In this document: piece by piece, positions 1-41,332 of the stretch | How the letters are laid out: every line of letters begins with the position of its first letter | Numbering within the stretch: the stretch's first letter is position 1 | Assembly (NCBI GenBank): GCA_016874005.1 | Contig: VGVQ01000027.1 | Coordinates: 1 to 41,332, forward strand | DNA length: 41,332 bases | Reading direction: 5' to 3' | Origin: Gemmatimonadota bacterium | Lineage (GTDB): Bacteria; Gemmatimonadota; Gemmatimonadetes; Gemmatimonadales; GWC2-71-9 | Notes under the pieces: generated by a model | Told to the model about the DNA's origin: nothing | Databases searched by the model: none | What the model saw: only the letters and a program-made list of their open reading frames with translations | Position numbers and translations under genes: made by a program

Positions 1-32
1 GGGGGCGGCGGCGGGGGCGGCGGCGGGGGCGG
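1..32 (+). repeat. 12-bp GC-only tandem repeat coding poly-glycine
   Basis: The unit GGGGGCGGCGGC occurs twice and then partially. In the acylase frame it encodes only glycine, in the expected linker region before the catalytic Ser. The G-runs could form a G-quadruplex and may also explain why an assembly would break here. Confidence 0.75.
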
Positions 33-1854
33 GACCGACAGCGGCCGAGCCGGTCGGGGTGGCGAGGGCGGCCCCCCCGGGGCCAATCCAGCGACGAACC
101 CGAACAACGGGGAGGATCGGGCCACGGACTGGGGACTCGGGTCCGGGCGGCTCACCATGAGCAACGTCATCGCCCTGGGCAGGGACGGCACCGACAACGG
201 GCGCGGGATGGTGTTCATCAACCCGCACTGGCGCTGGCACGAGCCGGAGCGGTTCTACGAGGTGCACCTGACGGTGCCCGGACAGCTCGATGTCTACGGC
301 GGCACCTTCTCCGGCATCCCCGCGGTCCTGTTGGGCTTCAACGATCGGGTGGCCTGGAGCCACACGGCGAGCGTCCCGAAACGGGAGACGATCTATCAGC
401 TCCGGCTGGTTCCCGGGGCCCCGACCTCCTATGAATATGATGGCAACCGCCGCGAGATGACCCCGCGTATCGTGGCGGTGGAGGTCAAGGAGGACGACGG
501 CCGACTGACTCGGCGGGAGCACACCGTCTGGGAGACCCATTTCGGCCCGATGATCGCGACCGGCGCGCTGCCGTGGACCGATTCGACCGGCTACGCCGTC
601 AAGCTGGCGACCTTGCACCTCCGGTGGCTCAACCAGCAGGTGGCGATGAACCAGGCCCGGTCGGCCGGCGAGATGGACGAGGCGGGGCGCCGCTACATGG
701 CGTTAGGCTGGCTCAACACCGTCGCCGCGGACGATCAGGGCCGGATGATCTACGCCGACCGATCTTCGGTGCCCAACGTGACCGACGCGATGCGGCAGGA
801 ATGCGGCTCCGAGTTCGCCAAGCGGGCCTGGACGCAACAGCAACTGGTGGTGCTCGACGGCTGGCGGGCCGGATGCGAATGGGCCACCGATCCGGACGCC
901 CCGGTGCCGGGCATCTTCGGTCCCAAGAAGCTCCCGATGCTCGACCGATGGGACTACGCCACCAACTCGAACGACAGCCACTGGGCCAATAACCCCCGCC
1001 AGTTGCTGGAAGGCTTCGACGCAATCATCGGCGACGAACGGACCCAGCGGAGCCTCCGGACCCGGATCGGCCTGGCCAAGATCGAGGGGCGGCTCGCCGG
1101 CACCGACGGGCTACCCGGCAACCGGTTCTCCCTGGCCCAACTCGAAGCGATCACGATGAACAACCGAGTCTACTCCGGCGAGCTGTGGCGGGACGAGGTG
1201 GTTCGGTACTGCCGATCGCTCCCCCGCCAGAAGGGCATTCCGGAGGGGTGCGAAGTGTTGGCGCGTTGGGACCTGAGCGACAATCTCGACAGCCCCGGCG
1301 CGGTGCTATGGCGACGCTTCATGGAGCAGTTGGGTGGAGCCGCCCAGCCGGACCTCGAACTGTTCACGACGCCGCTCGACCCCAGGGATCCGCTTGGCAC
1401 GCCGCGCGGGCTCAACACCGCCAATCCCCGGGTCTATCGGGCCTTGGCCGCGGCGATCGGGGACCTGCGCGACAATGGGATGCCGCTCTCCGCCCGGCTC
1501 CGGGAGTCACAGATCGAGGAGCGCTCGGGGAAACGGATTCCGATTCCCGGCGGTCCGGTGCCGACCGGCCAGTACAACCTGATCATGACCGGCTCCGGCT
1601 GGGTTCCCGGCAAGGGCTGGCACACGGTGCTCCATGCCTCGAGCTACGTGGCCTGGGTTCAATACACCGATCGCGGACCTGTCGCCAGATCGGTCTTGGC
1701 CTCGGGCCAGTCGGACGACTCGGCCTCGCCGCACCACGCGGATCAGACCCTGCTGTTCAGCGCCGGCAAGTCGAAAGCGGTGGTCTTCGATCAGGCGGCG
1801 ATCCGGCAAACGAGCCGCGGCCGGGTGGTGACCGTGTGCCTCCCGTGCCGATAG
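1..1854 (+). CDS. Penicillin/AHL acylase family Ntn-hydrolase, 5' end outside window
   Basis: N-terminal-nucleophile amidohydrolase of the penicillin acylase family (penicillin, aculeacin and acyl-homoserine-lactone acylases), normally secreted and self-cleaved. The frame is open to base 1, so the first ATG at 157 is not the true start. The visible part begins with a poly-Gly stretch (codons 1-11) that looks like the spacer removed in maturation. It is followed by L-T-M-S-N at 148-165, where Ser (160-162) fits the autocatalytic nucleophile starting the beta chain, although the usual preceding Gly is Met. Supporting family motifs are GFNDRVAWSHT and NSNDSHWANNP. Unrelated to the trp genes downstream; the next gene overlaps its 3' end. 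True substrate cannot be told (beta-lactam, AHL, lipopeptide or other amide). Family call firm, substrate open. Confidence 0.88.
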   Translation, partial: GGGGGGGGGGGTDSGRAGRGGEGGPPGANPATNPNNGEDRATDWGLGSGRLTMSNVIALGRDGTDNGRGMVFINPHWRWHEPERFYEVHLTVPGQLDVYGGTFSGIPAVLLGFNDRVAWSHTASVPKRETIYQLRLVPGAPTSYEYDGNRREMTPRIVAVEVKEDDGRLTRREHTVWETHFGPMIATGALPWTDSTGYAVKLATLHLRWLNQQVAMNQARSAGEMDEAGRRYMALGWLNTVAADDQGRMIYADRSSVPNVTDAMRQECGSEFAKRAWTQQQLVVLDGWRAGCEWATDPDAPVPGIFGPKKLPMLDRWDYATNSNDSHWANNPRQLLEGFDAIIGDERTQRSLRTRIGLAKIEGRLAGTDGLPGNRFSLAQLEAITMNNRVYSGELWRDEVVRYCRSLPRQKGIPEGCEVLARWDLSDNLDSPGAVLWRRFMEQLGGAAQPDLELFTTPLDPRDPLGTPRGLNTANPRVYRALAAAIGDLRDNGMPLSARLRESQIEERSGKRIPIPGGPVPTGQYNLIMTGSGWVPGKGWHTVLHASSYVAWVQYTDRGPVARSVLASGQSDDSASPHHADQTLLFSAGKSKAVVFDQAAIRQTSRGRVVTVCLPCR

Positions 1855-2840
1855 CCGAGCCCGATTGGGATCGGCTGGAGCGGCTCCGGGCCCGGTTCAT
1901 CGCCCGTCAGGGGAGCCAGCCGTACTGGGACGACCCAGCGGACCTCGAGGCGTACGACGCGACCTTCGGTGAACGGATCGGCTGGAAATGGGATGCGGTG
2001 CTGGCGGAGTTGGCCGAGCGGGGCTGGCGCCCGCCCGATGGGCCGGTACTCGATTGGGGCTGTGGGAGCGGGGTGGCGGGCCGTCGGGTGCGGGCCGCGT
2101 ACCCGGAGATCACCCGGCTGATTCTGGTGGACCGATCGCCGCTGGCGGGTGCCGACGCCGCCCGGCGGGCCCGAGTCCGCTTTCCGGAACTCGAGGTCGA
2201 GATCGGTGACCGCGGCGAGCCGATCGGAACCTTGCTCGCCTCCCACGTCGTCAGCGAGCTCGACGATGCGGGCACCGCGGCCTTACGCCGGGCCGTCGAC
2301 CGGGCCCAGGCGGTGCTTTGGGTAGAGCCGGGCACGCCGGATGACAGCCGAGCGCTGGGGGCGGAACGAGACCGACTTCTGGGAACTTTTCACCCGGTGG
2401 CGCCCTGCGTTCACGAGGGCCCCTGCCCCATGGGCGAGGCGGGCAACCAGCGTGACTGGTGTCATCATTTCGCCCGGCCCCCCAAGGGCATCCACGGCGA
2501 TCGCCTCTGGACGACGTTTGCGGAGCGAATGGGAATCGACCTCCGGTCCGTCCCGTACAGCTTCGTAGCGCTCGACCGCCGAGCATTCCCACCGCTGCCG
2601 GCCGGACCGGGTCGCGTCATCGGGCGGCCCCGACCCTACAAGGGGTTCGTCAAGATCCTCACCTGCGGGACGGCAGGCCTCGCCGAGGTCGGGCTCCAGG
2701 CACGCGATCACAAGGACACCATCCGAGCCTACGACCGGGGCGAGGGCCCCCGGGTGTTGGCGGGCGGTGTGGACGGCAAGGGGTGGCTGGTCCGATCGAC
2801 CGGGACAGACGGGGCAAAGGCGAATATTTTTCGGCAATGA
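1845..2840 (+). CDS. Rsm22-like class I SAM methyltransferase with 4-Cys cluster
   Basis: About 331 residues from GTG 1845 (GTG 1836 is an alternative); either start overlaps the acylase stop at 1854. The SAM-binding motif VLDWGCGSG lies at residues 68-76. The diagnostic feature is a cysteine set: Cys188, Cys194 and Cys206 (motif CVHEGPCP...DWCHHF) and Cys274 (ILTCG). It matches the Rsm22/METTL17 family of ribosome-associated methyltransferase-like proteins, whose four cysteines bind an iron-sulfur cluster in characterised members. A role at the small ribosomal subunit is inferred from family. Its TGA overlaps the next ATG (ATGA, 2837-2840), so it is probably co-transcribed with the DUF5916 gene, although no functional link is obvious. 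Confidence 0.85.
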   Translation: MPIAEPDWDRLERLRARFIARQGSQPYWDDPADLEAYDATFGERIGWKWDAVLAELAERGWRPPDGPVLDWGCGSGVAGRRVRAAYPEITRLILVDRSPLAGADAARRARVRFPELEVEIGDRGEPIGTLLASHVVSELDDAGTAALRRAVDRAQAVLWVEPGTPDDSRALGAERDRLLGTFHPVAPCVHEGPCPMGEAGNQRDWCHHFARPPKGIHGDRLWTTFAERMGIDLRSVPYSFVALDRRAFPPLPAGPGRVIGRPRPYKGFVKILTCGTAGLAEVGLQARDHKDTIRAYDRGEGPRVLAGGVDGKGWLVRSTGTDGAKANIFRQ

Positions 2841-5116
2841 TTTCGAACCGAATGGCGCCGGCCCTCATGGTGGCGGCGGGATGCTTGGCGGCCGGGGTTC
2901 CCGCCTCGATCGGCGCGGCCCAGGAGAACCGAGAGGCGATCCCGGCCAGCCCAGACATGGCCCGGAGCCGGCCGATGCCGTTGGCGAGGCTGCAGGGACC
3001 GATCACGCTGGACGGGCGGGTCAATGAGGCCGCCTGGGACGCGATCGACCCCCTGCCGATGTCGCTGTTCTCACCGAGGTATCTCGGCCCGTTGACCGAG
3101 CGAAGCGAGATCCGGGTCGGGTACGACGATCGCTACCTCTATCTCTCGGGCCGGCTCTACGATTCCGACCCCAAAGGGATCCGGACCAACACCTTCTATC
3201 GGGACGTCTACAGCGGCGACGACCTCCTCGCCATCGTACTCGACAGCTACAACGATCACGAGACGGCCGTCTGGTTCACGACCAACCCGGCCGGAGCGCG
3301 AACCGACCGGACGATGGCGAACGACGCGGTCACGACGACGACGTTTCCGATGAACGCCGACTGGAACTCCCACTGGAACGTGGCGACCACCCAGGACAGT
3401 CTGGGATGGTACGCCGAGTTTCGGATCCCGTTCTCGACCCTCCGGTTCCAGGCCAGCGACGATCGAGTCACGATGGGGATGATCGTCTACCGGTTCGTGG
3501 CGCGGAAGAACGAGCGGCAGACGTTCCCCGCGGTCGACCCGAAGTGGGGCGGTTTCGCGTTCGCCAAGCCGTCGCAGGCGCAGCGGGTCTCGCTCAGCGG
3601 CGTCCGGCAGACCAAGCCGGTGTACCTGACCCCCTACGCGCTGGGCGGGTTTCGCCGGGTCGCCACGTTAGGCCGCGCCGAGGCGGGCGGGTTGTACTGG
3701 GACGCGCCCACGGACGGCACCGGCGAGCTGGGCGCCGATCTCCGCTACTCGCCGACCTCGAACCTCGCGCTCGACCTCACCGTCAACACCGATTTCGCCC
3801 AGGTCGAAGCCGACGATCAGCAGATCAACCTGACCCGGTTCCCCCTGTTCTTCCCGGAGAAGCGGCAGTTCTTCCAGGAACGGGCCTCGACCTTCCAGTT
3901 CAACTGGCGGGGCTCGACCGATCGACTGTTCCACAGTCGTCGGATCGGGCTGGTGGACGGCGAGCCGATCCGGATCTACGGAGGCATCCGGGCGGTCGGC
4001 CGGATCGGCGGGATGGACTACGGGGTGTTGTCGATGCAGACGGCTTCCGCGGGCCCAGTCGCCGGCGAGAACGTGAGCGTGGTTCGGCTGAACCAGCAGG
4101 TGTTCAACCCGTACTCGTCGATCGGCGGCATGGTGACCTCGCGACTGGGCGGGAGCCGCGACAACGTGGCCTACGGCGCCGATGCCGTGATCCGCCCGTT
4201 CGGCGACGAGTGGATCACCCTCAAGTGGGCCCAGACGTTCGACGACTCGGTCTCGGAGCGTTCGACGCTCGAGGCCGGGTCGATCCTGGCGCGCTGGGAA
4301 CGGATCGACGACGACGGGCTCTCGTACTCCGCCGAGTACGGTCGTGTCGGCGGCGACTACCTGCCGGGGCTCGGGTTCCAGTCGCGGCGGGAGTTCCGGT
4401 TCCTGGGCGGGTCGGTCCAGTACAAACGGTACCAGGCGGCTCGCTCGTCGCTGCGGTCCCTTGGCGGGGTGCTCCGAACCAGCCACTATCATCGAACCAG
4501 CGACGGGAGGCCGGAGACACGGTCGGTGGAGGCGTCGATGGAGATCGAGACCAGGGAGGGCCACGAGATCTCGATCGGGTCGCGTTCGTCGTTCGAGAGT
4601 GTGACCACCGGGTTTCCGGTCGCGGGGGCGGTGGTCCCGGCGGGCGACTACTGGTTCCACGAGGGGTTTGCCAGGGTCGAGCTGCCGCGGAGTGATCGAT
4701 TCCGGGGGAACTTCTCGGCGACGGCCGGGCAGTTCTACGACGGTCATCGGGTGGGGGTCAGCGCCAGTCCGTCGTGGAACCCGTCCAAGTATCTGGAGGT
4801 CGGAGGCGGATACGAGATCAATCGGATCGTGTTCCCCGACCGCGGTGGCGCCACGACGGCCCACCTGGCGCGTCTCAAGCTCCAAGTCGCCCTGAACACC
4901 AAGGTGTCTTTCAATACCTTCCTGCAGTACAGCAACGTGGCGGACCTGGCCACGTTCAACGCCAGGTTTCGATACCATCTGCGCGAGGGTAACGATCTCT
5001 GGATGGTGTACAACGAGGGACTCAACACGGTGCGCGAGGTCGGGTCGGTGCCGCGGCTGCCGCTGTCGTCGGGGCGAACCCTGTTGGTCAAGTACACCCA
5101 TACCGCGATCTGGTAG
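2837..5116 (+). CDS. DUF5916 protein: CBM9-like domain plus outer-membrane barrel
   Basis: 759 residues. An N-terminal hydrophobic segment (about residues 6-28, AAGCLAAGVPASIGAAQ) is a likely signal peptide. Residues about 50-230 resemble a carbohydrate-binding family-9-like beta sandwich (ITLDGRVNEAAWDAIDPLP, RVGYDDRYLYLSGRLYDSDP). The rest is the DUF5916 region, rich in alternating aromatic strands and ending in a beta strand with a terminal aromatic residue (TAIW), typical of an outer-membrane barrel. Such proteins are common in Gemmatimonadota and Bacteroidota; the function is unknown. Start chosen because ATG 2837 overlaps the upstream stop and immediately precedes the signal peptide. 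It carries one CGTTAGGC octamer at 3666. Confidence 0.85.
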   Translation: MISNRMAPALMVAAGCLAAGVPASIGAAQENREAIPASPDMARSRPMPLARLQGPITLDGRVNEAAWDAIDPLPMSLFSPRYLGPLTERSEIRVGYDDRYLYLSGRLYDSDPKGIRTNTFYRDVYSGDDLLAIVLDSYNDHETAVWFTTNPAGARTDRTMANDAVTTTTFPMNADWNSHWNVATTQDSLGWYAEFRIPFSTLRFQASDDRVTMGMIVYRFVARKNERQTFPAVDPKWGGFAFAKPSQAQRVSLSGVRQTKPVYLTPYALGGFRRVATLGRAEAGGLYWDAPTDGTGELGADLRYSPTSNLALDLTVNTDFAQVEADDQQINLTRFPLFFPEKRQFFQERASTFQFNWRGSTDRLFHSRRIGLVDGEPIRIYGGIRAVGRIGGMDYGVLSMQTASAGPVAGENVSVVRLNQQVFNPYSSIGGMVTSRLGGSRDNVAYGADAVIRPFGDEWITLKWAQTFDDSVSERSTLEAGSILARWERIDDDGLSYSAEYGRVGGDYLPGLGFQSRREFRFLGGSVQYKRYQAARSSLRSLGGVLRTSHYHRTSDGRPETRSVEASMEIETREGHEISIGSRSSFESVTTGFPVAGAVVPAGDYWFHEGFARVELPRSDRFRGNFSATAGQFYDGHRVGVSASPSWNPSKYLEVGGGYEINRIVFPDRGGATTAHLARLKLQVALNTKVSFNTFLQYSNVADLATFNARFRYHLREGNDLWMVYNEGLNTVREVGSVPRLPLSSGRTLLVKYTHTAIW

Positions 5117-5151
5117 CATGAGTGCCCCGGACGGGTCCCACCACCTGGCCC

Positions 5152-5180
5152 TTGACGAATCGTCGATCCGTTCCGATCTT
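5152..5180 (+). promoter_or_regulatory. Candidate promoter of the aroF-trp operon
   Basis: TTGACG (5152-5157) is a good -35 match. After 17 bases comes GATCTT (5175-5180), a weak -10 (3 of 6 to consensus). Transcription would then begin close to 5187, the ATG of the leader peptide, which has no Shine-Dalgarno sequence upstream; a leaderless leader peptide is possible. Placement between the DUF5916 stop and the attenuator supports the call; the weak -10 limits it. Confidence 0.45.
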
Positions 5181-5186
5181 GGTTTC

Positions 5187-5258
5187 ATGCTCGGCTCGAA
5201 GAAACCCGTCGCCCGTTGGTGGTGGCTCGCGCGCGAAGATTCGCGGCGGGGCGGGTAG
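5187..5258 (+). CDS. trpL: Trp leader peptide with three tandem Trp codons
   Basis: A 23-codon ORF, ATG 5187 to TAG 5256-5258. It encodes MLGSKKPVAR, then Trp-Trp-Trp (TGG TGG TGG, 5217-5225), then LAREDSRRGG. Tryptophan is the rarest residue, and three in a row immediately before a terminator-like hairpin and a trp operon is the hallmark of ribosome-mediated attenuation. When charged tRNA-Trp is scarce the ribosome stalls at 5217-5225; otherwise it moves on to the stop and covers the antiterminator strand. The peptide itself is not expected to have a function. No Shine-Dalgarno is seen, so translation may be leaderless from the adjacent promoter. Reading and position are directly visible; regulation is inference from the well-known mechanism. 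Confidence 0.87.
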   Translation: MLGSKKPVARWWWLAREDSRRGG

Positions 5259-5300
5259 CGAGCACAGATTTCGTGTCGTGATTCCCAGGAGCCCACCGCG
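5222..5300 (+). promoter_or_regulatory. Trp attenuator: 1:2 pause hairpin and antiterminator pairing
   Basis: Two alternative pairings can be drawn by hand. GTGGCTCGC (5222-5230, inside the Trp codons) pairs with GCGAGCAC (5258-5265) with one bulge, a candidate pause hairpin. CGCGGCGGG (5242-5250) pairs with CCCACCGCG (5292-5300) with one mismatch; this antiterminator uses part of the terminator's 5' arm, so the two are mutually exclusive. A ribosome stalled on the Trp codons leaves 5242-5250 free; one reaching the stop at 5256 hides it. Geometry is as expected; energies were not computed. Confidence 0.62.
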
Positions 5301-5321
5301 TCGCGTGGGCTCCTGTCGTTT
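5287..5321 (+). terminator. Trp attenuator terminator hairpin
   Basis: Perfect 10-bp inverted repeat AGGAGCCCAC (5287-5296) and GTGGGCTCCT (5305-5314) with an 8-base loop, followed by GTCGTTT. The T-run is short, as is usual in high-GC genomes. It lies between the leader peptide and aroF, 45 bases upstream of the aroF start, so it can stop transcription before the operon. Confidence 0.8.
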
Positions 5322-5365
5322 ATGGTCATGCCCACGCGTCGCTGACACCAGAACCGGGGGACGCA

Positions 5366-6375
<1,010 letters not shown>

Positions 6376-6379
<4 letters not shown>

Positions 6380-7953
6380 GCTCGCCGCCCGGGTCCATCA
6401 CCCCATTCGCCCGCCGCCTCGACCACGCCCCCGACTCGGTCGAGCTGCTCGCTGCCCTGGGTGCCGGGCCCCACGGGTTCATCATCGAGTCGGCCGATCC
6501 AACCGGCCGCCGGCTCGAGCACAGCGTGGTCGGACTCCGCTCCGCCCTGCACTTGACGGCCGATCGAACCACCGCGACGGTCGCGGCACTCACCCCGAAC
6601 GGCGAGGCCGCCCTCGACTGGCTGGCGACGACCGAGCCGGACGGCGAACGGATCGGGCGGACCTTGCGGGTCGGTTTCGGAACGCCCCGACCCCGACACC
6701 GTGCTTCGACCAGACCGCCCTCTCCCCTCGACCTGATCCGGCGATTGGTGTCCGGGCCGACGGTGGCCCCGCGTCCCAGTCCCTGGTGCCACCTGGCCGC
6801 CGGCCTCTTCGGCTACGATGTCATCGACTACTTCGCGACCCTGCCACCCGGTGGCGCCGACCCCCTGGAGCAGCCGATCCTGGAATGGTGGATCCCCGAG
6901 GCGCTCGCGGTGGTCGACCATCGCCGGGGGCACACCACCGTGATCGCGTCGGCGTGGGGCGGTGCCGAGGCCGCTCCACGAGTCCACGACGCCGTCCGCA
7001 CCGTCGCCGGGCTGGCTCGGCTGGTGATGTCGATTCCCCAGGCCGAGCCGTTCGGCCCGGCTCCCCGCTCGACGGTCGACCCCGAGGTCGAGGCCGATCT
7101 TTCCGACGCAGGGTACGCCGAGGTCGTTAGGCGGCTCCAACGTCACCTCCACGCCGGCGACGTCTATCAGATCGTGCCAGCCCGGACCTTCTCGACCGAC
7201 TGCCCTGATCCGCTCGAGGCGTATCGCCACCTCCGCGCCCGGGAACCCGGGGCTCATCTGTTCTACTTCGCCGGCGCCAGCCGGACGATCTTCGGTTCGT
7301 CTCCGGAGCGCTGTCTTTCGGTCAACGGAGCCTCCCGGGAAGTCTCGATCACGCCAATTGCCGGAACCGCGCCGCGTGGTCGCGGCCCGGACGGCCAGCT
7401 CGACTCTGAGACCGACGCCAGGCACGAGGCAGCGCTCCGCCAAAACCCGAAGGAACTCGCCGAGCACATGATGCTGGTCGACCTCGCCCGCAACGACGTG
7501 GCCCGGGTCTCGGAACCCGGCACCCGCTCGGTCCGGCGGCTCTTGGCAGTCGAGCGTTTCGCCGAGGTGATGCACCTGGTCTCCGAGGTGACCGGGATCC
7601 TCCGCTCCGACCTCGACGCCCTCGACGCCTACGCGGCCACGGCCAACATGGGGACCCTGGTCGGGGTCCCCAAGCTCCGGGCAGCCGAGTTGCTCCGCGA
7701 CGCCGAGCCGCGGCGGCGGGGCGCCTACGGCGGCGCGGCCGGATACCTCCGGTTCGATGGCAGCCTCGACACCGCGATCGTGATCCGGTCGGCCGTGGTC
7801 CAGCGCGGGCAGGCCCACGTGACCGCCGGCGCCGGCGTCGTCCTGGACTCCGACCCCGACGGGGAGGCCCGGGAAACCCGTCATAAAGCCCGCGCGGTGC
7901 TCGGCGCCATCGCGACGGCCCGAGCCGCGGTCGAGGAGGCGATCGGTGCTTGA
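6376..7953 (+). CDS. trpE: Anthranilate synthase component I
   Basis: Converts chorismate plus ammonia (delivered by TrpG) to anthranilate. 525 residues, near the family length. The N-terminal FIIESAD matches the LLES-type tryptophan feedback site. The C-terminal chorismate-binding domain is complete: YQIVPARTFS, IFGSSPERCL, ITPIAGTAPRG, HMMLVDLARNDVARV, VERFAEVMHLVSEVTG, RRGAYGGAAGYL and AGAGVVLDSDPDGEARE. GTG 6376 overlaps the aroF stop. The CGTTAGGC at 7125 is read here as GTT AGG (Val-Arg) rather than TTA GGC, showing that the octamer is not merely a dipeptide preference. Confidence 0.96.
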
Positions 7954-8536
7954 GACTCCCGCCGTTCTACTCCTCGACAACTTCGACTCGTTCACCGACA
8001 ACCTCGCGGACGAGTTCGCTCGCCGGGGGGCGCCGGTGACTGTGCTCACGAACGCGCTGCCGCTCGAGGTGGTCGACGCCGCGATCGGGAGCCACGACCT
8101 GCTGGTGATCTCCCCCGGCCCGGGCGCGCCGGCCGACGCCGGCTGTACCGTCCCGCTCGTCGAACGATGCCTCGGGCGGATCCCGATCTTCGGCGTTTGT
8201 CTCGGGCACCAGGCGTTAGTGGCCGCCGCCGGCGGACAGGTCGAGCGCGCCCCGACTCCGATCCATGGACGGGCGGTGCCCCTGACTCACGATGGGTCGG
8301 CGCCCTTCGAAGGCCTCCCCAACCCGATGCCGGTCGGTCGCTACCACTCGCTCGGAGCGACTCGACTGCCGCCCGCGCTGGCCGCGATCGCCCACGCCGA
8401 CGGTGTGGTCATGGCGGTCAGCCACCGGGTCCATCCGGCGCTCGGGGTGCAGTTCCATCCCGAGTCGATCCTCACCCCGAGCGGAGGACCGCTGTTCGAC
8501 AACCTGATCGCCTGGGTGCGCCGTGTCGGTCGCTAG
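7946..8536 (+). CDS. trpG: Anthranilate synthase component II (glutamine amidotransferase)
   Basis: Class I glutamine amidotransferase supplying ammonia to TrpE; 196 residues. Catalytic Cys85 is in GVCLGHQA, and the His-Glu pair is in VQFHPESI near residue 175. The oxyanion-type SPGPGAP segment is at about 56-62. GTG 7946 overlaps the trpE end by 8 bases. A near-match to the window's octamer (CGTTAGTG, 8214) includes one of the few TTA codons outside the motif. It is a stand-alone trpG, with no trpD fusion. Confidence 0.95.
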   Translation: MLETPAVLLLDNFDSFTDNLADEFARRGAPVTVLTNALPLEVVDAAIGSHDLLVISPGPGAPADAGCTVPLVERCLGRIPIFGVCLGHQALVAAAGGQVERAPTPIHGRAVPLTHDGSAPFEGLPNPMPVGRYHSLGATRLPPALAAIAHADGVVMAVSHRVHPALGVQFHPESILTPSGGPLFDNLIAWVRRVGR

Positions 8537-9533
8537 CCTCCTCGACACCCTCGCGACCCGGCATCTCAACGACGGCGAATCGTATCAGGCGTTCCGGTCG
8601 ATCGCCGGCGGCGACTGGTCGGAGGTCGAGATCGCGGCCCTGCTCGGGGCGCTCAAGACGCGAGGCGAGACGGCGGACGTGATCGTCGGCGCGGCTCGGG
8701 CCCTCCGTGCCGCCGCCGTCCCCTTCCCGAAGCCGCCCTATCCCATCACCGACACCTGCGGCACCGGCGGCGATGGCGCCGGCACCGTCAACCTCTCGAC
8801 CGCGGTCGCGTTCGTCGCCGCGGCGGGAGGGGTTCGGGTGGTCAAGCACGGCAACCGGGCCGCTTCGTCGCGATGCGGCTCGGCGGACGTGCTCGAAGCC
8901 CTCGGCGTGAACCTGACCGCCAGTGCCGAGGTATCCCGCCGGTGCCTCGACCTCCTGGGGATCTGCTTCCTGTTCGCCCCCCACTATCACCGCGGCGTCC
9001 ATCGGGCGGGGGCGGTTCGGGCAACCTTGAAGACCAGAACCCTGTTCAACCTGCTCGGCCCGCTCGCCAATCCCGCGCTGCCAGAGTACCAGGTGGTTGG
9101 CGTCTATGCGCCGGAGCTCTGTCACCCCGTGGCCACCACCCTGGCGCGACTGGGGTGCCTCTCAGCCCTGGTGGTGCACGGCGGAGGGCTCGACGAACTG
9201 GCCCTCCATGCGCCGACCGTCGGCTATCGACTCGCCGAGGGTCGGCTATCGGCGGTCACGATTCGAGCGGAGGATTACGACTTGACGCCGGCCGATCCGA
9301 CCGAGCTCAGGGGCGCCGACGCCACGGCCAATGCCCGCTGGCTCCAGACGGTGCTCGCCGGCGGTGGCAGTCGGGCCGATCGCGACGCGGTGGCCCTCAA
9401 CGCCGGTGCCGCCTTCTGGGTGACGGGGATCGAGCCGACCTTGGCCGCGGGGGTCAGACTCGCCCACTCGATCCTCGCGGACGGCCGAGCGGCCGGGCTG
9501 CCGGGCCGGCTGGCGGAGCTGTCCCATGCTTGA
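8523..9533 (+). CDS. trpD: Anthranilate phosphoribosyltransferase
   Basis: Transfers the phosphoribosyl group of PRPP to anthranilate. 336 residues, the usual size. Motifs: DTCGTGGDG (PRPP loop), VVKHGNRAASSRCGSADVLEALGV, FLFAPHYHRGV, RTLFNLLGPLANPA and VVHGGGLDEL. Classical enzymes have KHGNRS-S-SGSADV; the S-to-A and S-to-C changes here are mild. GTG 8523 overlaps trpG by 14 bases, suggesting translational coupling. Confidence 0.95.
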   Translation: MSVASLLDTLATRHLNDGESYQAFRSIAGGDWSEVEIAALLGALKTRGETADVIVGAARALRAAAVPFPKPPYPITDTCGTGGDGAGTVNLSTAVAFVAAAGGVRVVKHGNRAASSRCGSADVLEALGVNLTASAEVSRRCLDLLGICFLFAPHYHRGVHRAGAVRATLKTRTLFNLLGPLANPALPEYQVVGVYAPELCHPVATTLARLGCLSALVVHGGGLDELALHAPTVGYRLAEGRLSAVTIRAEDYDLTPADPTELRGADATANARWLQTVLAGGGSRADRDAVALNAGAAFWVTGIEPTLAAGVRLAHSILADGRAAGLPGRLAELSHA

Positions 9534-10902
9534 GCGGATCGTGGCCCACAAGCGGGTCGAGGTCGCCGCGAGAGCGGCGGCGGTCCCGTTACCCAACCTT
9601 CTCGCGGCGGCGACCCGGGCGGAGCGCGATTTTCTAGCGGCCCTCAGGCGAGCGAAGCCGGCGTTCATCTTCGAGATCAAGCCCACGGCGCCATCGGCGG
9701 GTCGGCTCCGCGAGGTCCGCGACCTCGAGCCGGTCTTCGCGGCCTATCACCGCCTTGCGGACGCCGTGAGCGTCCTGGTCGACGAGACCTTCTTCGGGGG
9801 GTCATATCGCCTGCTGGCCGACGTTAGGCGGCGACTGCCTCAGCCGCTCCTCTGCAAGGACGTCGTGGTCGACCGCTACCAGGTGGCGGAGGCTCGAGTG
9901 CACGGCGCCGACGCCGTCCTCCTGATGCTCGCGGTGCTCGACGACCCGGAGTACCTGGCGGCCGCAGCCCTGGCCCGGTCGCTCGGCATGGCGGTCGTGA
10001 CCGAGGTGCGGGTGGCGGCCGAAATGGCTCGGGCGGCCAGGCTTGGCGCGGCCATCGTCGGGATCAACAATCGCGACCTCCGGTCGCTCGCCGTCGACCT
10101 CGCCACTACCCCCACCCTCGCCGCCGCGGCCCCGCCCGGGGCGGTGGTGATCGCCGAGTCCGGGGTGACCTCTCGCGCCGCGGTGGTGCGGCTCCGCGGG
10201 CTGGTCGACGGATTCCTGATCGGCTCGGCGCCGATGGCGGCGGCCGATCCGGCAAGAACCGTTCGGGAACTCGTGTTCGGACCGACCAAAGTCTGCGGTC
10301 TCACCGATCGGGCCGACGCCCAAGTGGCCAGCGCCGCGGGAGCCACCCACGGCGGGCTGGTGTTCGCGCCCGAGTCGCCCCGGCTGGTCACCGTCGGGGA
10401 CGGCCGCCGACTCCGGCGCGACGTCGAGCTACGCTGGGTCGGCGTCTTCGCCAACCAGCCGCGGGATGAAGTAATCGCGACCGCCCGCGAGGTCGGGCTC
10501 GACGCCGTTCAACTCCACGGCGACGAGGACGCCGGATACGTCGCCGACCTGAGGCGGCGGCTCCCGGAACCGGTCGAGGTCTGGACCGCGGTACCGGTCG
10601 GCCAGAGCCTGCCTCGCCACCGCCCCGGCGATCGGGTGCTGTTCGACGCCTGGGACACGACCCAGCGCGGTGGGACGGGCCGGAGTTTCGATTGGTCGCT
10701 GCTGGCGGGTCTCGAGCATCCCGATCGCTGCGTCCTCGCCGGCGGCCTCGCGGCCGATAACGCCGCTCGCGCCGAGGCCACTGGGATCCACTTTCTCGAC
10801 GCCGGCAGCCGGCTCGAGGGGACGGTGGTCGGCCGCAAGTCGACCGAGCGAATGGCGGCCTTCTTCACCGCCAGGCGAACCGGGGCGGGAGCGGCGCCAT
10901 GA
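9526..10902 (+). CDS. trpCF: Fused indole-3-glycerol-phosphate synthase / phosphoribosylanthranilate isomerase
   Basis: Bifunctional enzyme, 458 residues, arranged like E. coli TrpC(F). Residues about 1-250 are [40 protein letters not shown] and DGFLIGSA. Residues about 252-450 are PRAI: KVCGLT (catalytic Cys), [28 protein letters not shown] and [19 protein letters not shown] (catalytic Asp). Both active sites look intact, so it performs two successive steps from phosphoribosylanthranilate to indole glycerol phosphate. ATG 9526 overlaps trpD by 8 bases. It has a CGTTAGGC at 9822, read as GTT AGG. Confidence 0.95.
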
Positions 10903-12062
10903 GCGCGGTGGGGCGATTCGGGGCGTTCGGCGGCCGATACGTGCCCGAGATCCTGATGCCGGCGCTCGAGGAGCTCGACCAGGTCTTCCAGGCCAGCCGC
11001 GCCGATCCCGAGTTCCAGGCCGAGTTGAGCGAGCTGCTGGCGACTTTCGCCGGCAGGCCGACACCACTCCATCGCTGCCGGAGATTCGGGGCCCCGGCAA
11101 CCGTTTGGCTCAAGCGGGAAGACCTGCTCCACGGCGGGGCCCACAAGACCAATCAGGCGCTCGCCCAGGGGCTCCTCGCCCGTCGGCTCGGCAAGGCGCG
11201 ATTGATCGCCGAAACCGGCGCCGGCCAACACGGGGTGGCAACCGCGATGGCCGGCGCCTGTCTGGGTCTGGCAACCACGGTCTACATGGGCGTCCACGAC
11301 GTCGAGCGCCAACGGCAGAACGTCGACCGGATGCGACTCTACGGCGCGACGGTTCACGGCGTCGCGACCGGCGGCGGGACGCTGAAAGGCGCCATCAACG
11401 AAGCGCTTCGGGACTGGTCGGCGAGCTACCGGGATACCCATTATCTGTTAGGCACCGCCGCCGGGCCCCATCCCTATCCGACGATGGTGCGGGAATTTCA
11501 GCGGGTCATTGGAGACGAAGCCCGGACCCAATGTCTGGCCTGCCTCGGCCGGCTGCCCGACGCCGTCATCGCCTGCGTCGGGGGTGGCTCCAACGCGATC
11601 GGGACGTTCGCCGCGTTCCTCGACGACCCGGTCGCCCTGGTGGGTGTCGAGCCGGCGGGCCGCGGACTGGACACCCCGTTCCACGGCGCGGCGATCGCCC
11701 GAGGCCGCGATACCGTGCTCCACGGCGCCCTCACCAAGGTGCTCGCCGACGAGGACGGTCAGATCCTCGAGTCGCACTCGGTGTCGGCGGGACTCGACTA
11801 CCCGGCGGTCGGGCCGGAGCATGCCCATCTGGCCGCGATCGGCCGGGTCCACTATCGGGCCTGTGACGACCGGACCGCGGTGGCAACCTATCGGCGCTTC
11901 TCCCGCGACGAAGGCATCATCCCCGCACTCGAGAGCGCCCACGCCTTGGCCGAGGCGGCGCGACTCGCCGAGTCCCGCCCCGACTGGACCATCCTGGTAA
12001 CGTTGTCCGGTCGGGGCGACAAAGACCTCGCGACCGTCGCCGGCTTTCCCGACCCATCATGA
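10899..12062 (+). CDS. trpB: Tryptophan synthase beta subunit
   Basis: PLP enzyme joining indole and serine to form tryptophan. 387 residues, TrpB1 type. The PLP lysine is Lys83 in HGGAHKTNQ. Other motifs are [13 protein letters not shown], the phosphate-binding [26 protein letters not shown] and [12 protein letters not shown] 10899 overlaps the trpCF stop (ATGA) and the end overlaps trpA. The 7-mer GTTAGGC at 11447 codes Leu-Gly. Confidence 0.97.
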
Positions 12063-12922
12063 TCAGCCACCGCTACCGCGTCCTGTTCGACCGACATCGC
12101 CGGACCGGCGAAGCCGCGTTGGTCCCGTTCGTCGTCGTGGGTGACCCGACCCCAGACCATACCCCGGCGATCGTGGACCTCTTGGTCGAGGGCGGCGCCG
12201 ACGCGATCGAGTTGGGCCTCCCCTTCTCCGACCCGGTCGCCGACGGGCCGACGATCCAGGCCGCCGCGACTCGGGCGCTCGCGGCCGGTGCCACGGTGAC
12301 CCGGGTGTGGACCGCGATCTCACGGATTCGGGAACGGCACCCCGATCTCCCGTTAGGCCTGCTGAGCTACGCCAGCCCCGTCTTCACGCGCGGCGTCGAA
12401 CGGTTCTATGGCGAGGCCGCGGCGGCGGGACTGGACTCGGTACTGGTGCCCGACCTCCCGTCCGCGGAGGCCGCCCCCGTCCTCGAGGCGGCGGCCAAGC
12501 TGGGCGTAGATTCCGTCCTGATCGCCCCTCCCGATGCATCGCGGGAGACCTTGTTCCGGGTTGCCCGCGGTGCGACTGGTTTCGTCTATCTCACCTCGCG
12601 GGCGGGGGTGACCGGACTCTCGGCGGTCGTGTTTCGGGACATCGCGAGCCGGGTAGCGGATCTCGACCGACTGGGCGCTCCTCCCGCGATGGTCGGGTTC
12701 GGGATCGGTTGCTCGGACCAGGTGCGTCAGGTCGTCGACACCGGCGCCGCCGGCGTCATTGTCGGAAGCGCGACGGTGGAGCGATCGACTGCCGCCCTGG
12801 CGGGAGCGGGCGGCGGGCCAATGGATCTGGTCCGTTTCATCGCCGACCTCAAGGCGGCAACCCGGCACCGTTGGCGTAACGGCGCTAGCCTCGGCCAAGC
12901 TGATGTTCCAACCGTCGTCTGA
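12059..12922 (+). CDS. trpA: Tryptophan synthase alpha subunit
   Basis: Cleaves indole glycerol phosphate to indole, which channels to TrpB. 287 residues. Catalytic Glu51 and Asp62 lie in [17 protein letters not shown], with the same 11-residue spacing as in the Salmonella enzyme. [17 protein letters not shown] and [11 protein letters not shown] complete the barrel. ATG 12059 overlaps trpB. It is the last recognised gene of the operon. Confidence 0.96.
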
Positions 12923-12927
12923 TCGCG

Positions 12928-13065
12928 ATGGGCGGGTCTCGCGAGATTGACGGCGGCCGATGGCGGGTGGAGAGCCATGGCGCCGCCGAACGCCTGGTCC
13001 TGGTGGCGCCCGACGAGGGCTCGACGGCAAATGGCACCTTGCCTCACGCCGGGGCTGGCGGTTAG
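12928..13065 (+). CDS. Small ORF after trpA, unrecognised
   Basis: 45 codons, ATG 12928 to TAG 13063, 6 bases after the trpA stop. The product (MGGSREIDGGRWRVESHG start) is hydrophilic and I do not recognise it. The spacing suits a last operon gene. It overlaps a longer ORF in another frame (12960-13319), so at most one is likely real, or the pair is a frameshifted single gene. Its stop codon lies inside a GTTAGGC motif. Confidence 0.3.
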   Translation: MGGSREIDGGRWRVESHGAAERLVLVAPDEGSTANGTLPHAGAGG

Positions 13066-13319
13066 GCTCGATCGATGCCACCCGACGCGGCCTGGTCTGT
13101 CCCCTCGGAGGCTCGCTCCTCGAGCGTGACTCCTCCCCGGCTCGCCGGCGCGTGACGGCTGGCTCCCCTCGGGGCTGGTTGCTCGCGGCGTCCGTCGTGG
13201 TGATCGCCCTCGCGGCGATCGGGCCGATCCGGATCGTGGCCACCCGTGCCGCCCGCCGCGAACTCGCAGCAGCTCCCCGCCGGGGCCAGGCGGGCTGGGG
13301 CACCCCTGGCTGCAACTGA
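12960..13319 (+). CDS. Hypothetical protein with one membrane segment
   Basis: 119 codons. Arg-rich first half; a clear hydrophobic stretch, LLAASVVVIALAAIGPIRIV, at about residues 74-93; then a basic, Ala-rich tail. I do not recognise it. It overlaps the 45-codon ORF at 12928 in a different frame, and the high-GC context makes chance ORFs of this size common. The membrane-like segment is the only positive evidence. Confidence 0.3.
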   Translation: MAGGEPWRRRTPGPGGARRGLDGKWHLASRRGWRLGSIDATRRGLVCPLGGSLLERDSSPARRRVTAGSPRGWLLAASVVVIALAAIGPIRIVATRAARRELAAAPRRGQAGWGTPGCN

Positions 13320-13334
13320 GCCGGCCCGACCGGC
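13320..13334. terminator. Short GC hairpin between convergent genes
   Basis: GCCGG (13320-13324) and CCGGC (13330-13334) with a 5-base loop lie between the ORF at 12960 and the end of cstA (13338). There is no T-run on either side, so it is only a weak candidate for a bidirectional terminator. Confidence 0.25.
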
Positions 13335-13337
13335 GGG

Positions 13338-15365
13338 TCAGTAGCTGGTCTGCACGAACGGCGTCTCGGTGCTGGTGGCCGGCTTGGTGCCGCGGAGGAC
13401 GGCCAACCATTCGCGGACCGAGGCAACCACGAGGGCGATGGTGATCGCGATGAAAATGGCGGCGACCGCCGCGTCGAGACGATCGTTGAAGATCATCTTG
13501 GCGCCACGGGTGGCGTCGACGGTGCCGGCCGCGACCTGACTGGCGACGAGCTTGGCGTGGGACAGGAACCCGAGCTTGGGGTCCGCGGCGAAGATCTTCT
13601 GGATCCCCGCGGTCATGGTGACCGTGAGCAACCAGACCAGCGGGGCCAGGGTCACCCAGGCGTACCGGGCCTTGCCGGACTTGATCAGGATGGTGGTGCC
13701 GACCGAGAGGGCCACCGCCGCGAGCAACTGGTTGCTGATCCCAAACAGGGGCCAGAGGGAGTTGATCCCGCCGAGCGGATCGGTGACGCCCTGAATGAGG
13801 AAGTAGCCCCACCCCGCCACCACGATGGCGGAGGCGATCACGATCGAGGGATACCAGGAAGTCCGACCGAGCGGTTTCCAGACGTGGGCCCCGAGTTCCT
13901 GGACCATGAACCGGCCGACACGGGACCCGGCGTCGAGGGTGGTGAGAATGAACAGCGCTTCGAACATGATCGCGAAATGGTACCACAGCGCGACCATCCC
14001 CTCGCCGAAGGCGCCACTGAAGATCTGGGCCATGCCGACCGCGAGGGAGGTAGCCCCGCCCGTTCGGCCGAGCAGGCTGGCCTCCTCGACCGCCGCCGCC
14101 ATCCCGTTGATCTGCTCGGGGGTGACCACGAAGCCCCAGTCCCGAATGGCCTCGACCGCCTGATCGACGCCGCCGCCTAACGCCGCGAGCGGGGCGTTGA
14201 TCGAGAAGTAGAGCCCCGGATCGAGGGCGGTGGCCGCGCACAGGGCCATCACCGCCACGAACGACTCCATCAACATCCCGCCGTAGCCGATCAGCGGCGC
14301 GTCGGCTTCGGAGCGGATCATCTTCGGGGTGGTGCCCGAGGAGACCAGGGAGTGGAACCCGGAGATCGCCCCGCAGGCGATGGTGATGAAGGCGAAGGGA
14401 AACAGCTTGCCGGAGAAGACCGGGCCGGTCCCCGCGATGAAGCCGGTCACCGCCGGCATCTTGAGCGGCGGCATCACCAGGACGATGCCGATGGCGAGCA
14501 AGACCACCGTTCCGATCTTCATGAAGGTGCTGAGGTAGTCGCGGGGGAGGAGCAGCATCCAGACCGGCAACACGCTGGCCGCGAATCCATAGATGATGAT
14601 CGCCCAGGCGATGGCAACCCCGCCGTGGCGGAACAGTGGCGCCAGAGTCGCCGACTCGGCGACGTAGCGGCCACCGACCAGCGCCAGCATCAAGAGGACC
14701 AGACCGATTATCGTTGCCTCGGCGACTTTCCCAGGCCGCCAGACCTTCATCCAGAATCCCATCAAGAAGGCGATCGGGATGGTGCACAACAAGGTGAAGA
14801 CACCCCAGGGACTGTCGCGCAGGGCGTTGACCACCACCAGGGCCAGGACGGCGAGGAGAATCACCATGATGGCGAGGATGGCGATCATCGCGATGACGCC
14901 GGTGGTCGCGCCGATTTCTTCCTTGGCCATCTGACCGAGCGACTTGCCGTCACGCCGCATCGAGCCGTACAAGATGATGAAATCCTGGACCGCCCCGCCA
15001 AGGACCACTCCAAAGACGATCCAGAGCACCCCGGGCAAGTACCCGAACTGGGCGGCGAGGACCGGCCCGATCAGGGGACCGGCGCCCGCGATGGCGGCGA
15101 AGTGGTGCCCGAAGAGGACCCACTTCCCGGTCGGGGTGAAGTCGCGGCCGTTGTCGTGGCGCTCGGCGGGGGTGGCGCGTTTGGGATCGAGCTGGAACAC
15201 CTTGGTCGCCAGGAACCGGGCGTAGAACCGGTAGCCGACCAGGTAAGTGCCGACCGCGGCGAGAATGAGCCACGCGGCGCTAACGGTCTCGCCCCGGTGG
15301 AGGGCCAGGACCCCCCAGCCGGCGGCCCCAGCCAGGGAGATGAGGATCCAGATGATTGGTTGCAT
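13338..15365 (-). CDS. cstA: Carbon starvation protein CstA family peptide/pyruvate transporter
   Basis: Polytopic inner-membrane protein of 675 residues (E. coli CstA is about 700) with many hydrophobic segments. Family signatures: FATKVFQLD-like FLATKVFQLDPKRATPAE, NDG-type HDNGRDFTPTGKWVLFGHHFAAIAGAGPLIGPVLAAQ, GGAVQDFIILYGSMRRDGKSLG, and FHSLVSSGTTPKMI. Start ATG 15365 gives MQPIIWILISLAG, directly entering the first membrane helix; longer upstream extensions are GC-rich shadow sequence. No DUF466 (YbdD-like) partner gene is next to it. Members import peptides or pyruvate in carbon limitation. It carries the octamer at 14175 on its coding strand. Confidence 0.93.
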   Translation of the reverse strand: MQPIIWILISLAGAAGWGVLALHRGETVSAAWLILAAVGTYLVGYRFYARFLATKVFQLDPKRATPAERHDNGRDFTPTGKWVLFGHHFAAIAGAGPLIGPVLAAQFGYLPGVLWIVFGVVLGGAVQDFIILYGSMRRDGKSLGQMAKEEIGATTGVIAMIAILAIMVILLAVLALVVVNALRDSPWGVFTLLCTIPIAFLMGFWMKVWRPGKVAEATIIGLVLLMLALVGGRYVAESATLAPLFRHGGVAIAWAIIIYGFAASVLPVWMLLLPRDYLSTFMKIGTVVLLAIGIVLVMPPLKMPAVTGFIAGTGPVFSGKLFPFAFITIACGAISGFHSLVSSGTTPKMIRSEADAPLIGYGGMLMESFVAVMALCAATALDPGLYFSINAPLAALGGGVDQAVEAIRDWGFVVTPEQINGMAAAVEEASLLGRTGGATSLAVGMAQIFSGAFGEGMVALWYHFAIMFEALFILTTLDAGSRVGRFMVQELGAHVWKPLGRTSWYPSIVIASAIVVAGWGYFLIQGVTDPLGGINSLWPLFGISNQLLAAVALSVGTTILIKSGKARYAWVTLAPLVWLLTVTMTAGIQKIFAADPKLGFLSHAKLVASQVAAGTVDATRGAKMIFNDRLDAAVAAIFIAITIALVVASVREWLAVLRGTKPATSTETPFVQTSY

Positions 15366-15616
15366 CGAGAGAAGGTGATGCGGCGGCCCCCCGGTCGCAA
15401 GTCGAACGCGGCCGTCGGTACGGCGCCGTTGTCGACGGCCGATCCCGCGGGCACCCAACGGCCGCCGCCGCAACACCCCGCGGGCGCCATTGGCCGCGGC
15501 CAAAACGCCCCGCGGCCACCGCTGGCCCGCGACCGACCCCGGCACCCCCGGACCCGGCCACCTTCCCCGAAACCCGGGGGCCCCATTATCGTATTTATTC
15601 GTGAAAGGGGAATAAT
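15366..15616. other. Intergenic region upstream of cstA
   Basis: No gene is seen. It contains a perfect 14-bp palindrome, TTGGCCGCGGCCAA (15490-15503), about 125 bases upstream of the cstA start, which could be an operator. It also has an AT-rich patch at 15584-15616 that belongs to the PadR remnant described next. The rest is GC-rich without recognisable structure. Confidence 0.4.
15595..15615 (+). promoter_or_regulatory. Inverted repeat and ribosome site before the PadR stub
   Basis: TTATTC (15595-15600) and GAATAA (15610-15615) form an inverted repeat around AAAGGGG, a strong Shine-Dalgarno 6 bases before ATG 15617. Autoregulated PadR genes often have such operators; this one has outlasted its gene. 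Confidence 0.4.
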
Positions 15617-15733
15617 ATGACAGCGTTCCTCGGCGACCTCGAACAGCTCGTTCTCCTCGCCCTGCTGCGGCTGGGCCCGTCCGGGTACGGCGTCGCCATC
15701 GCCGACGTGATCGCCGAACGGGCCGGGCGGTAG
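15617..15733 (+). pseudogene. Truncated PadR-family regulator, N-terminal stub
   Basis: 38 codons then TAG. The sequence MTAFLGDLEQLVLLALLRLG followed by PSGYGVAIADVIAERAGR matches the start of PadR-like winged-helix regulators (helices 1-2 of the DNA-binding domain, usually ...GAYGVAIRREIEERTGR). The recognition helix and dimer domain are missing, and no continuation is found in any frame of the next 140 bases. The start and ribosome site look functional. PadR genes of this type in Gemmatimonadota and Acidobacteriota usually precede ABC-type permease genes, which are absent here, so a deletion is likely. Confidence 0.7.
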
Positions 15734-15877
15734 ACCCGGACCGAGACGGCGGACCTGAAGCTGCGGTTCTGAAGGGCCGGCGGATGTGACCGGCGGGCCG
15801 TCCCCAGTTCGAACGAGCGGGCTCGGGTCCGGCTTGTGGCCGGAGCCGGTTAGGCGCGAAGTTGCTACTCGAGCCAC

Positions 15878-16582
15878 ATGATCGTCCCGGACGGCAGGAC
15901 CCCGCCGGCGGACCTCGTCGATCCGCCCCTCGACTATCCACCCTACCGGGCGAGCCAGAAGCGCCACCCCAAGGAACCGCTCGTCATCCTCCCGTCGACC
16001 CTGTCGGAGCTGACCGGACCGGTGTTCGGACCCGGCGCGGTTCGACCGACCGACGGCGACCTGACCCGGCAACATGCCGGCGAGCCGATCGGCGAACGAA
16101 TCGTGCTCGAGGGCCGGGTGCTCGACGACGGCGGCCGGGCGGTCACGGGCGCGCTGGTGGAAGTCTGGCAAGCCAACTCGGCGGGCCGTTATGCCCACAA
16201 GGAAGACCGCCACGGCGCGCCGCTCGACCCCAACTTCACCGGGGCGGGCCGAGCGCTGACCGACGCGGCGGGGCGCTATCGCTTCGAGACGATCCGGCCG
16301 GGCGCCTATCCCTGGCTCAATCATCCCAACGCCTGGCGGCCGTCCCACATCCATTTCTCCCTGTTCGGGCTCGGGCTCGTCCAGCGGCTGGTGACCCAGA
16401 TGTACTTTCCCGGCGACCCGCTCCTCGCGTTGGATCCGATCTTTCAGTCGGTCCCCGGGGAGCGGGCCCAAAGCCGGCTGGTGGCCCGGTTCGACCTCGG
16501 CCTCACCGAGCCGGAGCGGGCGTTAGGCTTTCGCTTCGACATCGTGCTCCGGGGTCGAGCGGCCACCCCGATGACGGGCTGA
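15878..16582 (+). CDS. pcaH: Protocatechuate 3,4-dioxygenase beta subunit
   Basis: Ring-cleaving non-haem Fe(III) dioxygenase subunit, 234 residues, converting protocatechuate to 3-carboxy-cis,cis-muconate. All four iron ligands are visible: Tyr105 (AGRY), Tyr144 (GAYPW), His157 and His159 (NAWRPSHIHFS). The spacing equals that of the Pseudomonas enzyme's Y108/Y147/H160/H162. The N-terminal YRASQKRHPKEPLV is typical of PcaH. It is the first gene of the pca cluster; pcaG follows 3 bases after its stop. A GTTAGGC lies just upstream (15849) and a CGTTAGGC inside (16521). Confidence 0.96.
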   Translation: MIVPDGRTPPADLVDPPLDYPPYRASQKRHPKEPLVILPSTLSELTGPVFGPGAVRPTDGDLTRQHAGEPIGERIVLEGRVLDDGGRAVTGALVEVWQANSAGRYAHKEDRHGAPLDPNFTGAGRALTDAAGRYRFETIRPGAYPWLNHPNAWRPSHIHFSLFGLGLVQRLVTQMYFPGDPLLALDPIFQSVPGERAQSRLVARFDLGLTEPERALGFRFDIVLRGRAATPMTG

Positions 16583-16585
16583 CCG

Positions 16586-17125
16586 GTGTCGGAGCTGACC
16601 CCTTCCCAGACGGTGGGGCCCTATTTCGCCCTCGCGGTCCCGTGGCCCGGCCGCACCGCGGCGTTCCCGCCCGAGACGCCGGGACGCCGGATCCTCATCG
16701 AGGGCCGGGTGCTCGACGGCGACGGCGTTCCCGTGTCCGACGCCCTGCTGGAGACCTGGCAGGCGAGCCCAGCCGGGCGCTACCTGACCGAGCCGTCGCA
16801 CGAGCCCGGCGGGCTTGCCCGGGCGGTGGTCGACGGCGCCGGAGCGTGGGCGATCGAGACCCTGATGCCGGGACCGGTCGTGGGTCCTGGTGGATCCACC
16901 CAGGCGCCTCACCTGCTCGTGAGCGTCTTCGCGCGGGGACTGCTGGTTCGCCTGGTCACCCGGATCTACTTCCCGGACGCCGGCGACCTGAGTGCCGACC
17001 CCGTCCTGAGACAGGTTCCGCCGGCGCGCCGTTCGACCCTGGTGGCTTCGGCGATCGCCCAGGATCGTTACCGGTTCGACATCGTTCTGCAGGGGCCCGG
17101 CGAAACGGTGTTCTTCGCGCCCTGA
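16586..17125 (+). CDS. pcaG: Protocatechuate 3,4-dioxygenase alpha subunit
   Basis: 179 residues. It begins SELTPSQTVGPYFALAV, the standard PcaG opening. It has the same fold as PcaH (ILIEGRVLDGDGVPVSDALLETWQA) but lacks the iron-binding tyrosine and histidine set, as expected for the alpha chain. RLVTRIYFPD and RYRFDIVLQGPGETVFFAP complete it. GTG 16586 lies directly after pcaH; its stop overlaps an in-frame ATG of the next gene at 17125. Confidence 0.95.
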   Translation: MSELTPSQTVGPYFALAVPWPGRTAAFPPETPGRRILIEGRVLDGDGVPVSDALLETWQASPAGRYLTEPSHEPGGLARAVVDGAGAWAIETLMPGPVVGPGGSTQAPHLLVSVFARGLLVRLVTRIYFPDAGDLSADPVLRQVPPARRSTLVASAIAQDRYRFDIVLQGPGETVFFAP

Positions 17126-17166
17126 TGGCTCGGTACATTACCAGCGTTCCAACGGCGAGGAATCGG

Positions 17167-19182
17167 ATGTCGCTTCGTGCTCTGATCGCGATCGGGTGCC
17201 TCGGGGCCCAGGCGGCGGTCGCCCAGTCCGGCGAGCGGTTCGGCTACCAGCATCTCGGGCGAGTGGTCACCGTGAGCGGTCTCGCGGTATCGGCGGACGG
17301 GAAGCGAGCCGCGTTCGTGACTTCCCGGCCCGACTACGCCGTCAACCGCAACCAAACGTCGTTGTGGGTCGTGGACCTGGCGGGCGGACCACCGCGCGAG
17401 GTACCGACCGGCCGTGGGTCGGTGGCCTCGCCACGGTGGTCGCCGAACGGCGAGGTCATCGCGTTTCAGTCGCCGGATTCGGCCGGCCGATCGCAGATCT
17501 GGACAATCCCGGCCGCCGGCGGCACCGCGACTCGCCTCACCGCGAATCCCACCGGGGTGATTCAATTCGCCTGGCGCCCCGACGGCCGGGCGATCGGCTT
17601 CAGCGCCGAGGACCCGCCACCGACTCGCGACGGCGACGACCGGTTCGTCACCACCTTCGAGATCGGGGCCCAGGACATCTTCCTTCGGCGGACCATGTAT
17701 CCGATCCACCTGTGGTCGGTGCCGGTATCGGGGGGCGAAGCCACCCGGCTCACCAGCGGCTCCTGGACCGTCGACTTCGTGCTCCCACCGGGTCCGCCGC
17801 CGTCGGGCATCAACTGGTCGCCCGACGGCAGCCGGATCGCGTTCGCCCGGCGGGTGGCGCCGGAAAGCGGCAAGCGCGACTCGACCCACATCGCCATACT
17901 CGAGGTCGCCTCCGGCGCGATCGTCCCGTTGACCGAGGCCCGGACCGACGAACGGTTTCCGATCTGGTCTCCCGATGGCCGGACCATCGCCTTCCGTCAG
18001 ACTCGGGACCGCCGGGCCGATCTCGGCTGGATCACCGAGGTGTACACGGTTCCGGCCGCCGGCGGCCCGGTCCGGAGCGTGACCCGCGCCCTGGACCGCC
18101 ACATCCTCCATGCCCAGTGGCTGGCGGATGGTCGCTCGCTCCTGGTGGCCGCCTCCCACGAGACCACCACCGGGGTCTGGCTCCAGCCGCTCGAGGGGCC
18201 GGCCCGGCGGGTCCCGTTAGGCGATCTCGTGGTCACCGGCGGGTTCGGCGCGGATATCGTCGCCACGCCGAGCGGTGCCCTGGTGTTCATCGCGGCCAGC
18301 GCGGGTCGGCCCAGCGAGCTGTACCTCCTCGACCCCCGGGTGGCCGCGCCTCGGCGGCTCACCGCATTCAACGACTGGGTCGGCGAGGTCGCGATGGCGC
18401 GAACCGAGCGGATCACCTGGGCCACGGATCGGTTCGAGGCCGACGGCGTGATCACCTATCCGGTGGGGTTCGATCCGGCCCGGCGCTATCCGCTCGCGCT
18501 GGTGATTCACGGCGGCCCGACCGCCTCCTCGAAGCAGTCGTTCGGCGCGTTGGCGCAGTTGATGGCCGGGTTCGGCATGGTGGTCTTCGAGCCGAACTAC
18601 CGGGGCTCCGACAACCTCGGCAACGCCTTCCAATCGGCGATCCGATTCGACGCCGGCGCGGGCCCCGGACGCGACGTCATGGCCGGACTGGCGGCGCTGC
18701 GCGCCAAGCCGTGGATCGACCGCGGCCGCACCGCGGTGACCGGGTGGTCGTACGGCGGCTTCATGACCAGCTGGTTGATCGGCGTCTACCCCGACGAATG
18801 GACCGTGGCGATGGCCGGCGCGCCGGTCACCGATTGGGAGGATCAGTACAACTACAGCGATGGGTCGATCGGCATTCGTCACACGATCGGCGGGTCGCCG
18901 TGGATCGGCGAGTGGGACAAGGAATTCCGGCGCCAGTCGCCAATCAGCTACGCCCGGCGGATTCGGACCCCGACGCTGGTGATGTCCCACATGGAAGATT
19001 TTCGAGTCCCGCCGACCCAGGCGATGCGGCTGTACCGGGCGATGAAGGACAATGGGGTCGAGACCAGGTTCATCGGGTTCCCGGGACGAACCCACAATCC
19101 GACCGACCCCGCCAACGCCCGCGAGCGGACCCGCCTGTGGGTGGAGTGGGTTCGCGAGCGGCTGGTGCCGAGCACGCCGTGA
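17167..19182 (+). CDS. Secreted S9 (prolyl oligopeptidase family) peptidase inside the pca operon
   Basis: 671 residues from ATG 17167, chosen because GAGGA lies just upstream and a clean signal peptide follows (MSLRALIAIGCLGAQAAVAQS); ATG 17125 is an alternative. Residues about 30-410 are WD40-like/TolB-type propeller repeats (SPDGRTIAF, SPDGSRIAF, SPNGEVIAF). The C-terminal alpha/beta hydrolase has Ser528 in GWSYGGF, an acid in SHMEDFRVPP and His in GRTHNP. The family cleaves short peptides, here probably in the periplasm. It lies between pcaG and pcaB, overlapping pcaB by GTGA. No role in aromatic breakdown is known for the family. Octamer at 18215. Confidence 0.92.
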   Translation: MSLRALIAIGCLGAQAAVAQSGERFGYQHLGRVVTVSGLAVSADGKRAAFVTSRPDYAVNRNQTSLWVVDLAGGPPREVPTGRGSVASPRWSPNGEVIAFQSPDSAGRSQIWTIPAAGGTATRLTANPTGVIQFAWRPDGRAIGFSAEDPPPTRDGDDRFVTTFEIGAQDIFLRRTMYPIHLWSVPVSGGEATRLTSGSWTVDFVLPPGPPPSGINWSPDGSRIAFARRVAPESGKRDSTHIAILEVASGAIVPLTEARTDERFPIWSPDGRTIAFRQTRDRRADLGWITEVYTVPAAGGPVRSVTRALDRHILHAQWLADGRSLLVAASHETTTGVWLQPLEGPARRVPLGDLVVTGGFGADIVATPSGALVFIAASAGRPSELYLLDPRVAAPRRLTAFNDWVGEVAMARTERITWATDRFEADGVITYPVGFDPARRYPLALVIHGGPTASSKQSFGALAQLMAGFGMVVFEPNYRGSDNLGNAFQSAIRFDAGAGPGRDVMAGLAALRAKPWIDRGRTAVTGWSYGGFMTSWLIGVYPDEWTVAMAGAPVTDWEDQYNYSDGSIGIRHTIGGSPWIGEWDKEFRRQSPISYARRIRTPTLVMSHMEDFRVPPTQAMRLYRAMKDNGVETRFIGFPGRTHNPTDPANARERTRLWVEWVRERLVPSTP

Positions 19183-20489
19183 GCGACTTGCTCGATCCGC
19201 TGTTCGGCGACCCGGCCGTCGACGGCATCTTCTCGCCGGCGGCGACGGTCGCGACGATGGTCGAAGTCGAAGTCGCGCTGGCCGAGGCTTCGGCCTCGCT
19301 CGGAATCATCCCCGCCCCGGCGGCCGACGTCATCCGGGCCACCGCCTCGGCGGATCGGATCGATCTCGCCGCGCTGGCCGGCGACGCCGCCAAGGCGGGG
19401 AATCTCGCGATTCCGCTGTTGCGGCAGCTCAAGGCGACGATCGCCCCGGCCTCCGCCGAGGCCGCCGAGTGGCTCCATTGGGGCGCGACCAGCCAGGACC
19501 TCCTCGACACTACCCTGGTGTTGCAGCTGCGCCGGGCCGGGGCCACGATCGTCGATCGGACCCGGCGGGCGGCCGGGCGGGCGGCGGCGCTGGCGGAGGA
19601 GCACGCCGGGACCCCGATGGCCGGGAGGACCTGGTTGCAGCAGGGTGCCCCGACCTCGTTCGGGCTGGTGATGGCCGGCCACGCCGAGGCGCTGAAGCGA
19701 TGCGGGACCCGTCTGGTGACCGGCCTGGCGCAGGCCGCGGTGGTACAGTTGGGCGGGTCGGTGGGTACCCTGGCGGCCTTCGGCGAGCGGGGTCCCGACC
19801 TGGCAAAGGCGTTAGGCAACCGACTCGCCCTGGCGGCCGCGCCGCCGTGGCACAGCCATCGCGACCGACTGGCCGAGGTGGCGACCGCGCTCGGGATCCT
19901 GGCGGGAGCCCATGGCAAGCTGGGGCGCGACGTGGGCCTGTGGTCCCAAACCGAACTCGGCGAGGTGCACGAAGGCACCGGCGGCGGCTCCTCGGCCATG
20001 CCCCAGAAGCGCAACCCGATCAGCGCGGCGGTGGCGATCGCGGCGGCCGCCCGGGCGCCGGGGCTGGTGGCGACCATGCTCGGCGCGATGCCCCAAGAGC
20101 ATCAGCGGAGTCTCGGGCTGTGGCCGGCGGAATGGGCCACCCTGCCCGAGTTGACCCGCCTGGTGGCCGGGAGTGCCCGGGCGGTCGAGGAGATCGCGAG
20201 CGGCCTGGTCGTCGACGAGGCGCAGATGGCGGCCAACCTCGCGGCGGGCCAGGGTCTGCTCTTCGCCGAGGCGCTGGCGGTGGCCCTGACCGGGCCGCTC
20301 GGGCCGGGGCCGGCGCGGGCGGCGGTTGGCGCCCTGGTGGAGGCGACCCGCGGTTCGGGCCGAACCCTGCGGGAAGTCGCCGCGAGCGACATGACCGTGC
20401 GGCGGCACCTCGATGCCGGCGCGCTGGAGCGAGTCTTCGACCCCTCGAGCCAGCTTGGCGCGGTCCGGCGCCTGATTCAGGATGGCTGA
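19179..20489 (+). CDS. pcaB: 3-Carboxy-cis,cis-muconate cycloisomerase
   Basis: Fumarase/aspartase-superfamily enzyme forming 4-carboxymuconolactone, the second step of the protocatechuate branch. 436 residues. Signatures: WGATSQDLLDT, RTWLQQGAPTSFG and GGGSSAMPQKRNP (superfamily signature with catalytic Ser region), QEHQRSLGLWPAEWATLPEL. GTG 19179 overlaps the S9 peptidase stop, and the 3' end overlaps pcaD by 8 bases, so the peptidase is embedded in the transcript. Octamer at 19810. Confidence 0.94.
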   Translation: MSDLLDPLFGDPAVDGIFSPAATVATMVEVEVALAEASASLGIIPAPAADVIRATASADRIDLAALAGDAAKAGNLAIPLLRQLKATIAPASAEAAEWLHWGATSQDLLDTTLVLQLRRAGATIVDRTRRAAGRAAALAEEHAGTPMAGRTWLQQGAPTSFGLVMAGHAEALKRCGTRLVTGLAQAAVVQLGGSVGTLAAFGERGPDLAKALGNRLALAAAPPWHSHRDRLAEVATALGILAGAHGKLGRDVGLWSQTELGEVHEGTGGGSSAMPQKRNPISAAVAIAAAARAPGLVATMLGAMPQEHQRSLGLWPAEWATLPELTRLVAGSARAVEEIASGLVVDEAQMAANLAAGQGLLFAEALAVALTGPLGPGPARAAVGALVEATRGSGRTLREVAASDMTVRRHLDAGALERVFDPSSQLGAVRRLIQDG

Positions 20490-21252
20490 CCGGGCCCGGA
20501 TTGCCTGGCGGTCGGATGGGCCGCCCGGCCGACCGGTGGTGGTCTTCTCCAACTCGCTCGGATCGACCTGGCTGCTGTGGGACGAGGTGGTCGAGCGGCT
20601 GGCAGGTCGCTATCGGGTGATCCGCTACGACCAACGGGGACACGGGGGCTCGACCGCGCCGGGCGAGGCGTGGTCGATCGCGACGTTAGGCGCCGACGTC
20701 GTCTCGGTGCTGGACCAGGCAGGCGTCGCCCGGGCCCACTTCTGCGGGATCTCGCTGGGTGGTTTGACCGGTCAATGGCTCGCCCGGCACGCGCCGGAGC
20801 GTCTCGACCGGCTGGTCTTGGCCAACACCGGGGCGAAGATCGGGGAGGCCGCCTTCTGGGATGCCCGGATCGCCACGGTCCGCTCCGAGGGGATGGGCGC
20901 GGTGGTCGACGGGCTCCTGTCGCGCTGGTTCACCGAGCGGTTCAGGGCGGCGAATCCGAAGCTCATCGCGCGCTACGGCGCCATGCTGATCGGGTGCGAC
21001 CCGGTGGGATACGCCGCCTGCTGCGCCGCGGTGCGGGACGCCGATTTTCGCGACCAGTTAGCCATGATCGCCGCGCCCACCTTGGTGATCGCGGGGTCGG
21101 AGGACGTGGCCACGCCGCCGGAACTCGGCCGGGCGCTCGCGGCGGGCATTCCCTCGGCCGCGATGGTGACGCTCCCGGCGGCTCATCTTTCTTGCGTCGA
21201 ACAAGCGCCGGCGTTCGCCGATGCGCTGGTCGACTTCTTCTCGCGAACCTAA
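20482..21252 (+). CDS. pcaD: Beta-ketoadipate enol-lactone hydrolase
   Basis: Alpha/beta hydrolase of 256 residues, hydrolysing the enol-lactone to beta-ketoadipate. Visible are VVFSNSLGSTWLLWD, RYDQRGHGGS, the nucleophile elbow GISLGGLTGQWL, the acid in IAGSEDVATPP and the His in AAHLSCVEQAPAF. Close to PcaD in length and motifs. It overlaps pcaB; pcaC follows after 14 bases. One octamer (20684), and a one-mismatch copy spans its stop codon. Confidence 0.93.
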   Translation: MADRARIAWRSDGPPGRPVVVFSNSLGSTWLLWDEVVERLAGRYRVIRYDQRGHGGSTAPGEAWSIATLGADVVSVLDQAGVARAHFCGISLGGLTGQWLARHAPERLDRLVLANTGAKIGEAAFWDARIATVRSEGMGAVVDGLLSRWFTERFRAANPKLIARYGAMLIGCDPVGYAACCAAVRDADFRDQLAMIAAPTLVIAGSEDVATPPELGRALAAGIPSAAMVTLPAAHLSCVEQAPAFADALVDFFSRT

Positions 21253-21266
21253 CGCCCGGAGCCCCG

Positions 21267-21641
21267 ATGGACGACGCCACCAGACGCGCGCAGGGTCGCG
21301 CGGTCCGTTCCGAAGTGCTCGGCGCGAGCCACGTCGCCCAGGCGGAGGCGGCCGCGTCGCCGCAGACCGCGGAATGGCAGGACTTGATCACCCGCTATGC
21401 CTGGGGTGAGATCTGGACCCGGCCCGGTCTCGATCGGCGGAGCCGGCGGGTCCTGGTGCTCGGCACCCTGGTGGCGCTGGGCCGCTGGGAGGAGTTCCGG
21501 CTCCACGCCCGGGCCGCGCTGGTCGAGGGCGGGATGTCGGTGGAGGAGATCACCGAGATCGTCCTGCAGCAGGCGATCTACTGCGGCGTTCCAGCGGCGA
21601 ACACGGCCTTCGAGCACCTCCGCCAGGTCAGCGACGCCTAA
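21267..21641 (+). CDS. pcaC: 4-Carboxymuconolactone decarboxylase
   Basis: Small AhpD-fold protein, 124 residues, removing the carboxyl group of 4-carboxymuconolactone before PcaD acts. Motifs: RSEVLGASHVAQAE, WGEIWTRPGLDRRSRRVLVLGTLVALGRWEEFRLH and GMSVEEITEIVLQQAIYCGVPAANTAF. It is a stand-alone protein, not the PcaCD fusion found in actinobacteria. GGAGCC precedes ATG 21267. Its TAA stop lies inside a reverse-oriented octamer (21636-21643). Confidence 0.95.
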   Translation: MDDATRRAQGRAVRSEVLGASHVAQAEAAASPQTAEWQDLITRYAWGEIWTRPGLDRRSRRVLVLGTLVALGRWEEFRLHARAALVEGGMSVEEITEIVLQQAIYCGVPAANTAFEHLRQVSDA

Positions 21642-21645
21642 CGTG

Positions 21646-22809
21646 ATGCGCACTCAGGTCGGGATCGTCGGCGCGGGTCCGGCCGGGCTGTTCTTGTCGC
21701 ACCGGTTGGCCCGGGCCGGAATCGACTCGGTGGTGCTCGAGCGGCGGAGCGAGGATTACGTGATCCAGCGGGTCCGGGCCGGCGTCCTCGAGCCCGGCAC
21801 GGTCTCGGCCCTCGAGGACGCCGGCCTCGGCGCGCGGCTCGCCCGGGAAGGGTTGGTGCACGACGGGTTCGAGCTGCGGTTCGGGGAACGGGGCGTCCGG
21901 ATCGACCTCCGCGGACTCACCGGACAGGGGATCACCATCTACGGCCAGCAGGAAGTCGTCAAGGACCTGATCGCCGCCCGGCGCGCGGCCGGGGCGGCGC
22001 TGCACTTCGAGGTCCCCGACGTCGCCATCGATCGGCTCGACTCCGAGCGTCCCCGGCTCACCGCGACCATCGACGGACATCGGACCACGGTCGAGTGCGA
22101 CGTCGTGGCCGGCTGCGACGGATTCCACGGAATCTCGCGCGGTCTGATTCCGGCATCCGCGCTGCGGGAGTACAGCCGCGAGTATCCCTACGGCTGGCTC
22201 GGGATCCTGGTCAGCGCGCCGCCATCGTCGGACGAGCTGATCTACGCCTGGCACGAGCGGGGCTTCGCGCTCCACAGCATGCGGTCGCCCACGGTGACCC
22301 GGCTGTACCTCCAGTGCGACCCGGACGACCGGCTGGAGGATTGGTCCGACGGACGGATCTGGGCCGAGCTGGACGCCCGGCTGACGCGGCCCGGTTGGCA
22401 ACTCGGCCGCGGGCCGATCCTCGAACGGGGCATAACGCCGATGCGGAGCTACGTCGCGGAGCCGATGCGGTATCGGCGGCTGTTCCTGGCCGGGGACGCG
22501 GCCCACATCGTGCCGCCGACCGGGGCCAAGGGGCTCAACCTCGCGATCCACGACGTCGGGGTCCTCTGCGACGCGCTGGTGGCGTGGTACCGCGAGGGCA
22601 CCGAGGAGGCGCTCGACCGCTACAGCGACCGCTGCCTGGCCCGGGTCTGGCGAGCCCAGGCGTTCTCCGCTCGGATGACGACCCTGCTCCACCGCGCCGG
22701 GGACGACCGGTACGAGGCCAAGCGGCAGCGCGCCGAGCTCGAGCACCTCGCTCGGTCGATAGCTGCCGCGACGACCCTGGCCGAGGATTACCTGGGTATC
22801 GCCGGATGA
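21646..22809 (+). CDS. pobA: 4-Hydroxybenzoate 3-monooxygenase
   Basis: FAD-dependent aromatic hydroxylase, 387 residues, making protocatechuate from 4-hydroxybenzoate with NAD(P)H and oxygen. The N-terminal FAD motif is VGIVGAGPAGLFLS, followed by RVRAGVLEPGTV (typical PobA substrate region), DVVAGCDGFHGISR (DG motif) and LFLAGDAAHIVPPTGAKGLNLA (GD motif). ATG 21646 is preceded in frame by GTG 21643. Its TGA overlaps the next ATG (22806). It feeds the pca enzymes upstream. Confidence 0.94.
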   Translation: MRTQVGIVGAGPAGLFLSHRLARAGIDSVVLERRSEDYVIQRVRAGVLEPGTVSALEDAGLGARLAREGLVHDGFELRFGERGVRIDLRGLTGQGITIYGQQEVVKDLIAARRAAGAALHFEVPDVAIDRLDSERPRLTATIDGHRTTVECDVVAGCDGFHGISRGLIPASALREYSREYPYGWLGILVSAPPSSDELIYAWHERGFALHSMRSPTVTRLYLQCDPDDRLEDWSDGRIWAELDARLTRPGWQLGRGPILERGITPMRSYVAEPMRYRRLFLAGDAAHIVPPTGAKGLNLAIHDVGVLCDALVAWYREGTEEALDRYSDRCLARVWRAQAFSARMTTLLHRAGDDRYEAKRQRAELEHLARSIAAATTLAEDYLGIAG

Positions 22810-24206
22810 CCGAGCGCCGGGCCTGGCTCGGACTCGGCGCGGCCATTGGGCTGGGGGCGTTGCTGCTGGCCCTGCCGACCCCGGCCGGTCTCTCGCCCGA
22901 AGGCCACCGGATGGGAGCTCTGTTCGCGTTCGCGACCGTGCTCTGGGCGACCGAGGCCTTTCCGGTGGCCGTCACCGCCCTCTTGGCCCTGGCCCTCCAG
23001 CCGTTGCTCGGGGTGGCGCCGCTCGGGGTCGCCTTTCAGACGTTCATCAGCCCGGTGTTCTTCTTCGTGATCGCGATGTTCGCGATCGCCCAGGCGTTCG
23101 TCTCGTCGGGGCTCGATCGCCGGTTCGCGCTCTGGCTCCTGGCCCACGCCGGCACCGACAGCCGCCGGGTCTTGGCGGCGTTCATGATCGGGACCGCCAC
23201 CATCTCGACGATCGTCTCGGACGTCCCCTGCACCGCGATCTTCATGGCGATGGCGTTAGGTCTCTTCGAGCGGATGGGGATCCGCCCCGGCGAGTCCAAC
23301 TTCGCCAAGAGCGTGATGATCGGGATCCCGATCGCGGCGTTCATCGGCGGGGTCGGCACCCCGGCTGGCAGCGCCATCAACGTGCTGGGCCTCGGACTCC
23401 TCGAGCAGCAGGCCAAGGTGGCCGTCTCGTTCCTGGCCTGGATGGCGATCGGGATCCCGATGGTCGTGGCCTTGCTGCCGGTGGCTTGGTGGGCGCTGGT
23501 CACAGTGTACCCGTCGGAGCGTCCGACCATCGGGGCCGTGGAGGCGGTCGGGGCCGAGCGGGCGGCGCTCGGCCCGCTGGGTCGGGCGGAGATCCGCACC
23601 ATGGCGATCGTGGGAACGATGGTGGCGCTCTGGGTGGCGTCGACCTGGATCCGCCAGCTCGACGTGGTGCTGGTCTCGGTGCTGGGGGCCGCGGCCCTGT
23701 TCTTCCCCGGGATGGGGATCTTCACCTGGGCGACGGTCCAGCGGAGCACCGGATGGGACGTGTTGCTGGTGATCGGGGGGGTGACGTCGTTAGGTGCCGC
23801 CTCGGCCAAGACCGGCTTGGCCGCCTGGCTGGTCGACGCGGCGCTGGGCGGAGCCGCCGGGATGGCTCCGATCTGGCTCCTGGCCGCGATCAGCGTCTTC
23901 ACCATCCTGGTCCATCTGGTCGTGACGATCGGCCCGGTGATCGTGGCCGTGGTGGTCCCGCCGATGATCGTCCTGGCGGAACGGGCCGGCGTCAACCCGG
24001 CGCTCTATGCCCTCCCGGTGATCTTCTCGGCGTCCTGCGCGTTCCTGTTGCCGCTCGACGCGGTGACGCTGGTGACCTATTCGCGGGGTTACTATCGGAT
24101 GCACGAAATGTGGCGGCCGGGCCTGGTGGTGAGCGCCGCCTGGGTGGTGGTGATGACCGCGCTGCTGATGCTCCTCGGGCCCGGGTTGGGTTGGTTTACG
24201 CGCTGA
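22806..24206 (+). CDS. SLC13/DASS-family anion transporter
   Basis: 466-residue membrane protein with about 11-12 hydrophobic segments. SLC13 (divalent anion:sodium symporter) traits include TISTIVSDVPCTAIFMAMALG, PIAAFIGGVGTPAGSAINVLG and the C-terminal ASCAFLLPLDAVTLVTYSRG, the paired re-entrant substrate motifs. ATG 22806 overlaps pobA, so it is the last gene of the pca transcript and may import the aromatic acid or export/import a dicarboxylate; substrate is inferred only from context. It has two variant octamers, CGTTAGGT, at 23254 and 23788. The 3' end overlaps the convergent gene by 11 bases. Confidence 0.88.
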   Translation: MTERRAWLGLGAAIGLGALLLALPTPAGLSPEGHRMGALFAFATVLWATEAFPVAVTALLALALQPLLGVAPLGVAFQTFISPVFFFVIAMFAIAQAFVSSGLDRRFALWLLAHAGTDSRRVLAAFMIGTATISTIVSDVPCTAIFMAMALGLFERMGIRPGESNFAKSVMIGIPIAAFIGGVGTPAGSAINVLGLGLLEQQAKVAVSFLAWMAIGIPMVVALLPVAWWALVTVYPSERPTIGAVEAVGAERAALGPLGRAEIRTMAIVGTMVALWVASTWIRQLDVVLVSVLGAAALFFPGMGIFTWATVQRSTGWDVLLVIGGVTSLGAASAKTGLAAWLVDAALGGAAGMAPIWLLAAISVFTILVHLVVTIGPVIVAVVVPPMIVLAERAGVNPALYALPVIFSASCAFLLPLDAVTLVTYSRGYYRMHEMWRPGLVVSAAWVVVMTALLMLLGPGLGWFTR

Positions 24207-24558
24207 CGGTTGCCGCCGCGATTCGCCCGTTAACGGCTTCCCTGCTGCCGACGAAGGCAATCCGCAGCTCATTCGCCTCCAGAGAATCCCGCACCGGGAA
24301 TCCGGGTGGGAGGCGCACCTCGCACTGCAACTCGATCCGTCGCCCGTCGACGGTCGGCGCGTGGCCGGCCGTGATCCAGGCGAAGCCGGTGCCGACGAGC
24401 ACGAGGCCCAGCCCGATCGAGAGGGCCATCGCGAGCTTGAGGAGCCCGGCGGTCTCGGCCGGCGCCTTCTTGGCGACCAAGATCCCGATGACGGCGCCTC
24501 CGACGAAACTGAGTGGAAGGAAGATACTGGCGATGAACATCCCCCGCCCGCCTTCCAT
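24196..24558 (-). CDS. Conserved-looking small membrane protein
   Basis: 120 residues from ATG 24558 (ATG 24540, MFIASIF, is equally possible and has a G-rich stretch upstream). Two hydrophobic helices, FIASIFLPLSFVGGAVIGIL and LAMALSIGLGLVLVGTGFAW, are followed by a soluble part, DGRRIELQCEVRLPPGFPVRDS, which has a beta-domain look seen in hypothetical membrane proteins of other bacteria. I do not know its function. Convergent with, and overlapping, the SLC13 gene by 11 bases. Confidence 0.6.
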   Translation of the reverse strand: MEGGRGMFIASIFLPLSFVGGAVIGILVAKKAPAETAGLLKLAMALSIGLGLVLVGTGFAWITAGHAPTVDGRRIELQCEVRLPPGFPVRDSLEANELRIAFVGSREAVNGRIAAATVSA

Positions 24559-24776
24559 CTCGGAGACCCGGTGCCATCCGGTGGCCTCGTCCGCGGCACG
24601 GACCGTGGCGGGGCGGAGGCGATCGCGGTGACGAGAGCGGTGAGGACGGTGACCACGGCGCCAACATAGGCTGCCGGGCCACACCACAGTGACCGGCACC
24701 GGGGTCGCTCGGTGAAGTTGCCAGGGTTAGGCGACCCGGTTTAGCCTCCGGGCGGGACAGACGTGAGGAGGGCGCG

Positions 24777-25462
24777 ATCGACACCAATCCGGCGGCGCGG
24801 CAGGCGGCGGACCTCCTGATCGGGGCCTTCGACCAATACCACCGCGAGTTCGCCGCGCTGACGCGAGCGGTCGGGGCGCATTTCGCCGCCGGGGACTGGC
24901 CGGCCCTCGACCGGGCGACCCAGGAGCGGCTCTTGCTCTACTCCCGCCGGCTCGACGAGCTGGTGGTCAGGCTGGGACGGCTGTCGCACACCCACGAGAT
25001 CCCCTGGACCGCGATCCGGCGCCGTTATCACGCCGCGATCGCGGACCGCCCGGACGAGGAGGTCGCCGCGACCTTCTACAACTCGGCCATCCGCCGTCTC
25101 CAGGGCACCGTCGGGGTCGACGAGTCCTCGGAATTTCTCGACCTCGAATCGCCCCCGCTCCCCGCCGACGGCGGGGTTCGGACCGAGTCGGCCGATGGAC
25201 TCGGAGCGCTGGCCGCGGTGGCCAGCCGAGCGCTCGAGTCGTTAGGCTGGCCCCTCGCCTCGCCGAACGTCGATGGCCACAAGGTGGCGGAGCGGCTGAC
25301 CTCGATGGTGCGAGCCGCCGATGGCGGGAGTCGGCTGGAGTGGTTCCCGGCCGGGTTCGTCCGGCGGCAGCGGGCCTTCTTGGTGGGCCGGTATGCCGCC
25401 GGGGGCATCCGGGTCCCGATCGTGATCGGGCTCGGCCAGTCGCCGGAAGGGGTCCGGGTCAC
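24777..25462 (+). pseudogene. aceK: AceK (isocitrate dehydrogenase kinase/phosphatase) N-terminal remnant
   Basis: About 228 codons resembling the regulatory half of AceK (E. coli 578 residues): AARQAADLLIGAFDQYHREF, GDWPALDRATQERLLLYSRR, FYNSAIRRLQGTVGVD, then WFPAGFVRRQRAFLVGRYAAG and PIVIGLGQSPEGVRV. Homology stops abruptly at about 25460, before the kinase catalytic residues. There is also no start codon: GAGGAGG (24765-24771) is followed at the right distance by ATC (24777) where ATG is expected. AceK adjusts flux between the TCA cycle and the glyoxylate shunt; this copy cannot be active as the usual enzyme. Confidence 0.75.
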
Positions 25463-25936
25463 CGCCCCATCGAGCGGCGGGACGATGTCCTGGTCTATAC
25501 CAGCGCCCCGCTGACCGACACCCTGGTGATCGCCGGGCCGACCTGGGTGACCTTGACCGCCGCCACCGACGGTCGCGATACCGACTTCACGGCCAAGCTC
25601 CTCGACGTCCACCCGGACGGGCGGGCACTCAAGCTCGGCCCCACCGAGGTCGGGGTGATCCGGGCCCGCTACCGCCACGGGCGCGAGCGCACCGCGCTGC
25701 TCGAGCCGGGCGCGATCGAGAGCTATCGAATCGAGCTGTTCGACATCGGGCACGCCTTCCTCCCGGGCCACCGGATTCGGCTGGAGATCGCCTCGAGCGC
25801 GTTTCCGTTCATCGACGCGAACAGCAACACCGGCGATCCCCCGGCGACCGACACCGGTTGGCGGGTCGCCCGTCAGACCGTCTATCACGACCGGACTCGA
25901 ATGTCGTTCGTGGAGCTCCCGGTCTGGCCTCGTTAG
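25460..25936 (+). pseudogene. CocE/NonD hydrolase C-terminal domain remnant
   Basis: From RPIERRDDVLVYTSAPL (25463) to the TAG at 25934 the frame encodes the C-terminal jelly-roll domain of CocE/NonD or X-Pro dipeptidyl-peptidase hydrolases: ATDGRDTDFTAKLLDVHPDG, LEPGAIESYRIELFDIGHAFLPGHRIRLEIASSAFP, NSNTGDPPATDT, YHDRTRMSFVELPVW. The catalytic alpha/beta hydrolase half is missing; the upstream sequence is AceK in another frame. The coding sequence is otherwise uninterrupted, so the loss looks recent. The stop codon TAG is part of a CGTTAGGC (25931). Confidence 0.8.
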
Positions 25937-25966
25937 GCGTTCCCCGCCGCCCCGGAGCCGGCCGGA

Positions 25967-27334
25967 TCAGCGGACCAGGGCCTGATAGACCATGACCGGG
26001 AACCGCTGATTGAGCCCGGTGCTGTCGGGTCCCCAGGTCTGCCGGTAGATCAGCGCGACGATGCCGTTGGTCGGGTCCACCCAGTACCTGGTCCCCAGCG
26101 CCCCACCCCATGCGAACGAGCCGGGCGGGTCCGGCTCGTGCCGGTAGCTCGCGGCGGTCGAGACCGAGAAGCCCAAGCCGAACTTGCGACCGACCGCGTC
26201 GATGTCGATCGGCCCGGTCTGATCGCTGGTCATCATCTTGACGGTGTTGGGGCTCAGGAACCGGATCCCGTTGTACTCGCCGCCGTTGAGCATCATTTGG
26301 AGGAACACGGCGTAATCCCGGAGCGTCGAGGAGAGGCCGCCGCCTCCGCCGAAATACACCTTCGAGTCGGTGGCGTAACCGAGCGACAGGCTATCGGCGA
26401 TCGGAATGAACGGCGCGAAGCGGAGGATCCGCTCCTGCGACACCACCCCGGTGCTGTCGATCCGGAAGAAGTTGGCGACCCGGCCCGCCTTGTCCGCCGG
26501 GACGTTGAAGTAGGTGTCCCGCATGCCGAGCGGCTGAAAGAGCCGGGTTCGGAGGAACTCGTCCAGGGTCTGGCCGGACCACACCTCGACCAGGTGGCCG
26601 AGCACGTCGACGCTGAAGCCGTAGGTGTAGCGCTCGCCCGGCTGGTGCATCAAGGGGACTCTCGCCATCCGGGGAACGGCGTCGGCCAGGCGCTCCCCGT
26701 TGCCATCGACGCCGAAGGTATGGTGGACGGTGATGCCCTCCTTGTGGTAGAGCTGCCGAGCGCCGCCTAACGGGTAGCTCAACCCGGCGGTGTGGCTCAG
26801 GAGCTCTCGAACGGTGGGCGGCCGGGTGGCCGGCACCAGCGTCGTGTCGCCCTTGGCGCTCACGGCCAGGACCATGGGCTTGGCGAAGGCCGGGAGGAAC
26901 TTGGCGATGGGATCGTCGAGGACGAACTTGCCCTCCTCGTAGAGCATCATCGCCGCGACGCTGGTGATCGCTTTCGACTGCGAGGCGATCCGGAAGATCG
27001 CGTCGGTTCGAAGCGGCGTCTTGGCGGCCAGGTCGTCGTACCCCCGGGCCCGGTGGTACACCACCGTGCCGTGCCGGGCGATCAGCGCGGCCGCCCCCGC
27101 CATCTTGCGCTGGGCGATGAGGGTGTCCATCAGGGTGTCGAGCCGCGCCAGGCGGGCCGAGGAAAACCCCACCGTTTCCGGCGTCCCGTCGAGGAGCACC
27201 GGGAGCCGACCCTGGTCGGTCGGCGGCGCGCAGCCCACGGCGAGGACCGCGATCGCGGTCCCCGCGGCCCGGGCCAGGCGCCGGCCGGGCGGCGCCGTCA
27301 ATCTGCCTAACGTCGGCGGATCGGCCCTGGTCAT
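25967..27334 (-). CDS. Class C beta-lactamase-like serine hydrolase, lipoprotein
   Basis: 455 residues. A signal sequence with lipobox LAVG-Cys35 suggests a membrane-anchored periplasmic protein. The S-x-x-K motif is Ser118-Gln-Ser-Lys121 (RIASQSKAIT). YTYGFS lies at the position of the Tyr-x-Asn motif. Other family parts: VRELLSHTAGLSYPLGG, YSVDVLGHLVEVWSGQTL-like FSVDVLGHLVEVWSGQTLDEFL, and the C-terminal WGGALGTRYWVDPTNG. It belongs with esterases or D-aminopeptidases of the beta-lactamase family; the substrate is unknown. ATG 27334 overlaps the S9 peptidase stop upstream, so the two are co-transcribed. Octamers at 26765 and 27305. Confidence 0.9.
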   Translation of the reverse strand: MTRADPPTLGRLTAPPGRRLARAAGTAIAVLAVGCAPPTDQGRLPVLLDGTPETVGFSSARLARLDTLMDTLIAQRKMAGAAALIARHGTVVYHRARGYDDLAAKTPLRTDAIFRIASQSKAITSVAAMMLYEEGKFVLDDPIAKFLPAFAKPMVLAVSAKGDTTLVPATRPPTVRELLSHTAGLSYPLGGARQLYHKEGITVHHTFGVDGNGERLADAVPRMARVPLMHQPGERYTYGFSVDVLGHLVEVWSGQTLDEFLRTRLFQPLGMRDTYFNVPADKAGRVANFFRIDSTGVVSQERILRFAPFIPIADSLSLGYATDSKVYFGGGGGLSSTLRDYAVFLQMMLNGGEYNGIRFLSPNTVKMMTSDQTGPIDIDAVGRKFGLGFSVSTAASYRHEPDPPGSFAWGGALGTRYWVDPTNGIVALIYRQTWGPDSTGLNQRFPVMVYQALVR

Positions 27335-29382
27335 GGTACCGGGGCGCTCGACTTCTTGTAGGTTTGGAACCACTTTTCCCGGAACGAAATGGTATGGAGG
27401 AAGTTGGACGGGCGATTGAAATAGGCGTGCCATTCGTCTTGGAGCCGGACCATCACCGTGGGCACCTGCCGCATCTTGAGGGCGGCGTAATACTCCTCGG
27501 TCTGGGGCATCGGGGTCCGAAGGTCCCCTTCGGGGGTGAGCAGCATGGTCGGGGTCTTCACGTTGCCGACGTACATCAGCGGCGAACGGCGAAGGTGCTC
27601 GGACGGGTCTTCCCAGGGCAGCTTGGCGAAGTTGCGATACCAGCCAGCCCCGTCGGTGGTCCCCACGAAGGAAAGCCAGTTGATCACCGGGCACTCCGAC
27701 GAGGCGGCCGCGAAGCGATCAGTGTGGCCGACCACCCACGCGGTCAACACCCCGCCGCCGCTGCAGCCGTAGACGAACATGTTGTTGGTGTCGACGTAGC
27801 CACGCTTGATGACGGTATCGACGCCGGCCATCAGGTCGTCGTAGTCCTTGCCGGGATAGGCGTTCTTGATGGCGTTGCCGAAGGCGCTCCCGTACCCCGA
27901 ACTCCCCCGAGGATTGGTGAACAGGACCAGGTACCCCATCCCCGCGTAGATCTGCCATTCCCACCACATGAAGGTGAGCGAACTGGCATACATGCTGTGC
28001 GGGCCGCCGTGAATGGCCAGCATCAGCGGGTACTTCTTCCGGGGATCGAAGTCGGGCGGCTTGACGACCCAGCCCTGGACCCGGAGTCCTTCGACCGAGG
28101 GATACCAGATTTCTTCGAGGCTGCCGAGTCGCTTGCCGGTCAAGATATCGCCGTTGAGGTCGGTGACCCGTTTGACCGCGGGGGCTGGCGCCTTGAGGTC
28201 GATGACGGCGATGTCGCCGGGCTGGGTGAAGGTGCTTTGGATCAGCGCGGCGGTCCCGTTCGGGGCCAGGCTCAGGCCGGTGAGAACCTGATCGGCGGTG
28301 GTCAGCCGCCGGGGCTCACCACCGGCGACGCTCGCGAAGAAGAGTTGGGCCTGCCCGCGGTCTTGGGCGATGAAGTAGAGGCCCGACCCGTCGGGTGCCC
28401 AGGCGACGTTCTCGGCGCTGCGGTCGAGAGAGCCATCGACCTGCCGCGGGTTCGAGCCGTCGATGCCCATCAGGTACAGCTTGTTGGCGATGTAGGTGTC
28501 GTCGGTCCAGTCGTGGCCCTGATAGGCGACCAACCTGCCGTCGGGCGAGACCACCGGGCCGCCGTCGGGCCCCTTGCGGGTGGTGAGCTGCCGGACGGTC
28601 TTGGTGGCGACCGACACGGCATAGATATCGGACTCCCGCCAGGTGTTGTCGGCGTTCGGGACCCGGTTCGCGCCGAAGAGAATCTCCCGTCCGTCCCTGC
28701 TCCAGGCCAGTTGCCCGTGATTCCAGGGACCGTCGGTGAGCTGCACCGACGTCCCGCCGGTGGCCGGGACGACGAAGATCTGACTCCGCCCCAGATCGGT
28801 GTATCCGGCCCAATCGGCGCGGTAGGGATAGCGATCGATGACCTTCGGCGGTGGGGCCCACTGGGCGCCGGCCGGCTTGCCGGGCAGCGCGGTGCTCCAC
28901 TTCGACGGCTCAGGTACCATCGCGGTGTAGGCAATCCACCGGCCCTCCGGCGACCAGGCCAGGTTCCCGGCCCCGGTTTCGACCCGGGTGATCTGCGAGG
29001 TGGCCCCCTCGGCGTCCATGTACCGCACGAAGATCTGGGCGCCAGCGGGCTCCCCTTGTTTGACGAAGGCGAGCCGGGTCCCGTCCGGTGACCACTTGTG
29101 CCCGCCGGCATCGACCAGCCACCGGTTCCTGGTGCCGTCGGCGTTGATCAGCCAGATCGCCTGTCGCCACCGATCGGACATCTTGTCGACCCACCACCGG
29201 GAATAGGCGATCTGCTTGCCGTCCGGCGAGATCTCGGGGCCGCCGCCCCGGAAGAAGTCGCGGGGCGCCTCGGCCTCGAGGTAGTCTTCCATGGTGAGCC
29301 GGTTGGCCACCGGGGTCTGGGCCACCAGCAGCCCCGCGCCTGCCGCGAGGGCGGCGCTCGTCAACACTGTGGTACGACGCAT
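27331..29382 (-). CDS. Secreted S9 family peptidase (acylaminoacyl-peptidase-like)
   Basis: 683 residues. Signal peptide MRRTTVLTSAALAAGAGLLVAQ. The N-terminal propeller has SPDGKQIAYSRW, SPDGTRLAFVKQG, SPEGRWIAY, SPDGRLVAY repeats. The catalytic domain begins near GWVVKPPDFDPRKKYPLMLAIHGGPH. Ser541 is in YGCSGGG, Asp in TPEGDLRTPMPQTE and His in LQDEWHAYFNRPSN. The odd Cys before the nucleophile (usually Trp or Gly) is seen in some family members. Transcribed with the serine hydrolase lipoprotein behind it, suggesting a shared role in peptide or D-amino-acid peptide degradation outside the cytoplasm (inference). Confidence 0.93.
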   Translation of the reverse strand: MRRTTVLTSAALAAGAGLLVAQTPVANRLTMEDYLEAEAPRDFFRGGGPEISPDGKQIAYSRWWVDKMSDRWRQAIWLINADGTRNRWLVDAGGHKWSPDGTRLAFVKQGEPAGAQIFVRYMDAEGATSQITRVETGAGNLAWSPEGRWIAYTAMVPEPSKWSTALPGKPAGAQWAPPPKVIDRYPYRADWAGYTDLGRSQIFVVPATGGTSVQLTDGPWNHGQLAWSRDGREILFGANRVPNADNTWRESDIYAVSVATKTVRQLTTRKGPDGGPVVSPDGRLVAYQGHDWTDDTYIANKLYLMGIDGSNPRQVDGSLDRSAENVAWAPDGSGLYFIAQDRGQAQLFFASVAGGEPRRLTTADQVLTGLSLAPNGTAALIQSTFTQPGDIAVIDLKAPAPAVKRVTDLNGDILTGKRLGSLEEIWYPSVEGLRVQGWVVKPPDFDPRKKYPLMLAIHGGPHSMYASSLTFMWWEWQIYAGMGYLVLFTNPRGSSGYGSAFGNAIKNAYPGKDYDDLMAGVDTVIKRGYVDTNNMFVYGCSGGGVLTAWVVGHTDRFAAASSECPVINWLSFVGTTDGAGWYRNFAKLPWEDPSEHLRRSPLMYVGNVKTPTMLLTPEGDLRTPMPQTEEYYAALKMRQVPTVMVRLQDEWHAYFNRPSNFLHTISFREKWFQTYKKSSAPVP

Positions 29383-29536
29383 CGTGGTTTCCCTCGGTTG
29401 GCTCGCTGTTACCCTGAAGGTAGCCCGACGTCGGAGCCGCGCCAGTTGGGCGCCAAGCGAGGTTGGCCGACCCTACCGCGAGCGACCGGAACGAGCGAGC
29501 TTCTCGCACTGACCGCCCAACCAGAACCGGCCTCCC

Positions 29537-30613
29537 ATGACCGTTCCCCGCACCGAACCCCTCGCCGTGGGCCTGATCGGGCTCGGCAACGTCGCCCTCG
29601 CCCACCTCGAGGGGTACCGACAGCTCACCGAGATCCGGGTGGTCGCCGGCGCCGACCCCCGCGCCGAACGCACCACCGAGATGGCGGCCCGGTTCGGGTT
29701 TCGTGGCTACCTCGACTACCAGGAGATGCTCGAGCGAGAGCGGCTCGACCTGGTCTCTGTCCTCTCGACGGTAGCGACCCATCCGGCCGCGGTCATCGCG
29801 GCCGCCCGGCGTCGGTTGCCGGTGCTGTGCGAGAAACCGCTCGCGCTGACGCTGGCCGACGCCGACCTGATGATCGCGGCGTGCCGGTCCGCCGGGGTCC
29901 CGCTGTTCTACGCGGCGTCCTACCGCTTCCTGGAACCGGTGGTAAAGGCTCGGGAGTTGATTCAGGCCGGCGCGATCGGCGAGGTGCGCCTGTTGCTCGA
30001 GACCATGATCGGCACGACCGGTCCCTCCGGATATCACGACATGGGCCCCCACCACTACCCGCCAGGGGGGCCCGGCGGATCCGGCAACGGGCTGATGGAT
30101 CACGGAATCCACCTGGTCGACGTGTTCGGCTGGTTGATCGGAAGCGAGGTCGAAAGCGCGACCGGGGCAGGCCAGATCTCGGGCGAGGCCCCGAGGCCGG
30201 AACACCTCACGATCCGGTTCCGGTCGGGTGCGGTCGGTCACTTGATCTACGACGACGCGACCTGGCCGGCGGACCTGCCCGCCGAGGGGGCGTTCAGTTG
30301 GGCCCCCACCTGGGACGAGGTCGCCGCGGGCCAGGGAATCGGCCGAGGCGGGATATGGCAGCAGCACCCCGGGAGTATCAGGGTACATGGTACGTTAGGA
30401 TCGCTCCGAATCTTCCACTACGCCAATCAGCTCTTCCTCCGGACCGCCCGGGGTATCGAGCAGATCCGGGTGGCCGATCGGCCGATGCCGGCACAGTTCG
30501 CCGCGGAGCTGGCCTCGTTCGCGGCAAGCATCCGGGCCGGGGGGCCGGCGGCGGTACCGGGCGAGGTCGGTCGGGCCGCCCTGGCTACGGTGTTGGCGGC
30601 CTATTCGCGGTAG
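29537..30613 (+). CDS. Gfo/Idh/MocA-family oxidoreductase
   Basis: 358 residues. N-terminal NAD(P)-binding motif LAVGLIGLGNVALAHLEGY, the family's signature LCEKPLALTLADADLMI (the catalytic-type Lys in EKP), and the second-domain motif NGLMDHGIHLVDVFGWLIG with its candidate catalytic His. The family oxidises sugars, inositol or related polyols; the substrate is not indicated. It stands alone between divergent and convergent neighbours, 154 bases from the S9 peptidase start. It has a variant octamer, CGTTAGGA, at 30393. Confidence 0.92.
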   Translation: MTVPRTEPLAVGLIGLGNVALAHLEGYRQLTEIRVVAGADPRAERTTEMAARFGFRGYLDYQEMLERERLDLVSVLSTVATHPAAVIAAARRRLPVLCEKPLALTLADADLMIAACRSAGVPLFYAASYRFLEPVVKARELIQAGAIGEVRLLLETMIGTTGPSGYHDMGPHHYPPGGPGGSGNGLMDHGIHLVDVFGWLIGSEVESATGAGQISGEAPRPEHLTIRFRSGAVGHLIYDDATWPADLPAEGAFSWAPTWDEVAAGQGIGRGGIWQQHPGSIRVHGTLGSLRIFHYANQLFLRTARGIEQIRVADRPMPAQFAAELASFAASIRAGGPAAVPGEVGRAALATVLAAYSR

Positions 30614-30631
30614 CGGACCAGGCAGGCCGAC

Positions 30632-31450
30632 CTAACGACAGCTGCCGTCGGCACCGACCGCGCTGACGGAGGCGTTGATCGCCACATCGGTGCCGGCGGG
30701 CCCCATCCTGGCGACACCCTGAATCCGTCCGATCAGGGTCAGACTATCGAGTTGTTTGACGGTGACCACCCCGGTCGCGAACGGCAACGGCACCGCCGGG
30801 TCGCCGCCGAGCCGGATGGAACCGCGACCGCTGCCGGCTCGGCCGAGCGGAAAGCTGCCGAGCCGAAAACGGGTACCTGGCGCCACGACCTGGACCTCGA
30901 GCCGCTGGCCCCCGGTGGGGTCGACCAGGAGAAGGCGAGGGCCATCCGGACCACACCTGAAATTCACCGCGCCGCGGGCCGGGACATCGGGCGCCCCATC
31001 GATCGCGACAACGTAGGCACCGGTCGGCAGGGCATCGACCAAATGGACCGTGGCGGTCCCGGCGCCACCGGCGCTCGCCAGCAGCTGGCCGGAGTATCGC
31101 TCCGGACCGCCGGCCGCGTTCAGCCGCCCGAGCCCTGTTCCGTCGTCGAAAAGGAGGTCGAGGTCGAGGCGCTGGCTGTCCGCGGTTCCCTGCCCTCGAA
31201 CGAACCGTAGCGACGGGCGGTTCGGGAGTTGGGCCCAGCCGCCGACCAGACTCACCGGACCCGAGCCGACGATCAGCCCGATCACGGTCGGGCCCAGCGG
31301 GCCATCGACCGTCGCCAGGAGGTGCCGGCTGGGCTGATTGGGGCCCGAGGGCGGGCCGGCACAGGCCACCAGCCCGATCGACACGGCGATCGCGGCGACT
31401 CGGACCGCGGACGCGCGGTTGCCGGTTCCGGTTGCCGCAGGGCGTGTCAT
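30632..31450 (-). CDS. Putative lipoprotein of unknown function
   Basis: 272 residues. Hydrophobic leader with lipobox LVA-Cys30 (IAVSIGLVACAGPP). The mature part is rich in Gly, Val and short beta-like segments (GAYVVAIDGAPDVPARGAVNFRCGPDG, VKQLDSLTLIGRIQGVARMGP), suggesting beta-sandwich domains. I do not recognise a family. It ends in a TAG within a one-mismatch octamer (30630-30637) and is convergent with the Gfo/Idh gene, 18 bases away. Confidence 0.65.
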   Translation of the reverse strand: MTRPAATGTGNRASAVRVAAIAVSIGLVACAGPPSGPNQPSRHLLATVDGPLGPTVIGLIVGSGPVSLVGGWAQLPNRPSLRFVRGQGTADSQRLDLDLLFDDGTGLGRLNAAGGPERYSGQLLASAGGAGTATVHLVDALPTGAYVVAIDGAPDVPARGAVNFRCGPDGPRLLLVDPTGGQRLEVQVVAPGTRFRLGSFPLGRAGSGRGSIRLGGDPAVPLPFATGVVTVKQLDSLTLIGRIQGVARMGPAGTDVAINASVSAVGADGSCR

Positions 31451-31472
31451 CGTCCCCGTCTCGGGCGTTTCG

Positions 31473-31868
31473 TCACCTTTTCGGGTCCAGTCGCCGTCGT
31501 TTCACGGTCGGCTTGGGCCCGGTCGCGGCACCCGGCACCTTGACCTTGCCCGCGCGGGCCACGCCCACCGCCGATTCCCGCCACTGTGCCAGGGCGTCGC
31601 GATCCTCGAGAATATCGGCCGGCACCTGATAGTAGCCCTCCATCGTCTTGCCGTTCTTGAACGGGTCGAAGGCGGCGCTGCCGAGCGCTCGGAATCGGGG
31701 TCGGGTCGCGTCGTCGACCTTGAAGTAGAGGCAGTCGTCGTCGATCAGGGCGAAGAAAGCGCCGTCCCAATAGATGCCGACCCCGCCGAACATCGGCCGG
31801 AAGGTGGCGCGCTTGGGGCCGTCGAGCTGCTCGGCGACGAAGGCGCGGAACGACGCGGAAACCGCCAT
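31473..31868 (-). CDS. TfoX N-terminal-domain protein
   Basis: 131 residues from ATG 31868. It carries the TfoX_N fold: FRPMFGGVGIYWDGAFFALIDDDCLYFKVDDATRPRF and a C-terminal FKNGKTMEGYYQVPADILED stretch, then a basic tail. Full TfoX/Sxy proteins regulate competence genes and have a second domain, missing here; single-domain versions are widespread and of unknown role. The start was chosen because the family begins just after it; longer in-frame extensions run into the phosphotransferase gene. Confidence 0.88.
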   Translation of the reverse strand: MAVSASFRAFVAEQLDGPKRATFRPMFGGVGIYWDGAFFALIDDDCLYFKVDDATRPRFRALGSAAFDPFKNGKTMEGYYQVPADILEDRDALAQWRESAVGVARAGKVKVPGAATGPKPTVKRRRLDPKR

Positions 31869-31924
31869 GACAACGCTCCAGATGCGGCCCGGCCCTGGCG
31901 AGCGCCGGGTCCTGATAACAGGGC

Positions 31925-33007
31925 CTACGACTCCCGCCGAGCGATGCTCCAGCCCATCTCGGCAAGATCCCGAGCCCGACGACCGGCATCTTCCGCCTGG
32001 GGGCTCGCGGCCGTTCCCTCTCGGGCCCGCTTGAGGACGCCCTGTAAGATGGCGGCGATGCGGAACAGGTTGTAGGCCAGGTAGAATCCCCACCGGGTGG
32101 CCGCCTCGACCGGATCCCGGCCAGTGCGGCGGCAATAGGCGGCCCGGTACTCGGCCTCGGACGGAATCCCGAGCGCGGCGAGGTCGAGCCCGCCGATGCC
32201 ACGAAAGGCTCCGGGCGGCACGTGCCAGGAGGTACAGTGATAGGAGAAGTCGGCCCAGGCGCTGCCTAACGTCGCGAGCTCCCAGTCGAGCACCGCCCGG
32301 ATGACCGGCCGGTCCGGTGCGAAGATCAGGTTATCCAGGCGATAGTCGCCGTGGACCACCCGGGGCTCTTCCTCCGGGGGAATCCGGCTCGGAAGCCACT
32401 CGATCAGCCGGTCCATCGCCTCGATCGGCTCGGTGATCGAGGCCTGGTACTGCTTGGTCCACCGGGCGATCTGCCGGGCGAAGTAGTTTCCCGGCTTCCC
32501 GAAGTCTCCCAATCCCACGGTGGCCGGATCGAGCCGGTGGAGCACCGCGATCACTCGATTCATCTCGTCGTAGATCGCGGTCCGCTCGGTGGGGCTCGCG
32601 CCGGGGAGATCCTGCTGCCACAAGACCCGTCCCTCGACCTCGTCCATGATGAAGAAGGCTCGCCCGATGACGGCCTCGTCCTCGCAGACGGCATGGACTC
32701 GGGGGACCGGGACCTCGGTCTCGGCCAAGGCCGCCATGACGCGGTATTCACGCTCGACCGTGTGAGCCGATGGCAGCAACTGGGCGGCCGGGGCGGGCTT
32801 GGTCCGCATCACGTAGCGGCGCGAGGGCGTGGTCAGGCGGTAGGTCGGGTTGGACTGGCCACCGCGGTATTGCTCGGCGGTCAGGGGACCCTGGAAGCCA
32901 GCGACCTTCCGAGACATCCACTCGGCCAGGGCGGCGAGATCGACGCGATGGCGCTCGGCGACCGGTTTGGTCCCGATGAACTCGGCGAACGGGTTGGGGC
33001 TCGTCAT
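31925..33007 (-). CDS. APH/ACAD10-like phosphotransferase
   Basis: 360 residues from ATG 33007 (MTSPNPFAEF). Aminoglycoside-phosphotransferase-like kinase fold. Nucleotide-binding segment RYVMRTKPAP with the conserved Lys, catalytic loop VVHGDYRLDNLIFAP, and metal-binding VLDWELATLGSAWADF. It resembles the bacterial proteins related to the kinase domain of human ACAD10/11, which act on hydroxyacyl-CoA or similar small molecules, rather than resistance enzymes. Lies 34 bases after PNP in the same direction. Octamer at 32264. Confidence 0.9.
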   Translation of the reverse strand: MTSPNPFAEFIGTKPVAERHRVDLAALAEWMSRKVAGFQGPLTAEQYRGGQSNPTYRLTTPSRRYVMRTKPAPAAQLLPSAHTVEREYRVMAALAETEVPVPRVHAVCEDEAVIGRAFFIMDEVEGRVLWQQDLPGASPTERTAIYDEMNRVIAVLHRLDPATVGLGDFGKPGNYFARQIARWTKQYQASITEPIEAMDRLIEWLPSRIPPEEEPRVVHGDYRLDNLIFAPDRPVIRAVLDWELATLGSAWADFSYHCTSWHVPPGAFRGIGGLDLAALGIPSEAEYRAAYCRRTGRDPVEAATRWGFYLAYNLFRIAAILQGVLKRAREGTAASPQAEDAGRRARDLAEMGWSIARRES

Positions 33008-33041
33008 CGAACCGGCCCGGGATCGCGGGTTGGAACCGCGA

Positions 33042-33935
33042 TCAAGCCGACGGATCCTCGAGCGCCCCGACGACACCCTCGATCAATCGACCCAGCGAGG
33101 CCCCGGTCCTCCCGGCGATCTCCATCACCTCGGCATGGGAGAGCGGAGCCCCGCTGTAGCCGGCGGCGGCGTTGGTGATGGTCGAGAAGCCGAGGCAGCG
33201 AATGCCCAGCGCCCGCGCCGCGATGACTTCCACCACGGTCGACATCCCGACCGCATCGGCGCCTAACGCGGCCAGCATCCGGATTTCGGCGGGAGTCTCG
33301 TACGAGGGACCGAGCAGCCCGGCGTAGACCCCCTCGGCGAGCGGCGTCCCCTGCTCCGCGGCGACCCGTTTCGCGAGGGCCCGCAGTCCGGGATCGTAGG
33401 CCGTGGTCATATCGGGGAACCGGGTCTCGTTGGGGCGGACCGGGCCTTCCAGCGGCGACCGGCCGGTGAGGTTGAGCTGGTCGCCGATCGTCATGATGGT
33501 CCCGGGTCCAAAGCTCCGGTTGACGCCACCCGCCGCGTTGGTCACGATCAGGGTTCGGACTCCCAGGGCGGCGAAGACTCTGACCGGAAAGGCCGCGACC
33601 GCCGCGCTATGGCCCTCGTACATGTGGAACCGGCCGCTCTGGGCGAACACCCCCCTCCCGCCGAGCTGACCGATGACCAGCTCGCCCTTGTGGCCCTCTA
33701 CGTTGGGCTGATGGAAGCCGGGAATGTCACGGTACTGGACGCTGATCGGGTGCTGGAGCCGGCCGGTCAGGTGCCCCAACCCCGACCCGAGCACCAGGGC
33801 CACTGGCCCGGGGGCCGATCGGCCCGCGTTGACGAGCTCATAGGGAAATCCCCAGCTCCGCCGGTCGGCGGACCGACTGAACGCTTCGAGAATGGCACTG
33901 GCGGCGGCTTTGACGTCGGCCGGGGCCCCGTTCAC
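33042..33935 (-). CDS. Purine nucleoside phosphorylase
   Basis: Phosphorolytic cleavage of inosine/guanosine to base plus ribose 1-phosphate. 297 residues, trimeric PNP type. Motifs: VLGSGLGHLTGRL, HKGELVIGQLGG, QSGRFHMYEGH, VTNAAGGVN, GPSYETPAEIRMLAALGADAVGMSTVVEVIAAR and FSTITNAAAG. The late Asn/Ser region is consistent with 6-oxopurine specificity. GTG 33935 overlaps the transporter stop (GTGA). Part of the nucleoside operon. Octamer at 33261. Confidence 0.94.
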   Translation of the reverse strand: MNGAPADVKAAASAILEAFSRSADRRSWGFPYELVNAGRSAPGPVALVLGSGLGHLTGRLQHPISVQYRDIPGFHQPNVEGHKGELVIGQLGGRGVFAQSGRFHMYEGHSAAVAAFPVRVFAALGVRTLIVTNAAGGVNRSFGPGTIMTIGDQLNLTGRSPLEGPVRPNETRFPDMTTAYDPGLRALAKRVAAEQGTPLAEGVYAGLLGPSYETPAEIRMLAALGADAVGMSTVVEVIAARALGIRCLGFSTITNAAAGYSGAPLSHAEVMEIAGRTGASLGRLIEGVVGALEDPSA

Positions 33936-35296
33936 GAGAGCATCCCGGCGAGCGAGGCTGACGTGAACGCGGCCAGGTTGCCCGCGATCATCGCCTTCAA
34001 ACCGAACCGGGCGATCTCACCCCGGCGCTCGGGGGCGAGCCCACCGATCCCGCCGATCTGGATCGCGATCGAGGAAAAGTTGGCGAACCCGAGAAGCGCG
34101 TAGGTGAGGATGATGGCGCTCCGAGGCGACAGCGCGAGCGACCCGCCGAGATCGCCGGCGAATTGGGCGTACGCGACGAACTCGTTGATGGTGGTCTTGA
34201 GGCCGATCAGCGATCCGACGTAGGCGGTGTCCTGCCAGGGCACCCCCATGACCCAGGCGAGGGGCCGCAGCAAGGTGCCGAGGATCAGCTGGAGGCTCAG
34301 ATCGGGCATCCCAACCAGCCCACCGACCCAGCCGAGCAGGAAGTTGAGCAGCGCGACCAAGGCAATGAACGCCATCAACATCGCGGCGACGTTCAGGGCG
34401 AGTTGGAGGCCCTGGCCCGCGCCGCTCGCGGCTGCCTCGATGACGCTCTGATCGGTCTTTTGCACGACCAGCTCGAGAGAGCCCTTGGTCCTTGGGGTTT
34501 CGGTCTCCGGCATGATGATCTTCGAGAGGACCAGCCCGGCCGGCGCGTTCATGACGCTCGCGGCGAGCAAGTGGGCGGCGATGCCCGGAAAGGTCCCCGA
34601 GAGCATCCCGACGTAGGCGGCGAGTACCCCGCCGGCCACGGTGGCGAAGCCACCCACCATGACGGTGATCAGCTCGGACTTGGTCATGGTGCCCACGAAC
34701 GGCTTGATCAGGAGGGGGGCTTCGGTCTGGCCCAGGAAGATGTTGCCCGAGGCGGAAAGAGTTTCGGCGCCGGACGTGCCTAACGTCCGCTGCATCACCC
34801 AAGCCAGTCCCCTGACGATCCGCTGCATCACCCCGAGGTAATAGAGGACCGACATCAGCGCGGAAAAGAAGATGATGGTCGGGAGCACGTTGAACGCGAA
34901 GAACGCGCCAGTCTGGGCGATCAGGCCGGCGCTGGTGTCGACCGCGCCGCCCGGGCCCGGCGTTCCGACCGGCACCGTGGGCTGGACCAAGTTGCCGAAG
35001 ACGAACCGGGCCCCCTGCTCCTGGAACCGGAGCAGACCGGTGATGGCGTCGCCGATGGCCGCGAACACCGCTCGCCCGGCCGAGGTCTTGAGCACCACCA
35101 GCCCGAACACCGCCTGGAGCGCGAGGCCGGTGGCCACCAATCGCCAGTTGATCCGGCGGCGGTCGTAGCTCAAGAGCACCGCCAAGGCGAGCATCGTCGC
35201 GATGCCGAGCAGGCCGATGGCCCGTTCCGCGATCGACAGGTCGAGCCCCGCCCGGGCCTCCTCGAGCCGTTGGGCGGCGCTCTGCAGGAGAATCAT
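33932..35296 (-). CDS. Concentrative nucleoside transporter (CNT/NupC family)
   Basis: 454-residue membrane protein, a cation-coupled nucleoside importer. Family segments: NVLPTIIFFSALMSVLYYLGVMQ, SASGNIFLGQTEAPLLIKPF, GGFATVAGGVLAAYVGML, LLAASVMNAPAGLVLSKI, LKTTINEFVAYAQF, and SSIAIQIGGIGGLAPERR near the end. The ATG overlaps the adenosine deaminase stop, so import and breakdown are translationally coupled. Octamer at 34778. Confidence 0.94.
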   Translation of the reverse strand: MILLQSAAQRLEEARAGLDLSIAERAIGLLGIATMLALAVLLSYDRRRINWRLVATGLALQAVFGLVVLKTSAGRAVFAAIGDAITGLLRFQEQGARFVFGNLVQPTVPVGTPGPGGAVDTSAGLIAQTGAFFAFNVLPTIIFFSALMSVLYYLGVMQRIVRGLAWVMQRTLGTSGAETLSASGNIFLGQTEAPLLIKPFVGTMTKSELITVMVGGFATVAGGVLAAYVGMLSGTFPGIAAHLLAASVMNAPAGLVLSKIIMPETETPRTKGSLELVVQKTDQSVIEAAASGAGQGLQLALNVAAMLMAFIALVALLNFLLGWVGGLVGMPDLSLQLILGTLLRPLAWVMGVPWQDTAYVGSLIGLKTTINEFVAYAQFAGDLGGSLALSPRSAIILTYALLGFANFSSIAIQIGGIGGLAPERRGEIARFGLKAMIAGNLAAFTSASLAGMLS

Positions 35297-36318
35297 CTGA
35301 TGGCCTCCAGCTCGGCGCGCACCCGGTCGAGCAGTGCCGCCTTCTCGTCAGGGGGAAGAAACGACGACGCGAACCCATTCACGATCAGCCGGTCGATCTC
35401 CGGTCGAGTGAAACCGAGAGCACGGTGGGCGAGCCAATACTCGTCGGACAGGCTCACCCCGCTCATCAGCCAGTTGTCGGTGCAGAGCGTCACCGCCAAT
35501 CCCTCGTCGAAGTAGAGCCGGACCGGGTGCTCGGCAGCCGACGGCACCGAGCGAGTCTGGACGTTGCTCGTGATGTTGATTTCGATCGGAATCCGGCCGC
35601 TCCGGAACCGCTCCAGGAGCAGCGGGTCCTCGAACAGACGGGTCCCATGGCCAACCCGATCGGCGTGGCATCGGTCGACCGCCTCGGCGATCGACTCGGC
35701 GCCGGCGGCCTCGCCGGCGTGGACCGTGATGGCGAGCCCGCCCCGCTTGGCGATGTCGAACGCCTCGCCGTGAACCCCCGGCATCCGGCCGCTTTCGCCC
35801 CCGGCCAGGTCGAACGCGACCACGCCCCGATCGCGCATTCGAACCGAGTGCTCCGCGATCTCGGCCGAGACCTCGGGCCGATAGTGGCGGAGGGAGCAGT
35901 TGATGATGGCGGCCGTCACCCCGAAGTCCCGTGCCCCCCGCGCGAGCCCGGCCCATTCCGCTTCGATGGCCTGGTCCATCGAGAGGCCTTCCCGGGTCGA
36001 CAGCCGGGGACAGTACCGGACCTCGAGGTGCCGGAGGTTGTCGGCGGCGGCGTCTTCCACCATCTCGTAGGCGACCCGCTCGATCGCCTCGGGGGTTTGG
36101 AGGAGCGGAATGGTCAGGTCGAAGCGATCGAGGTAATCCTGGAGGTTGGTGGCGTCGTCCACCACCATGTAGCGGCCCAGTTGTTCGGGGTCCCAGGTCG
36201 GGAGGGCCACGCGGTAACGGCGGGCGAGTTCGACCATCGTCTCGGGCCGGAGCGAACCGTCGAGGTGGACGTGGAGTTCGGCCTTCGGCAGTCGCGAGAT
36301 GATGTCTCTGGTGAGCAT
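35293..36318 (-). CDS. add: Adenosine deaminase family protein
   Basis: 341 residues. The metal site is complete: His16 and His18 (ELHVHLDGS), His200 with catalytic Glu203 (VHAGE), His224 (VGHG) and Asp281 (CTDNW). The TDN ending instead of TDD occurs in many bacterial adenosine deaminases. Beside PNP and a nucleoside transporter, adenosine to inosine is the likeliest reaction; a related purine deaminase cannot be excluded. Begins directly after the small beta-grasp-like gene (start to stop, one base apart). Confidence 0.9.
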   Translation of the reverse strand: MLTRDIISRLPKAELHVHLDGSLRPETMVELARRYRVALPTWDPEQLGRYMVVDDATNLQDYLDRFDLTIPLLQTPEAIERVAYEMVEDAAADNLRHLEVRYCPRLSTREGLSMDQAIEAEWAGLARGARDFGVTAAIINCSLRHYRPEVSAEIAEHSVRMRDRGVVAFDLAGGESGRMPGVHGEAFDIAKRGGLAITVHAGEAAGAESIAEAVDRCHADRVGHGTRLFEDPLLLERFRSGRIPIEINITSNVQTRSVPSAAEHPVRLYFDEGLAVTLCTDNWLMSGVSLSDEYWLAHRALGFTRPEIDRLIVNGFASSFLPPDEKAALLDRVRAELEAIR

Positions 36319-36534
36319 CTAGTCCCGCCGAGCGGACCGAACGGCCCGCACGATCATCCCGGCGCTCACCGCGGCGGCCGGGTCCAGGGGGAGTCCGCGA
36401 CCATCCGTCACCAAGGCGCGCCCGGCCGAGATCGCCTCCGGCCAGGAGGCGTCCTCCCTGGCCAGCAGGTCGAGTACGGTATCGGTGGCCGCGGCCGAGA
36501 CGCGGCGATCGTTGACGAAGACGGGGACCGTCAT
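36319..36534 (-). CDS. Small beta-grasp (ThiS/MoaD-like) protein without C-terminal Gly-Gly
   Basis: 71 residues: VPVFVNDRRVSAAATDTVLDLLARED, then GRALVTDGRGLPLDPAAAVSAGMIVRAVRSARRD. The order of strands and helix resembles the ThiS/MoaD ubiquitin-like fold, but the C-terminus is Ala-Arg-Arg-Asp, not Gly-Gly, so it cannot act as a sulfur carrier. ATG 36534 overlaps the 5'-nucleotidase stop, and the next gene starts at once, so it is a true member of the operon. I know no function for it. Confidence 0.7.
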   Translation of the reverse strand: MTVPVFVNDRRVSAAATDTVLDLLAREDASWPEAISAGRALVTDGRGLPLDPAAAVSAGMIVRAVRSARRD

Positions 36535-38030
36535 GGTGTCGTCACCGGAATCCAGCGGCGCTCGGCGCGGGCCCGGACCGGCTGGGGCAGGCGGCGAAGC
36601 CAGGCGATGGTGGCATCGAGGTCGACGACATTGCTCGGCCGCTGGCGAACCGGTCGGAGCATCGCGTATCCGCCTCCGCCGCCGGCCAGGAAATCGCTGA
36701 TCCCGAGAGTATAGCGGCCGTTAGGCGTGACCCGTCGCCCGTCCCGGAGCCGAATCGACCGAATCCGATCGCCCTTGGGGCGACGGGGGTCGTAGCGGAC
36801 CGTCGCCCCTGAGATGTGGGCGTCGGGGCGCCCCCCGGAGAGGGTGTGCTCGAGCACCTCCCTGAGCAGCGCCCCGCTGACGGCCAGGCTGACCACGTTG
36901 TTGCCGAACGGGTGCAGCTCGAACAAGTCGCCGTAGGTGGCCGGTCCCGGCAATAACGCCCGCCGGATCCCGCCGTTGTTCATCAGCGCGACGTCGGCCC
37001 GAGTCACCCGACGCTGGGCGTCGGCGATGAGATTGCCTAACGGGTACTCGGATCCCGAGGTCAGCAGCGAATCCCCGATTTGGGCGATCACCACCCGCGA
37101 CAGCGAATCGACCCGGGGGCGATACCGGGCCACCAGCGCCAGCGCGGCCGAGTCGGGCCGGAGGACATCGGCGTAGACGTTCGCCACCCCGAGCCGCCAC
37201 CGGCGGGACCCGTCGGCCGCGACCACCAGGTCCGCGATCCCGACCGAATTGCCGTTCTCGCGGGCCGAGATCACCGGAATGCCGCGGACCGTCGTGGCGA
37301 TCCGGGAATGGGTGTGGCCAGCCACGATCAGATCGACTTCGGTCGAATCCAACTCCCGAGCCAAACCGACGATCTCGCCGCGGCAGCTGCTGTCGCAATA
37401 CGCCCCCTCGTGGGCGACGATCATGGTGAGGTCCGGCGCGGCCGCGGCGATTTCGCTGAGCGCATCCGCGAAGGCCGCCCGTCCCCCCCGGAAATGGAGC
37501 CCGCGGACGTGCCGGTCCATCACGATGGTCTTGGTCTGCGGGGTGAGGTAGCCGATCACCGCCACCCGCCAGGGTCCCGCGGCAACCATCGCCCACGGCT
37601 TGGCCCAGCCGGGCCGGCGGCCCGTGGCGGAGTCGATGACGTTGGCGGCGAGCCATTGGTACCCGGCCTCGGACAGCCTCGTCACCAGGGTGTCGACCCC
37701 CCAGTCGAGGTCGTGATTGCCGATCGCCGCCGCGTCGAGGCCGAGCAGATTGAGCGCCTCGACCGTCGAGCGGCCATGGACCAGGTTGGATCCGAGGGTG
37801 CCTTGCATCTGGTCGCCCGCATCGAGCCGGAGAGTCTCACAGCGGCAATCGGCCTCGAGGCTGTCCATCCACGCCTTGAGCGCCGCGATGCCCCCGACGG
37901 GGCGACCTTGCGACCAGGAATAGGTGCGCGGCTCCAGCGCGCCGTGGAAGTCGTTGACCGTCAGCACCCGGAGAAGAATGGAATCGGCGGGCATCCCGAT
38001 AACCGCAGCCGCCACAAGGGCATGGACCAT
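36531..38030 (-). CDS. Secreted 5'-nucleotidase / metallophosphoesterase (UshA-like)
   Basis: 499 residues from ATG 38030, which opens a short signal-peptide-like segment (MVHALVAAAVIGMPADS). The metallophosphoesterase domain has NDFHG (Asp27, His29), GDQMQGT, GNHDLDWG, AHEGAYC and GHTHSRI. The C-terminal nucleotide-binding domain has PLGNLIADA, ALMNNGGIRRALLPG, YGDLFELHPFGNNVV and ISDFLAGGGGGYAML. It would dephosphorylate nucleotides outside the cytoplasm and supply nucleosides to the CNT transporter in the same operon. It is the first gene of that operon. Octamers at 37035 (coding strand) and 36719 (the only intragenic copy facing against its gene, apart from one on a stop codon). Confidence 0.92.
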   Translation of the reverse strand: MVHALVAAAVIGMPADSILLRVLTVNDFHGALEPRTYSWSQGRPVGGIAALKAWMDSLEADCRCETLRLDAGDQMQGTLGSNLVHGRSTVEALNLLGLDAAAIGNHDLDWGVDTLVTRLSEAGYQWLAANVIDSATGRRPGWAKPWAMVAAGPWRVAVIGYLTPQTKTIVMDRHVRGLHFRGGRAAFADALSEIAAAAPDLTMIVAHEGAYCDSSCRGEIVGLARELDSTEVDLIVAGHTHSRIATTVRGIPVISARENGNSVGIADLVVAADGSRRWRLGVANVYADVLRPDSAALALVARYRPRVDSLSRVVIAQIGDSLLTSGSEYPLGNLIADAQRRVTRADVALMNNGGIRRALLPGPATYGDLFELHPFGNNVVSLAVSGALLREVLEHTLSGGRPDAHISGATVRYDPRRPKGDRIRSIRLRDGRRVTPNGRYTLGISDFLAGGGGGYAMLRPVRQRPSNVVDLDATIAWLRRLPQPVRARAERRWIPVTTP

Positions 38031-38388
38031 GGGCTGCAAAGATAGAGTGGTTTCCGCCCCGGCGCTCCAGGAAACGAGCCGGTCACCCGCCTTGACCCGA
38101 TCGCGGCGGATTTCATATTCGTCGCGGCGCATATGACCGACGGGGTATCTTCCGCTGACCTGGAACTGCCTCCGCCGACGGTGTCGCGGACCTGACCGTG
38201 CTCCGCAAAGCCGAGGTGGTCCGGGATACGGCGGTGGCGCCGTTCCTGTTGTACCGACTCTGCCGTGACGCCGGCCCCCAGGGGCGGCTCGTCCGGGCGA
38301 TATTGGATGCTCTAGGCGCCGAATCGGACTTCAGGCGGGAGCGCTCGGCGGCGCTGTCGCGAAGCCGGGGAAGAGAGATTGGCAAGCC
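38031..38388. other. Divergent intergenic region before phoB
   Basis: Holds the promoters of the nucleoside operon (left) and of the phoB-like gene (right), though I cannot pick convincing -35/-10 pairs. Its right half is covered by a doubtful 64-codon ORF listed next. No hairpin of note. Confidence 0.4.
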
Positions 38389-38392
38389 GTGA
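38198..38392 (+). CDS. Doubtful 64-residue ORF upstream of phoB
   Basis: GTG 38198 to TGA 38392, with the stop overlapping the phoB GTG start (GTGA), the same coupling used by real gene pairs in this window. The product is Arg-rich (VVRDTAVAPFLLYRLCRDAG, SDFRRERSAALSRSRGREIG) and I recognise no family. It may be a leader ORF or chance. Confidence 0.3.
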   Translation: MLRKAEVVRDTAVAPFLLYRLCRDAGPQGRLVRAILDALGAESDFRRERSAALSRSRGREIGKP

Positions 38393-39111
38393 CCCATGAA
38401 ATGACCCCCCATCGGATTCTCGTCGTCGACGACGAGCCGGACATCACCGCGCTGGTGGCTTATCACCTCGCCAAGGCCGGCTACCGGGTGACCACGGCGT
38501 CCAACGGTTCCGACGCCCTCAAAGCCGCCGCGGAACAGCGCCCGGACGCGATCGTCCTGGACCTGATGCTGCCCGGGCTCTCGGGGCTCGACGTCCTCCA
38601 AGCCCTCCGCAAGAACGACCAAACCAAGGACGTCGGGGTGATCCTGCTGACCGCTCGACGCGAGGAGGCCGACCGGGTTCGGGGCCTCTCGCTGGGAGCC
38701 GACGATTACCTCACCAAACCCTTCTCGCCCAACGAGTTGACCCTCAGAGTCGGGGCGATCCTCCGGCGATTGGCGGCACCATCGACGAGCGCCGGGTCGG
38801 TCCTGGTGGCCGGACCGATTTCGGTCGATCGGTCGGCCCATCGGGTAGCGGTTCATGGACAGGACTTGGTGCTGACCGCCACCGAATACAAGCTCCTCCT
38901 CACCTTGATCGAGCGACAAGGCCGGGTCCAGACCCGGCCGCAGCTCCTCGAGCACGTCTGGGATGCCCAACCCGACATTCAAACTCGCACCGTGGATATG
39001 CACGTCCAGCGACTCCGGACCAAGCTCGGTGAGGCCGGCGATTTGATCGAGACCGTGCGGGGGTTCGGGTACCGGTTCAAGGCTCCGGAGAAGGCCGCCC
39101 GCGCCCGGTGA
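38389..39111 (+). CDS. phoB: PhoB/OmpR-family response regulator
   Basis: 240 residues from GTG 38389 (ATG 38401 also possible). Receiver domain: acidic pocket in VVDDEPD, phospho-acceptor Asp in VLDLMLPG, Thr in LLTARRE and Lys in LTKPFSPNE. C-terminal OmpR-type winged helix: LTATEYKLLLTLIERQGRVQTR, then RTVDMHVQRLRTKLGE and ETVRGFGYRF. Paired with the PhoR-like kinase through a GTGA overlap. A phosphate role is inferred from the PhoB-like sequence and partner; no pst genes are in the window. Confidence 0.9.
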   Translation: MTHEMTPHRILVVDDEPDITALVAYHLAKAGYRVTTASNGSDALKAAAEQRPDAIVLDLMLPGLSGLDVLQALRKNDQTKDVGVILLTARREEADRVRGLSLGADDYLTKPFSPNELTLRVGAILRRLAAPSTSAGSVLVAGPISVDRSAHRVAVHGQDLVLTATEYKLLLTLIERQGRVQTRPQLLEHVWDAQPDIQTRTVDMHVQRLRTKLGEAGDLIETVRGFGYRFKAPEKAARAR

Positions 39112-40838
39112 GCTATCTCTCCCGGCTGATCGCGGCCACTGCCCTGGTGCTGCTGGTGGCGATTGCGGTCTTGGTGTTCGAGGTGGGACGATCGGTCCGG
39201 CGAGACGTCGAGGAGCAAACCGTTGCCGGATTGGAACGCAACGCGAACCTGGTCCGGCTGGCCCTGCCCGCCGATTCGAGCGGGTGGCAGGCCGCGGTCA
39301 CCGCCGCTTCGGAGGCGACTGGCCTACGGGTCACGATCGTCGGGGCCGACGGCCGCGTTCGGGCCGAGTCCGACCTCGGCACCGCCGCCGAGTTGGATCG
39401 AATCGAGAACCACGGCAGCCGCCCCGAGATCGCCGCGGCCCTCATCGGCCAGGTTGGGCGCAATCACCGGACCAGCGCCACGATCGGCACCGGGTATTGG
39501 TACCTCGCGATCCCCGGCGGACCGGATCGAACCGTCGTCCGGGTCGCCATGCCCGACGCCACGGTCGACACCGTGGTCACCCGGGCCCGCCGTCCGGTCT
39601 ATCTCGGGGCGGTGTTGGCCCTGACGTTGGGCATCCTCATCGCCGGATTCGCCGCCCGCCGAATCACCCGGCCCCTTGCCCAGATCGGCGAGGCGGCCCA
39701 GGCGATCGCTCGCGGGGAACCGCCATCCCTGCCCTACTCGACGATTCCCGACATCGAGCGGCTGAGCAACAATCTCCGGGCGATGCAGGAGCAGCTCGCC
39801 GCCCGGTTCGCCGCGCTCCAGGCCCAGCAAGTTCAGTCGAGCGCGATCGTCGATTCGATGGTCGAGGGGGTGCTCGCGGCGGACAGCCGGGGGGCCATTA
39901 TGGCCGCCAATCCCGCCGCCCGCCGAATGCTCGGCTACGAATCTGGCGAATCCTTGCCAGAGCTGCGGTTGGTCTTTCGAGGCAAAGAAGCCCGCGACGC
40001 CGTCGATCGGGCCCTCCGATCGGGTGAATCAGTCACCGATCGCGAGGTCAGCCTCGGGGACCGCACCTACCTCCTCAACATCCGCCCGTTGGCCGGCGGC
40101 GGGACCGTGGTGGTACTCCACGACCTCACCCACCTCAAGCGGCTCGAGGCGGTTCGCCGCGATTTCGTCGCGAACGCGTCGCACGAGCTCAAGACGCCAC
40201 TCACCGCGATCTCCGGCTACGCCGAAACACTCCTCAGCGAGACCCCGGAACCGGCGGTGGCTCGTCAGTTCCTCGAGACGATCCTGGCCAACGCTCGACG
40301 GATGCAGCGCCTGGTGGACGACCAGCTCGACCTCTCCCGAATCGAGTCCGGCCGCTGGCTTCCGGCACCGGAGCGGGTGGCTGTCACCCCGATCGCCCAG
40401 GAAGCGTGGGCACTGGCGGCCCCCGCTCGGGGCGAGGCGCCGACGTTGGTCATGGACGTGACACCCGCCGCCATGTTCCTCGCCGCCGACCTCGACGCGG
40501 TACGGCAGGTCCTCCGGAATCTGTTCGAGAACGCAATCCGCCATACGGCGCCGGATGGCCGGGTAACCGTGTCGGCCCGACCGGATGGCGAGTTCGTTCG
40601 GCTCAGCGTGACCGACACCGGGACCGGGATCCCGTCCGACCACGTCCCCCGTATCTTTGAGCGGTTCTACCGGGTGGACCCGAGTCGGGCCCGCGCCGAG
40701 GGTGGCACCGGCCTGGGTCTCGCGATCGTGAAGCATTTGGTAGAGGCCCACGGAGGCCGGGTCGCGGCCCAAAGCGAAGTTGGCCGCGGCACCACGATAC
40801 ACTGCTGGATTCCGCCGGACCGGAGCAACCCCGGATAG
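39108..40838 (+). CDS. phoR: PhoR-like sensor histidine kinase
   Basis: 576 residues. Two membrane helices (about 5-25 and 165-183) flank a 140-residue periplasmic sensor. HAMP follows at about 183-235, then a PAS domain at about 240-345 (VDSMVEGVLAADSRGAIMAANPAARRMLGY). HisKA has His359 in ANASHELKTPLTAISGY. The HATPase domain has N, G1 and G2 boxes: NLFENAIRHT, DTGTGIP, GGTGLGLAIVKHLVEAHGG. GTG 39108 overlaps phoB. It phosphorylates its partner in response to an extracytoplasmic cue, probably phosphate if the PhoR label holds; the large periplasmic domain differs from classical PhoR, so another signal is possible. Confidence 0.9.
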   Translation: MSYLSRLIAATALVLLVAIAVLVFEVGRSVRRDVEEQTVAGLERNANLVRLALPADSSGWQAAVTAASEATGLRVTIVGADGRVRAESDLGTAAELDRIENHGSRPEIAAALIGQVGRNHRTSATIGTGYWYLAIPGGPDRTVVRVAMPDATVDTVVTRARRPVYLGAVLALTLGILIAGFAARRITRPLAQIGEAAQAIARGEPPSLPYSTIPDIERLSNNLRAMQEQLAARFAALQAQQVQSSAIVDSMVEGVLAADSRGAIMAANPAARRMLGYESGESLPELRLVFRGKEARDAVDRALRSGESVTDREVSLGDRTYLLNIRPLAGGGTVVVLHDLTHLKRLEAVRRDFVANASHELKTPLTAISGYAETLLSETPEPAVARQFLETILANARRMQRLVDDQLDLSRIESGRWLPAPERVAVTPIAQEAWALAAPARGEAPTLVMDVTPAAMFLAADLDAVRQVLRNLFENAIRHTAPDGRVTVSARPDGEFVRLSVTDTGTGIPSDHVPRIFERFYRVDPSRARAEGGTGLGLAIVKHLVEAHGGRVAAQSEVGRGTTIHCWIPPDRSNPG

Positions 40839-40870
40839 TGGCGCGGTGCCGGGCCGAGAGAGGGTCGAAG

Positions 40871-41254
40871 ATGTCAGGCCTCACGCTGGTCGCAGTCAGT
40901 CTCCTGCAGCAAACGATTCCCCTGACCAAGCCGGTCGCCTCGACCACAGACCCCTTGTCACAGATCATCGCGGTGCGAGAACTGAGCGACGGACGGGTCC
41001 TCGTGGTCGACATCAAGGAGAAGTCGGTCCAACTGCTGGACGGCAAGCTCCAATTGATCAAGTCGATCGGTCGCGAGGGGAAAGGCCCCGGCGAATACGC
41101 CATGCCAGTCGGCCTGGTGCCAATGCCATCAGACGTGACCTACCTGGTCGACCTGATGTGGCAGCGTTTCCTCCCGATCGAGCCCGATGGATCGACCGGA
41201 GCTCCGGTTGCCTTCACGGCGTTGGCACCGAGTCTAGTTGACTGTACCACCTGA
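40871..41254 (+). pseudogene. Six-bladed beta-propeller secreted protein, cut by an IS element
   Basis: From ATG 40871 (GAGAGAGGG upstream) a short hydrophobic leader (LTLVAVSLLQQT) is followed by the first propeller blade, AVRELSDGRVLVVDIKEKSV and SIGREGKGPGEY, the hallmark of 6-bladed propeller proteins common in Gemmatimonadota and Bacteroidota. These are normally 350-400 residues; here the native sequence ends at about 41236 and the last six codons come from the inserted element, giving a stop at 41252-41254. It is thus a 127-codon fragment. Confidence 0.75.
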
Positions 41255-41332
41255 ACGTTAAGCGACGCGGATACGATGCGCGGGGTCATGGTACTTCCAC
41301 TTGATGGGCCTGGGATCGTCGTTGTAGTGACG
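41235..41332. mobile_element. IS630-like element, one end, continuing past the window
   Basis: The propeller frame is broken at CTAG (41234-41237). TAGTTGACTGTACCACC would be the element's terminal repeat with the target TA at 41235-41236, as expected of IS630-type insertion. On the minus strand a transposase C-terminus follows 24 bases inside. The other end is outside the window, so the inverted repeat could not be checked. Confidence 0.6.
41258..41332 (-). CDS. IS630-family-like transposase, C-terminal end only
   Basis: On the minus strand the last 24 codons read RHYNDDPRPIKWKY, then HDPAHRIRVA and TAA (41258-41260). The pattern Y-N-x-x-P-x-P-x-K-W-x-Y close to the stop is typical of IS630/DDE transposases with the catalytic Glu upstream, beyond the window. 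Position directly inside a disrupted gene supports it. Confidence 0.6.
   Translation of the reverse strand, partial: RHYNDDPRPIKWKYHDPAHRIRVA

Follow-up and report, generated by a model that had tools for sequence, protein, structure and literature searches.

The window, a stretch of 41,332 nucleotides from a Gemmatimonadota genome, carries a short leader in front of a tryptophan operon. A leader ORF, an antiterminator strand and a terminator-like hairpin are followed by aroF-trpE-trpG-trpD-trpCF-trpB-trpA, and gene assignment by NCBIfam agreed with the order aroF-trpEGD(CF)BA given in an earlier note on this DNA. The features are as follows.

5152–5157, forward strand: predicted −35 element TTGACG, 35 nt upstream of the leader ATG; spacing conserved in relatives
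5175–5180, forward strand: possible weak −10 element GATCTT, 17 nt from the −35; its position matches the TAnnnT of relatives, from which it is inferred here
5187–5258, forward strand: leader ORF, MLGSKKPVARWWWLAREDSRRGG, followed by its stop codon; read from the sequence, with start and Trp cluster kept in relatives
5217–5225, forward strand: three tandem Trp codons, the predicted stall site (sequence)
5225–5252, forward strand: pause or protector hairpin 1:2, pairing 5225–5230 and 5232–5236 with 5241–5252 (fold; 16 leaders)
5242–5255, forward strand: segment 2, the antiterminator strand within the leader ORF, pairing with 5284–5300 (stalled-ribosome fold)
5286–5315, forward strand: terminator hairpin 3:4 of 11 + 2 bp, interrupted by a one-base bulge (fold; covariation on 16 leaders)
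5316–5323, forward strand: imperfect T tract TCGTTTAT, the predicted termination zone (sequence, terminator scan)
5366–6379, forward strand: aroF, DAHP synthase, first gene of the operon (NF006421 and TIGR01361 over cut-off)
6376–7953, forward strand: trpE (NF010079 over cut-off; single match in the genome)
7946–8536, forward strand: trpG (TIGR00566 over cut-off)
8523–9533, forward strand: trpD (TIGR01245 over cut-off)
9526–10902, forward strand: trpC(F), fused (NF006945 over cut-off)
10899–12062, forward strand: trpB (TIGR00263 over cut-off)
12059–12922, forward strand: trpA (TIGR00262 over cut-off)

The leader ORF comprises 23 codons and closes with TAG at 5256–5258. The Trp-Trp-Trp leader described earlier, with its Trp codons and its stop at 5256, was confirmed in the sequence. 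Another leader start, ATG 5118 (46 aa), was dropped because the predicted −35 falls within that ORF and it is the start at 5187 that is conserved.

The terminator stem pairs 5286–5296 with 5305–5315 over 11 bp, with two more bp past the bulge, and folds with −22.9 kcal/mol. The hairpin claimed in the earlier note was present, and only its length of 10 bp had to be corrected. In the tail behind it, T occupies five of the eight positions, which is weaker than the tails of most relatives. One terminator-like site was observed in the region against a mean of 0.6 in shuffles, so the window hairpin by itself is not above chance; the case for an attenuator is made by the combination of parts together with the relatives, not by the hairpin alone. 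The poor T tract would suit a Trp-sensing leader without a strong intrinsic terminator, in which translation keeps Rho off the RNA, or else the structures affect aroF translation or mRNA stability. This explanation is quite unlikely, since the relatives carry clear T tracts (TTTTTCGTT, TTTTTTTGT), the stem covaries, and the hairpin ends 50 nt upstream of the aroF start, with the GGGGGA preceding aroF lying outside it. Termination at the hairpin itself, controlled by a competing structure, is the reading we prefer.

A stalled ribosome was represented by masking the RNA up to 5234, with the terminator 3′ arm not yet made. Under these conditions the antiterminator was the best fold, pairing 5242–5246 with 5296–5300, 5249–5252 with 5291–5294, and 5253–5255 with 5284–5286. 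The earlier note had proposed folding with masked bases and had placed the antiterminator strand at 5242–5250, where it was indeed located. Its claim that the geometry fits stalling control also held in the masked folds, in which a ribosome at the stall site occupies segment 1 but not segment 2. The window antiterminator, with one C·A mismatch in the conserved register, was only modestly better than dinucleotide shuffles (p = 0.09), while the other eight Gemmatimonadota antiterminators gave p = 0.002–0.036. With the ribosome at the Trp codons, the terminator 5′ arm paired upstream with a probability of 0.60–1.00 across the nine Gemmatimonadota copies, compared with 0.04–0.55 when the ribosome stood at the leader stop; the window's own contrast was poor (0.60 stalled, 0.55 at the stop). 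A mutually exclusive antiterminator is present in the relatives and weak in the window copy, and with its p value and imperfect T tract this copy is the weakest attenuator of the set. When the complete RNA was folded at equilibrium, the terminator dominated even with a stalled ribosome, so the switch has to be kinetic, which we assume.

TrpE of the trp-operon type was found in 10 of the 395 Gemmatimonadota genomes sampled. The upstream region was present in nine, all of which had a Trp-rich leader, an antiterminator strand and a terminator before aroF. The tenth leader (genome G001) was a covariance-model match at a contig edge, which cuts the next gene just past its start. All ten Gemmatimonadota leaders found at this operon type, the window's among them, have clustered Trp codons, an antiterminator strand and a terminator. 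The earlier note would have taken homologous leaders without Trp codons or hairpins as evidence against attenuation, and none of the ten is of that kind.

Sixteen leaders were aligned (nine Gemmatimonadota, six Myxococcota/Deltaproteobacteria, and one Sphingomonas). The terminator was paired in 91% of cells. The antiterminator helix was 77% paired against 34–48% in slid versions, and the pause helix 79% against 38–57%. The compensatory stem changes that the earlier note proposed to look for were recovered in the terminator (17 two-sided changes, 5.0 after shuffling), whereas the antiterminator and pause helices showed no clear excess over column shuffles. Two relatives carry matched changes. 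Segments 2, 3, and 4 were all altered jointly in G344, and in G038 an altered terminator arm was accompanied by an antiterminator shifted to match.

These same leader sequences served to build the covariance model R1, with the leaders of G001, G303, G262, and G026 outside it, so its recovery of the leaders it was built from is not independent. Weaker matches of the model (E 1e-9 to 0.01; loci L127–L146) were also read, and all but L127, L128, and L140 were rejected as Trp leaders. The others look like ordinary GC-rich terminators or coding sequence; in L138 the WWW belongs to the end of a long ORF. The window leader had the lowest model score among the ten trp-operon leaders (66.1 bits), which together with its weak antiterminator would fit a chance resemblance or a decayed remnant that is no longer regulatory in this genome. 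However, the three Trp codons, the ORF, the stem and the TTGAC–ATG spacing have all been kept at a TrpE identity of 53–56% to the nearest relatives, and we regard a remnant as highly improbable. Outside the Trp cluster and the stretch encoding segment 2, the leader peptides of the relatives have diverged. In 22 other relatives with a diverged TrpE, the 1.5 kb upstream of it contained no convincing Trp leader.

The predicted −35 element was not detected by a generic promoter scan, and its assignment comes from spacing. TTGAC lies 34–37 nt before the leader ATG in 7/9 Gemmatimonadota leaders against 0.02 expected by shuffling (0.019), in 5/6 Myxococcota/Deltaproteobacteria leaders (0.02 expected), in both Sphingomonas leaders (0.003 expected), and in 12/19 Planctomycetota leaders (0.08 expected). 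The same spacing was found in none of ten Gammaproteobacteria leaders. Among the ten Gemmatimonadota leaders, eight have TTGAC at 35–36 nt, G007 has it at 38 nt, and G344 has none. In the window, a −10 element at 5175–5180 would set the transcription start at or adjacent to 5187. A Shine-Dalgarno core was absent before the 31 trp and his leaders examined. Given this spacing and the missing core, the leader mRNA is probably leaderless, with its 5′ end at or near the AUG. The arrangement as such is already known, as the Sinorhizobium meliloti trpL RNA starts at its ATG (PMC7298713) and Streptomyces lividans trpL1 has been reported as leaderless (PMC8079986).

Other known regulators of tryptophan genes were sought as well. 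TrpR (PF01371) was found in 0/8 genomes, namely the window's genome and seven relatives, and the T-box (RF00230) matched neither the window nor any of these eight genomes. Rfam gave no match in the window at the gathering score or at E up to 10, RF00513 Trp_leader included. On the sequence evidence, we read 5187–5323 as a ribosome-mediated transcription attenuator of aroF-trpEGD(CF)BA, with a probability of about 0.92. This reading is supported by the covariation, the matched changes in G344 and G038, the leaders of related operons, the absence of TrpR and T-box, and a His leader in the same genome.

Leader translation, the start site and Trp-dependent termination are predicted parts of the following scheme. 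Transcription would begin at the leader ATG or right beside it. With charged tRNA-Trp in short supply, the ribosome would stall at 5217–5225 and cover segment 1; segment 2 (5242–5255) could then pair with the emerging terminator 5′ arm, and RNA polymerase would continue into aroF. With ample Trp, the ribosome would reach the stop at 5256 and cover segment 2, as this segment lies inside the ORF. The 3:4 terminator would then form and transcription would end near 5316–5323. If the leader is not translated, 1:2 and 3:4 would form together and termination would again be expected.

The arrangement resembles Escherichia coli trpL in its tandem Trp codons within a short ORF, its mutually exclusive antiterminator and terminator, and its place before trpE of a related type. 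In E. coli trpL the leader stop lies before segment 2. Here, segment 2 is inside the ORF and aroF follows the leader; unlike the E. coli element (RF00513), the window leader has no Rfam match and no Shine-Dalgarno core, and TrpR was not found. S. lividans trpL1 (MFAHSTRNWWWTAHPAAH) likewise has three Trp codons, hairpins and a uridine-rich stretch and is reported leaderless (PMC8079986), but it is actinobacterial and precedes a monocistronic trpE. S. meliloti trpL is also a Trp leader with RNA from the ATG (PMC7298713), a start which is only predicted here; it differs in preceding a fused trpE(G) and in having documented trans functions. The shared, probably leaderless layout suggests that the terminated leader RNA or peptide could also act in trans, like rnTrpL/peTrpL of S. 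meliloti. Such a role would be compatible with attenuation in cis, but we consider it unlikely, as the peptides have diverged everywhere but in the Trp cluster and the part encoding segment 2.

Trp leaders of Myxococcota/Deltaproteobacteria, Sphingomonas, and Planctomycetota share with the window a related TrpE, a terminator and mostly the same TTGAC–ATG spacing. They differ in that leaders and hairpins have diverged in sequence, many lack aroF, and most Planctomycetota TrpE are distant. Naville and Gautheret (2010, PMC2965389) added Firmicutes to the Proteobacteria and Actinobacteria, until then the only groups in which they knew leader-peptide systems; the Campylobacter jejuni TrpL is another predicted leader (PMC3847290). 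No earlier description of attenuation or a leader peptide at a Gemmatimonadetes trp operon was found in the open-access literature, a scope that does not prove that none exists. The mechanism itself is textbook knowledge, and the present analysis carries it into a phylum that has received little study.

In the TrpE tree, nine of the ten Gemmatimonadota sequences formed one supported group, together with a contig labelled Deltaproteobacteria (L033). The group was well separated (100/100) from the 12 TrpE sequences of other Gemmatimonadota and closer to Myxococcota, Sphingomonas, and Gammaproteobacteria. The G344 TrpE sat elsewhere on a long branch, beside a Planctomycetota sequence; the tree programme flagged long branches and uneven composition. 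Most related trpE genes in Myxococcota, Sphingomonas, Gammaproteobacteria, and Planctomycetota are preceded by Trp-rich leaders, several related operons of other phyla have aroF between leader and trpE, and the operon type is sporadic within Gemmatimonadota. Joint transfer is the simplest reading of the TrpE grouping and of the Trp leaders on related operons, with TrpE being the one operon gene placed in a tree. The trp operon and its attenuator have probably moved together between phyla and been acquired in Gemmatimonadota, which suggests that an attenuator can remain with its operon across phyla.

Several individual loci in other phyla were recorded during this comparison. In L032 (Deltaproteobacteria RIFOXYA12) aroF-trpE is retained with no clear Trp leader, and a hairpin lacking a T tract stands directly before aroF, possibly a decayed attenuator. 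In Aliikangiella marina (L058, about 1325–1670) two tandem Trp leaders, MKTINVHAHNISTLWWHWQN and MINRHNNIHTAWWWHSDTLSG, each ORF ending in a stop, lie with terminators before aroF-trpE. In Phycisphaerae and allies (Planctomycetota, L068–L109) a WW or WWW leader precedes most related trpE, usually with TTGACA 35–39 nt upstream of the leader ATG.

Leaders of the same build also occur at histidine genes. A His-rich leader (L113), MIRVAHRHSHHHHHAERCGDGSGRARR followed by a stop, stands before hisG in the window's genome, with TTGAC 36 nt upstream of its ATG.

2200–2068, reverse strand (genome G000, contig C1): His leader before hisG, with terminator AGCCCGTCCCCTTGGGACGGGCT and a T tract

Among the 30 hisG loci read, 18 have His-rich leaders, window genome included (17/29 in the others), and 17 of these 18 have TTGAC 34–39 nt before the start. 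The His antiterminators were individually no better than shuffles (p = 0.065–0.69). Trp leaders were also present before trpD-trpC in G303, G262, and G026. Related genomes suggest that Trp and His attenuation is widespread in Gemmatimonadota. From the fixed promoter–AUG spacing, trp and his leader transcripts alike are predicted to be leaderless. We lean, with some reserve, towards a broader view in which ribosome-mediated attenuation is general for amino-acid biosynthesis in the phylum (trp, his, perhaps leucine), with leaderless leaders of uniform promoter–AUG spacing and a trp attenuator inherited with a phylum-crossing operon. In our opinion, such leaders would give this phylum, for which genetic tools are scarce, control elements that respond to amino acids.

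At the trpD-trpC loci, L127 and L128 (G303 and G262) have WRPW leaders (MANRSSTSCWRPWRDTSRSRALRV, then a stop) and a terminator before trpD-trpC, not trpE. In L179 (G026) there are apparently two tandem Trp-rich leader ORFs, lying between about 407 and 59 bases upstream of the trpD match, with a terminator-like hairpin after each and trpD-trpC downstream. For the window's genome, no leucine-rich leader with a terminator was found before leuA-like genes. In L206 (G014) and L208 (G008), Leu/Val-rich short ORFs such as MTLVLLALALTNLLVVLLIGRQGFRGVPGRA and terminator-like hairpins precede leuA-like genes, and both are candidate leucine or branched-chain attenuators.

Follow-up and report, generated by a model that had tools for sequence, protein, structure and literature searches.

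A truncated aceK gene and a truncated CocE/NonD-type hydrolase gene, read in the same direction, are joined out of frame at positions 24777-25936 of the window (the whole of contig 27, 41,332 bp, from a genome of 3.88 Mb in 49 contigs, 97.1% complete), and the junction is probably a recent scar of chromosomal loss or rearrangement that affected both genes. The coordinates of the two remnants and of the features around them are given in Table 1. For annotators, the locus is a warning against labelling 24777-25936 as aceK or as a CocE hydrolase.

Table 1. Features of the AceK-CocE locus (window positions unless a locus is named) and aceK start positions in relatives
Feature	Position	Strand	Basis or remark
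Shine-Dalgarno-like GAGGAGGG	24765..24772	+	Sequence; a purine-rich run also stands directly before the ATC in G001 and G005
aceK remnant: 230 residues of the N-terminal AceK regulatory domain, apparently starting at ATC, without kinase domain	24777..25466	+	
Junction, 7 bases fitting either gene	25460..25466	+	End of AceK homology at 25466; start of CocE homology at 25460
Continuation of the AceK frame up to a TGA stop (15 codons without homology)	25467..25514	+	
cocE/nonD-type hydrolase remnant: C-terminal PepX_C domain including stop codon, without catalytic domain	25460..25936	+	
aceK ATC starts in relatives	L027:3956, L028:4286, L026:2056	-	Sequence comparison

The AceK frame is open from 24777 up to a stop codon at 25512-25514 (245 codons) and matches the AceK regulatory domain (PF20423) with its residues 11-229 (E 1.8e-28; 100 bits, above the cut-off of 25), yet only over profile positions 1-230 of 302. 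The profile search found no match to the AceK kinase domain (PF06315) in this frame, and the full-length equivalog NF002804 is hit with 82.6 bits, below its cut-off of 488. Compared with AceK proteins (PF20423 plus PF06315, NF002804), the remnant shares the N-terminal regulatory-domain sequence as far as position 230 of 302 but lacks the last 72 positions of that domain and the whole kinase domain. The CocE frame matches PF08530 at profile positions 73-216 of 217 (E 1.6e-28; 100.6 bits, cut-off 22.5) and TIGR00976 at positions 403-549 of 550 (107.5 bits, cut-off 66.3), and it is 64% identical to the genome's own complete paralogue on contig C11. With the CocE/NonD hydrolases (peptidase family S15-like; PF02129 plus PF08530, TIGR00976) it has the C-terminal PepX_C domain in common but lacks the first 72 PF08530 positions and the alpha/beta-hydrolase domain. 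No PF02129 match was found upstream of the remnant; the sole match to that profile on contig 27 is a weak one within an S9 peptidase (18697-18885). These spans bear out the original prediction that an AceK N-half and a CocE C-terminal domain, both truncated, are joined out of frame.

The position of the junction could be narrowed to a few bases from both sides. When the AceK fragment was aligned with 11 other AceK sequences, the aligned stretch closed in all of them in one Ala column, which ends at 25466 in the window, and a Gly five residues before this column is common to 10 of the 11. Identity at the DNA level to the intact aceK genes of two same-genus genomes is 6-15 of 21 bases per block before 25466 (merely 6-10 of 21 in the final two blocks) and 4-6 of 21 past it. 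On the other side, the CocE paralogue within the same genome becomes similar in DNA sequence exactly at 25460, and identity to six CocE homologues rises from 8-12 of 30 bases upstream of this position to 15-22 of 30 in the 30 bases that follow it. The AceK end and the CocE start therefore place the junction at 25460-25466, with an overlap of about 7 bp; the switch between homologies in different frames had been put at 25455-25465 beforehand, which is correct to within a few bases. An extension of CocE homology further upstream was also considered from a 'D..RPV' resemblance at 25421-25459, which 1 to 35 of the 209 windows in the same frame outscored, according to the homologue chosen from the six, a mixed result, and it was treated as chance, the AceK alignment covering the same bases. 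Two domain matches with E<1e-27 that meet within 7 bp cannot be a product of chance.

Both remnants still look coding and undecayed. GC content by codon position is 0.75/0.53/0.90 in the AceK part and 0.69/0.52/0.89 in the CocE part, and three neighbouring genes are alike; the scarcity of stop codons is weak coding evidence here because the genome is very G+C-rich. The AceK fragment is 46-47% identical over the aligned region to the intact AceK proteins of G001 and G005 (two genomes of the same genus, whose AceK proteins are 74% identical to each other in this region), and its mean identity to nine distant AceK sequences (about 0.305) is no lower than that of the intact proteins (0.284 for G005 and 0.271 for G001), so the fragment has not decayed faster. 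Since the remnants read cleanly, the event would be young compared with the divergence of the genus. The earlier impressions that the remaining parts were otherwise undamaged and that the break was recent thus hold for coding-like composition and for divergence of the AceK fragment, respectively.

We then looked for the missing halves in the rest of the genome. PF06315 had no match in any of the 49 contigs (an E. coli control was positive), and querying the genome with the DNA of 24700-26000 returned the locus itself, the C11 paralogue of CocE and some short, weaker matches, with no second AceK fragment; the search for another aceK copy that had been proposed as a check therefore found none in the assembled contigs. 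Full-span matches to PF02129 (starting at profile position 1 and ending at 260-262 of 262) number 23, all in open frames of at least 581 aa, so that an orphan N half of CocE did not show up among them. The same 23 matches indicate a strong expansion of the CocE/S15 group here. Absence of the missing halves is not absolute, the genome being 97% complete. A 34-mer spanning the junction occurs once in the genome when up to 3 mismatches are allowed, and no long repeat was detected at the junction within 23500-28000; a repeat or a mobile element was accordingly rejected as its cause. Tetranucleotide distance across the junction is 0.109, compared with 0.093-0.116 at four other cuts of the contig, and in tetranucleotide use both sides of the junction are nearer to two further stretches of this genome than to four tested relatives.

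A single deletion would leave both halves absent, whereas a join of two distant places would leave both at contig ends. The absent halves, the unique junction and the steady composition make a genuine loss in the organism the likelier reading, although they do not replace reads. Under this reading, the breaks would fall within the part of aceK that encodes the regulatory domain and within the C-terminal-domain part of a same-direction CocE/NonD gene, and one event could have taken away at least ~332 codons from the 3' end of aceK (estimated from the 562-residue G005 protein) and ~412 codons from the 5' end of the hydrolase gene (from the genome's own 570-residue paralogue), together about 2.2 kb of missing DNA as a lower bound. 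Neither remnant would be expected to give a working enzyme, as the kinase/phosphatase domain and the alpha/beta-hydrolase domain would both be gone. As a kind, the junction is what we take to be an ordinary bacterial deletion scar or gene remnant: such scars likewise consist of two truncated same-direction genes with a short junction overlap and absent missing halves, and the present locus differs solely in its gene pair. Inside a 518-kb contig of another same-genus genome, G004, a 5'-truncated CocE remnant was observed (L163:3652-4271, minus strand), which implies that such losses occur in the genus. It is one of five other short CocE-tail matches picked among the matches listed, of which three run to contig ends and one is a frame-split gene.

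The join may instead be an assembly artefact, namely a product of a chimeric read or of variant collapse in an organism whose aceK and second CocE gene are both intact, which the original prediction had offered beside a recent deletion of same-direction genes and which we regard as possible but unlikely. It would agree with the intact aceK of G001 and G005, with a fragmented assembly from which about 3% may be missing, with the otherwise healthy look of the fragments, and with the observation that none of the relatives shows a comparable contig-internal truncation. However, both missing halves would then have to lie outside the assembled contigs, and the junction is unique, with an overlap of about 7 bp that seems insufficient for a repeat-driven de Bruijn misjoin; the steady composition also speaks against an artefact, though it is blind to a join within one genome.

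Whether aceK and the hydrolase gene had been neighbours was examined in relatives, with gene order compared by tblastn of window ORFs (tblastx gave noise). The aceK genes of G001 and G005 adjoin a divergent, putatively TspO-like gene and, in G001, also an enoyl-CoA hydratase gene, and the nearest CocE-type match in G006, a member of the same family, lies ~8 kb from aceK. The adjacency that the original prediction had proposed to check was thus seen in none of these three relatives, and the event may have been larger than a deletion between neighbours, or a rearrangement; with short contigs and poor conservation of local gene order, the two genes may still have been neighbours before the loss. 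In G004 (L097:8893-12621), homologues of the transporter (22806-24203) and the oxidoreductase (29537-30610) that flank the locus are ~1.2 kb apart with one frame between them, whereas in the window the gap is 5.3 kb and holds both remnants together with a gene of the beta-lactamase family and an S9 peptidase, so that the interval looks like a site of gene turnover. The beta-lactamase-family gene to the right of the junction has a 74% relative in G005, with no adjoining CocE gene on that short contig. Elsewhere in the window, a penicillin-amidase family gene (157-1851) matches its profile from position 170 of 675, its N part being missing or off the contig.

Retention of the AceK regulatory domain as a stand-alone protein, for example as a binding partner or a metabolite sensor with an incidental CocE tail, appears very unlikely. 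The 245-codon open frame, the coding-like GC by position and the lack of excess divergence would suit such a protein, but the domain is itself incomplete, ending at position 230 of 302, and the source genome is alone among the 102 genomes of a family survey, 25 of which contain PF20423, in having a short regulatory domain inside a contig. Short matches that might have represented regulatory-only AceK elsewhere, in G001 (C546), G006 (C55 and C144) and G121 (C125), all reach contig ends and were discarded. A more specific version, in which the truncated AceK would be an expressed regulator that keeps the sensing half after loss of the kinase in a genome with an isocitrate lyase-type gene, is highly improbable. 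Production of a functional AceK-CocE fusion through -1 frameshifting was rejected as having next to no chance: the CocE frame is open from 24767 and a -1 shift could read through, but an in-frame slippery heptamer (X XXY YYZ) is absent from the AceK frame in 24777-25511 and the arrangement was found in none of the relatives searched.

The metabolic consequence of aceK loss would probably be modest. In a survey of 61 genomes (the source genome and 60 relatives), PF20423 was found in 13 and PF06315 in 12, the difference being the source genome. The isocitrate lyase family (PF00463) is present in 31 of the 61, including all 13 with the AceK regulatory domain (in three of these 13, G009, G017 and G018, the match is weak at about 70 bits and may represent other family members), and the source genome itself has an isocitrate lyase-type frame of 448 aa on C13. 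As many as 18 of the 31 genomes with PF00463, including G002 and G003 from the same genus, have no AceK match, which indicates that living without AceK is common in this group. The expectation that AceK loss would remove control of isocitrate dehydrogenase was therefore overstated, and the AceK-CocE remnant leaves the picture of glyoxylate branch-point control unchanged. Control of this branch point without AceK has been described, e.g., in mycobacteria (PMC4999502). Among the literature listings and abstract openings searched, none dealt with AceK and glyoxylate in Gemmatimonadetes. As a remnant, the locus may record how aceK was recently lost from a lineage of Gemmatimonadota in which AceK is patchy.

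The start codon of aceK may be of more interest than the junction itself. The window aceK frame contains no ATG, GTG or TTG from the upstream in-frame stop to residue 1, which is encoded by ATC (24777-24779) downstream of the Shine-Dalgarno-like site. ATC stands at the same place in G001 (two copies) and G005, behind GGGGAG or GGGGGA, and the nearest upstream in-frame ATG, GTG or TTG in these genomes is at least 57 bases off; in most other AceK genes examined, a usual start codon lies close to this position. On this comparison, a conserved ATC behind a purine-rich site appears to serve as the start codon of aceK in this genus, and the ATC start would not have been created by the truncation. 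The listings and abstract openings searched contained none on an ATC start codon of AceK, and non-canonical starts with regulatory roles have been reported, such as GTC in Streptomyces sigR (PMC5472188).
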